Notes: generated from the sequence alone by a model not told the origin. 64,000 bases of DNA from an uncultured Anaerolineales bacterium (GCA_937135955.1 CAKZOB010000060.1:1-64000); one strand, 5' to 3'; shown: positions 1-64,000, counted from the first letter of the stretch. Numbers and translations: made by a program.

Positions 1-838
1 TGGTGCTGGTGCTGGCCCATAGCGGGCGCTGTACGCGCGCGCCATGCTCGCGCAACCGGGCGAAACGCTCGCTTTCGAAGATTTCCTTAAAGTGCGCGTA
101 GGCCAGTTTGGCGCTGGCGATGGCCGCCTTGCCCAGCAGGTTGCGGTTGGTCTGCACGTAATCAAAGCCGCCGCGCAGCCGACCGGCGCGAATGTTGTTC
201 TCCAGGATGTTATCTACCACTGTGTCAATGCGGCTGAGGAAGAAACTGGCCACCGACGCCACGTGCGAGATGTCTTCTCCGGCTTCCAGGCGGCGTTCCA
301 GGCCGCGAATGTAGCGCTGTGCGACCTCGATGTAGTTGGGGACGGAGAAAAGCAGCGTCACGTTGACGTTCACCCCTGCCGCGATGGCTTCCTCGATGGC
401 GGGAAGGCCCTGGGGCGTGCCGGGGATTTTGATCATCACGTTGGGGCGGTTGACGGCCTGGAACAGGCGCTTGGCTTCGCTGAGCGTCTGCTGCGTGTCG
501 TAGGCCAGGAAAGGCGATACCTCCAGGCTGACGTACCCGTCTTCGCCTTGCGTGCGTTCATAGACTGGGCGCAGCGCGTCGGCGGCGGCCTGAATGTCGG
601 CAATGGCGAGCGCCTCGTAGATTTCCAGCACGTCCCGGTCGAGCAGGGTTGAGATCGCTTCGTCGTATTCCTCGCTGTCGCCGATGGCCTTGGCGAAGAT
701 GGTGGGATTGGACGTCATGCCCATGATGCCGTCGGCGATCAATCGTTCAAGCTCGCCCGATGTGATCAGGCTACGCTTGATGTAGTCCATCCAGATGCTT
801 TGCCCGCACTTCTGTACTTCGATCAAGGGGTTAGCCAT
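1..838 (-). CDS. tal: Transaldolase, partial (3' end outside window)
   Basis: Transfers a dihydroxyacetone unit between sugar phosphates in the cytosolic non-oxidative pentose phosphate pathway. The frame is open from ATG at 838 to the window edge, about 279 codons. The N-terminal part resembles the longer bacterial transaldolases, with a TSNPTIFAKA stretch near residue 45. The Schiff-base lysine lies in VMIKIPGT, and LWASTST occurs just before the edge. A GGAGG sequence about 8 bases upstream supports the start. rpiB lies 86 bp upstream on the same strand, so the two pathway genes are probably co-transcribed. Some bacteria fuse this enzyme to glucose-6-phosphate isomerase; the truncation hides whether that is so here. 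Confidence 0.95.
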   Translation of the reverse strand, partial: MANPLIEVQKCGQSIWMDYIKRSLITSGELERLIADGIMGMTSNPTIFAKAIGDSEEYDEAISTLLDRDVLEIYEALAIADIQAAADALRPVYERTQGEDGYVSLEVSPFLAYDTQQTLSEAKRLFQAVNRPNVMIKIPGTPQGLPAIEEAIAAGVNVNVTLLFSVPNYIEVAQRYIRGLERRLEAGEDISHVASVASFFLSRIDTVVDNILENNIRAGRLRGGFDYVQTNRNLLGKAAIASAKLAYAHFKEIFESERFARLREHGARVQRPLWASTST

Positions 839-924
839 GCATCATGCCTCCTCAAAACAGATCGAACCGGAGCATACCCCCCAGACATAGCCAGGTACCC
901 TTTCCGGTTGATCAGTAGAATACG

Positions 925-1386
925 CTAAAGGTGGGATCGGTTGCTTTCCAGGGCGCGCACTTTTTCATGGCGGCGCACGAAACGTTCCGTCTGGGCCTGG
1001 AACTGCGCACCGAGAAAAGCCTCGACCAGCTCCTGCGCCAGAGCCGGGCCGATGACGCGACTGCCCAGGCACAGCACGTTCATGTTGTCGTGTTCCACGC
1101 CCTGATGAGCCGAATAGGTATCGTGACACAGGGCAGCGTAAATCCCCGGTATCTTGTTGGCGGCGATGCTTGCGCCCACACCGCTGCCGCAGACCACAAT
1201 GCCGCGCTCGGCAGTGCCAGCCAGTATCTGACGGGCGACGGCCTCGGCATAATCCGAATAGTCTTTGGGTTCGTCGGCATTGTCTGTGCCGACATCAATC
1301 ACCGTGTGCCCGCCTTGCTCCAGGTAGCGCACCAGCGCGGCCTTGAGCGGAAAGCCGGCGTGATCGGCTCCGATGGCGATCTTCAT
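925..1386 (-). CDS. rpiB: Ribose-5-phosphate isomerase B
   Basis: Interconverts ribose 5-phosphate and ribulose 5-phosphate in the cytosol. The 153-residue protein has the usual RpiB/LacAB length. It begins [15 protein letters not shown], carries the [13 protein letters not shown] loop with the catalytic cysteine, and has [19 protein letters not shown] followed by GSRVIG. A purine-rich AAGGAAG precedes the ATG. A TATAAT -10 hexamer lies about 47 bp upstream on the same strand. The gene is followed by transaldolase, which fits a small pentose phosphate operon. Assignment is firm. Confidence 0.97.
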
Positions 1387-1432
1387 GAGATGACTCTACT
1401 TCCTTCCCTACGTCCAGCGCTCAAACATCTTG

Positions 1433-1438
1433 ATTATA
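1433..1438 (-). promoter_or_regulatory. -10 hexamer of the rpiB-tal promoter
   Basis: TATAAT on the minus strand, 47 bp before the rpiB start codon. A weak TTGTCT lies 19 bp further upstream. It is the only promoter-like motif seen between rpiB and the repeat at 1483. Confidence 0.5.
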
Positions 1439-1482
1439 GCGCGGTGCGGGCGAAAAAAGACAACGGCCCTGCCTGTGGCACT

Positions 1483-1677
1483 AGGGTAATCGCATCAAAA
1501 CCAACCAGCAGCACCAGGGGCAGAAGTAAGCTCAGGTGTGATCTTCTGGTTGACCTCACCCCCGCTCGGCGCTGGCGCGCCTCGCTGCCCCCTCCCCGCG
1601 TCGGGGAGGGGGCAAGCCGAGCGTAGCGAGGCTGGGGGTGAGGTAAAGCGGCAAGCGGTTTGATGCAATCCCCCTGC
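1483..1677. repeat. Dispersed inverted-repeat element, copy A (longest)
   Basis: About 195 bp with imperfect terminal inverted repeats. The left end reads AGGGTAATCGCATCAAAACC and the right end, reverse-complemented, reads GCAGGGGGATTGCATCAAAC. The inside is a long quasi-palindrome: a CCTCACCCCC...CTCGGC arm faces a GCCGAG...GGGGGTGAGG arm, with a nested CCCCTCCCCG/CGGGGAGGGG hairpin. Related copies lie at 19840-19985, 47045-47173 and, as a half copy, at 44939-45023. It fills most of the 331-bp gap between the FGE-like gene and rpiB. No coding capacity was recognised. It looks like a MITE- or REP-like non-autonomous element. Confidence 0.85.
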
Positions 1678-1718
1678 CTGTTGCACAGTAGGGCTGTGTG
1701 AAGGGCTGGGAGACCGAT

Positions 1719-3266
1719 TTAGCCGGGAGCTAGGGTGGGCGTTGGGCCGCTGACAGCAGGCGTGCTGGTAGGCGGTAGCGGCTGTGTCGGCGCGGGCGGC
1801 AGAGTGGGCGCGCCTCCGCCGGTGTCGGCCTGCCCACCCGTTCCGCCCGCTGGCGCGACTGGCTCTGTGGGCAGAACATCGGCCACGCAGCGGAAGCCAA
1901 TGGCTGCCATGGGGCTGCCCGGTGGCCGACTCATGCGGTGCACCGCGCGCAGGAAAAGCGGGATGGTGTCCCAACTGCCGCCGCGGTGGACTTTCTCGGT
2001 GCCAGCGATTGGGCCTTTGGGGTTGGGTTCGGGCACGTTGAGCTTCTCGATGTAGTAGTTGGCCTGATACCAGTCATACACCCACTCGGAGACATTGCCC
2101 GCCATGTTGTAGATGCCGTAAGGGCTGATGCCGTTAGGGTAGCTGGTCACAGGCACAGTGCTCGCAGGTTGGATGATCGAGGACATGGCTCGTTGCCCGT
2201 CGAACTCGAAACCCCAGGGGTAAATGAGATTCTGCGGGCCACGCGCGGCGCGTTCCCATTCGGCCTCGGTGGGTAGGCGACGGTTGAGCGCGCTGCAATA
2301 TTCGACTGCGCCCCACCACGTCACGTAGATCACCGGGTGTTGGGCCAGAATCTCGTTGCGGGCAGTGTAGGTGGTGCCATCGAAGTTGATGTAGCTGTTC
2401 TCCTGCTCCTGCATCGTCTGCACACACGGCTGACCCTGGCACCCTGTCTTGTGGCTGTTGGGGCCTTTCCAGTTGAGGAAGGTCACGTACTGCGCCACGC
2501 TCACTTCGTAGATTTCCATGTCGAAGCTATCTACGGTGGTCTGATGGGGCGGCGTTGAGTCCGAGACCCAGCTAAAGTCCTCGCAGGTTTTGCCATAAAC
2601 AGCGCATTCCTGCATGGCCTGCGTCGCTTCCTCAACAGTAGTGCCCATCATGAATGTGCCGCCGGTCACGCGCACCATATCGGTCTTGATGGCGTCCAGT
2701 TTAGGCGGTATGGCCGGTGGTTGCGGCAAGCCCAGCGCGGGCGCTTCCTGGCCAGGCGGGGGCGTGCCCACGACAGGCGTGTCGAGGGCCATCGCCGCGG
2801 CAGCTTCCGCGCGAGTCGAGGTGGCTACAGTACGGGCCATTGCTACATCGCCCTCAGCAGTAGAGGTGTTCTCGCTGCTCAATTCAGCGCCGGGCAAAGG
2901 CGAAGGGGTGGGGCTGGAGAAGACGAGCGTGTCGCCCGTTGGAGTCTGAAACGTATCAGGCAATTGCTCACCAGGGGTCAGCGAAACCTCGGGAGCAACG
3001 GGAATGGTTTCTATAGCGCCCTGGGTGGCTGCTTGCTGCGTCTGTTGCAAAGCATTCTGCAGCGCCACTTCGGTCTCGTTGGGCATTATCTGCACCTGCG
3101 GGGTCGCGGTGCCTCCTTCCAGAATGGGGAACGACAGCGCTCCTATCGCATAGGCTCCCATGCACAGCACTGCCGAAAAGCCTATTCCCAGCACCAGCCC
3201 GATCAACAGCCATTGCCAGCCTGCGTCGCTGGTGCGTCGTCTGAGACTGCCGTAGTCTGATTTCAT
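1719..3266 (-). CDS. Membrane-anchored FGE-like (SUMF1/EgtB/PvdO superfamily) protein
   Basis: 515 residues from the ATG at 3266, chosen because GGAG lies 8 bases upstream; the frame stays open to 3359 without a comparable site. Residues about 18-45 form one membrane segment. A low-complexity Pro/Thr/Ala/Gln linker runs to about residue 190. The formylglycine-generating-enzyme-like domain (about 195-460) starts DMVRVTGGTFMMGT and includes RLPTEAEWERAARG, NMAGNVSEWVYDW and VHRGGSW. The tail is Pro/Thr-rich. The cysteine pair that binds copper in true FGE is absent where expected: the text runs RGGSWDTIPLFLRAVHR. Sulfatase activation is therefore unlikely. Many members of this fold are substrate-binding or non-haem iron proteins. 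The domain is probably outside the membrane. Confidence 0.85.
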   Translation of the reverse strand: MKSDYGSLRRRTSDAGWQWLLIGLVLGIGFSAVLCMGAYAIGALSFPILEGGTATPQVQIMPNETEVALQNALQQTQQAATQGAIETIPVAPEVSLTPGEQLPDTFQTPTGDTLVFSSPTPSPLPGAELSSENTSTAEGDVAMARTVATSTRAEAAAAMALDTPVVGTPPPGQEAPALGLPQPPAIPPKLDAIKTDMVRVTGGTFMMGTTVEEATQAMQECAVYGKTCEDFSWVSDSTPPHQTTVDSFDMEIYEVSVAQYVTFLNWKGPNSHKTGCQGQPCVQTMQEQENSYINFDGTTYTARNEILAQHPVIYVTWWGAVEYCSALNRRLPTEAEWERAARGPQNLIYPWGFEFDGQRAMSSIIQPASTVPVTSYPNGISPYGIYNMAGNVSEWVYDWYQANYYIEKLNVPEPNPKGPIAGTEKVHRGGSWDTIPLFLRAVHRMSRPPGSPMAAIGFRCVADVLPTEPVAPAGGTGGQADTGGGAPTLPPAPTQPLPPTSTPAVSGPTPTLAPG

Positions 3267-3368
3267 AGAGAACGGCTCCTTGACTCGTTTCCTCTGGCGG
3301 GCTGGCCGGAGACAGCCGCCGCACCTTTCAAATATACCGCTCCCAGGCGGGCGCACCAAACGCTTGAC

Positions 3369-4274
3369 CTACGCTTTCTCACTGTTTCTCACCGAGTTCT
3401 CATCCTCAGCCGCGCTGCCTTGCAACAGCCGCCGATAGGTGGCCTGCAGTGTCAGTGCATCGGCCACGTGGAAGGGTTCCGGCGCTTCAACGCCGATTGT
3501 CCCTTGCGCGCCGCGATCAATCAGCGCCTGTAGCAGTTCCCGATAGCGCAAATCGGCTTCGTTGAGTGGCAAGTGATGCCGCTCGCCCCGCGGCCCATAG
3601 GCAATACCGGACAGGTGCGCGTGAAACTGGCGCAGCCCGCGCTCGCCCAGCGCCGCCTCGACAGTGTCCAGGATGCTCATGAATTCATCATAACTGTTGA
3701 GCTGACCAGTACGGGCGTGCAGGTGAGCAAAGTCTATACAGGGCAACACACCAGGAATATCGCGGCTCAATTGCAGCACCTCGTCGAGCGAGCCGAACAT
3801 GGCGGGTTTGCCCATTGTCTCCGGTCGCAGGATCACGTCTACGCCTTCCGTGTCGAGGATCGCGCGTAGTTCCCGCAACTTTTGGGCGACGCGCTCGTAG
3901 ACCTGTTCAGGAGGCTGGTCGTGATAGGAGCCAGGGTGGAAGACTATGTCGCGCGCACCGGCCAGAAAACCCTTGCGAGCGGCGGCCAGCAAGCGCTCGT
4001 CACTCTTGTGCATGAGTTCGGGCGTCTGGCTGTTCAGGTTGATATAGTAAGGGGCGTGAATACTGAGCGTGATCTGATGCTCCTGCGCGGCGGCCTTGAT
4101 GGCTGCGCAGGTGTCGTCGGACACGCGCACGCTCTGCACCCAGGCAATCTCCAGATGATCCAAGCCCAGCAGCCGCGAGTAGGCTACGGCGGCGGGCGTG
4201 CCCGGCTGAGGTGTCGTCGAGGGGCTGCCTACCGTGCCGAAGCGCAGCAGTTCAGGAGTCGTTGAGTCTGGCAT
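3369..4274 (-). CDS. AP-endonuclease-family-2-like TIM barrel (endonuclease IV-like)
   Basis: 301 residues from ATG 4274, preceded by GGGGGAAAGG; a further in-frame ATG at 4355 lies inside the divergent gene and is unlikely. Metal-ligand-type motifs of the xylose-isomerase-like barrel are visible: SIHAPYYINL, the IVFHPGS segment, ILRPETMGK, PCIDFAHLHA and the FHAHLSG segment. These fit endonuclease IV (Nfo), which cuts DNA at abasic sites using three zinc ions. The late GVEAPEP replaces the usual glutamate-containing end. A sugar isomerase of the same fold cannot be excluded. It is divergent from the M50-like gene, with 48 bp between the starts. Confidence 0.8.
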   Translation of the reverse strand: MPDSTTPELLRFGTVGSPSTTPQPGTPAAVAYSRLLGLDHLEIAWVQSVRVSDDTCAAIKAAAQEHQITLSIHAPYYINLNSQTPELMHKSDERLLAAARKGFLAGARDIVFHPGSYHDQPPEQVYERVAQKLRELRAILDTEGVDVILRPETMGKPAMFGSLDEVLQLSRDIPGVLPCIDFAHLHARTGQLNSYDEFMSILDTVEAALGERGLRQFHAHLSGIAYGPRGERHHLPLNEADLRYRELLQALIDRGAQGTIGVEAPEPFHVADALTLQATYRRLLQGSAAEDENSVRNSEKA

Positions 4275-4322
4275 CGGGCATATCCTTTCCCCCTTGAGGG
4301 GAATTTGTAAAGAGAGCGGGCG

Positions 4323-5186
4323 ATGAGAGCGAATTCTGCGACACGCCGCAGACAACGCGATCTGGCGCTGGCACTGGCGGCGTTCATGGTAGCGCTAATC
4401 TTCTGGCAGGTCGAGGGTCTGTATTGGCTCATGCTACCCTTTCGCCTGTTCGTGACAATGATCCACGAACTGGGGCATGGTCTGGCGGCTGAACTGACGG
4501 GCGGCGAATTCCTGCGTTTCACCGTGACCTCGCAAGGCGCGGGCCTGGCCTATACCCGTGGAGGGATGCCCATTGTGGTCATTCAGGCCGGTTACCTGGG
4601 CACGGCGCTCTTTGGCGCGGGCCTGCTGGTGTTGACACACCGGCTTCAGCAGCCGGGCCGCGTGGCAGTGGGGCTGGGCATCTTTCTGGGCATACTCAGC
4701 CTGGGATATGCCGGACTGCGCCCGACAGACTTGTCGGCGCTGCAGATCGCCCTGGTGAGCGCGGTCGGACTGCTGGCGGTCTACCTGATTCTCACTCGCG
4801 AAACTGACCGCGGGCGATTGGCTGGGGCTGGCACCGCAGCGCTGGCCGGAATGCTTTTCGCCCATTTCGCCGGCGACGGCTCGCTGCTGACACTCCTGGT
4901 AGGGCTGGGTAGCGCGCTGGCGCTGGTGGCGCTGGGGTTGTGGGCACGACGCGACGTGGTGTTGCTGGTGCTGACCTTCCTGGCTTTTCTCACTGGTCTG
5001 CAGGCCATCAGCGATGCCTGGGTGTTGCTGCGCATTGTCGCCAGGCCCGACACCTTGCTGCCGCTCAACGATGCCAGCGCCATGGCCGAGCAGGTGGGTG
5101 GCCCGGCAGCGGGCTGGGCGTTGCTGTGGATGCTCGCTGACGTGGCGATCATGGGCGCGGCGGTGACCTGCACCTTCAGGCGCTGA
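4323..5186 (+). CDS. M50-like integral membrane metalloprotease
   Basis: 287 residues, mostly hydrophobic, with about seven to eight membrane segments. The zinc-site motif HELGH occupies residues 48-52 in the second helix, and a later LPLND near residue 250 could supply the third ligand. This matches the M50B-like family (PF13398 type) found in Gram-positive and Chloroflexota bacteria, whose substrates are mostly unknown; the better-studied M50 proteases act inside the membrane. The gene is divergent from the AP-endonuclease-like gene and convergent with the small membrane protein that ends 12 bp away. Confidence 0.8.
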   Translation: MRANSATRRRQRDLALALAAFMVALIFWQVEGLYWLMLPFRLFVTMIHELGHGLAAELTGGEFLRFTVTSQGAGLAYTRGGMPIVVIQAGYLGTALFGAGLLVLTHRLQQPGRVAVGLGIFLGILSLGYAGLRPTDLSALQIALVSAVGLLAVYLILTRETDRGRLAGAGTAALAGMLFAHFAGDGSLLTLLVGLGSALALVALGLWARRDVVLLVLTFLAFLTGLQAISDAWVLLRIVARPDTLLPLNDASAMAEQVGGPAAGWALLWMLADVAIMGAAVTCTFRR

Positions 5187-5197
5187 TACCGCGTACC

Positions 5198-5671
5198 TCA
5201 CGCAGGGGGGAGCGCATTTCCATTTTCGGGCGTGTCTTCGCTATCGGGAGGAGGGGGCGGGCCGAACAGGGCGTAGACCAACACGCCTGACGACGCGAGC
5301 AGGATTCCGCCGATGAAGACAATTGCCTGCAGGCGGCCCAGGAAGGGGCGGGTGGTGGGGGTGGAGGGATGGCTGCCGAAGCCCAGCACATCGGCCAGAC
5401 CAGCCGCACCAGCGATCAGCAAGCCCGTCAACGTCAGGCGGACGCCAATTTCCTGGGCCAGTGTCGCCGGCTGACCGTCGTAGAAGGCTTTCTTGGCAAA
5501 GAAAAAAGCGCTGGCGAACAGAATACTGAAACCCAGCAGGATGACCAGCACCTGCAGCACCCCTACACCCGCCGCTGCTTCCAGCCCTACGATGCCCGGA
5601 AACAGGCCGATGAGGGTAATGACAATGCCCAACGCGCCAGTGGTAATGCAGATCTCGCTATAGCGTTGCAT
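5198..5671 (-). CDS. Unknown four-helix membrane protein
   Basis: 157 residues with hydrophobic stretches at about 10-30, 35-60, 80-98 and 115-137. A short acidic, proline-rich tail (GPPPPPDSEDTPENG) is probably cytoplasmic. I do not recognise a family. It follows the dipeptidase on the same strand by 12 bp, so it is probably the last gene of the M42-to-dipeptidase operon. The context gives no clear function. Confidence 0.7.
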   Translation of the reverse strand: MQRYSEICITTGALGIVITLIGLFPGIVGLEAAAGVGVLQVLVILLGFSILFASAFFFAKKAFYDGQPATLAQEIGVRLTLTGLLIAGAAGLADVLGFGSHPSTPTTRPFLGRLQAIVFIGGILLASSGVLVYALFGPPPPPDSEDTPENGNALPPA

Positions 5672-5683
5672 AATCTCTCGCCA

Positions 5684-6781
5684 TCATGCCGGCAGGCCGG
5701 CTCGCAGGATGCGCAAGAAATTCCCGCCCAGGATCGCCGCTATGTCGGCGGGCGTGTAGCCGCGCGCTGCCAACGCCTGACCGATGGCCCATAGGTCGGC
5801 GGAGGTTTCGAATTCGACCGGTGTCGAAGCCGCGCCAAAGCCACCATCGAAGTCACTGCCAATACCCACATAGCGGGCACTGCCGGTGATCTGACAGACG
5901 TGATCGATCGCGGCGATCACGTGATCCATGCTGGCCGCGTCTTTGCGTTCGCCGAGACGCCAGTCGGGTAGTAGGAACAGGTTGTACGGCATGATCCCGA
6001 CCGCGCCGTCGCGGTCGGCGATGCGGCGGATCAGGTCGTCGGACAGATTGCGGTCGGGGCGATCGGGGCGGAAGCGCAGCGGGTTGGCATGGCTGGCGAA
6101 GAGCGGCCCGTCATAGCGATCGAGCGCTTCCAGGCACGCTTCGGGGGCCATATGCGCTAGGTCGAGCACCATGCCCAGGTCGGCCATGGCTTCCAGCAAG
6201 GCGCGGCCCAGGTCGGTCAGCGGGCCGGGCGCTTTGGTGCCGCCACTGTAGCGCGTCTGCGTCCAGGCCGGGCCGACGACGCGCAGCCCTTCGGCGTACC
6301 ATTCTTCGAGTTGAGCCGGCTCCAGGATGGGGTCGGCCCCTTCCATGCCAATTATCAGCCCCAGACGATGTTCGGTGACATCACTGCCGTCGCGCCAGGT
6401 GGCAAGCACCGCGTCCAGGTCTGCCTGCGTCAGGATCAGGCGCAGGCGCGGTTCTTCTTCGGCCAGACGATGATAGTAGGCAAGTTGTTGTCTGCCCCAG
6501 TGATGGGCTTCTTCGGGCGACGTATAGAGCACCTGCTCGTCCGGATACATCTTGCTCCAGGCGGGGGACACGAAGATTGAGGCGCACACTACTGCCACCC
6601 GCCCTACCAGCAGTTCCGGCAGGCCGACCATGCTGTGTCCGTAGCGCTGCAGGAAGACGGGGTCGGTCTCCTGACGGCGTCGCGCCCAGGCGCTCTGCCG
6701 GAAGTCGCGGCGGTTGTTGAAGTAGTTCCAGGCGATGTCTAGATGCCCATCCACGATGATAGGCGTTGTCACGTCGGTCAT
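5684..6781 (-). CDS. Membrane dipeptidase, peptidase family M19
   Basis: 365 residues, the usual size for M19 zinc dipeptidases (renal-dipeptidase-like). The first metal pair is VDGHLDIAW (His13, Asp15). Later ligand motifs are IGMEGADPI, LDLAHMAPEA, FASHANPLR and the GIGSDFDGG segment with its aspartate. These enzymes hydrolyse a broad range of dipeptides, including some with D-residues. No signal peptide is seen, so it is probably cytosolic despite the family name. The ATG overlaps the stop codon of the preceding DsbA-like gene by 4 bp, so translation is probably coupled. Confidence 0.9.
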   Translation of the reverse strand: MTDVTTPIIVDGHLDIAWNYFNNRRDFRQSAWARRRQETDPVFLQRYGHSMVGLPELLVGRVAVVCASIFVSPAWSKMYPDEQVLYTSPEEAHHWGRQQLAYYHRLAEEEPRLRLILTQADLDAVLATWRDGSDVTEHRLGLIIGMEGADPILEPAQLEEWYAEGLRVVGPAWTQTRYSGGTKAPGPLTDLGRALLEAMADLGMVLDLAHMAPEACLEALDRYDGPLFASHANPLRFRPDRPDRNLSDDLIRRIADRDGAVGIMPYNLFLLPDWRLGERKDAASMDHVIAAIDHVCQITGSARYVGIGSDFDGGFGAASTPVEFETSADLWAIGQALAARGYTPADIAAILGGNFLRILRAGLPA

Positions 6782-7497
6782 GGCGCGGTGTTGTCGTCTC
6801 CTTGCGGCGAAACCAGCGCATCCAGTTCGCGGTAATCCTGCACCTTCTGGCCGTTGATGAAGAAACCAGGGGTGCCGGTCAATCCGCGGCGCGTGAATTC
6901 CTGGCGAGCCTGTTCCAGGACAAGCTGCACGCTGTCGCTCTTGAGGCAGGTATCGAAAGCGGCCATATCCAGGCCCAGCGCCTGCGCACCTTTGCGAATA
7001 CGGCGTGTGTCGAACGTAGAGGTGAGGAAGCGCTGCTGCCAGTCAAATAGCACGTCGGTCATCGTCCAGAATTGCCCCTGTTCGCCAGCGCAGAGTGCCC
7101 CCTTCGCCGCATCTCCGGCTCCCCAGCCAATGTTCGAAATGGGAATGAAAACAAACTGCACCTGTCCGGCGGAGATGGCATCTAGCAGGGCGACGAAGCG
7201 CCCTTCGTGAAACTCGCGACAATGCGGGCAGGCGTAGCTGGAGAACCCCTCTACCAGCACTGGCGCATCGGCGCGACCCAGCCGCGGAAAGCCCTGTGCA
7301 GTGTAGCCCTGTTCCAGGTCTGCGTAATGGCTGCCCGCGTTTGCCGGAATGGGCGCATCGAGGGGGCGTAACAGGTAGTAGAGCGCTCCAGCGCCGATAA
7401 CGATGAGCAGCAAGCTTGCGATGATCAACCAGCCACGGATGCGGATGCTGGCAGCGGGAGCCTGAGGTTGCTTGTACGACGGCGCGATCTGTGGCAT
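6778..7497 (-). CDS. DsbA-like thioredoxin-fold protein, membrane anchored
   Basis: 239 residues. One N-terminal membrane segment (about 22-43) anchors a thioredoxin-fold domain outside the cytoplasm. The redox motif is C90-P-H-C93, the same dipeptide as DsbA, and the cis-proline region is GTPGFFING. The domain fits the DsbA/thioredoxin_4 group, which makes or isomerises disulfides in exported proteins. The short in-frame start fits the position of the membrane segment. It sits between a HAD hydrolase and the dipeptidase and overlaps the latter by 4 bp. Confidence 0.9.
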   Translation of the reverse strand: MPQIAPSYKQPQAPAASIRIRGWLIIASLLLIVIGAGALYYLLRPLDAPIPANAGSHYADLEQGYTAQGFPRLGRADAPVLVEGFSSYACPHCREFHEGRFVALLDAISAGQVQFVFIPISNIGWGAGDAAKGALCAGEQGQFWTMTDVLFDWQQRFLTSTFDTRRIRKGAQALGLDMAAFDTCLKSDSVQLVLEQARQEFTRRGLTGTPGFFINGQKVQDYRELDALVSPQGDDNTAP

Positions 7498-7524
7498 CAG
7501 CGGTTTCCTTCGCGGCGCGGGGTC

Positions 7525-8280
7525 TCACATCCAGCGGCGCACGATGTGCAGCAGTTCGGGCAGGGAGCGGATGGTTGCGTCGGGCGTCACTTCCAGGCCG
7601 TCCGGCAACCAGCGGTGAGACTGTTCGATCCACACGGCTCGCAAGCCCGCCCCCTGAGCGCCCCATACGTCAAAATACAGCGTGTCGCCCACGTATACCG
7701 CTTCGTCCGGCATCAGTCCCAGCGCTTCCAGACCCAGCGCAAATATCTGTTCGCCCGGCTTCCAGGCGGCCACATCGGCGGAAAATACCAAGTGCTCCAG
7801 GTGCGGCAACAGGGCGAAGCGTTCCAGGTCGGCGATGTGATAGTGTCCCGGCCAGTGCGTGTTGGAGATCAGACCGACACGCAATCCCTGCCCGCGGAGA
7901 GTGGCCAACGTTTCGGCTGCGCCGTCCAGCGGTCGCACGTGAGCTTGAATGGCGGCCATGTAAGCATGGGCGGCGCGTTGGATCAGGGGCGGGGGCGGGT
8001 CGGGGACATTCCACAGGGCGACCATCTGCTCGATCTGCTGCTCGATTCGGAAATTCTGTACCTGTCGCCCCTGAGCCACGATAGACGCCCACAGCTCACG
8101 GGCATGGTGCCAGGCTTGGGTCAGCGCCCGCTCGCGGGGCGGCAGATCATAACCGGCTTCTTGCAATAGGGTATAGACGCCCGACGCCCCAACCTTCTCG
8201 GTGTCTTCCCAGTTGGCACCAGAAGCGCTGTAGTGAAGTAACGTGCCGCCCATGTCGAACAGTACGCCGCGTACAGGCAT
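7525..8280 (-). CDS. HAD-superfamily hydrolase
   Basis: 251 residues from ATG 8280, which follows a GGGGAG site; an in-frame ATG at 8304 would overlap the upstream gene. HAD motifs are visible: GVLFDMGGTLL at the N-terminus, GLISNTHWPG (motif II), KPGEQIF (motif III lysine) and VYVGDTLYFDVWGAQ (motif IV). The first motif is DxGGT and not DxDGT, so the usual second, general-acid aspartate is a glycine. The cap is helical (phosphoglycolate phosphatase/haloacid dehalogenase type). The substrate cannot be told. It is co-directional with the M42 gene, whose stop lies 20 bp upstream. Confidence 0.85.
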   Translation of the reverse strand: MPVRGVLFDMGGTLLHYSASGANWEDTEKVGASGVYTLLQEAGYDLPPRERALTQAWHHARELWASIVAQGRQVQNFRIEQQIEQMVALWNVPDPPPPLIQRAAHAYMAAIQAHVRPLDGAAETLATLRGQGLRVGLISNTHWPGHYHIADLERFALLPHLEHLVFSADVAAWKPGEQIFALGLEALGLMPDEAVYVGDTLYFDVWGAQGAGLRAVWIEQSHRWLPDGLEVTPDATIRSLPELLHIVRRWM

Positions 8281-8300
8281 GTCGTTCTTCTCCCCTTTTC

Positions 8301-9344
8301 TCAACTGCGCAGATAATGGGCCAGCAGATGGGCGCAGTGCAGAATGCTGTCCTGATGTGTGCGCTCATAGGCGTGTGAAGCATCTACGCCCGGTCCGATC
8401 AAGGCGACCTGAGCCTGGCCACCGCTGAACCAGTACGCTTCGCCGTCGGAACTGTAATACGGGTACACGTCCACTTTGTGGGGAATGTCCGCCTGACGAG
8501 CCAGCGCACACAGTTTTTGTGTCAGGCCAACGTGATATGGCCCGCCCGCGTCCTTGGCGCAAATGCCGACGCTGAACTCGTCCGAGTTCTGGCCCTCTCC
8601 TACGGCGGCCATGTCTACGGCAACGAGTTCGTGGAGATCGGCGGGGAATCCGGCAGCGCCACCGTGTCCAGCTTCTTCGTGAGTGGCGATGAGCACGGTG
8701 ACGGTCTGTGACGGGCGCAACCCAGCCTGACGCAGCCCCAGGAAGGCTCCGTAGATGGCAGCCACGCCCGCCTTGTCGTCCAGGTGACGCGAGCGGATGA
8801 AGCCCGTGTCGGTCAGCTCGACGCGCGGGTCAATGGACACGAAGTCGCCCACCTCAATGCCCAACGCGCGTGTGTCTGCGGCGCTCTGGGTACGGGCGTC
8901 GAGGCGCACTTCCATCGTCTCCTCAGTGCGCTTCTCCTCACCACCCTTGCGGCTGATGTGAACGCTGGCATGCAGGGGCACGACTGTGCCACGGTAGCGT
9001 TGGCCACCCGCCGTGTGAATGGTCACCCCCTCAAACTCCACCGCATTCCACATGAAATGCCCGATTTGCGTCAGCTTCAGGCGGCCATTGGGCTTGATCT
9101 CTTTGACCATCAGGCCGAGCGTGTCCACGTGAGCGGTCAGGCCGCGCGGCGCATCGTTGCGTTCACCTGGCCAGCGAATGATCAGCGCGCCCTTAAGCGT
9201 GTGCTCAAACATCAGACCGGGGATGTCCAAGGCGGCGAAGGTCCGCTCGACGCAGGCGATCGCTTCTACGCAGTAACCGGTAGGGCTGGGTGTATTCAGC
9301 AACTCGACGAGGAACTCGAGGACACGCGATGGGTCGGGACGCAT
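8301..9344 (-). CDS. M42-family metallopeptidase (trio-M42/NAGGN-type subgroup)
   Basis: 347 residues. It has the di-metal aminopeptidase layout of M42: AHVDTLGLMVKEI, SRHLDDKAGVAA with the bridging aspartate, ATHEEAGHGGAAG with the catalytic Glu pair, VAVDMAAVG, and a C-terminal SHAYERTH. From memory, the HVDTLG form and the TPSPTGY opening resemble the subgroup found in osmoprotectant N-acetylglutaminylglutamine amide clusters (TIGR03106 type). None of the biosynthetic partners of that system is seen nearby, so its role here may simply be peptide breakdown. It is probably the first gene of the M42-HAD-DsbA-dipeptidase run. Confidence 0.88.
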   Translation of the reverse strand: MRPDPSRVLEFLVELLNTPSPTGYCVEAIACVERTFAALDIPGLMFEHTLKGALIIRWPGERNDAPRGLTAHVDTLGLMVKEIKPNGRLKLTQIGHFMWNAVEFEGVTIHTAGGQRYRGTVVPLHASVHISRKGGEEKRTEETMEVRLDARTQSAADTRALGIEVGDFVSIDPRVELTDTGFIRSRHLDDKAGVAAIYGAFLGLRQAGLRPSQTVTVLIATHEEAGHGGAAGFPADLHELVAVDMAAVGEGQNSDEFSVGICAKDAGGPYHVGLTQKLCALARQADIPHKVDVYPYYSSDGEAYWFSGGQAQVALIGPGVDASHAYERTHQDSILHCAHLLAHYLRS

Positions 9345-9476
9345 AAGGCTTTTCCGCTGGGATTAGACCGGGTAACCGCAGCGAAGTATAACCCGACATG
9401 CGAGGCCTGACGAACCGTTTAGGGCAGCAAAAGTTGTCCCTCTGGATAGTCCGCTTAGATAGCGGCGATAGGCCGT

Positions 9477-11891
9477 TCAGTGTACGGTGATGGTGGTCAG
9501 GACGGCGTGATCGCCTATCGGTGTCCCCGCGCTATCAGTCACGGGCAGACGTTCGGCGGGCGTCTGCCACCAATAGACGGCGAGCCACAGTTCGTAGTCA
9601 CCGGCGGGCAGATCGGGGGGCAGGGCGATGCCGTGATTGTCGCGCAGCCACGCATCAAGGGGCCAACTGGTCATCGGCGCGAACCCGTTGACTGGCAGGG
9701 CGTCACGCTGTGCTGCCAGACGCCCGTCTGCTGACATCAACAACAGGGCGACGGTGTAATCCCGCTCGATCGGCGCGATGGCCTGCCAGAGCAACGAAAC
9801 GGTCAGCGTTTCTCCAGCCCTGGCGAAACCCTGGCCGGGCAGGTCGAACCCTACCAGGCGTGTGCTGCCGCCGAAGGTTACATTTGTCAGATGATCAGGC
9901 CAGGCGGCCTGGGTAGGCGGTGGCGCAGGGGTGAGATCGAACAGCACAGCGCGGGCCAGGTCGCTGGGGGCGATCTCGCGCACGGGGAAGGTATGACGGG
10001 CCAGGTAGTGCTCAAGGGGGCGCACCGACCAGGGCATGGCGCGGCTGCTGTCCAATACCAGCCACAAGCGGGCGTGATCTCGCCCCAGGGCATTTGTCAC
10101 CAGCGCCGAAGAAAGATGGATCAACTCGTCCGGATTATTGGAGATCAGCAGGGGGGGCTGTTCCGGGCTGAACCGTTCGCCAGGGGCATAAGGAAGGGTG
10201 TAGACAGTTGGAGCACGGCGCTTGTAGTAGTTCATGAAGAATTCGGCGTAGCGGCTGTTGTTCAGCACGATCACGTCGTCCACACGGGCTTCGCGCTGCA
10301 AAGCTGTCAGCAGTGCGCGCGCTGGCTCGAAATCGCCGTAGTAGCGCGGGTCGCGGTGAATGGCGTAAAGTCCGCCCAGCAAAACGACAACCGTGCCCAA
10401 TAGCAGTCCGCTGATCCCTGCGATAACCCGGTGTCTGCTGAGCATCTTGTGACGTAGCGTCCACGCTGCCCAGCCCAGAGACGCGATGGCCAGTCCAACG
10501 CTCAGCGCGGGCAGCAGCCAGACACCGCCTGCCCTGGCATGGCTCCAGGCGATGTCAGGAGTCACGTCGCCCAGCAGTTGTGCCGAGACCCTCAGCGGCG
10601 ACCAGTGCAGCGACCACACGCCCTCTTCCCAGGGGACGACAGGCGGCGTCTGGCGGGCGAGAGTCTGGTAATAGGCGTCAATGGGCACGAATACGCCCAG
10701 GACTTGCACGCCCAGGCTCAGAGCCACTATCAGCAGTGCTCCGACTCTCGCGTTGCGCGACGCTCCCTGGCCCATCAGACGGTCGAATACGGGCAGCAGC
10801 CACAGCGCCAGGAAGGGGGTGAGGGGTACCATATAGCGCGGCCCCCAGCCCCGCCCACCGTACCACTGGGGGGTTCCGAGCACAGCGGCATAGCCGACAA
10901 CCATCGTCACCAGGGCGACCAGCGGCACGGCGACCTGTCGCCAGCGATGTTGACGGGCCAGGGCGGGTAGCCCGGCCAGGCCAAGCAGCAACACGGGCGA
11001 AAAAAGCCACAGGCTGCGGGCCGGACTGAACAGGTAACCCAATATTCCTTCGCTCACTTCGGGCAGGTTGGTGCGGGCCTGCTGCAAGCGCTGGACGAAG
11101 GCGTAACGGTTGGATATTCCGAACAGAATGTCGGCATTGAGAATGACCAGGATCGCGCCCCCACCGATACCGGCGATGATCGCCAGCGCTATCACTCGTT
11201 TCCGTGTCAGACGTATGCGCCCCGGACGTGAGGGCAGTGCTTCGACAAGCGCCGCCGGCAACAACAGCAGAGCCGCTTCCTTGGCGAGCAGGGTGAGACC
11301 AATAGCTACCGCGCTGGCCAGGGCGCTTCTAAGCGCGGGTTGTGCTGCGGAAAGCTGCTGGCGGGTGCGCAGGATCAGGTAAGCGCTCAGCAGCGCTAGC
11401 CAAGTGAACAGCGGTTCGCGGAAGAACGTGCGGCTATAGGGCCAGGCGATGGTCGCCAGACCGAAGGCCAGCGCAACCAGGGCGGCGACACGCGCCCGGT
11501 AGCCCAGCGCCAGCCCGTAGGCGTACAGCGTGCCCGCAGTTAGCGCAGTGACCAGGGTGTTGAATAACCACACTGTATGTGCCAGGCCGATGGCCGGTAG
11601 CCGCTCTGCCAGCAGGAAAAGCGGAGCAGCCAGGGCGGGTTGTAGTGGCTCAGCGTCTGCGGCGGGGGGAGTTACCTGGCTGAGCGACAGCGGCGGGTAG
11701 GCGTCGTACTGGTAGTTCTGGGCCAGATTGCCTTGCCGGGCCAGGCTCTCCGTGGCGTCGAAGAGGAACCATTCATCACGGCTGATCGCATACCCGTTGA
11801 AGGTGAAAAAATAGACGGCGATGAGCAAGACAACTACAAATACTCCCAGTGCCGTGCGGTAGGCTGGTGACTCTGAGGCTGACGCGGTCAT
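9477..11891 (-). CDS. GT39-type integral membrane glycosyltransferase
   Basis: 804 residues with about twelve to thirteen membrane segments. An early extracytoplasmic acidic motif, ISRDEWFLFDA (residues about 33-43), resembles the catalytic Asp/Glu loop of PMT/ArnT-type enzymes. These use polyprenyl-phosphate sugars and transfer them to lipid, glycan or protein outside the membrane. The C-terminal 250 residues form soluble beta-rich domains, including a segment with VGFDLPGQGFARAGETL, typical of long Chloroflexota members. The ATG overlaps the stop codon of the preceding GT4 gene by 4 bp. It is probably the last gene of the glycan operon that starts at 16241. Confidence 0.85.
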   Translation of the reverse strand: MTASASESPAYRTALGVFVVVLLIAVYFFTFNGYAISRDEWFLFDATESLARQGNLAQNYQYDAYPPLSLSQVTPPAADAEPLQPALAAPLFLLAERLPAIGLAHTVWLFNTLVTALTAGTLYAYGLALGYRARVAALVALAFGLATIAWPYSRTFFREPLFTWLALLSAYLILRTRQQLSAAQPALRSALASAVAIGLTLLAKEAALLLLPAALVEALPSRPGRIRLTRKRVIALAIIAGIGGGAILVILNADILFGISNRYAFVQRLQQARTNLPEVSEGILGYLFSPARSLWLFSPVLLLGLAGLPALARQHRWRQVAVPLVALVTMVVGYAAVLGTPQWYGGRGWGPRYMVPLTPFLALWLLPVFDRLMGQGASRNARVGALLIVALSLGVQVLGVFVPIDAYYQTLARQTPPVVPWEEGVWSLHWSPLRVSAQLLGDVTPDIAWSHARAGGVWLLPALSVGLAIASLGWAAWTLRHKMLSRHRVIAGISGLLLGTVVVLLGGLYAIHRDPRYYGDFEPARALLTALQREARVDDVIVLNNSRYAEFFMNYYKRRAPTVYTLPYAPGERFSPEQPPLLISNNPDELIHLSSALVTNALGRDHARLWLVLDSSRAMPWSVRPLEHYLARHTFPVREIAPSDLARAVLFDLTPAPPPTQAAWPDHLTNVTFGGSTRLVGFDLPGQGFARAGETLTVSLLWQAIAPIERDYTVALLLMSADGRLAAQRDALPVNGFAPMTSWPLDAWLRDNHGIALPPDLPAGDYELWLAVYWWQTPAERLPVTDSAGTPIGDHAVLTTITVH

Positions 11892-13066
11892 CGCCGGATG
11901 CTCCGCTTGCCGGCGAGCAGCTCGCGGTAAAGCGTGCTCAGATCGCTCACCAGCCGGTCTATGCCGAACTGCTCAGCCACGCGCTGTCGCCGTTCATCCG
12001 ACTCTGTTGACCTGTCGGCCAGGGCGGCCAGGATTGCCTGAGCCAATGCCTCGGCATCGCCAGGGGGTACCAGCGTGCCCAGACGCCCGCCATCGAGCAA
12101 ATCGGGCACTCCGCCGACCGCTGTAGCTACGGCGGGCACACCAGCGGCCAACGCTTCGATGATGGATACCGGCGTACCTTCGTTGTCCGACGAGATGACG
12201 AGCAGATCAAGGTCGCTGTAAACAGGGCATAGGTCGCGCAGAAAGCCGGTGAAGGTTACCGCCTCTGCCAGGCTCAGGCTTTGAGCCTGAGCGACGAGCG
12301 TTTCGCGCAGTTCGCCGTCGCCGACGATGACGAAATGGGCATCCGGCAACGTCTGGCGCACGCGCTGTGCCGCCTGCAGAAAGAGGGAATGATTCTTAAT
12401 CGGCACCAGCCGCCCCACAATGCCCACCAGAGGAGCATCGGCGGGCAGATTGAACCGGCGGCGGAATTCGCCGAGATGACGGGGAGTTGCAAGATACCGC
12501 GACAGATCGGGGCCTTCCGGAGCAATAACGATTTTGTCGGCAGGCGCAACCTGGTAAAGAGAGCTCAGTTCTTCCCTGAGTGAAGGACTGACGGCGACCA
12601 AGCGGTCGGTGAGGCGCGCTGTCAGGCGTTCTAGCCATAGAAAAAACGCAGTCTTGTGCGGGCCGAAATAGCCATGAAAAACGTGTCCGTGAAAAGTGTG
12701 CACTCGCACTGGGGCGCGCGCCAACCAGGCCGCGGTCCTGCCCACAAAACCTGCTTTGGCTGTGTGTGTGTGTACCACATCCGGGCGCAACCGCCGCATG
12801 AGCCGCCACAGCTTGAATAGTGTGATCAGGTCGCGCAGCGGCGATAGCTCGCGCCCCAGTTCTGAGATATAGATCGGAGTGATGTTGTAGACATCAGCCA
12901 GATAGGACATGTCGCCCTCGTGCGGTCCGACACGTCCAGAGACCACAGTTGTGGTGAAATCAGGAGGGCGCATCCGGTCGGCAAGCAGGAGCACCTGCAA
13001 AGCTGGGCCACCCACATTCAGTCGGGCGATGACGTGCATGACGCGGATCGGGCGGTGTTCGCTCAT
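11888..13066 (-). CDS. GT4-family glycosyltransferase
   Basis: 392 residues with the two-Rossmann (GT-B) layout. The N-terminal half has HVIARLNVGGPALQV and DVVHTHTAKAGFVGR. The C-terminal half has GIVGRLVPIKNH and the nucleotide-sugar motif NEGTPVSIIEALAAG, with the E-x7-E pair. It should add a sugar from an activated donor to a lipid-linked glycan at the cytoplasmic face. It lies between a second GT4 gene and the GT39-type gene, with a 4-bp overlap to the latter. Donor and acceptor cannot be told from sequence. Confidence 0.92.
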   Translation of the reverse strand: MSEHRPIRVMHVIARLNVGGPALQVLLLADRMRPPDFTTTVVSGRVGPHEGDMSYLADVYNITPIYISELGRELSPLRDLITLFKLWRLMRRLRPDVVHTHTAKAGFVGRTAAWLARAPVRVHTFHGHVFHGYFGPHKTAFFLWLERLTARLTDRLVAVSPSLREELSSLYQVAPADKIVIAPEGPDLSRYLATPRHLGEFRRRFNLPADAPLVGIVGRLVPIKNHSLFLQAAQRVRQTLPDAHFVIVGDGELRETLVAQAQSLSLAEAVTFTGFLRDLCPVYSDLDLLVISSDNEGTPVSIIEALAAGVPAVATAVGGVPDLLDGGRLGTLVPPGDAEALAQAILAALADRSTESDERRQRVAEQFGIDRLVSDLSTLYRELLAGKRSIRR

Positions 13067-13095
13067 GAGTTTGGAACCCCAAAGTGTGCTAGACT

Positions 13096-14229
13096 TCAGT
13101 CCTGGTTGTGCAAACGTTGGTATAAGGCCAACGTGTGCTCGACCATACCGGCGGCAGTGAAGTGGGCTTCAAGCCGCAGACGGCCAGCTGTACCGCGTCG
13201 TTGTCGCTCAGCCGGGTCGGTCAGTGCTACCCGGATCGCTTTTGCTAGCGTGCTGGCATCTCTGGGAGGTACTAGCCAGCCCGTTTCCCCGTCGAGCACG
13301 ATCTCCGGGATAGCACTGACCCTGGTGCTGATAATTGGTAGGTGATAGGCCATTGCTTCCAACAACACTAGGCCGAAGCCCTCCCACAGCGACGGTGCCA
13401 GGAATATGTCCAGTCCAGCGAAGACAGCATAGGCATCACGTCTCCAGCCCAGAAAATGCACTCGCCTAGCGATTCCCAGCGCTTCCGCTTCGCGTTGCAG
13501 CGACTGGCGCAGCGGGCCATCGCCGGCGATGACATAATGCGCCTGAGGGAATTCCGCCGCCACAGCAGCAAAGCCGCGCAGCGCATAGCTCAGCCCCTTC
13601 TGCTCTACCAGACGGCAGACCGAGCCGAGCAGAACCGTTTCGCTAGGCAGGCCCAGATTGGCTCGCAGGTCGTGGCGGGCTGTGGGCAGGGCAGGTAAGG
13701 TTGCCGGGTCGAGGCCGTAATGGACGGTTTGAATTCGTTCGGCAGGTGCACCTTCAATTCGGATGGAGAAGTCACGGATAGCGTGCGAAATGGCGATGCC
13801 TGTGTCAGTATAGCGCCATAGCAGGTGATTGAGCAGGCGCACAGGCAGGCGATAACGAAAGCGATCGTCGTTGTGGCGCGAGCTGATCACATAGGGCACG
13901 CCTGCCAGCCGCGCGGCGATGGTGCCGTAGAGGTCGGCGTGAATCAGGTGCGTGTGAACGATGGACGGGCGTTCACGGCGCAGCAGCCGCGCCAGTCGCC
14001 AGATCAGCGTGATATCGGCGTCGTGCCGGATGGTCAGCCGGGTCGTGGGGATGCCCAGGGCGCTAGCCCGGTTGATCAATTCCTGCACCGGTTTTCCTGG
14101 CTCGACCAGCAACCACAGGCGCGCATCTACATCGCGGGCGCGCAGGCCCGGCAACAGTGCCAGCAGATGATTTTCTGACCCGGCAATGCCAGTTACTTTG
14201 GAAAGATGGACAACACGCAATCCGGCCAT
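13096..14229 (-). CDS. GT4-family glycosyltransferase
   Basis: 377 residues, GT-B fold. Visible are VVHLSKVTGIAGSENHL at the N-terminus, IVHTHLIHADLYG, GSVCRLVEQKGLSYAL and the donor-site SLWEGFGLVLLEAMA with its two glutamates. It is similar in plan to the next gene but clearly diverged, so the two probably add different sugars. It starts 11 bp after the epimerase stop codon. No strong ribosome site is seen, so translation may depend on coupling. Confidence 0.92.
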   Translation of the reverse strand: MAGLRVVHLSKVTGIAGSENHLLALLPGLRARDVDARLWLLVEPGKPVQELINRASALGIPTTRLTIRHDADITLIWRLARLLRRERPSIVHTHLIHADLYGTIAARLAGVPYVISSRHNDDRFRYRLPVRLLNHLLWRYTDTGIAISHAIRDFSIRIEGAPAERIQTVHYGLDPATLPALPTARHDLRANLGLPSETVLLGSVCRLVEQKGLSYALRGFAAVAAEFPQAHYVIAGDGPLRQSLQREAEALGIARRVHFLGWRRDAYAVFAGLDIFLAPSLWEGFGLVLLEAMAYHLPIISTRVSAIPEIVLDGETGWLVPPRDASTLAKAIRVALTDPAERQRRGTAGRLRLEAHFTAAGMVEHTLALYQRLHNQD

Positions 14230-14240
14230 GGGCGGGCAGA

Positions 14241-15197
14241 TCAGACAGGCATTTGAGTACGGTACCAGGCCAGCGTGCGCGCCAGTCCTTCGGAGAGCGA
14301 GATCAGCGGCTCGTAACCCAGCCTGTCGCGTGCCTTGTCAATGGCCGCGCGGGAATGGCGCACATCGCCCGGACGCGGGGCCACGAAGACCGGAGTAATG
14401 GAAGTGCCCAACAGCTCGTTGAGAATGTCAATCATCTCCAGCAGGCTGATCTGCCCTCCGCAGGCAATGTTGAAAACTTCGCCCGAAATGCCCGGCGTAT
14501 GACAGGCCAGCAGCGTGCCGTGCACTACATTGTCAATGTAGGTGAAGTCGCGTGTCTGCAAGCCGTCGCCCTCGACACGGGGCGGGTCGCCGCGCAGCAT
14601 GGCCGTCACGAATTTGGGGATGACAGCAGCATAGGTCGAAAGCGGGTCCTGGCGCGGGCCAAAAACGTTGAAATAGCGCACTGTCACAGTTTCCAGCCCG
14701 TAGACCGTGGCGATAGCCTGGCAATAGTGTTCGCCCGCCAGCTTAGCCGCAGCATAGGGTGAAAGCGGTTGCGGCAACATGTCTTCGGCCTTGAAGTCGC
14801 TTTCGACATCACCGTAGGCTGAGGACGAGCCGGCATAGACGACGCGGCGCACGCCCGCGTCACGGGCGGCGAGCAGCACATTGAGCGTGCCCGTGACGTT
14901 GTGCTCATGGCAACTCAGGGGATCATCTACAGAGCGCGGCACCGAAGCCAGCGCCGCCAGGTGCAGGACATAGTCTACACCGCGCATGGCTTCGTCCAAT
15001 GCGGCGCGATCGGTGATACTCGCTTCGAAGAGTTCGATATGATCGAGGGAGAGGGCCAGATTCTCGCGTTTGCCGGTGGAGAAATTGTCAATCACCCGCA
15101 CCCGATGCCCCTCGCGCACCAGGGTATCTACGATGTGCGAACCGATGAATCCTGCTCCGCCAGTGACCAGATAGGTCTGTGTCGGGCGAGTCTGCAT
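14241..15197 (-). CDS. NAD-dependent sugar-nucleotide epimerase (GalE/WbpP-like)
   Basis: 318-residue extended short-chain dehydrogenase. The NAD-binding motif is GGAGFIGSH (14-22). The catalytic triad is recognisable as the serine in YAGSSSAYG and YAAAK with Tyr and Lys. SVPRSVDDPLSCHEHNVTGT fits UDP-glucose/UDP-GlcNAc 4-epimerases. It should supply a 4-epimerised UDP-sugar for the adjacent glycosyltransferases. GGAGG 8 bases before the ATG supports the start. It follows the WecA-like gene. Confidence 0.88.
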   Translation of the reverse strand: MQTRPTQTYLVTGGAGFIGSHIVDTLVREGHRVRVIDNFSTGKRENLALSLDHIELFEASITDRAALDEAMRGVDYVLHLAALASVPRSVDDPLSCHEHNVTGTLNVLLAARDAGVRRVVYAGSSSAYGDVESDFKAEDMLPQPLSPYAAAKLAGEHYCQAIATVYGLETVTVRYFNVFGPRQDPLSTYAAVIPKFVTAMLRGDPPRVEGDGLQTRDFTYIDNVVHGTLLACHTPGISGEVFNIACGGQISLLEMIDILNELLGTSITPVFVAPRPGDVRHSRAAIDKARDRLGYEPLISLSEGLARTLAWYRTQMPV

Positions 15198-15224
15198 AAG
15201 TAACCTCCCCAGGTGCGAAAACGT

Positions 15225-16241
15225 TCAGGAACGGTGTTTGCTGCGAATGTAGATGCGTTCCAGAAACAGAAAAGCAGCGATGGCCACCAGCGCAATCCCT
15301 GCGCCGATGCGCAGGCCATTCTCGATGCTGGCCGTAGAGAGCGCGACTGCTACCAGCCCTAACGCCGCGCTGACCGCGTACAGGGTCAGGACGGCTGCGC
15401 GCTGACTCAGTCCCAGTCTCACCAGGCGGTGCGAGGTGTGATCCTTGCCGCCCTGCATGGGAGAGCGACCCTCGCGCAGGCGGGTGAAGACGACCAGCGT
15501 AGTGTCGAAGATGGGCAGGCCCAGCACTACGACCGGCACCATCCAGGTGATCACCTGGCGCTCGTCGGGCACGCGGAAGTCTAGCTTGATGGCCAGTACC
15601 GAGAGCAGGAAGCCCAGCACCATGCTGCCCATGTCGCCCATGAAGGTCGTGGCGGGGTTGAAGTTATAGATCAAAAAGCCTACCGAAGCGCCCATCAAGG
15701 CGGCGGCCAGGCTGCTGACCAGGCTCAGTTCTTCGCGCACGGCCATGGCGAAGAAAAAGAACGAGGCAATGGCTGTGATGCCTGCGGCCAGTCCGTCCAT
15801 GTTGTCCTGGAAGTTGAGCGCGTTGGTGATGCCAACGATCCAGAACAGCGTCAGGGTCACGTTGAGGATATCGCTGCCAAAGATGCGCACATGGATACCG
15901 GCGGCGATCAACACCGCGGCGGCGATGATCTGCCCCGCCATCTTGACCAGAGGAGACATGCCCTGGCGGTCGTCTACGAAGCCGACCAGCACCAGCCAGG
16001 TGGTACCCGCCAGGATCGCGCCGAATTCCACCAGGTAGAACGGCGGGCTGAAGAAGACCAGCGCCAGCACCAACGCGCCGTAGATGGCCAGGCCGCCCAG
16101 CAAGGGGGTCGGGCGCTGATGGACTTTGCGCGCACTCGGCTGATCGAGGACGCCAAAATGAAAGGCCAGGCGGCGGGTGATGGGCGTGAAGCCTACGGCT
16201 GCCGCGAAGCCCGCAATCATCACAGGGAAGAAGTCGGTCAT
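15225..16241 (-). CDS. WecA/TagO-like polyprenyl-phosphate GlcNAc-1-P transferase
   Basis: 338 residues, ten or eleven membrane helices. Family signature loops are present: GFVDDRQGMSP with the Asp pair, LNFQDNMDGLAAG, FMGDMGSMVLGF, and a C-terminal GKDHTSHRLVRLG with the HxxHR-like histidines. The enzyme attaches a sugar phosphate from a UDP-sugar to undecaprenyl phosphate, the first step of a lipid-linked glycan. An upstream GTG at 16247 is an alternative start; the ATG at 16241 is preferred. A promoter is seen 73 bp upstream. MraY is excluded by the TagO-type sequence and the glycan context, but the exact sugar is unknown. Confidence 0.9.
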   Translation of the reverse strand: MTDFFPVMIAGFAAAVGFTPITRRLAFHFGVLDQPSARKVHQRPTPLLGGLAIYGALVLALVFFSPPFYLVEFGAILAGTTWLVLVGFVDDRQGMSPLVKMAGQIIAAAVLIAAGIHVRIFGSDILNVTLTLFWIVGITNALNFQDNMDGLAAGITAIASFFFFAMAVREELSLVSSLAAALMGASVGFLIYNFNPATTFMGDMGSMVLGFLLSVLAIKLDFRVPDERQVITWMVPVVVLGLPIFDTTLVVFTRLREGRSPMQGGKDHTSHRLVRLGLSQRAAVLTLYAVSAALGLVAVALSTASIENGLRIGAGIALVAIAAFLFLERIYIRSKHRS

Positions 16242-16313
16242 GTCCACTGTCTACTCATCGTCACGGCTCTCGCTCGCAATGGTGCCACCCTGGCCGTGTT
16301 TCAGTCGGGCGGG

Positions 16314-16342
16314 AGTATACCGTAGCGGATCGCGTGACACAA
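16314..16342 (-). promoter_or_regulatory. Promoter of the glycan operon
   Basis: Minus-strand TTGTGT, a 17-bp spacer and TATACT, ending 73 bp before the WecA-like start. It lies immediately downstream of the hairpin that ends the udg transcript, so the two operons are separated cleanly. Confidence 0.6.
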
Positions 16343-16345
16343 AAC

Positions 16346-16367
16346 AGCGCCAGGTTGTCCCGGCGCT
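16346..16367 (-). terminator. Intrinsic terminator of the tsaE-tsaB-rimI-udg operon
   Basis: Nine-base-pair stem AGCGCCGGG/CCTGGCGCT with one mismatch and a four-base loop. On the minus strand it is followed by GTTTTGTG. It lies 41 bp after the udg stop codon. Confidence 0.65.
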
Positions 16368-16407
16368 AACTACTCCGTGAAATACCATTATACTCCCCGC
16401 TGCGCGC

Positions 16408-17049
16408 TTAGAACAGGCTGAGCTGCTTTGGTGGGGGTTCGTCGTGCGCGTTGCTGTTGGTGGCCTCGACTTCCTTGAGCAGATCGAGCATACGTCGGAA
16501 GTCGGCTTCCATGGCCGGGCGCAAATTCATGTTGCGCAGGACGGCTGCGGGGTGAAACATCGGATAGTAGATGCGCCCGTCTGCGCGACGTGGCTGCCCG
16601 TGAATCTTGGTGATGCGCGCGGTCGGCGGGAAGAAAAGCGCCATGCTGAAACGCCCCAGCGTCACAATGATCTTGGGGCGGATGATCTCGATCTGGCGGT
16701 TGAGATAGGTCTTGACACAGGTGTCAATTTCCGCGGGCAGAGGGTCACGGTTTCCGGGCGGACGGCACTTGACCACATTGGTGATGAAAACGTCGTTGCG
16801 GGTCAGACCGATCATGGCCAGCAATTCGCTCAGGTACTTGCCCGACGCGCCGACGAAGGGCAGCCCCTGCTGATCTTCGTGATAGCCCGGCGCTTCGCCG
16901 ATGAACAGGATTTCGGCGTCGGGGCGTCCTGCTCCGGGCACTACGCGCGTGCGGGCGCTGTAGAGGGGGCAGGCCTGGCAGGCGCGTATTTCCTGGGCGA
17001 TCTGCTCAAGAGCGGCCCGCCGTTCTTCCAGGCTCAGGGTATCGCTCAC
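16408..17049 (-). CDS. udg: Type-4 (Fe-S) uracil-DNA glycosylase
   Basis: 213 residues. Removes uracil from DNA after cytosine deamination. The first cluster cysteines are C24 and C27 (ACQACPLY); later ones are in VVKCRPPGN and IDTCVKTY. Motif A is FIGEAPGYHEDQQG, followed by PFVGASGKYL. The late motif MFHPAAVLRN carries the catalytic-site histidine. This is the heat-tolerant family-4 type, common in thermophiles but not limited to them. The start overlaps the rimI stop by 4 bp, so it belongs to the tsa operon. Confidence 0.95.
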   Translation of the reverse strand: MSDTLSLEERRAALEQIAQEIRACQACPLYSARTRVVPGAGRPDAEILFIGEAPGYHEDQQGLPFVGASGKYLSELLAMIGLTRNDVFITNVVKCRPPGNRDPLPAEIDTCVKTYLNRQIEIIRPKIIVTLGRFSMALFFPPTARITKIHGQPRRADGRIYYPMFHPAAVLRNMNLRPAMEADFRRMLDLLKEVEATNSNAHDEPPPKQLSLF

Positions 17050-17675
17050 AGGAAGCTCCTCTCTGGCTCGTAGACATGGGTGAACTGATCGTCGAACTGG
17101 ATGCGGCTGGCAAGCAGTTGCCAGCGTGTGTCCAGGCGCTGAGCATAGGCCGCGTCGAGCGGGCGCAGTTCCATGAGTAAAGCATCCTCACCGTCGTCGC
17201 GGTAGTAGTGCCGACGACGCCCGACGACCTGGTATTCGTATTTGCGGTAGAGCGCCTGAGCTGTGGTGTTGCTCTCACGCACTTCCAACACCGAATACTC
17301 GCCGTGCAGCAGGATAGCGCGTTTGAGCATACTGGCCAACAACAGTTCGCCCAGGCCCTGCCCGCGGAAATCGGGATGAACGGCGATAGTGCTGATATGA
17401 GCCTCACCGGCGATCAGCCAGCAGCCCCCATAACCGACCAACTGCCCGGCTGGTGTTTGCCGGGCAAAAAGGCGCGGCAGCCAGCGCCAGCGTTGTGCAG
17501 GGTGGCTGACGGGCGAGGCCAGCTCCAGCACGACCAGATACGAGGTGTCGCGGTTGGTCAGTTCAAAGCGATAGGCATTGGCCGACCAGGGTGTACTGAA
17601 CGAAAGTCGGTCAATCTGCACAACCTGCTCGATGTCGCTCAATCGCATCGGGCGCACAGTCACCTGGAGCGTCAT
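17046..17675 (-). CDS. rimI: RimI-like GNAT N-acetyltransferase
   Basis: 209 residues. The GNAT acetyl-CoA motif is VHPDFRGQGLGELLLASML, followed by NTTAQALYRKYEYQVVGRR, as in RimI, which acetylates the N-terminal alanine of ribosomal protein S18. It is longer than the usual 150-160 residues because of an insertion around residues 50-75 and a C-terminal extension. Its place next to tsaB and tsaE is typical for rimI. It overlaps both neighbours by 4 bp. Confidence 0.88.
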   Translation of the reverse strand: MTLQVTVRPMRLSDIEQVVQIDRLSFSTPWSANAYRFELTNRDTSYLVVLELASPVSHPAQRWRWLPRLFARQTPAGQLVGYGGCWLIAGEAHISTIAVHPDFRGQGLGELLLASMLKRAILLHGEYSVLEVRESNTTAQALYRKYEYQVVGRRRHYYRDDGEDALLMELRPLDAAYAQRLDTRWQLLASRIQFDDQFTHVYEPERSFL

Positions 17676-18340
17676 GGGTGAGGTGCTCCCGGCTGATGCA
17701 GGTAAATGGGCACGACGGTGCGCGGGTCATCCGCCTGACCAGCGGCTAGGCGTGCCCAGGCGATTTGGGCCAGATAGCCCGCCCGTCTCAGACTGACGGC
17801 GGGGGGCAATATCTGCACCGGTGCATGGCTGGCAGCCAGCACCAGGTAAGCTTGCTCGTCAACTTCGCCTGCCACCAGGGTGCTTTCACTGATGTTCGCG
17901 AACAGATTGTCCCAGGTAGTGACTTGCGCCTGATCGGTAGCGATCCAACCGCCGTTCTGATGACGGAAAGTCTGGGCACACACGCGCCCGCGCCCTGCCT
18001 GTACCAGGGCGATTAACGGCTGCGTAGCCGGGTGGACGGCTGCCGCGACAATCTCCAGGGTGGGAACAGCTATCAGCGGGATGCCCTGGGCCAGCGCGAT
18101 CCCCTTGGCTGCTCCCATACCGATGCGCAGCCCTGTGAATGAACCGGGTCCTTGAGCCACTGCCACTGCCTGCAGATTGGACGGGCTGAGCCGCAACTGA
18201 TGAAAAGCTGCGCGGATGGCAGGGGATAGCTCGGTGGAATGGTTGTTGGCTGTCAGCCAGGTGGATTCCAGATACAGGCGCTTGCCGTCGTGCAGCGCCA
18301 GACTGATGAAGCGCGTCGCAGTGTCAATGGCCAGGATCAA
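17672..18340 (-). CDS. tsaB: tRNA threonylcarbamoyladenosine protein TsaB
   Basis: 222 residues. TsaB is the scaffold partner of TsaD in making t6A at position 37 of ANN-decoding tRNAs. The ASKHA-fold start ILAIDTATRFISLAL is clear, as is the highly conserved GPGSFTGLRIGMGAAKG. The gene starts 13 bp after the tsaE stop and overlaps rimI by 4 bp. The catalytic partner tsaD is not in the window. Confidence 0.95.
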   Translation of the reverse strand: MILAIDTATRFISLALHDGKRLYLESTWLTANNHSTELSPAIRAAFHQLRLSPSNLQAVAVAQGPGSFTGLRIGMGAAKGIALAQGIPLIAVPTLEIVAAAVHPATQPLIALVQAGRGRVCAQTFRHQNGGWIATDQAQVTTWDNLFANISESTLVAGEVDEQAYLVLAASHAPVQILPPAVSLRRAGYLAQIAWARLAAGQADDPRTVVPIYLHQPGAPHP

Positions 18341-18353
18341 CGCCGACGCCTCC

Positions 18354-18863
18354 TCAAGGGTTGATCGTTTGGGACAGGCGGGCCTGCAGAGCGCTCAGCA
18401 GGGATTGGTAGCGTTCACCTCTGGCTTCGAAGGTAAGCTGACGCTCCTGTTCGCCCACAATAGCGAAAGCCACCCACAGATGCTCCGGCGGCAATGCCGT
18501 CTGGATGTTCTCCGGCCACTCGATCACCACGAAACCCTCACCGTGCCACAGGTCTTCCAGGCCAATGCCCCAGGCATCGGCAGCGCCGTGCAGGCGGTAG
18601 CAGTCCACATGATAGAGGATGGCGCTGTCTGCGTCGCGGCGATGCTCGTGAATGAGCACAAATGTGGGGCTGGTGACTGACTCTAGCGCGCCCCAGCCGC
18701 GCCCGATACCCTGGGTGAAGGCAGTCTTGCCCGCGCCCAGGTTGCCAGAGAGGCAGATCACATCGCCGGGGCGCAACAGTTCTCCCAGCGACGCTCCCAG
18801 CGCTTGAGTCTCAGTGGGGTGATGGCTGATGAAAGTGAGAGATGAGGCAGCAACGGTTGCCAC
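18354..18863 (-). CDS. tsaE: tRNA threonylcarbamoyladenosine ATPase TsaE
   Basis: 169 residues. TsaE is the ATPase that resets the TsaB-TsaD complex during t6A synthesis. The P-loop is GNLGAGKT (residues 40-47). SPTFVLIHEH and YHVDCYRL follow, and VVIEWPE carries the Walker B-like element. The first ATG is followed by a plausible N-terminus. A strong promoter lies 31-58 bp upstream. It is the first gene of the tsaE-tsaB-rimI-udg operon. Confidence 0.95.
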   Translation of the reverse strand: MATVAASSLTFISHHPTETQALGASLGELLRPGDVICLSGNLGAGKTAFTQGIGRGWGALESVTSPTFVLIHEHRRDADSAILYHVDCYRLHGAADAWGIGLEDLWHGEGFVVIEWPENIQTALPPEHLWVAFAIVGEQERQLTFEARGERYQSLLSALQARLSQTINP

Positions 18864-18893
18864 GGTTTTACACTCCTGCTGACTGAGCTATTC

Positions 18894-18921
18894 ATTATAC
18901 AGCGCAGCCAGACTGTGACAA
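18894..18921 (-). promoter_or_regulatory. Promoter of the tsaE operon
   Basis: Minus-strand TTGTCA, 16-bp spacer, TATAAT. The -10 ends 31 bp before the tsaE ATG. It is one of the better sigma-70-type matches in the window. Confidence 0.75.
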
Positions 18922-18958
18922 CCGTTTTGTGACCGCGGCTCTGCGGTGCGCCTGAAAC

Positions 18959-19714
18959 TCAGGCCCAGGCCAACGGGTCACCGTACATCTGATGTTCGAC
19001 CCAGCGGGCGATGTAGGGGTAACGGTAGTTGTGCCCATTCCAGGTCTCAACCGCGGCGATGACGGCATAGACGACCATGCCCAGCGGCAGCGCCAGTGAG
19101 GCCAGGATGAACACAATGTAGGCCAGTATCACAATGGGAACCAGCAAAAAGCCCACCAGCACGATCATCAGAATGATTGAGATGAGCAACAGGGCCACCC
19201 CCACCATGGTGCCCACAACCACCAACGCCAGCCAGCCAACCGTGCCCACCAGTTGAATGGCGAAGGCTTGCAGGGCATGGAAAGCCACGTATTCCGAGCG
19301 TTTGCGGAACGAGAAGTAGATGAAGACCGGAACGAGCATGGTGAGCAGCACACCCAGTCCGCCGCTGGCCAGCGCCACCAGCGCTGTCAGCAGGGTGCTG
19401 GCATGCGCCAGGGCGGCCCATTTGCGCTCGTTTTCCGTTATCCGGCTGAAGGAGGGCGAACCTCTGGTCTTGGCCGGCGGACGCACCGCTTCGACCGGCT
19501 CCTCACCCGGAGCAGCCAGGCGACTGCGCACGCTGCCGTAGTAACGCTCTTCGTATTCGCGCACTACGTCATCATCGCCACTCGCATCTTGCTCGACGCG
19601 ACGGGCCAGATCGGCCACGGCCCGGCGAAGATGGGGCGGAATAGGCTCAGCGTCCCCCTCAGCAGAATGATCTGCTGGCGGTTCGGTAGGGATAATTGGT
19701 TCCTGATCGTTCAC
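18959..19714 (-). CDS. DUF4870 (Tic20-like) membrane protein
   Basis: 251 residues. The first 110 or so are hydrophilic, acidic and proline-rich. The DUF4870 domain then starts NERKWAALAHASTLLTAL and includes the diagnostic SEYVAFHALQAFAIQ, with four or five membrane helices and a C-terminal NGHNYRYPYI. The function of the domain is unknown. It is the last unit before the tsaE promoter and is probably transcribed alone. Confidence 0.85.
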   Translation of the reverse strand: MNDQEPIIPTEPPADHSAEGDAEPIPPHLRRAVADLARRVEQDASGDDDVVREYEERYYGSVRSRLAAPGEEPVEAVRPPAKTRGSPSFSRITENERKWAALAHASTLLTALVALASGGLGVLLTMLVPVFIYFSFRKRSEYVAFHALQAFAIQLVGTVGWLALVVVGTMVGVALLLISIILMIVLVGFLLVPIVILAYIVFILASLALPLGMVVYAVIAAVETWNGHNYRYPYIARWVEHQMYGDPLAWA

Positions 19715-19839
19715 GCTGTTTCTCCTGCCTGGTAGCAGTCACACATGGTCGCAGCTTGATTGTCGCACCAGCCTCCACGGTTATCTACACGCTTATACGC
19801 AAGCGCCCATGGTTGAGTTGCGCACAAGGCGGTGATGGT

Positions 19840-19985
19840 AGGGTAATCGCATCAAAACCAGCCAGCAGAACCATAGGCCGAAGTAAGCTCAGGTGTGATC
19901 TTCTGGTTGACCTCACCCCCGCTCGGCGCTGGCGCGAGGCTGGGGGCGAGGTAAAGCGGCAAGCGGTTTGATGCAATCCCCCTGC
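19840..19985. repeat. Dispersed inverted-repeat element, copy B (internally deleted)
   Basis: Same orientation and ends as copy A. The left 85 or so bases and the right 45 or so match it almost base for base. The inner hairpin part is missing, as if one arm pair had been cut out between two GCGAGGC-like stretches. It sits in the divergent space between the DUF4870 gene and the small membrane gene at 20059, close to a TATACT -10 at 20027. Confidence 0.85.
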
Positions 19986-20058
19986 AGTGATGGCCCGAAA
20001 ACACGGCGTTGCCCCCAACTCCGCGCTATACTGGTTGCTGTGGAGGAGGGGAAAACGA

Positions 20059-20271
20059 ATGTTGCGCAGGTTTCTGGCAGAAGATTTCACGGTCTCCAAG
20101 CGCCAACTCGGAGCGCTGCTGCTGGGGATTGGAGTTGTGGCGCTCCTGGTTGCGCTGATTTCTTTCGTGGGCCAGGGGCCGCGCCTGGTACAGGTGCCCG
20201 GTGCGGCGGGAGGGGTGGTCAGTGCGCTGGTCGGGCTGACCCTGTTGCCGTTGGGCGACATGCCCGCCTAG
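20059..20271 (+). CDS. Small membrane protein of unknown function
   Basis: 70 residues from the ATG at 20059, which has an excellent GGAGGAGGGG site 6 bases upstream. An earlier in-frame ATG at 19987 lies upstream of the likely -10 (TATACT, 20027-20032) and is unlikely. There are two hydrophobic segments, about 18-38 and 48-66. No family is recognised. It ends 3-9 bp before the GT39-type gene and is probably its operon partner. Confidence 0.6.
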   Translation: MLRRFLAEDFTVSKRQLGALLLGIGVVALLVALISFVGQGPRLVQVPGAAGGVVSALVGLTLLPLGDMPA

Positions 20272-20274
20272 GGG

Positions 20275-22197
20275 ATGCCGATGATCGCAGAGCGCTTGTC
20301 GCATCCGGCAGAACTGGCCCTGAGCCGCACTGTTCACCGCGCCTTGATGGGGCTGGCGCTGGTCTTGCTGCTTGGTCACCTGGCCGTCTATGTGCATTAC
20401 GCTGTGGGGTTGATGCGCTTCCCCTTCGACTACGATCAGGGCGAAGGCTTTGAACTGGTTGACACGATCCTGTTGAGCAAGGGGGAATGGCCCTACCGCG
20501 ACAACGAGGTGTATCCCTTCTACGCCAGCAATTATCCGCCGCTGTTTCACGTCTTGCTGGTGCCTTTTGCCTGGGTCTTTGGCCCGGAATACTGGTATGG
20601 GCGGCTGATGGGATTCGTGGGCACGCTGATCACAGCGACGGCCATCGGCGTAATGGTGTACCGGGAAGAGCGGCAGCGCCCGGTGGCGGTGCTGGCCGGG
20701 CTGGCCTTCCTGGCTTCTAACTATGTCTATCACATCGGCCCTCTCTTCCGTCAGCATATGACGATGGTCATGTTCGAGACACTGGCGGTGATGGTGCTTG
20801 CCCCGGCACCGGCGTTGACTGATGCCCGGCAGCGTCGCCGCAGGCTGGGGCTGGGACTGCTCCTGCTGCTCGCGGCGGGCTACACCAAACAGCACGCGAT
20901 CGCGACCTGTCTGGCTGCGTTCGCCTTTCTCTTTCTGCGCAACCCGCGACGGTGCCTGGTGTGGGGCGCGGCCTTTGCCGCTGTTGGAGGAGGGCTGTTC
21001 CTGTGGATCAACTGGGCAACGGACGGTCAGTGGTGGACGAACGTCATCGCTGCCAATGTGAACGAATATTATCCGGCGCAGTATGTGGGGTTGCTGCGCC
21101 AGTGGTTGCGTCTGCACGGCGCGCTGATTCTGCTCGCGGCGTTGTTCGCTCTCTACGAACTGTATTTTGCCCGGCTCTCACTCTACACTGTCTGGTGGAT
21201 ACTGGCCGGGCTGAGCACTGTGCTGTCTGGCAAATGGGGCGCAGGCGACAGCTATTTCACGACGACGATAGCGGCGACCTGCGTGCTGGCTGGTCTGGCA
21301 GCGGCGCGAACTCTGCGGGGCGGCTGGACGCTGCCCGATCATGCCTTGGCTCGTCGCCTGGAAAAGGCGGTTCGCCCCTGGAAGCGCAATTCCGCTGCGA
21401 CAGCGGCGCTGACGGGCGCAGTCGTCCCCCTGCTGTTTGTGTGGTACGCGCTCAGCGTGGTCAAAATGCCGACCGAGGGGCGTTTCTTCGGCTGGCTCAG
21501 CGATAGACTGGGTCTGTCGTCCAGTTACGGCGCTCGCTATGCCTTCTACGATTCCGCGGGCTGGACGCAGGGCTATGCCTCAATCGGGCATGTGCCTTCG
21601 CAGACAGACATCAACAATGGCTGGCGCATTGTGGACATCGTGCGAGCGTTCGACCGCCCCGTGATGAGCGAGGAGGCCGCGTTTAGTCTGCGGGCGGGCA
21701 GGGACGTGATCACCAATCCCACCCAGTTGAAGAACCTGTATGAGAACGGCCTGTTCGATCCGACTGCTCTGGTTGAAGCGTTGCGGGCACAGGAATTCGG
21801 CGCGGTGATCTTCCGGGCGCAGTTCTACCCGCTACCCGTATTGGACGCCGTGTACGAGGCATACTATCCGGCGCAGACAATCCCCATGAACGGTTTCGCT
21901 TACGAAATCTGGTTGCCTGGGCCACCTGCGGAGCAACGCGCGGCATTGGCGCGGGCGCTAGAGTCGGTTCGGCCAGGGCAGAGGCGCGAAATCGCGCTGA
22001 CGTTGCCCTTCGATCAGGCGCTGGCCTGGCGATGGCACGCGCTAACCTACCATGGCTGGGAAGCCGATCGCGACAAACCGCAGCCGTCGGGTGAAGGGGG
22101 GACGTGTATTGTTTCCGACTTTCGTCGGGGAGAACGCCTTCTCTCGGTTGAGTTGTGCCCTGATGATGCGGCTTCTCGGCTGATTCTCTCCGGATAG
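20275..22197 (+). CDS. GT39-type integral membrane glycosyltransferase
   Basis: 640 residues (two fewer if the ATG at 20281 is used, which gives better spacing to GGGG). About ten membrane helices. The first outer loop, FPFDYDQGEGFELVD, has the acidic residues expected of PMT/ArnT-like enzymes, and NEVYPFYASNYPPLFHVL follows. A soluble C-terminal domain begins near residue 420. It is likely to move a sugar from a polyprenyl carrier to an unknown acceptor outside the membrane. It is followed after 4 bp by another member of the same superfamily. Confidence 0.82.
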   Translation: MPMIAERLSHPAELALSRTVHRALMGLALVLLLGHLAVYVHYAVGLMRFPFDYDQGEGFELVDTILLSKGEWPYRDNEVYPFYASNYPPLFHVLLVPFAWVFGPEYWYGRLMGFVGTLITATAIGVMVYREERQRPVAVLAGLAFLASNYVYHIGPLFRQHMTMVMFETLAVMVLAPAPALTDARQRRRRLGLGLLLLLAAGYTKQHAIATCLAAFAFLFLRNPRRCLVWGAAFAAVGGGLFLWINWATDGQWWTNVIAANVNEYYPAQYVGLLRQWLRLHGALILLAALFALYELYFARLSLYTVWWILAGLSTVLSGKWGAGDSYFTTTIAATCVLAGLAAARTLRGGWTLPDHALARRLEKAVRPWKRNSAATAALTGAVVPLLFVWYALSVVKMPTEGRFFGWLSDRLGLSSSYGARYAFYDSAGWTQGYASIGHVPSQTDINNGWRIVDIVRAFDRPVMSEEAAFSLRAGRDVITNPTQLKNLYENGLFDPTALVEALRAQEFGAVIFRAQFYPLPVLDAVYEAYYPAQTIPMNGFAYEIWLPGPPAEQRAALARALESVRPGQRREIALTLPFDQALAWRWHALTYHGWEADRDKPQPSGEGGTCIVSDFRRGERLLSVELCPDDAASRLILSG

Positions 22198-22201
22198 AGC
22201 G

Positions 22202-24142
22202 ATGAGAGCGCTAAGCGGTGCCGGGCGGCGGAGGCTCTGGCTCTCTGCCCTGTTGTTGTGGCTGGCGACGGCGTGGCTGGTGTTGCAATGGCCAGGGCGC
22301 GGTCTGTGGTATGACGAGACGGTCAACGCCTACTTTGCCACGCAAAGCTGGGGCAACCTGTGGGAGTGGTGCACGCGCATTGACAATCAAATGCCATTGC
22401 ACTTCGCCGTGCTGAAGGCGTGGGGGGCGTTCGGTGGCGCCGGCGAATTCGCTCTGCGCCTGCCTTCTGTCTGGTCGGCGTTGCTGGCCGTTGCCGCGTT
22501 GATCGCCCTCGGGCGAAGGCTTGGTTCGCCCTGGACGGGCTGGCTGGCCGTCGCTTCCTTCGGCTTGACGCAGAGCTTTCTCTACGCCGCCTTCGAGGTG
22601 CGCCCTTACGGGTTGGCGCTGGCGCTGGCGGGCTGGGCCAGCGTCATGCTGTGGGAAGTGTGGCGGCGTTACGTTGTGTCTGGGCGTCTGCGCGACTGGC
22701 GCTATGCGGCGCTGCTGTGCGCTTACTGGACGTTGGCCTGGGGACTATGGTACACCCACTACACCGGCGTGCTGGTCCTGGCGGTGCACGCGGTGCTGGT
22801 GGGGGGGGCAGTGATGCGCCGTCCAGAACGTCGCCGCAGCGTAGTCGCTTTGCAACTTGCCGGGGGGACGGTTGCCGGGATGGTGCCCTGGTATCTGGCC
22901 CTGGCCGGACGCGATGTGCGCGCAGGGACGGCCTACGCCGGGCGCGTAGACCCTCTGACAGCGCTCAAGACATACGCCGATTTCTACGCTCATGGGCAGC
23001 GCGCCATTCCTGCAGATGCCCCGCCTTATACCTGGGCGATAGTTGCCGTGCTGGCCCTTGGCTGTCTGCTCTGGTGTGCATTGCGCAGATGGCACCGGCA
23101 GCCTGTCCGCTCGTTACTCGTGCCGCTGGTTGCCACTCTGCTCCCGCTGACTGGCCTGATCGGACTGGTTTACGGGGTGCAGGCCAAGCTGTCGGGACGC
23201 CATGGCTGGATGGTATGGCTGGGGGCGGCCTTGCTGTTCGGCGCAGGCTATAGCGCTCTTTTGCCCTGGCGACGGCTGCGTGGAGTGGTCTGGCTGGGCG
23301 CGCTGGCGGTGCTGTGGCTGCCTGCGCGGGCCACTTATCCCCCTGTCTACAATAGCTACCTGCGGGAAGCGTTCGCTTACGTGCGGCAGCACGCGGTCTC
23401 TGGTGACGTGTTGGTGCTGCGCGATGGCACGCTGTTCACGGCGGCGGGTTATTACCAGCCAGGGGTGCCCTGGATCGGGCTACCGCCAGAGCCATTGACG
23501 GATGTGCAACGGTTTCTGTTCTTCGACGAGACGGCGGACGGCCTGGAGGCTCTGATTGAGGCACAGCAGGCCCGCCGAGTGTGGGTGTTGAGCTGGCAGG
23601 GCGACATCATGGACCCGCAGAACCTGGTGACGGGGATGCTGGAGTTTCTGGGTGAGCAGGAACCGCTGCCCGGCGCGTTCGGCTTCGGCGACGTGTCGTT
23701 GGCGCTCTACCGCCTGGAAGGATCGGTGCAGGAATGGCGGGAGCAGGTGCGGGCGCTGCAGCCAAGCGCCCGGTATCCGCCCGACGGCCCCTGGTATCTG
23801 GGAGGATATATCCTGCGGCGAGGGCCAGTTGTGCCGGGCGCTACAGTGTGGGTACACACCTGGTGGCGGCGCGGCGAGTCCGTTCATCCCGGCGCGCGGC
23901 TGAGCCTGCGTCTGTACGCTGCGGATGGGACACTGGTCGCCCAACACGATCAGCCGCCCGGAGGGCCGTCGTTCGGGCAGGAAAACTGGGCGCTGGAAAC
24001 GCCGATCTTGACACGCCTGGCGTTGAGCGTGCCGCCGGACATGTCAGCTGGACTCGCCGAGGTGCGCCTGATCCTGTACGAGATGGAAAGCTCACTTGAA
24101 CCCCTGGAAATTGAAGTTGGGCGGCTGGAAATCGGGGGGTGA
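22202..24142 (+). CDS. GT39-type integral membrane glycosyltransferase
   Basis: 646 residues, about nine to ten membrane helices in the first 400, then a soluble C-terminal region. The acid motif WYDETVNAYF has D38 and E39 at the place of the catalytic Asp of ArnT/PMT proteins, and DNQMPLHFAVLKAWG matches the following loop. The tail has a beta-sandwich-like segment with VHTWWRRGESVHPGARLSL. It follows the previous gene by 4 bp and ends just before a strong hairpin. Confidence 0.85.
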   Translation: MRALSGAGRRRLWLSALLLWLATAWLVLQWPGRGLWYDETVNAYFATQSWGNLWEWCTRIDNQMPLHFAVLKAWGAFGGAGEFALRLPSVWSALLAVAALIALGRRLGSPWTGWLAVASFGLTQSFLYAAFEVRPYGLALALAGWASVMLWEVWRRYVVSGRLRDWRYAALLCAYWTLAWGLWYTHYTGVLVLAVHAVLVGGAVMRRPERRRSVVALQLAGGTVAGMVPWYLALAGRDVRAGTAYAGRVDPLTALKTYADFYAHGQRAIPADAPPYTWAIVAVLALGCLLWCALRRWHRQPVRSLLVPLVATLLPLTGLIGLVYGVQAKLSGRHGWMVWLGAALLFGAGYSALLPWRRLRGVVWLGALAVLWLPARATYPPVYNSYLREAFAYVRQHAVSGDVLVLRDGTLFTAAGYYQPGVPWIGLPPEPLTDVQRFLFFDETADGLEALIEAQQARRVWVLSWQGDIMDPQNLVTGMLEFLGEQEPLPGAFGFGDVSLALYRLEGSVQEWREQVRALQPSARYPPDGPWYLGGYILRRGPVVPGATVWVHTWWRRGESVHPGARLSLRLYAADGTLVAQHDQPPGGPSFGQENWALETPILTRLALSVPPDMSAGLAEVRLILYEMESSLEPLEIEVGRLEIGG

Positions 24143-24148
24143 GATACC

Positions 24149-24180
24149 GCAGGCCCGACCTTCTGGATGGCCGGGCCTGC
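24149..24180. terminator. Hairpin between convergent genes
   Basis: Twelve-base-pair stem beginning GCAGGCCCG, loop TTCTGGAT, with one G-T-type mismatch. A CTTTTTG run follows 12 bases later on the plus strand. It probably acts for both the GT39-type gene and the DUF3068 gene. Confidence 0.6.
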
Positions 24181-24206
24181 CGTAAGTGAGGCGCGCTTTT
24201 TGAGCG

Positions 24207-25277
24207 TCAGCGGCGTATTGCCAGGATCAGACCCAGCAATGCCAGAACTGCGCCCACCACGATGGCAATAATCGGGATCGTGGTGCCGAACAGTTGGAGC
24301 TGATCTTTGGCATCCTGCGCGTCCTGCTTGGCATCCTGCACCGACTGGTCAGTGGCCTGGTATTCCAGGTGAAACACGGTGACGGGCAAGAACTGCGCGA
24401 CGACCTGCGGATCGACCAGCCCCAGAGCCTGGATTTTTTCGATCAGCGGCGTCATCAATTCTTCGGAGAAACCAACGCTGCGGATTTCGATCTTATGTGT
24501 GTCAATCAGCACGCCCGTCGTCGGTTCGATCCAGTATTCGGCCTGGTATTCGTAGACGTAGGATAGCGGCACCGGATCGGGCCAGCCCGCCTGTTTGATC
24601 AGCGCGGGTAGCGCCGCTGCTACCATGGGGTTGATATCCAGCCCACCGACCATCTGACCGATCTGCGCCTGAGTGAGTTCGGTGGGCAGACCCATGGCGG
24701 CCACGGCTTCGGGGGCGATGGGGCGCGGCTCGGACGAAGAAGTGAACAGGTAAGTCTTGATTCCGGCGCGGGGGTGCTCGACTTCGCCGGAGAAAGTCAG
24801 GGGCACAGTCGAGCGATAGTCGTCGCTCCAGCCTTCGTAGTCTTTTTTCTCGGTATCAATGGGCCAGCCCAGAACCAGCCCTGCGCGGTCTATCAAACCT
24901 TCTTTGCCGCGCCACGCTTCGGGATAGTCGGTGCTGAATTCCATGGTCTTGCGGTCAATGGCGTGCCGTTTGACCTGCGTGAGCAGCGGCGTGCCATCGG
25001 GCAGGCGTAGTTCCTGTTCTTCCAACACCAGAGCCAGCCCATCTGATGTCTCTTCGGTCTGGAAGTGACGCTCCAGTTCAACGGTGAGGTCGGTCATGAA
25101 TTGCAGCGTCTCGCGGTTGAGCAATACGGGCATCGTGCCTTCGTAGAGTCGGGTGGTATCTACGTCGTCGGGAAACTGCTTCATGCCCGGCACGATGACC
25201 AGCATGAGCACCAGTCCCGCAACGACCAGCACCAGACCGACCAGGAGTACAATAACCCCTGCCACTCGACGGTTCAT
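24207..25277 (-). CDS. DUF3068 (PorA-family) membrane-anchored protein
   Basis: 356 residues. One membrane segment lies at each end (about 8-30 and 330-352) with a soluble domain of about 290 residues between, presumably outside the cell. The pattern VVAGLVLMLVIVPGMKQFPDDVD, a central VPLTFSGEVEH and TTGVLIDTHKIEIRS fits DUF3068, known from actinobacteria and Chloroflexota. A run of KQDAQDAKDQLQ just before the last helix is coiled-coil-like. The function is unknown. No operon partner is seen. Confidence 0.85.
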   Translation of the reverse strand: MNRRVAGVIVLLVGLVLVVAGLVLMLVIVPGMKQFPDDVDTTRLYEGTMPVLLNRETLQFMTDLTVELERHFQTEETSDGLALVLEEQELRLPDGTPLLTQVKRHAIDRKTMEFSTDYPEAWRGKEGLIDRAGLVLGWPIDTEKKDYEGWSDDYRSTVPLTFSGEVEHPRAGIKTYLFTSSSEPRPIAPEAVAAMGLPTELTQAQIGQMVGGLDINPMVAAALPALIKQAGWPDPVPLSYVYEYQAEYWIEPTTGVLIDTHKIEIRSVGFSEELMTPLIEKIQALGLVDPQVVAQFLPVTVFHLEYQATDQSVQDAKQDAQDAKDQLQLFGTTIPIIAIVVGAVLALLGLILAIRR

Positions 25278-25639
25278 GGGCTTTTCCTCCTTGTTCCAAG
25301 AATTTTAAAGATATAGATGTTCCTTATGCTTTCGCCCAGTTGGTAATGATACCCTTGACCAGGCCAAAGCAAAAAAAATCGCTTGGGTGAAGGGTGAACG
25401 GGTGCGTGCAAGATGTGACAGGCAATGTGCAGCAGTCTGCTGCCCCTCACCCCTAAATTCCCTCTCCCTCACGACTACGTCGCGGGGCGAGGGGACTTAC
25501 TTTCTCGCGCCCAGGTGCTCCCCTTCGCCCGCAGCGCGGCAGAAGGGGCTGGGGGATGAGGGCCATCGGGTGGGGCAAAGTCGCTGTCAACCTTTGCTCA
25601 CTCCCCCGTGAACAACAGCCTTCTACCTGAGCCAATTTG
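25278..25639. other. Intergenic stretch with G/C-rich palindromic segment
   Basis: No gene seen. Bases 25432-25570 carry blocks such as CTGCCCCTCACCCC, a CGGGGCGAGGGG tract and a GGGGCTGGGGGATGAGGG end. They echo the inner arms of the dispersed element but lack its terminal repeats. It may be a decayed copy or an unrelated palindromic repeat. Confidence 0.45.
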
Positions 25640-25648
25640 TGGTACAAT
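25640..25648 (+). promoter_or_regulatory. Extended -10 promoter of cysC
   Basis: TGGTACAAT: a TGn extension directly before TACAAT, about 80 bp ahead of the cysC ATG. No clear -35 is seen, which fits an extended -10 promoter. Confidence 0.55.
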
Positions 25649-25729
25649 CGCGCTGTTTTGCCAGCCGGTTCTGCGCAGAGCAGAGAAAGCATCAATGTTC
25701 GCTTCCAGGTAATGAGTCAGCGAGGCAAA

Positions 25730-26290
25730 ATGAGCAATCAACACGAACAGCAAGGATTCACGCTCTGGTTCACCGGCCTGTCGGGAGCAGGCAAGACGAC
25801 CGTGGCGACTGCGCTGGAAAAAGAACTGCGCGCCCGTGGCCTCAAGGTCGAGCGGCTCGACGGGGATACGGTGCGCAAGAGCCTGACGCGCGACCTGGGG
25901 TTTTCCAAGGAAGATCGCGATAAGAATATCGAGCGGGTGACTTTCGTCGCCAAGCTGTTGTCGCGCAATGGCGTGGCGGTGCTGGCCGCGTTCATCTCGC
26001 CTTACCGCGCTACGCGCGCGATGGTGCGGGCCGAGACAACTAATTTCATCGAAGTCTATGTGCACGCACCACTGGAAGTGTGCGCTCAGCGTGACGTAAA
26101 GGGGCTATATGCCAAAGCGTTTGCAGGAGAGATCCCGGATTTCACCGGCGTCAGCGACCCCTATGAGGAGCCGGAGAACCCTGAAATTGTGCTGCACACG
26201 CACCTGGAAACCGTCGAGGAAAGCGTGGCCAAGTGCCTGACCTATCTGGAAGAACACGGCTTTATACCAGTCGCAGAGACTGCGCGCTGA
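25730..26290 (+). CDS. cysC: Adenylylsulfate (APS) kinase
   Basis: 186 residues from the ATG at 25730, preceded by GAGG. It phosphorylates adenylylsulfate to PAPS. The P-loop is GLSGAGKT (about 16-23), followed by LDGDTVRKSLTRDLGFS, then RDKNIERV, and FISPYRATR at the substrate lid. The late KGLYAKAFAGEIPDFTG with DPYEEPENPE completes the family pattern. A frame extending to 25637 would include the promoter, so it is not used. No ATP sulfurylase, PAPS reductase or sulfotransferase lies nearby, so PAPS may serve assimilation or sulfation. Confidence 0.95.
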   Translation: MSNQHEQQGFTLWFTGLSGAGKTTVATALEKELRARGLKVERLDGDTVRKSLTRDLGFSKEDRDKNIERVTFVAKLLSRNGVAVLAAFISPYRATRAMVRAETTNFIEVYVHAPLEVCAQRDVKGLYAKAFAGEIPDFTGVSDPYEEPENPEIVLHTHLETVEESVAKCLTYLEEHGFIPVAETAR

Positions 26291-26311
26291 CTCTCGCTCC
26301 CTGTCACGTCC

Positions 26312-26336
26312 AAAAGCCCCGCCAGGGGCTTTTTTG
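26312..26336. terminator. Bidirectional intrinsic terminator
   Basis: AAAAGCCCC, loop GCCA, GGGGC then T6. It has a T-run on both strands. It separates cysC from the convergent cyclase gene. Confidence 0.9.
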
Positions 26337-26365
26337 TTGCATGAAGTTGCCAGCCAAGCGGTGTA

Positions 26366-28114
26366 TCATCGGCGCGGGCGAACACCGGTGACACGATAGA
26401 GTTCTCGATAGATCGGATAGTCCTTGTGCTTGCGGGGAGGCAGCGGCTCGGCGATGACGATCTCGCGTACATGCTGATACGTCTGCGGACTGATGAGAAT
26501 CTCACCGGGCAGGGCGTTTTCTTGCAGATATTTGGCGCGATTGATCGGCATCCCGATGGCCGTGAACTCCTTGCGGCTGGGACTGCCCACGTTGCCCAGC
26601 ACCGCGACACCCGTCTCGACGCCAATGCCATAGAACAGGCGGTGTTCCGGGGGCAAGACTTCGTGGAGCGCTCGCACATCATAGGCCATCGTGAGGGCGG
26701 CGCGCACGGCGCGGATGGCATGATCCTCCTGCGGGTTCAGTTGGGTGTTGAACAACCCCACGACCGCGTCGCCCATGTACTTGTCGACGATCCCCTCCTG
26801 CAGTTGCAGGGCATCGGTGCAGACAGTGAGATAGCGGCTGATGATGGACATCAACAGTTCAGGATCGAGATGCTCACTGAAGCTGGTGAAGCCCCGCACG
26901 TCGGCAAAGACGACCGAAATCTCGCGCTCGTCGCCGCTCAGGCCCAGCCGGTCAATGCTCTGAATGTTGCGCACCAGCGACGGCGGCAGATAAGTATGTA
27001 CTACTTTGAGCGTGGCATCTCGCCGGCGAATCTCGGTGAGATCGTCCACAACGAGAGCTGTGCCGACGATGACATCTCGCGCATCTTTCAACGGAGTCAG
27101 GCGCAGGCTTAGCGTCACCGCGCCACGGTGTGGCAACACCGGCTCGATCTCGAAGACATGAGGTCGGTTGTGCAGCAGGACGGTTTGTGTCACGCTGTTG
27201 AGGCTGGCGAATACGTCGGGAAGTACATCGGTGACCGGTTGCCCAACTGCCCGATCATGAGGGATGCCCAGTATCTGTTGCGCTGCGCGGTTGTAGATGA
27301 CGATGCGATCGTGGCGGTCGGTGGTGATCACGCCGCTGGCGATGGATTCCAGCACATTATCCAGCAGGTGTTTTATCTCTGTGATGGAAGCCAGGGCCTG
27401 CCGTACCCGCGCGAAAAGGTGCGCGTTCTCGATGGCAACGGCTGCCTGATTGGCAAAGGCCAGCAACAGCGATGCTTCGCGCTCGCCGAACAGGTTCAGT
27501 GCTCGTCTGTTGTCCGCGTAGAGCACGCCGATCACCTGTCCCCTGGACAGTAAGGGGACACAAATAAGGGAGTGAGGGCCATGAGTCATGATGCTGGTCT
27601 GCAGGCCGAGGTGTGTATCGAGCAAGGCATCACCAGCAATCAGCGGCTGACCGGTGCGAGCTACCTGCTGGACGACGCTCTCGCTGACAGCAAAAGCGGA
27701 TGCCTCAAGAGGGCGTCGTTGGGCGTCGCGAGCGATGCGGAATTCGAGCAGTCCGCTATCGGGAGATTGCAGCAGAATGTACGCCCGTTCCGCGCCAGTG
27801 ATGGCGATGGCTGTGTCAATCACTTCGGTGAGCACAGTATCGGGGTCGAGGGACGAATTGAGTAGAGCAGTGGTCTGAGCCAGCGCGCGCAGTTGATCGA
27901 GGGTCGTGCTGTCTTCGGCCAGGCTGTGCACGATCTGTTCGAGTTCCGTGCGGGCTGTCAGCAGCCTGTCCAGGACACCCGGCGCGAGGATCATCCCGCG
28001 CTGGCGCAACGCCTGATCCTGTTGCTGCGCCAATGCCACCAAAGCCTGAGCCTGGCGTTCCAGGTAAGCCAATCTCTCCAGGGCCTGGCTCTTGATGTTG
28101 AGGGTGTTGAACAT
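26366..28114 (-). CDS. GAF-PAS-class III cyclase, C1-like partner (metal Asp kept)
   Basis: 582 residues from ATG 28114, which has GAGG 10 bases upstream; an ATG at 28138 is also possible. Order: coiled coil (about 10-80), GAF (about 85-240), PAS (about 247-365), class III nucleotide cyclase domain (about 397-565). In the cyclase domain both metal-binding aspartates are present, D405 in VVFADVRGF and D449 in KYMGD, with K445. The transition-state Asn is kept (N525) but the Arg four residues later is tyrosine (Y529, motif INRAKYLQ). A homodimer should therefore be weak or inactive. The upstream gene is its paralogue. No membrane segment is seen, so it is cytosolic. Confidence 0.9.
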   Translation of the reverse strand: MFNTLNIKSQALERLAYLERQAQALVALAQQQDQALRQRGMILAPGVLDRLLTARTELEQIVHSLAEDSTTLDQLRALAQTTALLNSSLDPDTVLTEVIDTAIAITGAERAYILLQSPDSGLLEFRIARDAQRRPLEASAFAVSESVVQQVARTGQPLIAGDALLDTHLGLQTSIMTHGPHSLICVPLLSRGQVIGVLYADNRRALNLFGEREASLLLAFANQAAVAIENAHLFARVRQALASITEIKHLLDNVLESIASGVITTDRHDRIVIYNRAAQQILGIPHDRAVGQPVTDVLPDVFASLNSVTQTVLLHNRPHVFEIEPVLPHRGAVTLSLRLTPLKDARDVIVGTALVVDDLTEIRRRDATLKVVHTYLPPSLVRNIQSIDRLGLSGDEREISVVFADVRGFTSFSEHLDPELLMSIISRYLTVCTDALQLQEGIVDKYMGDAVVGLFNTQLNPQEDHAIRAVRAALTMAYDVRALHEVLPPEHRLFYGIGVETGVAVLGNVGSPSRKEFTAIGMPINRAKYLQENALPGEILISPQTYQHVREIVIAEPLPPRKHKDYPIYRELYRVTGVRPRR

Positions 28115-28146
28115 AGGCGGCGTACCTCTGGTGAGCATGTCATCGG

Positions 28147-29907
28147 TCAGGGTTGGCGGCTGCGGCGGACTTCGAAGATGCGTGTCGGCTGACTGCGACC
28201 TTTGACGAGTACCGTGCCTCGCTCGATAACCAGCAGCCCGTAGGCCGAGTCATGCAGGAAGTCGGAGCAGGCGGCGTAAGTGTCTTCGCTGAGGATGATT
28301 TGACCAGGTGCGGCGCTTTCTTGCAGGCGTTTGGCCAGGTTGACGGTGTCCCCAATGGCGGTGAAGGCGCGGCGCGATGGGCTACCCACATTGCCCAGAG
28401 TCGCCACGCCGGTGTGAATGCCGATGCGCCAATGAGCAACTACTTCTTCGCCCAGGCGCTCGGTCAGGGTCTGGAATTCATCGGCCATGATCAGCGCGGC
28501 CAGCACCGCCTGCCAGGCGTGATCGGCGCTGGGATTGAGTTGCGTGTTGAACAGCCCCATGATCTCGTTGCCCATGAACTTGTCAATGACCCCCTGGCGG
28601 TTGTGTATGGCTTCCGCCCCAGCTGTGAGATAGAGATTGAGCAGCTCCATGAGTTCCTGGGGGCGCAGGGTATCTGGAAACGAGTGGAAGGGGCGTGTCT
28701 CTACAAACAGGGTTGTGATCGTGCGACGTTCTCCGCCCAACCCCAGTTCGTCAAGACTCTGAATGTTGTCCACCATACCCGGTGGCAGATAGCGCCGAAC
28801 CAGTTCCAGGGTTGCCTCGCGCTGCTTGATCTCGGTCAGATCGTTGACGACGATCACGACGCCGACGATCCGCTCTTCATCGAGCAGGGGGGAAAGCGCT
28901 ACGTGCAGGTAGATGTCGCCTCGTTCTGGTAAGGTCAGGGCGAGATCGAGGCGATGACTCTGCCCTTGCTCCAGCACTTCGTTTTGCAGGTCGGCCAGGG
29001 TTCGGGCAAGCGTGGGCATGACCTGTGCCAGACTGAGGCCCTGCACGGCAGGGGCGGGCACGCCAAAGATGTGCGCTGCTGCCTGGTTGCAGGTGAGGAT
29101 GGTACCTGCGGCGTCGAGCGTTATCACGCCACTGGCGATCGAGGCGAAGACATCGTCCATCAACTCCTTCATGGCCGTGACTTCGCTGAGGGCGGCCTGC
29201 GCGTGTGCGAATAGCCGCGCGTTTTCGATGGCGATGGCGGCCTGGTTGGCGAAGGCGGTCAGCAGGTGTAGTTCTTTCTCGCGGAAGACACCATCCTTAA
29301 CGCGATTGTCTACGTAGACAACGCCAGTCACGCGATCCTTGAGCACCAGGGGAACGCACAGGATGGAGCGCAGGGCGTGAATCACCACGCTTTCCTGGGT
29401 GCTATACGCTGGATCGGCCTGGGCATTGGTGGTCAGCACAGGTTGACCTGTCTCGGCAACCTGACGGACGACCGTGCGACTGACGATGAATTCGCCGCGT
29501 TCGAGCGTCTCGCGATCCAGATTGCGGGCCACGCGGAATTCCAGTTCGCCGCTATCTTCATCGCGCAGCACGATGTATCCGCGCTCGGCCCCCGTCAGCC
29601 TGATCACAGTATCCATGACCTCGTTGAGCACCTGATTGAGGTCGAGCGAGGAGTTGATCAGGGCCGTGGTTTGGGCCAGGGCAGTGAGTTGTTCCAGCTC
29701 AATGTAAACGGGTTGCAGAAAGTCCGCTAGGCGGCGTAGGTCGCCTGTGAGAGCATCCAGTCCCGTTAATATCTCAGGGGTCAGTGCCAATCCGCGCTGG
29801 CGCAGCAGACTGTCCTGGGTGTGCAGCGTGTCGCTCACCTCTTGCAGGGAACGGCTCACCATGGCGAGTTGATCGGTCAGCCCTTGGCTGGTGGTGGGGC
29901 GGATCAT
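28147..29907 (-). CDS. GAF-PAS-class III cyclase, C2-like partner (metal Asp lost)
   Basis: 586 residues from ATG 29907. The frame is open to 29982, but a TATAAT lies at 29954-29959, so the longer form would start upstream of the promoter. Layout is the same as its neighbour: coiled coil, GAF (about 95-238), PAS (about 245-365), cyclase domain (about 395-570). The two metal-binding positions are changed: E403 in LFVETRPF and N447 in KFMGN. K443 is kept, and the Asn/Arg pair is intact (N523 and R527 in TVNLAKRLQ). This is the pattern of the C2 half of mammalian adenylyl cyclases. It is the first gene of the pair, 32 bp ahead of the other. Confidence 0.9.
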   Translation of the reverse strand: MIRPTTSQGLTDQLAMVSRSLQEVSDTLHTQDSLLRQRGLALTPEILTGLDALTGDLRRLADFLQPVYIELEQLTALAQTTALINSSLDLNQVLNEVMDTVIRLTGAERGYIVLRDEDSGELEFRVARNLDRETLERGEFIVSRTVVRQVAETGQPVLTTNAQADPAYSTQESVVIHALRSILCVPLVLKDRVTGVVYVDNRVKDGVFREKELHLLTAFANQAAIAIENARLFAHAQAALSEVTAMKELMDDVFASIASGVITLDAAGTILTCNQAAAHIFGVPAPAVQGLSLAQVMPTLARTLADLQNEVLEQGQSHRLDLALTLPERGDIYLHVALSPLLDEERIVGVVIVVNDLTEIKQREATLELVRRYLPPGMVDNIQSLDELGLGGERRTITTLFVETRPFHSFPDTLRPQELMELLNLYLTAGAEAIHNRQGVIDKFMGNEIMGLFNTQLNPSADHAWQAVLAALIMADEFQTLTERLGEEVVAHWRIGIHTGVATLGNVGSPSRRAFTAIGDTVNLAKRLQESAAPGQIILSEDTYAACSDFLHDSAYGLLVIERGTVLVKGRSQPTRIFEVRRSRQP

Positions 29908-29953
29908 GTTGCTGCGGTCTCTCCCAGGCGGGTGCGTGTACGGGCGTGTTGAG

Positions 29954-29959
29954 ATTATA
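29954..29959 (-). promoter_or_regulatory. -10 hexamer of the cyclase-pair promoter
   Basis: Consensus TATAAT on the minus strand, 46 bp before the ATG at 29907. No good -35 was found. It rules out the more upstream in-frame ATG. Confidence 0.5.
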
Positions 29960-30069
29960 CCCGCAGGGCGCAGGGCGGCCATAACGCGGGCGGGCGCTTG
30001 TCGGGCGTAACGCTGGCAGTCGCGGCGAAGTGGGCGGTGGCGTTTGTTCGGTTTGCTCAGGCGAAGGTA

Positions 30070-30118
30070 TTGCCTGTTTGAGGGGCTGTGTGATAATCTC
30101 TGGCGAACTTTTCGCCAG
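30070..30118 (+). promoter_or_regulatory. aspS promoter with overlapping hairpin
   Basis: TTGCCT, 16-bp spacer, GATAAT (30092-30097). It is followed at 30100-30118 by a perfect 8-bp inverted repeat, CTGGCGAA with loop CTT and TTCGCCAG. The hairpin would overlap the start point, so it could be an operator or lie at the 5' end of the leader. The leader to the aspS ATG is about 95 bases. No T-box features were recognised. Confidence 0.5.
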
Positions 30119-30199
30119 GGAAGCTGGCGCTGGGTTTCTGATCACAGACAGGCCGGGCACGGGTAGCCTGGGCACTGTTCGGAGGGGAGACGGAACGGC

Positions 30200-31978
30200 A
30201 TGTTGAAAACGCACACGTGCGGTGAATTGCGGGTTGAGCATGTGGGGCAGCAGGTCACGCTCGCGGGGTGGGTGCATCGCTGGCGCGAGCACGGGGGGTT
30301 GATCTTCTGGGACCTGCGGGATCGCTGGGGCATCACGCAGGTGACTATCAACCAGGAGACTGCGCCAGACGTGCACGCTCTTGCCCGCGACGTGCGTGTC
30401 GAGTGGGTGGTGCAGGTGACGGGCACGGTCATCCGCCGTCCATCGGGCATGGAGAATCCCGACCTGGAAACTGGTGAGATCGAGCTGGAAGCCACGGCAC
30501 TGCGCGTTCTCAACCGGGCCAAGACGCCCCCCTTCTACATCAACAAGAATGAGCATGTGGACGAAGCCGTGCGGATGCGCTATCGCTACCTGGATTTGCG
30601 ACGCCCGGCCATGCAGCGCAACCTGATTTTGCGCCACAACGTCATCCGCTTCATCCGCAACTACCTGTCCGACCGTGGTTTCGTCGAAATCGAGACGCCG
30701 ATCCTGTTCAAGACCACGCCGGAAGGCGCGCGCGACTACCTGGTGCCCAGCCGTCTGCACCCTGGCAAGTTCTATGCGCTGCCGCAAAGTCCGCAGCAAC
30801 TCAAGCAGTTGCTGATGGTAGCGGGCTTTGAGCGTTACTTTCAGATTGCGCGCTGTTTCCGGGACGAGGATCAGCGGGGCGACCGGCAACCGGAATTCAC
30901 CCAGTTGGACCTGGAGATGAGCTTCGTCGAGCGCGAAGATGTGCTCGATCTTATCGAGGGGATGTTTACGGCGCTGGTCGAACAGGTCTCCGACCGCGAA
31001 CTGGTGACCAAACCTTTCCCGCGCCTGAGCTATGCCGAAGCCATGCGGCGCTATGGCACCGACAAGCCCGACCTGCGCTACGGCATGGAGATCGCCGATC
31101 TGAGCGACCTGGTGGCGGACTGCGGCTTTCGGGTGTTCGCCGAAACAGTTAAAGCGGGCAATCCGGTGCGGGCCATCTGCGTGCCGGGCTGCGCCTCATA
31201 CAGCCGCAAACAACTGGACGAACTGGAGGCAATCGCCAAAGGAGCGGGCGCGAAAGGGCTGGCCTGGATGGCTGTCGAGGCGAGTGAAGCCGAGCCGGTG
31301 CGCTCGCCTATTGCCAAGTTTTTCAGCGCGGAACAACTGGGGGCGATCCTGGAACGGACGGGGGCTAAGCTCGGTGACTTGCTGCTCTTCGCTGCGGACA
31401 GCGAAGCAGTCGTCTGCGAAGTGCTGGACACGCTACGCCGCGAAATGGCGCACCGGCTGGGGTTGGACGATCCCAAGAAGGTGGCGTTCTGCTGGATCAT
31501 TGACTTTCCGCTGTTCACCTGGAACGAAGATGAGCAGCGTTGGGACCCCAGCCATCATCTGTTCACCGCGCCCATGTGGGAAGATGTGCCGCTGCTGGAC
31601 ACCGATCCTGGCAAGGCCCGTGGACAGCAATATGACCTGGCCTGCAACGGTTACGAGGTAGCCGGCGGGAGTATCCGTATCCATGACCGCGCCATCCAGG
31701 AGAAGATTTTCGGCCTGATCGGGCTGGACGTGGAAATGGCCAAGGAACGCTTTGGGCACATGCTGGAAGCGTTCGAATACGGTACGCCGCCGCATGGGGG
31801 CATCGCTCCCGGCATTGACCGCCTGGTGATGATCCTGGCCGGGCAGCCGAACATTCGCGAGGTGATCGCTTTTCCGAAGACGCAGCAGGCCGCCGACCTG
31901 ATGGCGGGTGCGCCGTCGGAGGCGGAACCGTCGCAACTGGAGGAACTGCATATCCGGGTGGTGTTGCCCGAAGACTGA
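30200..31978 (+). CDS. aspS: Aspartyl-tRNA synthetase
   Basis: 592 residues, the bacterial length. An N-terminal anticodon-binding OB domain (about 1-105, [19 protein letters not shown]) is followed by the class II catalytic domain. Motif 2 is [20 protein letters not shown]; motif 3 is [13 protein letters not shown]. The bacterial insertion domain (about 290-420) is present. The start ATG follows GGAGGGGAG. The window does not show whether it is discriminating or also charges tRNA-Asn. Assignment is firm. Confidence 0.98.
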
Positions 31979-32012
31979 GCGGGACGCCCTGTTACAAGTT
32001 TTCTGGAAGCCG

Positions 32013-32174
32013 CTAGCGCTCGACAGAGGTGCTACTGCTCTTGTCCTCGACCGGGCGCTGACGTTCTTCGCGGGGGCGGAACGCCGGGCACTCGCGGCTG
32101 AGGTGCCAGGCAAGTTTCTCGGCATTGGCTAGCTTCTTGCCGCAGTGAGGGCACACAACGGTTGAGTGCGACAT
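32013..32174 (-). CDS. Tiny C2HC zinc-finger-like protein
   Basis: 53 residues from ATG 32174, with AGGAAG upstream; an in-frame ATG at 32222 would start inside the hairpin. The N-terminal half has C-x2-C-x12-H-x4-C (CPHCGKKLANAEKLAWHLSR, then EC), a classical-looking zinc finger. The rest is charged and probably disordered. It lies directly downstream of rpoB on the same strand, past a hairpin, and converges on aspS. A nucleic-acid-binding role is possible but unproven. No named family is recognised. Confidence 0.55.
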   Translation of the reverse strand: MSHSTVVCPHCGKKLANAEKLAWHLSRECPAFRPREERQRPVEDKSSSTSVER

Positions 32175-32201
32175 CTCGTTCAATCTACTTCCTGCACACA
32201 T

Positions 32202-32234
32202 AAAGCGGGCCAGATGACACATCCGGCCCGCTTT
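32202..32234. terminator. Hairpin after rpoB
   Basis: AAAGCGGGCC and GGCCCGCTTT arms, extended by GAT/ATC around a short loop, with a T-run on both sides. It lies 22 bp after the rpoB stop codon and just before the ribosome site of the zinc-finger gene. Read-through would be needed to express that gene from the rpoB promoter. Confidence 0.75.
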
Positions 32235-32255
32235 TCTACTGACGCTCGGCCAGCC

Positions 32256-35200
32256 TTATTGTTCGTGATTGCCCACGCCAAACAGGCCAGTGGGGATGTT
32301 GGGCTGGCGCGATCTTTCCTCGTCTTTGCCGAAGCGAATCACCTCGCCCGTGTCGGTGATGGCCTCCACAGCCAGACCCAGGCTCTGCAGTTCCTTGACC
32401 AGCACGCGGAAGCTGGCCGGAATGCCGGGTTCTTCGATCGGCTCGCCCTTGACGATGGCTTCGTAGGTCTTGACGCGCCCCTGCACATCGTCGGACTTGA
32501 CGGTGAGCATTTCCTGTAGCGTGTAAGCTGCGCCGTAGGCTTCCAATGCCCACACTTCCATCTCACCGAAACGCTGCCCGCCGAACTGCGCCTTGCCGCC
32601 GAGTGGCTGCTGCGTCACCAGGCTGTAGGGGCCGGTTGAACGGGCGTGTACTTTGTCTTCCACTAGGTGAGCCAGCTTGAGCATATGGATGATGCCCACG
32701 GTCACCGGCTGATCGAACGGCTCGCCCGTCTTACCGTCGTACAGGATTTGCTTGCCGTAAATGGGCGCCGGTTGGCCGGTCTTGATTTCGACACGGCGCG
32801 CTTTCTGGCGCAGTTCCTCTTCAGAAAGGCCCGCGGGCGGGCGCTCGCCGGTTACGTGCTCGATCCACAGCTCCAGGGTGGCGCAGCGCGCGTTGGCGTC
32901 GCGGCGCTGACGCTCGTTAGGGTCGGTGATGTCGCCAAAGGCCAGGATGTCTTCGGGATCGTAGCCGCGCTCGCGCAGCCATTCGCGCAGGACAGACCGC
33001 CGCGCGTACACGCGATCGAGGGCCAGGCGTTCCACATCATAGGTGCCAAGAGCGCCCAACCAGTGATCAATGTAGAGCCGGCGCACTTCCTCGTCGTCTT
33101 CGAGGTACTCGGTGTCATAGGCTTCTTCCTTCAGCCACTGCCAGGCCCGCTCGCCGACCTCGCGCCAGGCGCGGTCGATCATCCAGGCGCGGCCCAGTTC
33201 GGCTTCGATCTCGTCTTCCTCGGCCCCGTCGAACACAGGAGAGATGGCCCGGAAGCCCAGCCGGTCGGCGGCCCAGCCCAGGTGCGTCTCCAGCACCTGA
33301 CCGATGTTCATACGGCCCGGCACACCCAGCGGGTTCAGGATGATCTCGACGGGCGTGCCATCTTCCAGGAAGGGCATGTCTTCGATGGGCACAACCTTGG
33401 AGATGACGCCCTTGTTACCATGACGCCCGGCCATCTTGTCGCCCTGGGTCAGCTTGCGCTTCTGGGCGACGCTGACGCGCACCATCTGATCCACACCGGC
33501 GGGCAGGTCGCGGTGTTCCTCGCGGGTGAAGATCTTCACGTCCACCACTTTACCGTGCTCGCCGTGCGGCTGACGCAGCGAGGAGTCTTTCACCTCGCGC
33601 GCCTTCTCGCCGAAGATCGCCCGCAGCAGCTTCTCTTCGGGAGTGAGTTCCTTCTCGCCCTTAGGCGTGATCTTGCCTACCAGGATATCGTTGGGGCCAA
33701 CTTCCGCGCCGATGCGGATGATGCCGCGCTCGTCCAGGTCTTTGAGCGCTTCTTCGCCCACGTTGGGGATGTCGTAGGTGATCTCTTCGGGGCCGAGCTT
33801 GGTGTCGCGCGCCTCGACTTCGTGCTTCTCGATGTGAATCGAGGTGAACTTATCCTCACGCACCAACGCTTCGCTGATCAGCAGCGCGTCTTCGTAGTTG
33901 CCGCCTTCCCACGACAGAAAAGCGGCCAGCACATCGTGCCCCAGCGCCAGCTCGCCGTTGACCGTCGAAGAGCTATCGGCCAGCACGTCGCCCTTGCGCA
34001 CAACCTGCCCCTTGCGCACGACAGGCCGCTGATCAATGCAGGTGGACTGATTCGAGCGGTTGTACTTGCGCAGGCGGTAGGTCTTCAGTCCGTCCTCGGT
34101 GCGCAGGACGATCTGATCGCCCTGGACTGAGACCACTTCACCGTCGCGATCGGCGATCAAGACCTGACCGGAGTCGAGGGCGGCCTGCCGTTCCACCCCT
34201 GTGCTGACAAGGGGAATATCCGGCTTGAGCAGCGGCACAGCCTGACGCTGCATGTTCGATCCCATCAGGGCGCGGTTGGCGTCGTCGTGCTCCAGGAAGG
34301 GAATCAGGGCGGCGGAAATGCCCACGATCTGCCGCGGGGCCACATCCATGTAGTCAATGCTCTCGCGCGGGGCCACCAGGAAGCGCTGATGATGGCGCGC
34401 CGAGACGCGGTCGTTGATGAAGTGATGGTGCGCGTCCAGTTGGGCGTTGGCCTGGGCGATGGTGAAGCGATCTTCCTCGTCGGCAGACAGGTAATGCACC
34501 TCGTTGCTGACGAACGGCATGATGGGCACGGACTTCAGCCCCATCGCCTGCAACTGCGCCTGCAGCTTCTCGTCAATGACTGTGCCGGCGGGGATGGTCT
34601 GTCCGCTGGCCTCGTCGGTCACGTCCTGGCGCAGAATGCGATTCAGCAGGCGTTCGTCGTCCACTGCCATTTCGCGGTAGACCTTGCGGTAGGGCGTTTC
34701 GATGAAGCCGTACTCGTTGACACGCCCATAGCTGGCCAGACGACCGATCAGGCCAATGTTCGGGCCTTCGGGTGTCTCGATGGGGCAGATGCGGCCATAG
34801 TGGCTGTGATGCACGTCGCGCACGTCAAAGCCCGCGCGTTCGCGACGCAGACCGCCCGGCCCCAGGGCCGAGAGTGTGCGCTTGTGCGTCAGTTCGGAGA
34901 GCGGGTTGGTCTGCTCCATGAACTGCGAAAGCTGGCTCGAACCGAAGAACTCGCGCACCGCCGAAACGACCGGGCGGATGTTGATCAGCGTCATGGGCGA
35001 GATGCTCTCGGTCTCGCGGATGGACATACGCTCGCGCACCACCCGTTCCATGCGGCGCAGGCCGATACGCAAGGCGTTCTGGATCAGTTCGCCCACCGTC
35101 TTGACACGGCGGTTGCCCAGGTGATCAATATCGTCCGGTTCTTCCAGACCGTTGTTGATCAGGATCATGCGCTCGACCAGCTTGACCAGGTCATACTTGG

Positions 35201-36173
35201 TGATGGTGCGCATGGTCGGCAGCACCGGATCGTTGAGGTGCAGGCGCTGATTGAGCTTGTAGCGGCCCACACGCTCCAGATCGTAACGGCGCTGGTCGAA
35301 GAGCTGTTCCTGCAGGTACTCGCGGGCATTGTCCAGAGTAGGCGGATCGCCGGGGCGCATCCGCTTGTAGAACTCCAGCAACGCGGCCTCGGCCACCGTC
35401 ATCCCATCGCGCAGGTCCCATTGCGGCTCCATGCGGATGGTGCCCTCGATGTAGCGGTGATCGGGGTTGTTGTCTACCTTCTCGTAGATGGCGAGCAGTT
35501 CTTCGTCCGTGCCCTCTTTGAGGGGGGAATGCTCGTCAAAGCCGTCGTGCACAGCCGCCAGCGCTCGCAGCAGAATGGTCACAGGGATGGTGCGCTTGCG
35601 GTTGAACTTGATGGCCAGATAGTCGCTCTTGCGCGTCTCAAACTCCATCCACGCGCCCCGGTCGGGGATGAGTTTGGCAGTGGAGAGCAAGCGCCCGGTC
35701 GTGCGGTCTTCTTCGGCGGCGAAGTAGACGCCAGGCGAGCGAATGAGTTGGCTGACAACGACGCGCTCCGTCCCGTTGATGATGAACGTACCTTTGTCTG
35801 TCATCATCGGGAAGTCGCCCATGAAGATATCGGAGGTGACGACTTCGTCACCGGCGGCGCGGTTGACCAGCGCCACCTTGACGAAGAGCGGCGCGGCATA
35901 CGTGATGTCGCGCTCCAGGCATAGCTCCTCGGAATACTTCGGCTCCTCAAACCAATAGGTGAGGCCGAACTGTTGGGCTTCGGGGCTGCTGCCAGGGAAA
36001 TAGAGTCGCAAATTGCCGTTGAAGCTCTCGATGGGGCTGATCTCGTCGAAAAGCTCGTTCAGCCCCTCACGGTAGAACCGGTCGAACGACTCGCGTTGGA
36101 TTTCAATGAGTGAGGGGAGATCCTGCACGTCTGTAGCACGTGCGTAGTTCTTCTCATCAAGCAGCCGCTGCAT
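32256..36173 (-). CDS. rpoB: RNA polymerase beta subunit
   Basis: 1305 residues, complete. The ATG follows AAGGAG. Family blocks run through the length: [56 protein letters not shown] and [20 protein letters not shown]. The rifampicin-site segment corresponding to E. coli 513-531 reads [19 protein letters not shown]; relative to E. coli it has Glu for Asp516 (E420), Thr for Arg529 (T433) and Leu for Ile530, while His526 and Ser531 are kept. There is no rplJ/rplL upstream and no rpoC downstream, so it is outside the usual rplKAJL-rpoBC order. Confidence 0.99.
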
Positions 36174-36286
36174 GCGTCACTCCTTGAGGGCCAATGGCTA
36201 CCGCCAGACGAAAGCAATCGTCCAGGGGACGGGAAAGAGTCACTGAGTCCTCAACTTTGATTTGGCCGGTTTTCGAGGTCAATGGT

Positions 36287-36298
36287 CTGTCTAGACAG
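36287..36298. promoter_or_regulatory. Perfect 12-bp palindrome in the rpoB leader
   Basis: CTGTCTAGACAG, centred about 20 bp downstream of the expected rpoB start point. Position and symmetry suit a dimeric repressor site, or chance. Confidence 0.35.
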
Positions 36299-36319
36299 TT
36301 ATGGGGTACAAGAGAGAAT

Positions 36320-36347
36320 ATTATAACACGCCTCTCAAGGCTGTCAA
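36320..36347 (-). promoter_or_regulatory. Consensus promoter of rpoB
   Basis: Perfect TTGACA, 16-bp spacer, perfect TATAAT on the minus strand. It predicts a leader of about 140 bases. The remaining 36350-36585 stretch up to the divergent MoeB gene shows no gene and no equally good plus-strand promoter. Confidence 0.85.
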
Positions 36348-36585
36348 TCATCATTTTCGCTCGCCGCCGTAACTGCCCGACCTGTCACCGCGTTGCATTC
36401 CATTACACCAGTGGACTAATGATACGCCGATTTTCGCATTTTTCCAGAGCGATTTAGTGTCTGCGCCCTGGAGATCGGCGCGCGGGCCTGCAGCGCTTTG
36501 GCCAATCCTTTTGGGGGCAGGGCGGCTCCTATGTTAAGCTAAGGCAAGCGCATCTTGCGGGCGACACACTAGGAGATTAACGGCC

Positions 36586-37779
36586 ATGAGCCAGGCACCC
36601 GGTGACTTGACCAGCTCTGTGTTCACGCGCGACGAGTTAAGGCGCTACAGCCGTCACCTGATTCTGCCCCAGGTGGGGTTGGAAGGCCAGCGTCGCCTGA
36701 AGGAAGCCAGCGTCATTATAGTGGGTACGGGCGGCCTGGGCAGCCCGATCGCCATGTACCTGGCTGCGGCGGGGGTGGGGCGCATCGGCCTGGTTGACTT
36801 CGATGTGGTAGACGTGACCAACCTGCAGCGTCAGATCGTGCACAGCGAGGCGACTGTCGGTGTTCCGAAGGTCATCTCAGCGGCGCAGCGCCTGCGCGAA
36901 CTCAATCCTCTGGTCACTATCGAAACGTATCACGCCCCGCTGACCAGTCACAACGCGCTCGACATCCTGCGCGAATACGATGTGATTCTGGACGGCACCG
37001 ACAACTTTCCCACCCGCTATCTGCTGAACGATGCCGCGGTGATGCTGGGTAAACCTCTTGTCTACGGGAGCGTATATCGTTTCGAGGGACAGGTCAGCGT
37101 TTTCGCGGCGGCGGGCGGCCCATGCTATCGTTGCATGTTGCCCGAACCGCCCCCACCGCACCTGGTGCCCAGTTGCGCTGAAGCGGGAGTGCTGGGCATC
37201 TTGCCGGGCACGATCGGCACCCTGCAAGCCACCGAGGCGATCAAGCTGTTGTTGGGCATTGGCGAACCGCTCATCGGACGCTTGCTGCTCTATGATGCGC
37301 TGGATATGACCTTCGATATCATTACCATACCCAGACGCGCTTCGTGCCCGGTATGCGGGGATGCGCCGACTATCACCCGCCTGATAGATTACGAACAGTT
37401 CTGCGGCGCGCCCGCACACGATCAGAGCGAGTATCAACGCGCCTGGCTGGCCCAGAAGGGGATTCGTTCGATGACGCCTGCCGAGGTCAAGACATTGCTG
37501 GAACAGGACCGGGGGGCTGTGCTCCTGGATATCCGCGAACCCTACGAACTGATGCTCAGCCGTTTGGAAGGAGCGGTCAACATCCCGCTCAGTCAGATGG
37601 ACGCTCGCTGGCAGGAGATTCCCGCCGATCGGCCCGTGATCGTCTTCTGTCATCACGGCATCCGCAGCGCCAGACTGATTGCCCGTCTGCAGGCGCGGGG
37701 ACGGCACAACCTGATCAACCTGGACGGCGGCATTGAGGCCTGGTCGTGCCAGGTAGACCCTTCTGTGCCGCGCTATTGA
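36586..37779 (+). CDS. MoeB/ThiF-type adenylyltransferase fused to rhodanese
   Basis: 397 residues. Residues about 10-260 form an E1-like domain: nucleotide loop GTGGLGSPIAMYLAAAGVG, aspartate in LVDFDVVDVTNLQRQ, adenylate-site cysteine C197 in PSCAEAGVLG, and zinc cysteines in CYRCM and CPVC. Residues about 290-395 form a rhodanese domain with active-site C355 in VIVFCHHGIRS. Such proteins activate and sulfurate the C-terminus of a small ubiquitin-like carrier (MoaD, ThiS or CysO). No such carrier lies in the window, so the pathway is open. AGGAG lies 10 bases before the ATG. Confidence 0.93.
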   Translation: MSQAPGDLTSSVFTRDELRRYSRHLILPQVGLEGQRRLKEASVIIVGTGGLGSPIAMYLAAAGVGRIGLVDFDVVDVTNLQRQIVHSEATVGVPKVISAAQRLRELNPLVTIETYHAPLTSHNALDILREYDVILDGTDNFPTRYLLNDAAVMLGKPLVYGSVYRFEGQVSVFAAAGGPCYRCMLPEPPPPHLVPSCAEAGVLGILPGTIGTLQATEAIKLLLGIGEPLIGRLLLYDALDMTFDIITIPRRASCPVCGDAPTITRLIDYEQFCGAPAHDQSEYQRAWLAQKGIRSMTPAEVKTLLEQDRGAVLLDIREPYELMLSRLEGAVNIPLSQMDARWQEIPADRPVIVFCHHGIRSARLIARLQARGRHNLINLDGGIEAWSCQVDPSVPRY

Positions 37780-37794
37780 GGCGCGGAGCCAGTA

Positions 37795-40356
37795 TCAGCC
37801 CAGTAACCTCAGTTCTTCATACGCCTGCTGGGCGTAGTCTTGCAGGCTGCTGCTGGCGATGGGCAGGGTGACGCCGCCGCGGATCAGGCGTTCCTGGCGC
37901 GTCTTGGCGCGCTTGAGCAGGCGCTGCACCTCGGTATCGTCGGGCAGCAGACGTTCTGCTGCTTCCAGCAATTGCAGGGTACGGTTCAGGTGCACCGTCT
38001 CGTCAATCAACAGGTGCGCCAGCGCCAGCAGCGCCCGCCCCTGCCAGCCCGGCTCGTTCAGGATGAAGGCGACGTGCAGCGCTGCCCGGAAGTATTGCTG
38101 TGCATCTTCCCGCTTACCCTGCGATTCGTAGAGGGAACCCAGCCACAGCAATTGCTCACATTCCACTGCCCGATTCTCTTCAGCGCGGGCCAGCGCCAGC
38201 AGGCGTTCGCCAGCAAGGCGGGCGCTGTCCCATTGCAGCAGCTCCGCGTGAGTATCGGCCACCTTGCTCAGCACTTCGCGCAACAGATCGTTGCGCCCCA
38301 GCCGCTCGAAAATGGGCACGGCTTGCTCCCATGTTTCGGCTGCTTCCGGCGAGCGCCCAGTCTCCCAGTAGACCGAGCCAAGCTTGTCCAGCGCCAGCCC
38401 GATGTTCAGCCACGCCCCGACGGGACGAAACGCCGTAATGGCCTGCTTGTAGGCAGTCTCCGCGCCTTCCCAGCGTTCCAGCGCCACCTGTAGATCGCCC
38501 AGGACTACCAGCAACTCGCCTTCTCGCTGCGGATTGTCGGATTCCTGGGCCAGCTTCATGCCCTGGTCAACATAGGCGAGCACATCTTCGTAGCGCTCCC
38601 CTTCCAGGCTGAGCATGGCCAGCGCTTCCAGGGCGGCGAGTTCGTCTTCCACTTTGCCATCGGCGCGGAAACTCTGGGCAGCCTGTGCGTAGCGCGCGAT
38701 CAGCGACTGCGCGTCCTGTTCTCTGGCTGTTTCCCCCAGGCGCGCCAGGGCTTCGGCGCTGTCGGGCAGGTCGAGCGAGAGGTCTGTGTGGAGAGCGCCG
38801 GAACCCGTCTCAGGAGGGGGAAGTTCCCCGGCGGCTTGCAGCTCTTCGGGCGGGACCGGCGTTTGGAGGGGCGCGGCAGGTTGCCCGGTTACTTCTTCTG
38901 CGGTTATCTCTTCCGCGGCTTCGGCTGGGGCTTCCGCAACGGCAGCGCTTGCGGTCGGGAGAGGTTCTACCTCCACGGCAGGCATGGTCTCCTGGCCGGG
39001 GCTGTCCGTTTCCTCGGTCGGGGCGATGGCGGGCGACTCCTCAGGCTCTGGGGTGGGTTCGGTCTGCGGGACGGTCATCCACCCCAGCACGCCGAGTTTG
39101 TCAGCGGCGGGGGCTTCCAGCAGGTGGCAGAGCCAGCGATATTCTGGCTCGTACCCGGCAGCGCGCACGAAGCTCTGATCGCTGGTGGGGGTGAGCATCC
39201 CCGTCAGTTCGCGCAGGTATTCGATTTTGCCCTGTGCTGTCGCATAGCGCGCGGCGGCGATGATCGTCGGCATCTCGACTGCCAGCCGAGCGTAGTGCTC
39301 TGGGTCCTGTTCACCGATGTGACGCTGCACATAGACCGGCACCGCGTGCAGATGGCGCGCGCGCATTGTCTCCAGGCGGTGTTTGCCGCGGAGGAAAGCC
39401 TGTGCGAAGCGCTGTACCATCTCGTGCGCCACAAAGTAGGGTTGGCCTTCCAGAGCGCGCTCGTCGGCGAAACCGCGCGCCACCAGTTGCCGCATCCGCG
39501 CGGAGAGTCCTTCGGGGGGCGCGCCGGTCACGTCGGAGAGCAGTTCTTCGCTTGCGCCGGGGGCGAACGCCGTGCCGATCAGCATGACCATGCCCTGCAA
39601 CTCCTGCGGCAACAGGCGATATGCCGCCATCAGCGCCGCCATGACACGGTTAGAGGGTCCCGGAGGCAAGGTGGGCATCTGTGCCAGGAATTCCTGGGGA
39701 GTGTGCTCTACTGCCAGTTGTCTCCCTGCGACGATGAGAGATAGCGCGTTACCTTCCAGCGTTTCCGCCAGGGCGGTCAGGTTTGCGGAGGATGCGCCAG
39801 AGCTGCTGGCTATCTCCTGGAGCAGGACGACAGCCTGCGACACGTCCAGCGGACGCACTTCATGGACCGTCCAGGGGCCGGCGGCGGGGCGCGTCGCGGT
39901 GAGGATCAACGGGATGCCAGGAGCGCAGGCGCGCACGAATTCGCGGGCAGCCTCCGGGCGAACGCGACCGTCCAGTATCACCAGCGGGCGGTGTTCCAGG
40001 AGCACACCGTGTACCTGCCGGAAGAAGGCGAACATTTCGTCTTCGTCCCGCGCGGCGCAGGTGGGCACGCTGTAGGCTCGTGCTACCCGGTTGGCCAGCG
40101 CCAGGGCCGTTTCGTCGGCATTTTCCAGCCAGAGCACCCCGCCCGGCTGTTGAACGAAGTCCTGCGCCAGCGTGTGCGCCAGCGCGGTCTTGCCCACGCC
40201 CGGCATCCCGACCAGTTGCAAGGGGATGCCGGTTTCGAATTGGGCGCGCGCTGCGTCGAGGTCGGCCTGGCGTCCTACCAGGGGCAAACGCGGCGCTCCT
40301 GGCAGGTCCTGGCCCTGGTGAAGAGGCAGATTGTCCGCAAAAGCATTTGAGGTCAT
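37795..40356 (-). CDS. P-loop ATPase with C-terminal TPR repeats (STAND-like)
   Basis: 853 residues. A P-loop NTPase domain is near the N-terminus: VGMPGVGKT (49-57) and a Walker B-like RPLVILDG with D129. After it comes a winged-helix-like and helical part to about 400. A Pro/Glu/Ala-rich linker spans roughly 430-540, then several TPR units (about 555-800, e.g. ALAMLSLEGERYEDVLAYVD). The layout resembles AfsR/NB-ARC signal-transduction ATPases, which assemble on ligand binding, but no effector domain is seen. The output is therefore unknown. It is convergent with the MoeB gene. Confidence 0.8.
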   Translation of the reverse strand: MTSNAFADNLPLHQGQDLPGAPRLPLVGRQADLDAARAQFETGIPLQLVGMPGVGKTALAHTLAQDFVQQPGGVLWLENADETALALANRVARAYSVPTCAARDEDEMFAFFRQVHGVLLEHRPLVILDGRVRPEAAREFVRACAPGIPLILTATRPAAGPWTVHEVRPLDVSQAVVLLQEIASSSGASSANLTALAETLEGNALSLIVAGRQLAVEHTPQEFLAQMPTLPPGPSNRVMAALMAAYRLLPQELQGMVMLIGTAFAPGASEELLSDVTGAPPEGLSARMRQLVARGFADERALEGQPYFVAHEMVQRFAQAFLRGKHRLETMRARHLHAVPVYVQRHIGEQDPEHYARLAVEMPTIIAAARYATAQGKIEYLRELTGMLTPTSDQSFVRAAGYEPEYRWLCHLLEAPAADKLGVLGWMTVPQTEPTPEPEESPAIAPTEETDSPGQETMPAVEVEPLPTASAAVAEAPAEAAEEITAEEVTGQPAAPLQTPVPPEELQAAGELPPPETGSGALHTDLSLDLPDSAEALARLGETAREQDAQSLIARYAQAAQSFRADGKVEDELAALEALAMLSLEGERYEDVLAYVDQGMKLAQESDNPQREGELLVVLGDLQVALERWEGAETAYKQAITAFRPVGAWLNIGLALDKLGSVYWETGRSPEAAETWEQAVPIFERLGRNDLLREVLSKVADTHAELLQWDSARLAGERLLALARAEENRAVECEQLLWLGSLYESQGKREDAQQYFRAALHVAFILNEPGWQGRALLALAHLLIDETVHLNRTLQLLEAAERLLPDDTEVQRLLKRAKTRQERLIRGGVTLPIASSSLQDYAQQAYEELRLLG

Positions 40357-40437
40357 GGGAAAACCACCTGTCCGACTGACAGAGATAGGCTATCAGCAGT
40401 ATAGCAAAAGGCGCGCCCTGGCACTAGCGGGCACAAA

Positions 40438-40465
40438 CAACGCCCGGCAGTGCTGCCAGGCGTTG
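40438..40465 (-). terminator. Intrinsic terminator of the Trm112-like gene
   Basis: Stem CAACGCC-x-GGCA/TGCC-x-GGCGTTG with loop of four and one mismatch. On the minus strand it is followed by TTTG. It lies 30 bp after the stop codon and just upstream of the P-loop/TPR gene. Confidence 0.75.
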
Positions 40466-40495
40466 CCTCTGTGTTCGTTATTGTAGGCGGGACTC

Positions 40496-40759
40496 TCAGC
40501 CTTCGTCCGGCGGCGGAACTGGCAGGTCTTCTATCGGCACGTCTCTATACTTGCGCCCAACCTCGATCAGCATGACCGGAATTCCGTCGCGGATGGGGTA
40601 CTTGTTTCCGGAATCGGCGCATACTAGCCAGCAGCCATGCACCAGTTCCAGCCGCCCCGGATCGTCTCCCCTGTCCGTATAATGCACCGCTTCGGGGCAG
40701 CGCAGAATCTCCAGCAGTTCCGGGCTGATTGCCACACCTGGCGAGGTCTCACCAGCCAT
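40496..40759 (-). CDS. Trm112/UPF0434-family small protein
   Basis: 87 residues. ISPELLEILRCPEAVHYTD and the C-terminal SGNKYPIRDGIPVMLIEVGR match the Trm112/YcaR family. In some organisms this fold activates methyltransferases. The usual paired zinc cysteines are reduced to single ones (LRCPEAVH, VCADSG), as in several bacterial members. GGGAGGAAA before the ATG and a good promoter upstream indicate a single-gene unit. Confidence 0.88.
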   Translation of the reverse strand: MAGETSPGVAISPELLEILRCPEAVHYTDRGDDPGRLELVHGCWLVCADSGNKYPIRDGIPVMLIEVGRKYRDVPIEDLPVPPPDEG

Positions 40760-40794
40760 TGTTTCCTCCCTATGACGGCTTTCTTCACGGTGCG

Positions 40795-40823
40795 AGTATA
40801 GCTATCGCTCAAGGTCGCGTCAA
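40795..40823 (-). promoter_or_regulatory. Promoter of the Trm112-like gene
   Basis: Minus-strand TTGACG, 17-bp spacer, TATACT, 36 bp before the ATG. Confidence 0.7.
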
Positions 40824-40890
40824 GCGCTGGCGTGCAGACGAAAATTCAGGTTAGACTCGGATGGGCTATGCCTGACGCGGAGCACAGACC

Positions 40891-41658
40891 ATGCCGATGC
40901 TTCGGGCCAACACGATTGCCTTTTACTATACAGTGGCGGGACGTGCCGCGCACTGTCCACCTGTGGTGCTGCTCCATGGAGCGGGCGGCTCACGACTTGA
41001 CTGGCCGGTTGAACTGCGCCGTATGCCGGGCGTGCAGGTGTGGACGCTCGATCTGCCCGGCCATGGGCGGTCACCGGGGGCGGGGCACACGACAGTGGCC
41101 GGGTATGCGCGGGATGTGCAGGCGTTTCTGGATGCTGCGCAGATCGAGCGGGCTGTTGTGGTCGGGCACAGCATGGGCGGAGCCATTGCTCAGCAACTGG
41201 CGCTGGATCACCCGGAGCGTGTGGCTGGCCTGGTGCTGATCGCCACAGGCAGTAAATTGCCGGTCGAGCCGAGTTTGCCGGAGCGCGCTCTGGCAACATC
41301 CGCCGCAGCGATTCAGTGGGTGGTCGAACGCGCCTGGCATCCGGCAGCGTCCGCCGCACAGCTTGCCCTTGCCCGCGAGCGCCTGGCGCAGACTTCGCCC
41401 GTCGTCCTGCGCGGAGATTTCCTGGCCTGTCAGGCTTTCGATGTGCGGGGCAGGGAACACGAGATTGGGGTGCCCGTTTTGGTCATTGGCGCGGCAGAGG
41501 ATCGCATGGTGCGCCCTGATTTCAGCGTCACGCTGGCCACACGAGTGCCGGGCGCGCGGCTGGTGATGATCGAAGGAGCCGGGCACATGGTGACGCTCGA
41601 ACGTCCGACAGAGGTGGCACGCGCCATTATGGAGTGGTTGGGAGAGCAGCGATGGTGA
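40891..41658 (+). CDS. Alpha/beta hydrolase
   Basis: 255 residues. Oxyanion loop LLHGAGGSRLDW, nucleophile elbow GHSMGG with S94, an acid in GAAEDRMVRPD and the histidine in GAGHMV make a complete triad. There is a helical cap at about 125-190. It belongs to the large esterase/lipase/epoxide-hydrolase group and the substrate cannot be named. GGAG lies 8 bases before the ATG. It overlaps the next gene by 7 bp. Confidence 0.88.
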   Translation: MPMLRANTIAFYYTVAGRAAHCPPVVLLHGAGGSRLDWPVELRRMPGVQVWTLDLPGHGRSPGAGHTTVAGYARDVQAFLDAAQIERAVVVGHSMGGAIAQQLALDHPERVAGLVLIATGSKLPVEPSLPERALATSAAAIQWVVERAWHPAASAAQLALARERLAQTSPVVLRGDFLACQAFDVRGREHEIGVPVLVIGAAEDRMVRPDFSVTLATRVPGARLVMIEGAGHMVTLERPTEVARAIMEWLGEQRW

Positions 41659-42182
41659 CACTCTTGCGAAGGGGCCTGGGAACGCTGCTGCGGAGCGGCA
41701 GTCGCGCTGCGCTGGAGATGGTTTTGCGGCATGGCGGGCGTACAGTCATCGAGTCCGCGCTGGAATCTGCTGCCGACGCCGTGCCCAAAGGCGAGCAAAC
41801 ATTCGTACAGGTCTTTCCGGTTGCGACCCCTCTGACTGTCTATGTGCGAGCTTCACACTGTCACCTGACGGTGCGTCAGCACTCGTTGCCCCGCGTGGAA
41901 CTGAATGCCAACCTCAGCCGAGCTTTTGGTGTCGAATTGGCGACCGAGCAGGACGAGGCGGGCATCTATATCATTGCGCGGCGCAAACCGGTGGTGGGGA
42001 CGGTGGCGCGGCTCGATCTCGTCCTGACGTTGCCGCCGACGGTACATCTGGCCTTTCATTTGACGCCGGGCGATGTCACCTTCGCCAATCTTGACGGCCT
42101 AGCTGAATTCGCGACAGACCGGATTTTCGCCCTTTCTTCCGACACTGGTGATGCATCCGCCAGCGCTGCCATATCGGACTGA
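41652..42182 (+). CDS. Unknown protein, DUF4097-like beta-strand pattern
   Basis: 176 residues from the ATG at 41652, which overlaps the hydrolase stop region. A basic helical start (TLLRRGLGTLLRSGSR) could be amphipathic. From about residue 60, alternating strands such as LTVYVRASHCHLTVRQ and LVLTLPPTVHLAFHLTPGDV resemble the DUF4097/adhesin-like repeat domain. No signal peptide is seen. The overlap suggests coupled translation with the hydrolase. The gene is shared context, not proof of function. Confidence 0.6.
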   Translation: MVTLLRRGLGTLLRSGSRAALEMVLRHGGRTVIESALESAADAVPKGEQTFVQVFPVATPLTVYVRASHCHLTVRQHSLPRVELNANLSRAFGVELATEQDEAGIYIIARRKPVVGTVARLDLVLTLPPTVHLAFHLTPGDVTFANLDGLAEFATDRIFALSSDTGDASASAAISD

Positions 42183-42293
42183 CACTTGTCAGCCGCGCGG
42201 CGTGATGGTACCCTTCGCACGGCTTCGCGAGAATCTGGCCTATAGCGGCGCGCGTCGCCTGCCGCAACCGCATATGACGGACAAGGGTGCACC

Positions 42294-44849
42294 GTGAGCA
42301 AACTCGTCATCGTCGAATCTCCCACCAAAGCACGCACTATCCGCGGTTTTTTGCCCGCTGACTATCAGGTTGAAGCCAGCATGGGGCATGTCCGCGATCT
42401 GCCTGCGTCGGCCAGCGAGATTCCGGCCAAAGTGAAGAACGAGGAATGGGCGCGCCTGGGGGTCAACGTCGTCCAGGACTTCGAGCCGCTCTATGTGATC
42501 TCCAAGGATAAGAAGAAGGTCATCAAGGCGCTGGCCGAAGCGCTGGACAAGGCCGAAGAGCTAATCCTGGCTACCGACGAAGATCGCGAGGGCGAAAGCA
42601 TTGCCTGGCACCTGACGGAAGTGCTGCGGCCCAAAGTCCCTGTCAAGCGCATGGTGTTCCACGAAATCACCCAGGAAGCCATTCAACAGGCCATCAAGAA
42701 TTGCCGCTCGATTGACAGCAAGCTGGTAGAGGCCCAGGAAACGCGGCGGATTCTCGACCGGCTGGTGGGGTACACCGTGTCGCCTCTGTTGTGGAAGAAG
42801 ATCGCGCCTGGCCTTTCGGCGGGGCGTGTGCAATCCGCCGCAGTACGCCTGTTGGTGCAGCGCGAAGAGGAACGCCGCCGCTTTCGTTCTGGCGCATACT
42901 GGGACCTGAAAGCAACGTTATCTGCGCACGGTCAGACATTTGTGGCCCAACTGGTGGCGCTGAATGGCGTGCGCCTGGCAACCGGCAAGGACTTCGACGA
43001 AACGACCGGTAAAATTCCCCCCCGCAAGAAAGTGGTGCTGCTCGACGAAGCACAGGCTCAGGCACTGGCTCGCCGTCTGCAGGCGGGGCGTTGGGTCGTC
43101 ACCGAGGTCAACGAGCGCGATCAGAGCCGCTCGCCCGCGCCGCCGTTCACCACCTCTACGTTGCAACAGGAGGCCAACCGCAAGCTGGGGCTTTCGGCGC
43201 AGCAGACAATGCGCATTGCCCAGCAACTCTACGAACGCGGCCTGATTACGTACATGCGCACGGATTCGGTGCACCTCTCGGCGCAGGCGCTGCGCACTAT
43301 CCGGCAGCGTGTGGCGGAACAGTATGGGCCGGAGTACCTCAGCCGTGCGCCGCGTCAGTTCCGCACGCAGGCTAAGGGTGCTCAGGAGGCGCACGAGGCC
43401 ATTCGTCCCGCCGGAGCGCAGATGCCTACCGCTGACGAACTGCGTCTCAGCGGGCAGGAATACGCTCTCTATGACTTGATCTGGAAACGCGCCATCGCTA
43501 CGCAAATGGCCGAGGCCCAACTGCGCCTGACGACCGTGCAGATCGTGGTAGACAATGCGGAGTTTCGCGTGTCGGGCAGGCGCGTGTTGTTCCCTGGCTT
43601 CTTCCGCGCCTATGTAGAAGGGGCCGACGATCCCTCGGCGGCGCTGGATGACCAGGAGACGTTGCTACCCCCCCTGACCACCGGTGAAGAGGTGCGATGT
43701 ACCGCTCTCGAACCCGTGCGACACGACACCAAGCCGCCCGCGCGTTACACCGACGCCACGCTGGTTAAGGCGCTGGAGAGCGAAGGCATCGGGCGACCGA
43801 GCACCTATGCCACGATCATCGGGACGATTCAGGAGCGCGGCTATGTGCGCAAGGTGGGCAAACAGTTGGTGCCGACTTTCACCGCCTTTGCCGTCAACTG
43901 TCTGCTGGAGCATCACTTCCCCAACCTGGTCGATCTGGACTTCACAGCGCAGATGGAGCGCGTGCTCGATGAAATCGCTGAGGGCAAGCAACAGGGTCGC
44001 CCCTATCTGCGTTCCTTTTACCTGGGCGAGCACGGACTGGCGCAACAGGTGAAGAGCAAGGAACAGGAGATTGATCCTCGTACCATCAATGCTCTGGAAT
44101 TGAGCGAGTTGCGGGCACGTGTGCGCATTGGACGCTATGGGGCCTACCTGGAACAGGAGCGCAACGGCGAAACGGTGCGCGTGTCGCTGCCGGACACCCT
44201 CTCTCCCGCCGATCTCACACTGGACGAAGTCGAACGCCTGTTGCGCGAAAAGCAGGCGGGGCCAGCGCCTCTCGGTCACGATCCCAAAACCGGGCAGCCC
44301 ATCTACGTGTTGCAAGGGCCGTATGGCCCCTATGTGCAACGCGGAGAGAACGGGGCGGATGTCAAGGGGAAAAAGCCCCAGAGGGTCTCGCTGCCCAAAG
44401 GGATATCGCCGGATTCGGTCACGCTCGAACAGGCGCTGGCTCTGCTCGATCTGCCGCGCGTTCTGGGCGCACACCCGGAGACAGGCGGGCCGGTCGAAGC
44501 GGGCATCGGGCGATTCGGGCCTTATGTGCGTCATAACGGGGAATATTGCTCGCTGGGCGCGGACGATGATGTGCTGACTGTCACGCTGGAACGCGCGCTG
44601 ACGTTGCTGGCGCAGAAGAAGAGTCGGCGGACTGAACTGGTGCGTGAGCTGGGCGCTCATCCGGAGGATGGTCAGCCGGTCGGTCTGTATACCGGGCGGT
44701 ATGGGGCGTTTGTCAAACATGGCAAGGTCAACGCGGGCGTGCCTAAAGATACTCCGCTGGACAGCGTGACTCTGGAGATGGCACTGGCACTGTTGGCGCA
44801 GAAGAAAGCCGCCCCCAAACCTCGCAAGAAGAAGAAAACGGGCACCTGA
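42294..44849 (+). CDS. topA: DNA topoisomerase I with C-terminal repeat domain
   Basis: 851 residues from a GTG start with AAGG upstream. Relaxes negative supercoils by cutting one strand. The Toprim domain starts [14 protein letters not shown] and includes ATDEDREGE. The catalytic tyrosine is Y320 in [14 protein letters not shown]. From about residue 612 the C-terminus consists of four GRYGxYV-type repeats (TopA_C_Rpt) ending in a lysine-rich tail. The usual C4 zinc ribbons of E. coli-type enzymes are absent. Confidence 0.97.
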
Positions 44850-44938
44850 GGTCTCGCCGGCCTCGCGGGCAGAGACGAGGGCGTGCAAAATGTGTCAGAC
44901 AGTCGCGCGGGGAAGGGGGCGAGGGCAACGAAGTCCGT

Positions 44939-45023
44939 CAGCGCCGGGTGGGGTGAGGTTGGCCAGAAAGTCACGCGATGCTCTGCTCACAGGTCTGCTG
45001 GTCCGTTTTGATACGATTACCCT
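44939..45023. repeat. Dispersed inverted-repeat element, half copy D
   Basis: About 85 bp in inverse orientation to copy A. It keeps the GTCAGCGCCG..GGGGTGAGG arm, CCAGAA and the terminal GTTTTGATACGATTACCCT. The other half is missing. It lies in the 273-bp gap between topA and the phosphoesterase gene, where no gene was seen. Confidence 0.65.
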
Positions 45024-45122
45024 GTGCACCCCCTATGCCCATTCGCCAGTGGCCCGGAAACGTGTTATGCTCTGAGCCGTCGAGGGGGTTGTACACGTCA
45101 GAGTGATGGGGAATCTCGGTTC

Positions 45123-45854
45123 ATGCGCGTACTAGTCATCTCGGATATTCACGCCAACCTGGCTGCCTTCGAGGCGGTTCTCGAAGATGCCAGGGGACAA
45201 TGGGAATTCGTGTGGTGCCTGGGCGATGTGGTCGGTTATGGCCCTGACCCTAATGAATGCTGTGAATTGCTGCGCAGTCTGCCGCATCTGTGCCTGGCAG
45301 GCAATCATGACTGGGCTGCGCTGGCTCGGCTGGATATTCGCACCTTCAATGCCGACGCCCGCCGCGCTGTCACGTGGACGCGCGAGACTCTGACGCCGGA
45401 CAACCTGGCCTATCTAGCCGCATTGCCGACTACCTTTGTGCTGGGTGACTACACGCTGGCCCATGGTAGCCCGCGCGAGCCTGTGTGGGAATATATCCTC
45501 GATCCCCTGGTGGCTGCGCTCAACTTTCCGCACTTCGAGACGCCCTACTGTCTGGTCGGTCATACGCACACTCCCATCATTTATCAACTCACCGATCGCC
45601 AAGGCGATACCGAAGCCATCCAGCCTGTTTACCATCAACCGCGTTCGCTGAACGGGCATCGCCTGATCATCAATCCGGGCAGTGTGGGGCAACCGCGCGA
45701 TTCTAACAAGGACGCTTCCTACGGCATTTTGCATGTGCAGGAAGCGATCTTCGAGCACCGGCGCGTGGCCTATCCGGTCTCGGTCACGCAGGAGAAAATG
45801 CGTCGTCTGGATATGCCAGAGCGTCTGATCGCTCGCCTGGAGCATGGCTGGTAG
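45123..45854 (+). CDS. Calcineurin-like metallophosphoesterase
   Basis: 243 residues from the ATG at 45123, which follows GGGGAA; a longer frame to 45024 has no support. Metal-site motifs are complete: VISDIHAN, CLGDVVGYGPDPN, LAGNHDWA, TLAHGSP and VGHTHTP. This matches the YfcE/MJ0936-type group (PF12850), whose members are phosphodiesterases with varied or unknown natural substrates. It stands alone, with a terminator 28 bp downstream. Confidence 0.9.
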   Translation: MRVLVISDIHANLAAFEAVLEDARGQWEFVWCLGDVVGYGPDPNECCELLRSLPHLCLAGNHDWAALARLDIRTFNADARRAVTWTRETLTPDNLAYLAALPTTFVLGDYTLAHGSPREPVWEYILDPLVAALNFPHFETPYCLVGHTHTPIIYQLTDRQGDTEAIQPVYHQPRSLNGHRLIINPGSVGQPRDSNKDASYGILHVQEAIFEHRRVAYPVSVTQEKMRRLDMPERLIARLEHGW

Positions 45855-45881
45855 GGCGTGCGGACGGGCAGGCAGGTAAAG

Positions 45882-45911
45882 AAAAAAGCCGGTGAAAGTA
45901 CCGGCCTTTTT
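45882..45911. terminator. Bidirectional terminator
   Basis: AAAAAAGCCGGT, loop GAAAGT, ACCGGCCTTTTT, with one mismatch. T-runs on both sides suit the convergent gene pair. Confidence 0.85.
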
Positions 45912-45927
45912 GCTTGTGGACTGAGCG

Positions 45928-46524
45928 TCAGTTTTCCCGTTCGGTGACTGCGCCGTACATCCACCAGAACTCTGTCCGGGGATACACACGGCAGAGACGT
46001 TCATCAGCCAGGCACTCGCCTTCGCGGAGGATGCTTCGCAGACGCCGGTCAATTTCCTTGACGCGCGCATGAAGCTGACTGTTGAGAATCTCCAGGGCGC
46101 TGGCTTCTTGCACCAGGTGATGAATGATGGTGCGTTTTTCGGCCTGCACAGGGTAGTTGAGGGCACAGACGGACAGGTCTTCTTCACAGTCGGTCAGGAA
46201 TAGCTCAAAAGCGTGCACGCGCGATTCCAGCTCGCGCTTTAGTTTCTGCTCGTAATGCACGGCCCACTGCGCCCGCGCCAACTCAAACTGCGCGCGCGCC
46301 CCCTGCACCTGCAGTTGCTGTTCTGAGGTCAGGCGATCGCCTAGCCGTTCTAGCCGGTAAAGCCGCAGGAGCAACCCTCCCAGCGTCAGCTTGGGCAGGT
46401 CACCGGCCACATGACCGTAAAGCTCGTCTTCGTACAGCCACGGCGTCAGGTGTGCGGTCATCTCCACCAGGCTGCGGACATCACGATCCAGATCGAAGGC
46501 CAGTTTAGGAGCAGGACGGCTCAT
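45928..46524 (-). CDS. Unknown helical protein
   Basis: 198 residues from ATG 46524, with AAGG upstream; the frame is open to 46635 but overlaps the previous gene. The sequence is helical with likely coiled coil at about 80-180, for example KLKRELESRVHAFELFL. Two lone cysteines are in TDCEEDLSVCALN. No membrane segment. I do not recognise a family. It is co-directional with the next gene, 30 bp apart, and may form an operon with it. Confidence 0.65.
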   Translation of the reverse strand: MSRPAPKLAFDLDRDVRSLVEMTAHLTPWLYEDELYGHVAGDLPKLTLGGLLLRLYRLERLGDRLTSEQQLQVQGARAQFELARAQWAVHYEQKLKRELESRVHAFELFLTDCEEDLSVCALNYPVQAEKRTIIHHLVQEASALEILNSQLHARVKEIDRRLRSILREGECLADERLCRVYPRTEFWWMYGAVTEREN

Positions 46525-46553
46525 CGGTTGCTGCCTTTTAAACCAGGTGGCGC

Positions 46554-46955
46554 TCACTTGTAGCGCTTGATCTGCCGGTAATTGGGATTGCCCTGGATGT
46601 TTTGGATGCGCTGCTCGGCGTCTCGGACGTACCATTGAGTGACCATATTGCCATCCGGATCGACGTAAGAGATAGACGGGGCGAAGCCCAGGATTTCCTT
46701 GATGCCGAGCAACAGGGCATTGATGTCATCTGCCGGGCGGGTGATGAGGGTGAAGTAGTCACCTGGCACCCATTCAATGGCTACCGGTCTGCCGCGCCAC
46801 TCGCCTTCCATGCGGAAGGGAGGTTCGGCCCGCACGCAGTCGAGATAGAGCGAAGCGATGCGGTGATTCCAGAACGTGTGGTTGACGCGCTCTTCGATCA
46901 GATAGGGACGGTGTTCCGGTTCGCTGTAGAACCAGGTGCTCGCATTGGTCGCCAT
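46554..46955 (-). CDS. Unknown small protein
   Basis: 133 residues from ATG 46955, which has GGAGG 11 bases upstream; a TTG codon just ahead is possible. Mixed alpha/beta composition with many aromatics (STWFYSEPEHRPYLIEER, EWRGRPVAIEWVPGDYF). No signal peptide or membrane segment and no recognised family. Its position beside the coiled-coil gene is the only context. Confidence 0.65.
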   Translation of the reverse strand: MATNASTWFYSEPEHRPYLIEERVNHTFWNHRIASLYLDCVRAEPPFRMEGEWRGRPVAIEWVPGDYFTLITRPADDINALLLGIKEILGFAPSISYVDPDGNMVTQWYVRDAEQRIQNIQGNPNYRQIKRYK

Positions 46956-47044
46956 CAAGTGTATTTGCCTCCTGTCGGACTACGGACGCGGGCACAATCA
47001 TACACCAAACAGCGTACTCTGACGACCCTGTGGGGCATGGGCAG

Positions 47045-47173
47045 GCAGGGGGAGTGCATCAAACCGCTTGCCGCTTTACCTCACCCCCAGCCTCGCTACG
47101 CTCGGCGAGGCGCGCCAGCGCCGAGTGGGGTGAGGTCAACAATTGCGCTGGGCGGTTTTGATGCGATCGCCCC
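47045..47173. repeat. Dispersed inverted-repeat element, copy C (inverted)
   Basis: About 129 bp in opposite orientation to copies A and B. Both terminal repeats are present: GCAGGGGGAGTGCATCAAAC at one end and GGTTTTGATGCGATCGCCC at the other. The internal arms CTCACCCCCAGCCTCGCTAC and CGCCGAGTGGGGTGAGGTCA are present, but the segment found as AAGATCACACCTGAGC in copy A is missing. It takes up most of the 331-bp gap between 46955 and 47287. Confidence 0.85.
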
Positions 47174-47286
47174 GCTGTTGACACAATTTTTTTTGACACA
47201 CAGGCCCAAAGATGCGAACCTTGACGAGTGGCGGAGAGTATTTATGGTGTAACGATCGAACGTTTCAGTCTCGTTGGGGAAGTGTG

Positions 47287-47709
47287 ATGAGCGAGTACGC
47301 CTGGTTGGGGGTGATCGTCAGCTCGTTTGTTTCGACGCTGGCGTTGGCCTCTTATGTCGTCATGGCCTTGCCCTATTTCGACAACATGCCCTACCTTACA
47401 GATTTGCGCCATGACATGCGCAAGGCTGTCCTGGCCGGGTTGATCGCCTTCGCCGTCTTTTTTGTTATTTTCTATCTGGGTGCCCTTTACCTGGACGAAA
47501 GCACCAGCGGCCCGCTGCTGCTGATGTCCGCCTTCGTTATCGGCCTGCCTCTCAGTCTGTTGCTTGGCTCAGAGACCTGGGATCGTTACAATGCGCGTGG
47601 CATGAACACCGTCCCTGGGTTACAGGCGGTGGTGGTAGCTACAGGCATCGGCCTCGCGGAAATCGTCGCCTTCACCCTTGCTTTCATTGGCTTTCTGCAA
47701 TTGACCTAG
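47287..47709 (+). CDS. Unknown four-helix membrane protein
   Basis: 140 residues from ATG 47287 with GGGGAAG upstream. Hydrophobic segments at about 5-28, 45-68, 75-97 and 115-138. A short charged loop (DNMPYLTDLRHDMRK) follows the first helix. No recognised family. It is convergent with the tail-tube-like gene, 18 bp apart. Confidence 0.65.
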   Translation: MSEYAWLGVIVSSFVSTLALASYVVMALPYFDNMPYLTDLRHDMRKAVLAGLIAFAVFFVIFYLGALYLDESTSGPLLLMSAFVIGLPLSLLLGSETWDRYNARGMNTVPGLQAVVVATGIGLAEIVAFTLAFIGFLQLT

Positions 47710-47727
47710 GCGCTCTGGCCGCTGCGG

Positions 47728-48195
47728 CTATTCTCCAGGCCAGAGCACGGTGATTCCCCCATGTTGCAGGGTGAATCGCTCTTCGACCAGTTGGTCACTG
47801 CCCGAATCGAAATCTGAATAGGAAATTTCGCTGATCCAGGCGTTGCGCAGTACCCAGCGCCGTGTTTCGCGCCCTTCGTCCAGGGCGACAATATGCACCT
47901 CGCGCATGACCTTGCCGGTGGGGTTCGCCAGAGTGTCGCGTACCCAGCGGTTGAAAGGCAGGTTCGGGTCGCGCTGCACCATCTTGGCAATGACGACCGG
48001 TTTGTTGGTCAATGAGGAAGGGAGGGGAATCAGGCCCCAAAAGGTCTTGAGCGGCTGAATGCTGTATGGGGTTAACCCTCTGACGCTGAACACTCCGGAT
48101 ACCAGGACGCCGTCCAGCCACACCTGGAACTCGTTAGCTGCCAGGCTATCGAGCGCGTGCAAGGCAATGTGGTGTGCAGGGGACACTGTAGCCAT
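47728..48195 (-). CDS. Orphan phage-tail-tube-like protein (T4 gp19 / PF06841 type)
   Basis: 155 residues, the usual length for gp19-type tube proteins. The order of features fits: NEFQVWLDGVLVSGVFSVRG at the start, then TNKPVVIAKMVQ, NRWVRDTLANPTGK, REVHIVALDEG, RETRRWVLRNAWISEISY and the closing LVEERFTLQHGGI. In contractile injection systems this protein forms the inner tube. No sheath, baseplate, spike or AAA+ gene is in the window, so this is an isolated copy or part of a split locus. AAGGAG and a TTGGCG-N16-TATACT promoter lie upstream, so it is probably expressed. Confidence 0.75.
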   Translation of the reverse strand: MATVSPAHHIALHALDSLAANEFQVWLDGVLVSGVFSVRGLTPYSIQPLKTFWGLIPLPSSLTNKPVVIAKMVQRDPNLPFNRWVRDTLANPTGKVMREVHIVALDEGRETRRWVLRNAWISEISYSDFDSGSDQLVEERFTLQHGGITVLWPGE

Positions 48196-48230
48196 GGTCT
48201 TTGCTCCTTAGTACCTTGTTGTCTGCGACC

Positions 48231-48258
48231 AGTATACAGCAGACATACAGTTCGCCAA
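48231..48258 (-). promoter_or_regulatory. Promoter of the tail-tube-like gene
   Basis: Minus-strand TTGGCG, 16-bp spacer, TATACT, 36 bp before the ATG. Confidence 0.6.
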
Positions 48259-48325
48259 ATGACGCGGGCGACCGAGAGCGAGGCGTCACAGGGAGCAGGC
48301 GCTCAGCGACCGTGGGGCAGGCGCG

Positions 48326-48354
48326 TTGTAAGGGTATGGCAACGGTTGTACAAT
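48326..48354 (+). promoter_or_regulatory. Promoter of the repeat lipoprotein gene
   Basis: TTGTAA, 17-bp spacer, TACAAT, 67 bp before the ATG at 48421. It excludes the longer in-frame extension to 48157. Confidence 0.65.
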
Positions 48355-48420
48355 CGGGCACATAATGGGGGTATAGCTGATGTCCCCGTTTTGCCTGTTG
48401 TTGAGGAAAGGGTTGGGGAG

Positions 48421-51400
48421 ATGCGCAATGTGACAGTTCGCCTGCTGTTCTTATTGGTGATGGTGGTCGTTCTCGGCTCGGCATGCAGCCTGAGCACTGG
48501 CGACAGAGAAGGGCCAGAGTCAGGGGGGCAGCCAACCGCGCCACCGACCATCACCCCACCATTCACGCGGACACCGATCCCGACTTTCACTCCCTTCCCC
48601 ACGTTCACGCCGGGTGGCGGGGTGTTCATTCAGCCTACGGCTACGCGCATTGTGCTAGCCCCTACCTTCACGCCATTCGTGCCCGTGTTCACCTGGACAC
48701 CTCTGGCGACGGCACTGCCCTATGACGTGCGCATCTCTTATCCAGTGGACGGCAGTCAGGTGGCGGGCTATATCACAGTGGTGGGTAGCGCCAGCCATCC
48801 GCGCTTCCTGCAATATGCGCTGGAGTGGGGACCCGATCCCAACCCTGGCAATCTGTGGTATCCGCTGATGAGTCCGCGCAATCAGAGCGTGCTCAACGGC
48901 GGCCTGGGGGCGTGGAACACGACGGCGATTCCTGATGGAGTCTATCAACTGCGGCTGCATGTCTGGTTGAACGACGGCACAGAAACGTTCGACATCGCGA
49001 CGGGCGTGCGCATCTCCAACCGAGCGCCAACAGCGGTACCCTCGCTGACTCCCACACCACGCCCCAACCGCGCGCCGGTCATTGACCCGATTGCCAGCCA
49101 GGAGGTGAACGCCGGAGCTTCGCTCGACATCACCGTGCGAGCTACCGATCCGGATGGCGATGTGGTCAATCTCTTTGTGGCGTCGAGCAATCCGTCGGTG
49201 GCCGGAGTACAGGTCATCAGCGCCACGCAGATTCGCGTGACCGGTGTCACAGCAGGCACGGCGACCATCTCTGTGACCGGTAACGACAACCGCGGCGGAT
49301 TGACGACGACGGCTTTCATTGTGACCGTGCGGGGTCTGAACCGCGCGCCGACTCTCAGCCCGATCCTGGAGCAGCGTGTTGAGGTAGGGCGCACTGCCGA
49401 CGTGACCATTTCGGCCTCCGATCCGGATGGCGATCCGCTGACGGTGCAGGCGGACTCCGATAACACGGGCATTGTCTTGGCGACCGTGCTCGGCCCGACG
49501 GCTGTGCGCCTGACCGGTGTGGCCGAAGGGACAGCCAATGTGACAGTTACGGTCAACGATGGCAAGGGCGGCGTCATCCGCACCACGTTCATGGTGCGTG
49601 TAGGCCGGCCCAATCTGGCCCCGATCGTGGGCACGATCCCGGCGCAAACGTTGGCCGTGGGCGATACGGTGAATGTGTCCTACGTTGCCAGCGATCCGGA
49701 CGGCGATCCCATGACGCAAACAGCTACCTCGGATACACCGGGGGTCGTGACTGCGGCGGTCAGCACGCCGGGCACCATTCGCCTGACGGCAGTGGCCGCT
49801 GGCTCGGCCACGGTGACATTGTCGCTCGATGATGGTCGCAATCCACCTACCATTACCACTTTCCCGGTGACGGTGGTAGTGGGCAACGTCGCGCCGACGA
49901 TCAACCCCATTGCTCCGCAAACAATGAGCGTGGGCGAAACGCGCGATGTGGCCTTTGTGGCTGTCGATCCAGAGGGCGATCCGCTCAGTCAGAATGTGAG
50001 TTCGGACAACACAGGTGTGGTCACGGCGAGCATCAGCGCGCCCGGCACGATCCGGCTGAATGCGGTCGGGGCGGGCACAGCTACGGTCACGCTGACAGTG
50101 AACGATGGGCACAATCCGGCGGTCAGTGCGGCGTTCACTGTGTCGGTAACGGCCATCAACCTGCCGCCTGCCGTTGAAACGATCTTCCCGCAAACCCTGG
50201 GCGTGGGCGATACGCTCGACGTGCCTTACACAGCGGTTGATCCCGACGGCGACGCGCTCTCTGTCTCGGTGAGCGTGGACAATCCGGCGGTGGTCAGCGC
50301 CAGCCTGGGTGCTGCTAACGTAGTCACCCTGACTGGCCTGGGCGCTGGTTCGGCCACAGTCACACTCTCGGTGGAGGATGGCACGAATCCGCCGGTGACC
50401 ATGCCTTTCACGGTCACGGTGGTGGCCAATGGGCCGCCCATTGTTGCCCCGATTGCGGGTCAGACGCTGAGTATGGGAGAGGCGCGCGATGTGCCCTACG
50501 TGGCCAGCGATCCCGAAGGCGACCCGTTGACGGCGACGGTGAGCGTGGACAACCCGGCGGTGGTGGCGGCGGTGAACGTGCCGGGCACGATCACGCTGAG
50601 CGCTCTCGGCGCGGGCACGGCGACGGTGACGCTATCGGTGAGCGATGGGGTCAACGCGCCGGTCAGCGCCGCCTTCACGGTGACGGTCAGCGCGCCCAAC
50701 GCCAGTCCGGTTTTCGCGGCTTTGACGGACCAGGCTCTCAACGTCGGGGAAAGCCGCGCGGTGCCAGTGTCTGTCTCCGATCCAGATGGCGATCCAGTGA
50801 GCCTATCCGCAGCGTCGGACAACCCTGGCGTGGCGACGGCTGTAGCGAGTGGGCCGGCAGAGGTGGTGATCACTGGCATCACGCCGGGCACGGCGACCGT
50901 GTTGTTGGATGCTAACGATGGGCGCGGTGGGTTTGCTTCGGCCAGCTTCGCGGTCACGGTGACTGGCGTGAACAACGCGCCGATCATCCAGCCCATCGGC
51001 GATCAGTCGCTCTCGGTGGGTGAACAGATCGCAATCGCTGTGTCTATCAGCGATCTGGATGGCGACCCGCTGGTAGTTTCGGCCATTGCGCAGAATCCTG
51101 CGGTGGTGTTTGTCGAAGTGATTGGCACGACGACGATCAATCTGCAGGGGCAGGCAGCGGGCGTTACCACAGTTGAGGTCTATGCGGACGACGGGCAGGG
51201 CGGCGTCACCACGGCGAGCTTCGCGGTGACGGTCTCCAGTGTGCAACCGTCCTTTGACCTGATGGCCTATCCGGTGGTGCCGCAACTCTCGCCGAGCAGT
51301 GCGCGCATGTTGAGTCAGCTCTACAGCAGCGCGGTGATCAACTTCGGCACGCAGGGCGGCGTGTTCGCCAAGGTGGGCGACGACCCCATGGACAGCCCCA

Positions 51401-52050
51401 ACTTCATGGCTCCATTCGCCACGGGCACGTACAGCCTGGGCGGTGCCTATGCCGATCTGCAGGGCACGATCGACTTCTACGCGGCTACGCCCGTCCGTCC
51501 GGCGCTTGATCCAACCATCAACAGCTTCAATGTGAACAGTGAGGCAGCCGGGCCGGACTTCGGCGTGGACACGCTCGCTGAACCCGCGCCCGCAGGTGGC
51601 CCGTGCGATGCGGTCGGAGGTGGCTCGCGGCTGGCGTGCGAGTATCAGCTATCGCGGCCCAGCATCGCCCTGATCAGCTTTAGCGCGGCGAACGTCGTTT
51701 ACCTGCCGCCAGAGCAGTTCCGCAGCGAGTTACAGACGCTGGTCTTTGAGAGCATGAGCAACTACGGCGTGATCCCGGTACTGGCTACCATCCCGGCGGG
51801 CGGCGGGTATACCACTGAGCAGCTTGCCGAGTACAACCGGGCTATCGTCGAGGTGGCTGTGGAAGCTGAGGTGCCGCTGTGGAACCTGTGGCGGGCCATG
51901 CAGGAGCGCGGGGTGAGCGACCCCTTCAGCGTTGCACCCGAAGGCCCGGCGGTGTTCAGTGACGCGGCGCTGACCTACGGCTACAATGTGCGCAACCTGA
52001 CCGCCCTGCAGACGCTCAAGGCAGTGCGCGAGGCGGTAGGGATCAACTGA
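48421..52050 (+). CDS. Large lipoprotein: eight ~91-residue repeats and SGNH-like C-terminus
   Basis: 1209 residues. An N-terminal hydrophobic stretch ends in LGSAC (C22), a slightly non-standard lipobox. A Thr/Pro-rich stalk (about 30-100) precedes a beta domain with SYPVDGSQVAGYITVVGSAS. Eight tandem beta-sandwich repeats (residues about 216-940) each begin N-x-x-P and contain DPDGDP-type calcium-like loops. The C-terminal 260 residues resemble the SGNH/GDSL hydrolase-like domain of other Chloroflexota surface proteins. The nucleophile box reads VGDDP (986-989 region) where GDS is expected, so it may be inactive. Probably a surface or adhesin-like protein. Possible partners are not obvious. 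Confidence 0.85.
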   Translation: MRNVTVRLLFLLVMVVVLGSACSLSTGDREGPESGGQPTAPPTITPPFTRTPIPTFTPFPTFTPGGGVFIQPTATRIVLAPTFTPFVPVFTWTPLATALPYDVRISYPVDGSQVAGYITVVGSASHPRFLQYALEWGPDPNPGNLWYPLMSPRNQSVLNGGLGAWNTTAIPDGVYQLRLHVWLNDGTETFDIATGVRISNRAPTAVPSLTPTPRPNRAPVIDPIASQEVNAGASLDITVRATDPDGDVVNLFVASSNPSVAGVQVISATQIRVTGVTAGTATISVTGNDNRGGLTTTAFIVTVRGLNRAPTLSPILEQRVEVGRTADVTISASDPDGDPLTVQADSDNTGIVLATVLGPTAVRLTGVAEGTANVTVTVNDGKGGVIRTTFMVRVGRPNLAPIVGTIPAQTLAVGDTVNVSYVASDPDGDPMTQTATSDTPGVVTAAVSTPGTIRLTAVAAGSATVTLSLDDGRNPPTITTFPVTVVVGNVAPTINPIAPQTMSVGETRDVAFVAVDPEGDPLSQNVSSDNTGVVTASISAPGTIRLNAVGAGTATVTLTVNDGHNPAVSAAFTVSVTAINLPPAVETIFPQTLGVGDTLDVPYTAVDPDGDALSVSVSVDNPAVVSASLGAANVVTLTGLGAGSATVTLSVEDGTNPPVTMPFTVTVVANGPPIVAPIAGQTLSMGEARDVPYVASDPEGDPLTATVSVDNPAVVAAVNVPGTITLSALGAGTATVTLSVSDGVNAPVSAAFTVTVSAPNASPVFAALTDQALNVGESRAVPVSVSDPDGDPVSLSAASDNPGVATAVASGPAEVVITGITPGTATVLLDANDGRGGFASASFAVTVTGVNNAPIIQPIGDQSLSVGEQIAIAVSISDLDGDPLVVSAIAQNPAVVFVEVIGTTTINLQGQAAGVTTVEVYADDGQGGVTTASFAVTVSSVQPSFDLMAYPVVPQLSPSSARMLSQLYSSAVINFGTQGGVFAKVGDDPMDSPNFMAPFATGTYSLGGAYADLQGTIDFYAATPVRPALDPTINSFNVNSEAAGPDFGVDTLAEPAPAGGPCDAVGGGSRLACEYQLSRPSIALISFSAANVVYLPPEQFRSELQTLVFESMSNYGVIPVLATIPAGGGYTTEQLAEYNRAIVEVAVEAEVPLWNLWRAMQERGVSDPFSVAPEGPAVFSDAALTYGYNVRNLTALQTLKAVREAVGIN
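49066..51240 (+). repeat. In-frame tandem repeat array, eight units
   Basis: Units start at 49066, 49339, 49612, 49885, 50158, 50428, 50698 and 50971. Spacing is 273 bp, except two of 270 bp. Each unit carries NxxP, a GxxxDVxxxxxDPDGDPL core and a VTVNDG-like stretch. Units 4-6 are the most alike. Units 1 and 8 are the most diverged, as expected for internal expansion. Confidence 0.9.
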
Positions 52051-52073
52051 ACTCTGGCCGTTCCTGACTGAAG

Positions 52074-52112
52074 CCACCTCCCGCCCGGTTTGTACAGACC
52101 AGCGGGGGGTGG
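52074..52112. terminator. Terminator-like hairpin
   Basis: CCACCTCCCGC faces GCGGGGGGTGG with one mismatch and a 17-base loop, followed by TATGTTTTG. It lies between the lipoprotein gene and the convergent unknown gene. Confidence 0.5.
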
Positions 52113-52123
52113 TTATGTTTTGC

Positions 52124-52786
52124 TCAGCGCTCGGCGTCGGGCAGGGTGATATGGGGAAGTGTATCGTCGTCGCTGGGCATTTCTGGCAGGCTCATCTCGC
52201 GCGTCTTATCTGCCAGGGGATCGACGTCGGTCCAGTTGGGCAGCAACCGCCAGTAGAGTGGCCCCTCAGTATGAGGCAGCGGCTTGAAAGGCAGCGGGCG
52301 TGCCTGCAGCGCCGACAGGTCAGTGGGGCGTCCGCTGGTAGAGCGGCGGAAATAGTAGTAGCGGTAAATGTGCGCCCCATCAGTCGCCGCAAAGGCTGGT
52401 TCGTGACTTTGCAGGCGCACATAGGCCCCCGCGCTGGCGATCAGGGCTACGTCCAGCAAAGCGGCATCCAACGCCAGCGCCTCAGTGGGGAAAATGAAGC
52501 ACAAAGGTTGATCGTCGCGCATGAGTTCGCGCCGCGACTTGTAGGCGGGCAAGACCCGTCCGCGGCGCACTAGTGGCAGACGGCGGCTCAACAGAGAACC
52601 AGGTACGAGGGCCACGTCAGTTGCTTCTGACTTGCGCCACTCGCGGGCTTTGTGATAGCCGCCAGTGCCTGTTTCCACGACCTGATAGAGCCGGTTGTTC
52701 GCCCAGAAGAGCGTGCCTGCTGGCAAGCGCGCCGTGTCAACCTCTGGGAGACTTTCCAGATAGCGCCAGGTTGTTTGATCCACCAC
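52124..52786 (-). CDS. Unknown soluble protein
   Basis: 220 residues from a GTG start with GGGTGG upstream. Beta-rich N-terminal half (LPAGTLFWANNRLYQVVETG), then SLLSRRLPLVRRGRVL and a central helix rich in Ala and Leu. The tail is acidic and proline-rich. No signal, membrane segment or known motif. It is divergent from the propeller lipoprotein; the AT-rich 52787-52911 gap presumably holds both promoters. Confidence 0.65.
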   Translation of the reverse strand: MVDQTTWRYLESLPEVDTARLPAGTLFWANNRLYQVVETGTGGYHKAREWRKSEATDVALVPGSLLSRRLPLVRRGRVLPAYKSRRELMRDDQPLCFIFPTEALALDAALLDVALIASAGAYVRLQSHEPAFAATDGAHIYRYYYFRRSTSGRPTDLSALQARPLPFKPLPHTEGPLYWRLLPNWTDVDPLADKTREMSLPEMPSDDDTLPHITLPDAER

Positions 52787-52911
52787 TGTCCCACCCTGAT
52801 CTGGTCAAAGCATGGACTGCTGTATACCATAATCATACAACATTCTGGCGCTGTGAAAGTTGCGTGCGCAGGCACAGCCGGGCCTTTCGCCCACATCAGG
52901 GGAGTTAAGCG

Positions 52912-54540
52912 ATGCGAAAAGCGATCGGGTTGGCGCTGATGCTGATGCTGGTCGGCGTGCTGGTGGCTTGTGAGGATTCGGGGGCGGTTGGCAAAGGCGA
53001 CCTGACAATCGTTGTGGAGGTGGACGGCGAACGTCTGGTGTACCGTTACGACCGTCTGATTTCGGTGGGGCAGTTCTTGCAAGAGATTGGCGTCACCCTG
53101 GGGGAGTATGACGAGGTTAACCCCCTGCTGCAGACTCAGTTGCGCGACGGGATGACCATCACCGTCACCCGGGTGGTGCAACGCCAGGAATGCGAGAACG
53201 AAGAGATTCCCCCAGGGACTGAGCGGCAGTTCACGCAAAGCCTGCCTCCCAACGAAGAGCGTATCGAACAAACCGGCGAGCCGGGCATCCTGCAGGTGTG
53301 TTATCGCATCACCGAGAGGGAAGGCGTGGAGGCCAGCCGCGTCGAGATCAGCCGTATCGTCATCAAAGAGCCGCGCAACGAGATCATCTGGGTAGGCAAA
53401 GAACCGCCTCAGACGCTGGTGCCGATTGACGGCGCTCTGGCGTTCATTTCTAATGGTCAGGCCTGGATCATCGAGGGGAACACAGCCAATCTGAATCCAC
53501 TGACCGACGCGGCAGACCTGGACGGGCGTGTGTTCGATCTTTCCGCGGACGGGCGACGCCTGCTCTTCACCCGGCGCACAGCCGATCCCAGCGATCCGGA
53601 ATTTTCCAATGAACTATGGGCTATCCTTGACACAGCGGCACCGTTCCCCCGCGCGGTGCAACTGGTGCCGGAAGATGTGCGCTATGCGCAATGGATTTCT
53701 GGCCAGAACGGAGTGGCGCTCAGCTATTCCACGGCCAGCCCGGCCAACGAGGGGGCAGGCTGGCGCGCCTATAATGACCTGTACGTGATGCAGATTGATC
53801 CAGTCACTGGCGAGGCGCTCTCGCAGGGGTTTCGGGAGATCATCCCGGCCAATGCCCTGGGCATCTACGCCTACTGGGGGCGGCGCTTCGCCTGGTCACC
53901 GGACGGTGAGCACGTTGCCTGGGCCAATGCCGATGGTGTCGGCATAGTAGACCTGGAGAAAGGCGAGTTCGTGACCCTGCTCACTTTTCCCGAATACGCT
54001 CCGCTACTGGAGCGTTTTCAGGGAGGCGCGGTGTGGGTGCCGACGCTCTCCTGGTCGGACGACGGGCACCTGATCACCATCGTGCACGGCCCGCCCTATG
54101 CTGGCGAAGCGCCGCAGGACAGCATCATCTTCGATCTGGCTGTGCTCAATGTGGAGACCAATCTCCAGGTCAACCCCTTCGTGCCGCGGGCGGGCATCTG
54201 GGCCAGCCCGACTTACTCGCCGACTATCCAGGGGGTAGGGGGAGCGCCGGAGTACCTGATAGCGTATTTCAAAGCGCGCGAGCCGCTCAACAGCCCTGGG
54301 ACGCAATATGATCTGGTGGTGGTAGACCGCGATGGCAGCAACGCTCGCGTGGTATTCCCTGGCCCTGATCGCCCCGGTTTCCGCCCCGATCCGGAAGACG
54401 GCATCGCCTGGAGTCCGACTGGCCAGCAGATCGCTGTCGTCTACCAGGGCAATCTGTGGATCATTGACCTGAAGACCGAGCAATCCTATCAGCTTACCAG
54501 CGATGGGCAAGCTGGACGTCCGCGGTGGTCAAGGCAATGA
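52912..54540 (+). CDS. Lipoprotein: DUF348 + G5 + TolB-like propeller
   Basis: 542 residues. The signal peptide ends in LVAC with lipobox C20. Residues about 32-88 are a DUF348 ubiquitin-like domain (LVYRYDRLISVGQFLQEI), about 92-165 a G5-like domain, and about 170-540 a WD40-like beta propeller with repeated FAWSPDGEHVAWA- and IAWSPTGQQIAVVY-type blades. DUF348 and G5 are cell-wall-glycan-associated modules, so binding to surface glycan is plausible. The stop overlaps the next ATG by 4 bp. It is the first gene of a three-gene operon. Confidence 0.88.
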   Translation: MRKAIGLALMLMLVGVLVACEDSGAVGKGDLTIVVEVDGERLVYRYDRLISVGQFLQEIGVTLGEYDEVNPLLQTQLRDGMTITVTRVVQRQECENEEIPPGTERQFTQSLPPNEERIEQTGEPGILQVCYRITEREGVEASRVEISRIVIKEPRNEIIWVGKEPPQTLVPIDGALAFISNGQAWIIEGNTANLNPLTDAADLDGRVFDLSADGRRLLFTRRTADPSDPEFSNELWAILDTAAPFPRAVQLVPEDVRYAQWISGQNGVALSYSTASPANEGAGWRAYNDLYVMQIDPVTGEALSQGFREIIPANALGIYAYWGRRFAWSPDGEHVAWANADGVGIVDLEKGEFVTLLTFPEYAPLLERFQGGAVWVPTLSWSDDGHLITIVHGPPYAGEAPQDSIIFDLAVLNVETNLQVNPFVPRAGIWASPTYSPTIQGVGGAPEYLIAYFKAREPLNSPGTQYDLVVVDRDGSNARVVFPGPDRPGFRPDPEDGIAWSPTGQQIAVVYQGNLWIIDLKTEQSYQLTSDGQAGRPRWSRQ

Positions 54541-57500
54541 TGAAGGTGCGCTGGATTGTCTTCTGGGCCTGCCTGGTGGCGCTGACCGGCAGCCTGGTGG
54601 GGGCGTGGAGCACCGCCCGGCAACGCGCTGAAGCCTTGCGTGGCTGGGAACTGGCGACTGAAACTCAGGACCTGCCCTATCGCCTGCCGCTGGCAGGGGT
54701 CAACGTCGAGCTGACGCAATACACACCGGAGGAGCTATCCGCCGAACTGAAGCGCATCGCGGCGGCGGGATTCACCTGGGTGCGCCAGCCATTTCTGTGG
54801 TCGGCCATTGAGCCGGAGCGCGGACAGTGGGTGTGGGATACCTACGATGCTCTGGTCGCGGCGGTCGCGGCGCACGAAGAGCTGGAGCTGATCGCTGTGC
54901 TGGATGGCACGCCCCCCTGGGCGCGGCATGAACTCGCGCCGGAACATCCCTTCGCCCCTCCCGCCAGCGTGAGCGAGTATGGGCGCTTTGCGGGGGCGGT
55001 GGCCGAACGTTACGCCGGGCAGATTGACTACTATCAGGTCTGGGACGAGCCGAATCTCAAGCTGCACTGGGGCGGTCTCGATCCGCGACCGGCCCATTAC
55101 GCGGCCATGCTGCGCGAAGCCTACACGGCCGTCCATGCTGCCGACGCAACGGCGATGGTGATCGCTGCCGGTCTGGCCCCGACGATCGAAACCGGGCCAG
55201 ACAACCTGAGCGACGTGCTCTTTCTGAGCGCGCTATACGATCTGGGAGCGGGGGCTTATTTCGACGCGGCGGCGGGCAAGCCCTATGGCTTCGACACCGG
55301 GCCGGACGACCGGCGGGTGGACGAGGGCGTGCTCAACTTTTCGCGCCTGATCTTGCTGCGCGAGGTGATGGTAAGACACGGCGACGGCCACAAGCCTCTG
55401 TGGGGCAGTCACTTCGGCTGGAATACCTTGCCGGAGGACTGGCGCGGCCCACCATCAATCTGGGGGAGCGTTTCCGCTGAAGAACAGTTGCGTTTTACGC
55501 AGGAAGCCTATGCCCGCGCTAGTCGCGAGTGGCCCTGGTTGGGCGGACTGATCCTGCAACACTGGCAGCCGGACGTTCCCGCTGACGATCCGTTGCAGGG
55601 GTTCGCCATCGCGCCGCGGCTCGACGACTGGCTGGCCGCTGGTTTTCGCCTGGGCATTCCGGCGCTGATCCCTGGCCGCTATCCGGCGCAAGCGCACTAT
55701 GTCGAATACGCGGGGGCATGGCGCTTCAGCGAACTGGGGGCGGATGCCAGGCCGGTGCTGACGACGGCGGACGGCGCGCCCGTAGAAAACCGCATCACTG
55801 TTCGCTTCAGCGGCACGGAGTTTGCCCTGGCGCTGCGCCGCGACGATTATCTCGCCTATCTGTCGGTGTGGGTGGACGGTCGCCCGGCCAATGCGCTACC
55901 GCGTAACCGGCAAGGAGAAGCGTTTGTCGTGCTCACCTCGCCGGACCGGGAGCCAGAAATGACCCTGGTGCGTGTGGCCAGTGGGCTGAACGACGACGTG
56001 CACGTGGCGGAGATCGTACACCGGCCAGCGCTCGGAGATGATCGCTGGCCTATCGCCGGTTTCGCGGTGGCCGTTGCTCCCGATACTTCCCGCTACGCGC
56101 GCGCGTTTACCCTCTGCGGGGTAGTCGGTGGACTGACGGCGCTAGGGCTGATCCTGACCGCGTTGCGTCTGCCCTGGGGGCAATTGTCTGTCCCGGCTCC
56201 GCAGACTTTCCGGCGTTTTCTGGAGTGGTTGCTGGGCCTGGCGGCATCGTTCATTGTGCTGTTGGGGACGTTGCTCACCTGGGGCGAGACGATCCCCACT
56301 CTGCTGAGGCGCGATCCGCCCGCCTTGGCGCTGACGATTCTGACGGCGGGGCTGGCCTCGCTCTCGCCGGTTTTTGTGCTCACGCTGGTGGCACTGGCCA
56401 TCCTGTTCGTGCTGATCTACAACCGGCCCCTGCTGGGGCTGATGCTGATCCTGTTCTGGTCGGCCTTCTTCATCTCCACCCTCGATCTGCTATTCAAAGC
56501 ATTTGCCACCGTCGAGGTGTACTTCGCCCTGACCGTATTGGCCCTGGGCGTACAGGCCCTGGTGCAGTGGGCACGGCAACATCAGCAACAACAGCGCGTG
56601 AGGTTGACCCTGTCTCTGGATCGGCTGGACGGGCTGGTGCTGGCCTTTGCGGCGTTGGGTATTGTCTCGCTCAGTTGGTCGGCGTTTCCGTCGCCGGCGC
56701 TGCGACAACTGCGGGTGGTGGTGCTGGAACCCGCCGCCTTTTACTTCCTGATCCGCTGGATGCGCTTGGAGCGCCGCGATTTGTTCTGGCTGGCTGATAC
56801 GTTGCTGCTCACTGGAACGGCGATCGCGGTCGTCGGGCTGTACCTGTACGTCACTGGGCAGTCGGTGGTAGAGGCGGAAAATGGCGCGCGGCGGCTGATC
56901 AGCATTTACGGATCGCCCAATGGGGTAGGGCTATATCTGGGACGGTGCCTGCCATTTGCCCTGGCCTATGTGCTGGTGGAGGCGCGCGGCTCGTGGCGCT
57001 GGCTGTTCGGCGCGCTCAGCGGGGTGGTGATGCTGCTGGCCGTCCTGCTGAGCCAGAGTCGGGGCGCGATCTTGCTGGGTCTACCTGCGGCGTTGGTAGT
57101 GACGCTGGTCTTTTGGCGCGGTCGCCGCGCGGTGACACTGGCCGCGGGAGCGCTGGTCGGTGTACTGGTGGTGCTGGTGCCGCTGTCCATGGTCTTGCCG
57201 CGCCTGGCGGACTTGTTCGGCAGCACGGCGACTTTTCGGCGGCATCTGTGGTACAGTTCCCTGCAACTGATTGCAGAGCGTCCCCTAACCGGCGTGGGGC
57301 TGGATCAATTTCTGTACTGGTACCGCAGCCGCTATCTGTTGCCGGAAGCCTGGCAGGAGCCGAATCTGTCTATCCCGCACAATATTTTGCTCAATCACTG
57401 GGTTAACCTGGGTATCCTGGGCGTGTTGCTGGGAATTGCCCTCCAGGTCGTGTATTGGCGGCGATTGTGGCATCTGCGACGGAGGGGCGATCCTGCTCTG

Positions 57501-57692
57501 CTGATACTGGTATTGGGGTTGGCGGGTAGCATGGCTGATTTCCTGGCGCACGGGCTGGTGGACGTGAGCTACTTCGCCATCAACCTGGCCTTTGTGTTCT
57601 TTCTGTCGCTGGCTATGCTGCAGTGGCTTACAAGGGAAACGTCCGTCTTCTCTGTGCAGACAGAAGCGCATTCAGGAGGCAGGTCAGCGTGA
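54537..57692 (+). CDS. Fusion: glycosidase-like TIM barrel + O-antigen ligase membrane domain
   Basis: 1051 residues from the overlapping ATG at 54537 (54540 and a GTG at 54525 are alternatives). One N-terminal membrane segment (about 5-25) is followed by a clan-A glycosidase-like barrel (about 50-400). The acid/base motif WDEPN keeps E171. The position expected for the nucleophile reads LWGSHFGWN, with H292 in place of Glu. A beta domain follows (about 400-530). From about 540 the protein is a 12-helix O-antigen ligase/polymerase (Wzy_C type), ending with PLTGVGLDQFLYWY and SIPHNILLNHWVNLGILG. The barrel, if outside, may bind and not cut glycan. It is followed by a macrodomain gene with GTGA overlap. 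Confidence 0.88.
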   Translation: MMKVRWIVFWACLVALTGSLVGAWSTARQRAEALRGWELATETQDLPYRLPLAGVNVELTQYTPEELSAELKRIAAAGFTWVRQPFLWSAIEPERGQWVWDTYDALVAAVAAHEELELIAVLDGTPPWARHELAPEHPFAPPASVSEYGRFAGAVAERYAGQIDYYQVWDEPNLKLHWGGLDPRPAHYAAMLREAYTAVHAADATAMVIAAGLAPTIETGPDNLSDVLFLSALYDLGAGAYFDAAAGKPYGFDTGPDDRRVDEGVLNFSRLILLREVMVRHGDGHKPLWGSHFGWNTLPEDWRGPPSIWGSVSAEEQLRFTQEAYARASREWPWLGGLILQHWQPDVPADDPLQGFAIAPRLDDWLAAGFRLGIPALIPGRYPAQAHYVEYAGAWRFSELGADARPVLTTADGAPVENRITVRFSGTEFALALRRDDYLAYLSVWVDGRPANALPRNRQGEAFVVLTSPDREPEMTLVRVASGLNDDVHVAEIVHRPALGDDRWPIAGFAVAVAPDTSRYARAFTLCGVVGGLTALGLILTALRLPWGQLSVPAPQTFRRFLEWLLGLAASFIVLLGTLLTWGETIPTLLRRDPPALALTILTAGLASLSPVFVLTLVALAILFVLIYNRPLLGLMLILFWSAFFISTLDLLFKAFATVEVYFALTVLALGVQALVQWARQHQQQQRVRLTLSLDRLDGLVLAFAALGIVSLSWSAFPSPALRQLRVVVLEPAAFYFLIRWMRLERRDLFWLADTLLLTGTAIAVVGLYLYVTGQSVVEAENGARRLISIYGSPNGVGLYLGRCLPFALAYVLVEARGSWRWLFGALSGVVMLLAVLLSQSRGAILLGLPAALVVTLVFWRGRRAVTLAAGALVGVLVVLVPLSMVLPRLADLFGSTATFRRHLWYSSLQLIAERPLTGVGLDQFLYWYRSRYLLPEAWQEPNLSIPHNILLNHWVNLGILGVLLGIALQVVYWRRLWHLRRRGDPALLILVLGLAGSMADFLAHGLVDVSYFAINLAFVFFLSLAMLQWLTRETSVFSVQTEAHSGGRSA

Positions 57693-58240
57693 AAGCGACA
57701 ATCAACGGAGTGACGGTCGAACTGGTACAGGGGGACATCACCGATCTCGACGTGGACGCGATCGTCAACGCAGCCAATTCACAACTCATCCTGGGCACGG
57801 GGGTAGCAGGCGCAATCCGGCAGAAGGGCGGGCCGAGCATCCAGGAAGAGTGTCTCAGAATCGGCTACTGCGAAGTTGGCGACGCGGTCATCACCGGCGG
57901 CGGGCAGTTGAAGGCGCGCCATGTGATCCATGCCGTCGGGCCGCGCATGGGCGAGGGCAGCGAGGCGGGCAAACTGGCCAGCGCGGTGCGCGCCAGCCTG
58001 CGGCTGGCCGAGAAACACGGCCTGCACAGTATCGCCTTGCCGGCGATCTCTACCGGTGTGTTCGGCTATCCGCTGGAAAGCTGTGCCGACGTGATGCTCC
58101 GCGTCATCTTCGACTATACCTTTGAGGAGCTGATGCATCTGCGGCACGTGATCGTCTGCCTCTACGATCATCACGCCTATCAGGTCTTTGCTGCGGAATT
58201 CGCCCGCAAGCTGACCGACTTGCAGGCAGAACAGGACTGA
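57689..58240 (+). CDS. Macrodomain protein (ADP-ribose-binding/deacylating)
   Basis: 183 residues from GTG 57689, preceded by GGAGG. The macrodomain is near complete: QGDITDLDVDAIVNAANSQL with the substrate Asn, GTGVAGAIRQKGG, then ARHVIHAVGP and ALPAISTGVFGYPL. Such proteins remove O-acetyl-ADP-ribose or ADP-ribose groups or bind ADP-ribose. The start codon overlaps the stop codon of the ligase fusion (GTGA), so it is translationally coupled to a membrane glycan gene, which is unusual. It is probably cytosolic. Confidence 0.93.
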   Translation: MKATINGVTVELVQGDITDLDVDAIVNAANSQLILGTGVAGAIRQKGGPSIQEECLRIGYCEVGDAVITGGGQLKARHVIHAVGPRMGEGSEAGKLASAVRASLRLAEKHGLHSIALPAISTGVFGYPLESCADVMLRVIFDYTFEELMHLRHVIVCLYDHHAYQVFAAEFARKLTDLQAEQD

Positions 58241-58322
58241 TCAGGGAGCGCGAGGAACGCTGCCCTGTTATGACTGCTGTACACTGTTAGATCTGGGCAG
58301 AGCAGGGGGCCGATGGCCACTC

Positions 58323-58730
58323 CTAGAGGCTGATGAGCCAGTCCAGAGCCTCCTGTACGGTGGTGAACACCATGGAGCGGATGCCCAGGTCGTAGCTCGC
58401 CTGTACCACGCTCATGATATCGGCCTTCCCCTCAAACGATTGGGGGACGACGATCGCCCAGTACTTCCAGCCTGCCTTGGCTGTGCGGGGTGCCCAATCG
58501 GTAATCTGGTACTGCACGTCTTCCGGTGCAAGTCCGTGGTTCTGGCGCTCGTCGGATAGCCATTTGGTGACTCCGTAACGCCTGAGGAAATTGGTACCGG
58601 CGTTGAGCGCTGCCCGCAATTCTGAGCTGGGCATGGCTTTGTGGAATGTGTGGTGGACGATCTTGGCCTCTGGGTGGTAAATCACACTGATATAGTCGCT
58701 GTTGTAAATGGTATAGGCGATCTCGGTCAT
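58323..58730 (-). CDS. STAS/SpoIIAA-like protein, paralogue 1
   Basis: 135 residues from ATG 58730; the frame runs to 58805 but that includes the promoter. Alternating strands and helices with the blocks YGVTKWLSDERQ, KAGWKYWAIVVPQ and IRSMVFTTVQEALDWL resemble the SpoIIAA/STAS-like group of small regulators. The conserved serine of anti-sigma antagonists is not obvious. It is closely related to the gene at 58914-59312. Regulation: TTGACA-N17-TTCTAT promoter, the same as its paralogue. Confidence 0.75.
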   Translation of the reverse strand: MTEIAYTIYNSDYISVIYHPEAKIVHHTFHKAMPSSELRAALNAGTNFLRRYGVTKWLSDERQNHGLAPEDVQYQITDWAPRTAKAGWKYWAIVVPQSFEGKADIMSVVQASYDLGIRSMVFTTVQEALDWLISL

Positions 58731-58776
58731 GAAGTTCACCCCGTAAATGAAATGAAGTGAAATACATTCTCCCTTA

Positions 58777-58805
58777 ATAGAAAGCAATTCTGGCGAGGCT
58801 GTCAA
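58777..58805 (-). promoter_or_regulatory. Promoter of STAS-like paralogue 1
   Basis: Minus-strand TTGACA, 17-bp spacer, TTCTAT. The -10 ends 47 bp before the ATG. It matches the promoter of paralogue 2 in both hexamers and in spacing. Confidence 0.75.
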
Positions 58806-58853
58806 CCATCTGTTGTGAATTCTTCACAAGTCCGATGCAAATAGCAAATAGAA

Positions 58854-58888
58854 GTCCCCTTTCCTCGCTCCGCGCCAGGAAAGGGGAC
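58854..58888 (-). terminator. Strong hairpin after STAS-like paralogue 2
   Basis: Perfect 12-bp stem GTCCCCTTTCCT/AGGAAAGGGGAC with 11-base loop, then a TTCTATTTG run on the minus strand. It separates the two paralogues, so each is its own unit. Confidence 0.75.
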
Positions 58889-58913
58889 GCGGATGGGTAA
58901 GACGGTTAGAGTT

Positions 58914-59312
58914 CTAGAGACTCCTGAGCCACAATTCCGCTTTCTCCACGTCGGTGAAGACCATCACCCGCACGCCCAGGTTGTAGCAGAGTTCGACCAT
59001 GCGGACCATGTCCAGCCGACCTGAGAGGTCTTCGGGCACAACCAAGGCCCAGTACTTCCAACCTGCTTTCACCGTGCGCACTCCCCAGTCCGAAAGCGCG
59101 TATTCGTAGGATTCTGGCGAAAGCGCGGTGTTCTTGCGGTCGTCGGAGAGCCATTTGGTCGCGCCGTAGCGTGCCAGTGCTTCGGTGCCCGCGTCTGTTG
59201 CCGCTGTTAATATTGGAAAAGGAACTGTCTTGTGGATAGTGTGGTGAATGATTTTGGTATCAGGATGGTAGACTACGGTGATGTATTCACTATCGAAAAT
59301 GATTTCGGCCAT
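58914..59312 (-). CDS. STAS/SpoIIAA-like protein, paralogue 2
   Basis: 132 residues from ATG 59312, with GGGGGAGG a few bases upstream. Shares RYGATKWLSDDRKNTALSPE, WGVRTVKAGWKYWALVVP and VRVMVFTDVEKAELWL with paralogue 1 in the same order. Single domain, soluble. Function unknown; related single-domain proteins may sense or relay signals. The flanking DNA is clearly more AT-rich than the rest of the window, which could mean acquisition. Confidence 0.75.
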   Translation of the reverse strand: MAEIIFDSEYITVVYHPDTKIIHHTIHKTVPFPILTAATDAGTEALARYGATKWLSDDRKNTALSPESYEYALSDWGVRTVKAGWKYWALVVPEDLSGRLDMVRMVELCYNLGVRVMVFTDVEKAELWLRSL

Positions 59313-59366
59313 GATATTCCTCCCCCTGTCAATGGCCTGTGCACTGATGCACACATTCTCTTCTCT

Positions 59367-59395
59367 ATAGAACCCTCCTCTAACAGAATTGTCAA
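59367..59395 (-). promoter_or_regulatory. Promoter of STAS-like paralogue 2
   Basis: Minus-strand TTGACA, 17-bp spacer, TTCTAT. The -10 ends 55 bp before the ATG. Confidence 0.75.
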
Positions 59396-59622
59396 ACCAT
59401 TTTTATAAACTTTTCATATGTTAGAAGGAAATTTCACACAACACCGATACCGTATGTTTTGAGAAGCCCTGATCGGCAGGTTTACCTCATCCCTAAGCTC
59501 ACTCTCCATGTGCGAAGTGGTTTGATACTGCACTTACCCTCCTGCGAGAAAGAGGGGCCGGGAGTGAGGCTTTCAAACGGTCTCCGAGTGGGGTGGCTCA
59601 CGTAATAGAAGGCGGTTCGCTC
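59396..59622. other. AT-rich intergenic stretch with a decayed repeat remnant
   Basis: No gene seen. Bases 59396-59460 are AT-rich (TTTTTATAAACTTTTCATAT). Bases 59480-59590 carry TTACCTCATCCC, a GTGGTTTGATACTGCA block and CGAGTGGGGTGG, which look like eroded pieces of the dispersed element. Confidence 0.4.
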
Positions 59623-59650
59623 TTGGCGCGAGACAGTTTTGTGGTACACT
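59623..59650 (+). promoter_or_regulatory. Promoter of the UXS-ligase-GtrA operon
   Basis: TTGGCG, 16-bp spacer, TACACT with a TGn extended -10 (TGGTACACT), 46 bp before the ATG at 59697. Confidence 0.6.
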
Positions 59651-59696
59651 TCCGCCGGTAATCGCGGCGACAGGTAACAGCCGAAAGTGGTTTCGT

Positions 59697-60632
59697 ATGC
59701 GCATATTGATCACTGGGGCGGCGGGCTTCCTGGGGTCTCATCTGTGCGACCGATTCCTGGCCGAAGGACACCAGGTGATCGGCATGGACAATTTGCTCAC
59801 CGGTAGCGTGGACAACATCGCGCATCTGGCAGGCAACGAGAACTTCCTGTTCATCAGGCATGATGTCACCAACTTCATTTATCTGCCCGGCCCGCTGGAC
59901 GCGGTGCTTCATTTTGCCTCGCCGGCCAGTCCCATTGACTATCTGACGTATCCTATTCAGACGTTGAAAGTAGGCGCGCTGGGGACGCACAATGCGCTGG
60001 GCGTTGCCAAGGACAAGGGGGCGCGTTTTCTGCTGGCGTCCACGTCTGAGGTGTACGGCGATCCGCTGGTGCATCCACAGCGAGAAGACTATGTGGGCAA
60101 CGTGGATGCGATCGGCCCACGCGGTGTCTATGATGAGGCCAAACGCTTCGCTGAGGCGATGACAATGGCCTATCACCGCACACATGGTGTAGACACGCGC
60201 ATCGCCCGCATCTTCAATACCTACGGCCCGCGCATGCGCCTGGACGATGGACGTGTGGTGCCTAATTTCATCGGGCAGGCGTTGCGCGGCGAACCGTTGA
60301 CCGTCTATGGCGACGGCTCGCAGACGCGCAGCTTCTGCTATGTATCCGACCTGATCGAGGGCATCTACCGGCTGTTGATGTCCGATTACACCGAGCCGGT
60401 GAACATCGGCAACCCCAGCGAGATGACTATTCGGCAGCTCGCAGAACTGATCAACGAGATGACGGGCAACCCGTCAGGAATCGTCCTGAAACCGGAACGG
60501 CGGATCAAGGGCGATCCGCAGACCCGGCAACCCGACATCACGCGGGCGCGCACAGTGCTGGGCTGGGCGCCGCGGGTTGACCTGTACGAGGGACTTCGCG
60601 AGACCATAGCCTACTTCCGGAAACGGGTGTGA
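59697..60632 (+). CDS. uxs: UDP-glucuronate decarboxylase (UDP-xylose synthase)
   Basis: 311 residues. Converts UDP-glucuronate to UDP-xylose. The NAD loop is [12 protein letters not shown]-type blocks are diagnostic: [33 protein letters not shown] and [12 protein letters not shown] with catalytic Tyr and Lys, then [10 protein letters not shown]. It supplies UDP-xylose (or a related UDP-pentose) for surface glycans. The stop overlaps the GTG start of the ligase gene by 4 bp. Confidence 0.93.
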
Positions 60633-62134
60633 ACGGGACTGCACTGCACACAGGCGTACACACAGCGTTACCCGCCTGGAAGTGGCTGTTAGCCGCTCTC
60701 GTGGTGGGCGCGCTGGTGGCGCTGTTGCCATTGCCAGTCAGCGGCCTGTTCCTGGCAGGTGGCCTGGTGATGATGGCGCTGTTCCTGGAGCCGGCGCTGG
60801 CCGTGATCGCGATGTTGGCAGTTGCCCCGCTCAAAGCTCTGATCGAGACCGAAACCTCCACCGGGTGGCCTTTCGATGTGGGGCAGATAGCGTTGCTGTT
60901 GACGGCGGTTGTGTGGGGACTCTGGCGCATCAGTCATGCCCAATTACGGGCGCGGCCTCCTGCCTGGGTGCTCGTCCCCCTGCTGATCCTGTCGCTCGGT
61001 TTCGCGCCTTCTCTGTGGAGCGCGGTTTCCGTCAGCGCGGGCGTGGTCGAGTGGGCCAAGTGGGGAGCTGTTATCCTGCTGGTCCTGATTGTTCGCGATC
61101 TGGCTGGGGCAGGTCGCGGCGAGTGGATCGCCTTTGGGGTAGTCTGGGCAGCAATCTTGCAGGCGGTGCTGGGCATCTATCAGTTCTACGGCGGCTCTGG
61201 CGCGGCGCACCTGTGGATTGACGAGTTTCGTCACTTCCGGGCATTTGGCACCTTCGGACAGCCGAATCCTTTCAGCGCTCTCATGGGACTGGTGTTGCCT
61301 CTGGCGTTGGGCCTGGCATGGGGCTATGCGGGACGGGCATGGCGCACCCGATGGGGCAGCGATCCTTCGCGGGCACGCCTGGACGGGGCGCGTGCGCTGT
61401 GGTACGGCGGCTGTGCACTGCTGCTGTTGGCCGGGCTGATCGCTTCCTGGGGGCGCGGGGCCTGGCTCGGTTTTGGCGTGGCGCTGATCACAATGGTATT
61501 CTTTGCGCCGCGTCGCCGCTGGCTGGGGGTGGTGCTGATCGCTGCCCTCACTGCCGGGGCGCTGGGTATGTGGGGCAGCGGCATGTTGCCCCCAGCGGTG
61601 CAGGCGCGCCTGGAGAGTGCCTTCGCCGATCTCCGGGGCTGGCGCGATGTGCGCGGCGCACCGCTCAATGATGCCAACTATGCCACGCTGGAACGGCTGG
61701 CGCACTGGCAGGCGGCCATCAATATGGCCAGCGCTCACCCCTGGACGGGGGTAGGGTTGGGCAACTACGAAGTGGTCTACGCCGGATATGCTCTACCCCG
61801 CTGGCCGCTGGCCCTGGGGCACGCTCACAACGATTATCTCAATATCCTGGCGGAGACCGGATTGGTGGGCGTGACCGGGTACGTGCTCGGCTGGGCGCTG
61901 ATTGTGCTTGGCACGATACGTGCACTGCGGCAGACCGACCCCTTAAAACGCGGCATTTTGATCGGTTTGCTGGGTACCTGGGCGCATTTTCTGGCGCATA
62001 GCCTGGTGGACAAGCTCACCGTTAACAATTTGTTCCTGCACTTGGGAGTCATGCTGGGATTGCTGGCCTGGGCCAGCGAGGATGCAGCACGCGCTTCGTT
62101 GAGGGATAATGTTCATGCGCATGGTGACTTCTAA
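60629..62134 (+). CDS. O-antigen ligase/polymerase-family membrane protein
   Basis: 501 residues from a GTG that overlaps the UXS stop by 4 bp. About twelve membrane helices. The Wzy_C-type outer loop includes [20 protein letters not shown], then [20 protein letters not shown] and [19 protein letters not shown], with the conserved histidines. It should join or polymerise lipid-linked glycan outside the membrane. It lacks the glycosidase-like extension of the fusion at 54537. The next gene starts within its last 26 bp. Confidence 0.9.
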
Positions 62135-62723
62135 CACGACTGATCGGGCCGTACGGCGACACTATGGGGGGATAGCGAACGTGCTTGTGCGCTGGAACCG
62201 GTTGCTGGCGAAGATCAGCCAGCGTGTAGGTGGGGCAAAGGCCCGTGAAGTCGAGCGTTTTCTCAAGTTCGCTACGGTGGGAGCACTGGGGGCGGTCATT
62301 GACTTCGGCGTGCTGAATCTGCTTCAGGCGACGATTCTGCATCCGGACCCACCACACATCACGCTGAAAGTAGCCCTGGCGACTGGCACAGCGTTTGTCT
62401 CGGCGGTCACCAGTAATTTCATCTGGAATCGCTACTGGACATATCCGGACTCGCGCTCGCGTTCGGTGCGGCGGCAGTGGCTGCAATTCTTCATTGTCAG
62501 TATCATAGGGTTAGCTTTCCGGTTGGTGTGGGTGCGCACTCTATACAACCCGTTTGGGCATTTCGGGGCGGATGTGCTGCGCTCGGTGGGGGTCGTCGCG
62601 ACGATGACGGATGCGGCAGCGCGTCGCCTGGGCACCAATATCGCGCAGTTCTTCGCTGTATGGATCGTCATGGTGTGGAATTTCTTCGCCAACCGCTATT
62701 GGACGTATAACGACGTGGAGTAG
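62109..62723 (+). CDS. GtrA-family membrane protein
   Basis: 204 residues from ATG 62109 (62115 and 62121 are alternative starts). Four membrane helices with the family blocks FLKFATVGALGAVIDFGVLN, FVSAVTSNFIWNRYWTY and the closing WNFFANRYWTY. GtrA proteins are thought to flip polyprenyl-phosphate sugars for later glycosyl transfer. There is a 40-residue basic N-terminal extension. It overlaps the ligase gene, so it is co-translated. Confidence 0.9.
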   Translation: MFMRMVTSNTTDRAVRRHYGGIANVLVRWNRLLAKISQRVGGAKAREVERFLKFATVGALGAVIDFGVLNLLQATILHPDPPHITLKVALATGTAFVSAVTSNFIWNRYWTYPDSRSRSVRRQWLQFFIVSIIGLAFRLVWVRTLYNPFGHFGADVLRSVGVVATMTDAAARRLGTNIAQFFAVWIVMVWNFFANRYWTYNDVE

Positions 62724-62729
62724 AGTACC

Positions 62730-63104
62730 ATGAGCGCGCGCATCCTGATCGTAGACGACGATGTGTTGCTGTGCGATCTGGTGCGCATGGCGCTCGAACG
62801 CGCCGGTTTCGCCGTTGAGAGTGCGCATTCGGCGGCGGAAGCGCTGGAAAAGCTCAGGGTTCAGCCAGTCGAGCTGGTGCTGCTCGACGTGATGATGACC
62901 GACATCAACGGTTTCGATATGCTGCGACGCATGAAGAGCGACCCCGCTCTGGCCACTATTCCAGTGGTGTTCCTCTCTGCGCGGGTCGAGGCGATCGCGC
63001 AGCAGACCGGGCTGGAAGCCGGGGCGGTTGATTATCTCCCCAAGCCCATCAGCCAGATAGCACTGGTTGAGCGTATCCAGGCCATCCTGGCGAAGCATTC
63101 GTAG
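62730..63104 (+). CDS. Stand-alone response regulator receiver
   Basis: 124 residues: a single REC domain with no output domain. The acidic pocket is ILIVDDD (8-11), phospho-acceptor D53 in LVLLDVMMTD, the Thr/Ser position is the serine in VVFLSARV, and the lysine is in YLPKPIS. It is 6 bp after the GtrA gene in a glycan operon, with no histidine kinase in the window. It may relay a signal by protein-protein contact. Confidence 0.93.
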   Translation: MSARILIVDDDVLLCDLVRMALERAGFAVESAHSAAEALEKLRVQPVELVLLDVMMTDINGFDMLRRMKSDPALATIPVVFLSARVEAIAQQTGLEAGAVDYLPKPISQIALVERIQAILAKHS

Positions 63105-63114
63105 CTTTCCAGTC

Positions 63115-64000
63115 ATGACTGCCATTGGCATAGACTACACCGCGGCCTACGAACAGGGTGCAGGTATTGGGCGTTATGTGCGCGAACTGGTGCGCGCCCT
63201 GGCAGCGCAGGACCCGTCTACGCCATATCGCCTGTTTGTAGCCGGAGCGAGCCTGCGGCAGCTACCACCGGTGCCCGGCCCGAATTTTTGCTGGCGGCCC
63301 ACCCGTGTCACGCCGTTGTGGTTTGCCCGGCTGTGGCATCGCCTGCAACTCCCTCTGCCAGTGGAAGTCTTCACCGGGCGGGTGCGCCTTTTCCACGCCA
63401 CCGATTTCACCCTGCCGCCAACGTTGCCGGGCACGCGCACTCTGCTCACCGTCCACGATCTGTCATTTGTGCGCGCCCCGGAGACGACAACCCCTGTCCT
63501 CAAGGCTTACCTGGACGCTGTGGTGCCGCGTTCGGTGAGACGGGCCACCCATGTGCTGGCCGATTCGCAGGCGACCAAAGGTGATCTGGTCGCGCTATAT
63601 GACACGCCCGCCGAAAAGATCACGGTGCTGGTAGGCGGGGTGCAGCCGGAATTCAGGCCGGTGAGCGATCCCGTGGCGCGGGCGGCAGCCCGCGAGCGTT
63701 ACCATATCCCCCCCAACCCCTACATTTTCTCTGTGGGCACGGTGCAACCGCGCAAGAACTACGCCCGCCTGATCGCTGCCCTGGCCGCGCTGGGGTCGGC
63801 TTACGAAGACGTGCATCTGGTGATCGCCGGTGGGCGTGGCTGGCTGGAAGGGCCGATCTATCAGGCGGTGCGCGATCACGGTCTGGAGCAGCGGGTGCAC
63901 TTCATCGGCTTCGCCCGCGATGAAGACCTGCCCGCTCTATATTCGGATGCAGCGTGTTTGGCCTATCCCTCGCTCTACGAAGGGATCGGCTTGCCGGTGC
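63115..64000 (+). CDS. GT4-family glycosyltransferase, partial (3' end outside window)
   Basis: Frame open from ATG 63115 to the window end, about 295 codons. The N-terminus is IGIDYTAAYEQGAGIGRYVR. A central TLLTVHDLSF is followed by VGTVQPRKNYARLIAAL, and the donor-site motif SLYEGIGLPV is cut just after its first glutamate. It is typical of GT4 mannosyl- or rhamnosyl-type enzymes. No good ribosome site is seen, so it may be coupled to the regulator gene 10 bp upstream. It is part of the second glycan operon. Confidence 0.88.
   Translation, partial: MTAIGIDYTAAYEQGAGIGRYVRELVRALAAQDPSTPYRLFVAGASLRQLPPVPGPNFCWRPTRVTPLWFARLWHRLQLPLPVEVFTGRVRLFHATDFTLPPTLPGTRTLLTVHDLSFVRAPETTTPVLKAYLDAVVPRSVRRATHVLADSQATKGDLVALYDTPAEKITVLVGGVQPEFRPVSDPVARAAARERYHIPPNPYIFSVGTVQPRKNYARLIAALAALGSAYEDVHLVIAGGRGWLEGPIYQAVRDHGLEQRVHFIGFARDEDLPALYSDAACLAYPSLYEGIGLPV

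Follow-up and report, generated by a model that had tools for sequence, protein, structure and literature searches.

We identified two adjacent genes, U (upstream) and D (downstream), in a 64,000-nucleotide stretch of DNA from an uncultured Anaerolineales bacterium (the window) that very likely encode an obligate heterodimeric class III adenylyl cyclase, with U as C2-like and D as C1-like subunit, derived by duplication and complementary degeneration. Catalysis, obligate pairing and cAMP as the product are inferred. The complete set of catalytic residues (two metal Asp, Lys, Thr/Asp, Asn and Arg) is reached only by U and D jointly and by neither chain alone, and this division into a metal half and a nucleotide and transition-state half is fixed family-wide, in 127/127 complete pairs.

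Tandem paralogues with complementary active-site halves

U and D are tandem paralogues with one common layout, an N-terminal coiled coil followed by GAF, PAS and class III cyclase domains (Pfam: GAF, PAS, Guanylate_cyc; Table 1). Both meet the class III criterion, with Guanylate_cyc/CHD (PF00211) scores of 59 bits for U and 48.3 bits for D at a curated cut-off of 21.9. As two soluble open reading frames with GAF and PAS domains, they do not fit the description of the mammalian membrane type, in which C1 and C2 are fused and hexahelical membrane domains are present. D has an alternative in-frame start, the ATG at 28138, that would cut the gap between the genes to 8 bp; the AGAGG 10 nt ahead of 28114 favours the ATG at 28114. 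A close relative is Anaerolineales bacterium UBA2029 (Chloroflexota), with a 90-93% match to the window.

An earlier, sequence-only reading of the window had proposed the gene coordinates, protein lengths, intergenic gap and shared domain layout given in Table 1, all of which held in open reading frames, translations and Pfam matches. It had also assigned the two genes one shared promoter, which remained unsupported: no sigma-70-like promoter was found just upstream of U, and a common promoter is only inferred, not shown, from the same strand, the short gap and the absence of a terminator-like site.

Table 1 Features of the U-D gene pair, with positions counted from the first nucleotide of the window
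Feature	Position	Strand	Basis
Gene U (upstream, C2-like subunit, inferred), 586 aa	28147..29907	-	ORF and translation; Pfam
U GAF domain, residues 88-228	29224..29646	-	PF13185 7.5e-24, PF01590 6.5e-23
U PAS domain, residues 250-359	28831..29160	-	PF08448 3.6e-13, PF00989 9.1e-12
U class III cyclase domain, residues 393-575	28183..28731	-	PF00211 6.1e-16
U codon 403, first metal position, Glu (Asp in canonical enzymes)	28699..28701	-	aligned columns
U codon 447, second metal position, Asn	28567..28569	-	aligned columns
U codon 523, ribose-orienting Asn, intact	28339..28341	-	aligned columns
U codon 527, transition-state Arg, intact	28327..28329	-	aligned columns
Intergenic gap U/D, 32 bp, AGAGG 10 nt before D start	28115..28146	-	sequence
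Gene D (downstream, C1-like subunit, inferred), 582 aa	26366..28114	-	ORF and translation; Pfam
D GAF domain, residues 89-229	27428..27850	-	PF01590 8.4e-20
D PAS domain, residues 250-363	27026..27367	-	PF08448 3e-12
D class III cyclase domain, residues 395-577	26384..26932	-	PF00211 1.2e-12
D codon 405, first metal Asp	26900..26902	-	aligned columns
D codon 449, second metal Asp	26768..26770	-	aligned columns
D codon 525, Asn, present in the window	26540..26542	-	aligned columns
D codon 529, Tyr replacing transition-state Arg	26528..26530	-	aligned columns

The six catalytic columns correspond, in D numbering, to metal 1 (405), Lys (445), metal 2 (449), Thr (518), Asn (525) and Arg (529). At these columns U carries E403, K443, N447, T516, N523 and R527, and D carries D405, K445, D449, T518, N525 and Y529. 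The metal half of the U cyclase domain is degenerate and its Lys/Thr/Asn/Arg half intact; in D, the metal half is intact and the Asn/Arg half released. The composite set accordingly combines D405/D449 of D with K443/T516/N523/R527 of U, and the bacterial homodimeric criterion of all catalytic residues in one chain is met by neither protein. The residue assignments of the sequence-only reading held, and phmmer alignments of U and D to the known cyclases CyaB and Cya2 showed no shift of these columns. Chance or misalignment behind the complementary pattern was ruled out by the unshifted columns and the invariance of the pattern across pairs, and sequencing or assembly error behind the substitutions by its occurrence in 127 species.

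The division of residues is fixed across the order

A search of 154 genomes of one Anaerolineae order (Chloroflexota) revealed the pair or parts of it in 136 genomes, one full-length gene in nine (all from family f3) and no match in another nine. Residues were counted in the 127 complete pairs, which represent 127 species. First genes never carry the second metal Asp (0/127; N in 72, T in 28, S in 21, G in 2 and E, H, A or Q in one each) and all keep Lys, Asn and Arg (127/127), with T in 121 and S in 6 at the Thr position. Second genes always carry both metal Asp (127/127) and never the transition-state Arg (0/126, one row being cut by a contig end), which is replaced by L in 44, F in 37, Y in 17, K in 12, I in 6, W in 4, Q in 3, S in 2 and T in one. 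Their Asn position is mostly D, E, N, T or Q, with Asn kept in 19/127, and their Thr position is A or G in 56. Two losses are universal across these complete pairs: U is without the second metal Asp and D without the Arg. The earlier claim that U had lost both metal positions, E403 and N447, is hence refined: only the second-position loss is universal in first genes, and E403 of the window is a secondary loss, because the first metal position is still Asp in 72/127 first genes (Glu in 40/127).

The genes of every complete pair lie on one strand, U ahead of D, with frames abutting or overlapping. Adjacency and order are kept in eight families despite differing gene neighbours, and the window neighbours aspS, rpoB, cysC and porA adjoin the pairs of near relatives only. 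In the nine remaining genomes, which are broken by contig ends, the readable residues fit the pattern (G076 not included). No degenerate member stands alone except at contig breaks: the seven apparent orphans all lie at contig ends, with a partner fragment or contig break at each site, and two further members (L271 and L272) are likewise truncated. The proposal that the two losses always co-occur therefore held, in an adjacent pair of fixed order in 127/127 cases, and a lone orthologue with the substitutions, which would have refuted it, was not found except at contig ends. U and D were also lost as a unit, with neither gene present in G009, G038, G046, G058, G063, G102, G103, G104 and G105, several of which are of high completeness. 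Genomes of genus g35, with about 4-16 first-look candidates compared to about 100 elsewhere, nevertheless kept the pair.

A single duplication of a canonical cyclase gene

Of the complete orthologues without a partner gene, nine belong to family f3 and 51 to other orders or classes of the phylum; 60/60 carry Asp, Asp, Asn and Arg and resemble ordinary homodimeric cyclases. U and D each form one clade (SH-aLRT 99 and 98, respectively) and are sisters in a maximum-likelihood tree built from 111 proteins; f3 branches just outside U+D, and the rest of the phylum outside f3. The tree was unchanged when 19 active-site/interface and neighbouring columns were masked, and AU tests rejected the groupings U+f3 (p 0.00014) and D+f3 (p 4.9e-8). 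Since U and D are each one clade with f3 outside, the tree shows a single tandem duplication of a canonical gene after f3 had split off. Two or more independent duplications were ruled out by the monophyly of U and of D, also with the 19 columns masked, and an origin of f3 by later reversal or fusion from one copy by the AU tests. As all pairs stem from one duplication, the 127 pairs are not 127 independent events.

The losses common to all descendants, of metal 2 from U and of the Arg from D, were likely the first; metal 1 of U and the Asn of D were likely lost later and repeatedly. The single gene of f3 can be regarded as a living stand-in for the pre-duplication ancestor. Each of the f3 singles (L095, L068, L076, L082, L087, L091, L099, L103 and L106) retains the full set of six, namely Asp, Lys, Asp, Thr, Asn and Arg.

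Each copy is constrained in a different half of the site

In an unbiased scan, parsimony changes were counted per clade (clade lengths 19.2 for U and 17.9 for D) in the 37 cyclase columns that are at least 90% conserved in singles. Columns N525 (0 vs 19 changes) and R529 (0 vs 14) were frozen in U and free in D, and D522, V524 and G565 of the VKG motif were also released in D only (3-6 changes in U vs 18-19 in D). Conversely, D449 (10 vs 0) and D405 (7 vs 0) were free in U and frozen in D, with G408, E414 and E419 also released in U only. The columns released in each clade are the two half-sites of a class III cyclase. Nothing else argues as strongly as this long-term asymmetric constraint for use of the composite site and for the importance of its being composite, although catalysis itself is inferred.

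Within a genome, the GAF domains of U and D are 50% alike (orthologues, 52-54%) and their PAS domains 37% (orthologues, 40-42%), compared to 38% for the cyclase domains (orthologues, 52-58%). Divergence between the copies is concentrated in catalysis, not in the sensors. The suggestion that the two GAF-PAS pairs integrate two inputs is thus unsupported, as the GAF domains of U and D are about as alike as orthologues; sensors reading different inputs remain possible, without support from sensor divergence.

Predicted structure of the pair

Seven loci have the U and D frames in register, and for one of these (L064) the translation was carried past its TAG and modelled with AlphaFold using 16 sequences (mean pLDDT 75.8, pTM 0.41). 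Both cyclase domains of the model jointly superpose on the soluble C1-C2 domains of human AC9 (6r4p, Z 38.1, 3.1 Å over 404; 9u3p, Z 38.6, 3.7 Å over 429), on human sAC (5iv4, Z 33.3, 3.6 Å over 402) and on 6yii (Z 28.9, 3.5 Å over 354). U and D are hence predicted in the head-to-tail arrangement of C1-C2, which, at this pTM, is consistent with a heterodimer and no proof of one. The model is non-discriminating, because AlphaFold would probably dock homodimers likewise.

Proposed enzyme and alternative explanations

In the proposed enzyme, D would supply two metal Asp (D405, D449) to one complete site, and U would supply adenine-binding K443/T516 plus N523/R527, with the site formed by head-to-tail pairing of the two cyclase domains in the predicted geometry. 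The mirror site, lacking a metal Asp and the Arg, would be a pseudo-site, perhaps with a regulatory role, and parallel GAF-PAS-coiled-coil stalks are inferred to gate the complete site. The pair would have originated in the ancestor of most of the order, when a canonical homodimeric GAF-PAS-cyclase was duplicated once in tandem and the copies then degenerated in complementary ways. Adenylyl rather than guanylyl specificity is inferred from the base-binding Lys (127/127) and Thr/Ser (127/127) of first genes; the substrate is untested. Three CRP-type cNMP-binding domains are matched in the same genome, and a cAMP signal could therefore be read.

The obligate heterodimer is supported as far as sequence goes, with activity untested. 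Regarding the claim that each homodimer would lack essential residues, the residue part held, and weak residual activity of D alone remains possible, since Arg loss lowers turnover and the metal site stays. A further point against the heterodimer is that some metal binding by U is not excluded, given a conserved Glu at U448 and a metal 1 Asp in 72/127 first genes.

Three other explanations were weighed. D might be active as an Arg-less homodimer, with U as a catalytically inactive pseudo-cyclase whose sole role is to bind and regulate D. In favour of this, D keeps both metal Asp, Lys and, in the window, Asn, and the second metal Asp of U is gone everywhere; moreover, class III cyclases that lose this Arg turn over more slowly but are not always inactive. 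However, a merely regulatory U need not hold Lys, Asn and Arg invariant, and these are unchanged in 127/127 over 19 changes per site. In addition, the Asn of D is lost in 107/126 and its Thr in many (A/G in 56), leaving a D-D site without most of its nucleotide side, which makes this explanation very unlikely. Also very unlikely is the view that U and D are both non-catalytic nucleotide-binding sensors like the P. aeruginosa 6yii protein. The U-D model does superpose on this bacterial two-domain cyclase homologue, but the full catalytic set is present at the composite site of each complete pair, which would be needless for a binding-only protein, and single-copy relatives are canonical.

That U and D each pair with some other cyclase encoded in the genome, instead of with each other, is all but excluded. 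A candidate partner exists, as the genome encodes three class III cyclase domains, namely U, D and one canonical protein on contig C29. Yet the C29 protein differs in layout and has intact residues, so that it needs no partner, and U and D stay next to each other in one order in eight families whose gene neighbours differ, and go missing together. Besides U and D, the C29 protein (L229; G000:C29:9599-10036) is the sole class III cyclase encoded in the genome; it has canonical residues and no U/D-like GAF-PAS layout.

Under the preferred heterodimer reading, a bolder version is also conceivable, in which the pair is a bacterial, order-wide reinvention of the animal C1/C2 arrangement, the freed second site is an allosteric ligand pocket and the stalks are read jointly. 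The forskolin site of mammalian cyclases is an allosteric ligand pocket of this kind.

Relation to known cyclases

In mammalian cyclases, class III sites are divided such that the metal Asp lie on C1 and the nucleotide and transition-state residues on C2 (PMC4174876). Membrane adenylyl cyclases and soluble ADCY10 thereby resemble U-D, with one site built from a metal-Asp C1 and a Lys/Asp-Asn-Arg C2 next to a degenerate mirror site (PMC4174876). Their halves are fused with C1 before C2, whereas U and D are bacterial, separate genes with the C2-like one first and GAF-PAS on each; as U and D are sisters, the two splits have no recent common origin. Animal soluble guanylyl cyclase alpha/beta likewise consists of homologous subunits from two genes with one site and a pseudo-site (PMC3591389), but is eukaryotic, uses GTP and has a haem sensor; U keeps the adenine-type Lys and Thr. 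Chytrid NeoR with RGC1/2 forms obligate heterodimers from separate genes, as inferred for U-D. RGC1 and RGC2 keep all catalytic residues, however, and their pairing is attributed to other domains (PMC8815786), in contrast to U-D, where the residues themselves are split.

Among bacterial proteins, CyaB of P. aeruginosa, CyaC of Spirulina and Cya2 are the closest solved cyclases to U and D by sequence and share their fold, with Cya2 (2w01) and CyaB nearest, together with a phytochrome-cyclase fusion (6fht) that carries a Cya2-type cyclase. Bacterial homodimers have all residues on each chain and two equal sites (PMC4174876), which applies to neither U nor D. The P. aeruginosa cyclase-like ATP-binding protein (6yii) is bacterial and has two cyclase homology domains, in one fused chain without sensors. 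Its domain order is C2-C1, as in U-D, and it is not known to have cyclase activity.

According to published work, the class III cyclases of bacteria are homodimers in which each chain has the full residue set (PMC4174876, PMC9552081). Split sites have been ascribed to eukaryotes, in adenylyl cyclases and in soluble guanylyl cyclases (PMC3591389, PMC8815786), and the C1/C2 split has been described as a eukaryotic development following duplication and fusion. Against this background the U-D pair would be new for bacteria, its heterodimeric nature being inferred. The literature searched contained no two-gene heterodimeric bacterial class III cyclase, only eukaryotic or engineered cases, which is weak evidence as few subscription journals were covered. 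Here, about 136 species of bacteria have a fixed C1/C2-like split without fusion, and a canonical, unduplicated gene survives in sister family f3. With the split fixed and the ancestral form living, the steps from homodimer to heterodimer, the retention of a dead site and the order of losses become testable in living sequences.

Additional observations

Window positions 24207-25277 encode a PorA/PgfA-like protein (PF11271, 9.4e-47) in this Chloroflexota genome, with the NCBIfam PgfA model below its cut-off. At L078 (G028:C23), both genes are split into four open frames, apparently by frameshifts, which could reflect either decay or long-read indel errors. Codon 448 of U (28564-28566), beside the lost metal Asp, is Glu in 91% of first genes, and the position is Ala in D and in singles; this Glu is possibly part of the pseudo-site. 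Finally, the adenine-type Lys is replaced by Gln in many second genes of genus g35 and its neighbours (L202-L204, L233-L270; 27/127 overall), and second genes of g35 have Ala in place of Thr too, which we interpret as continued erosion of the nucleotide half that D does not use.
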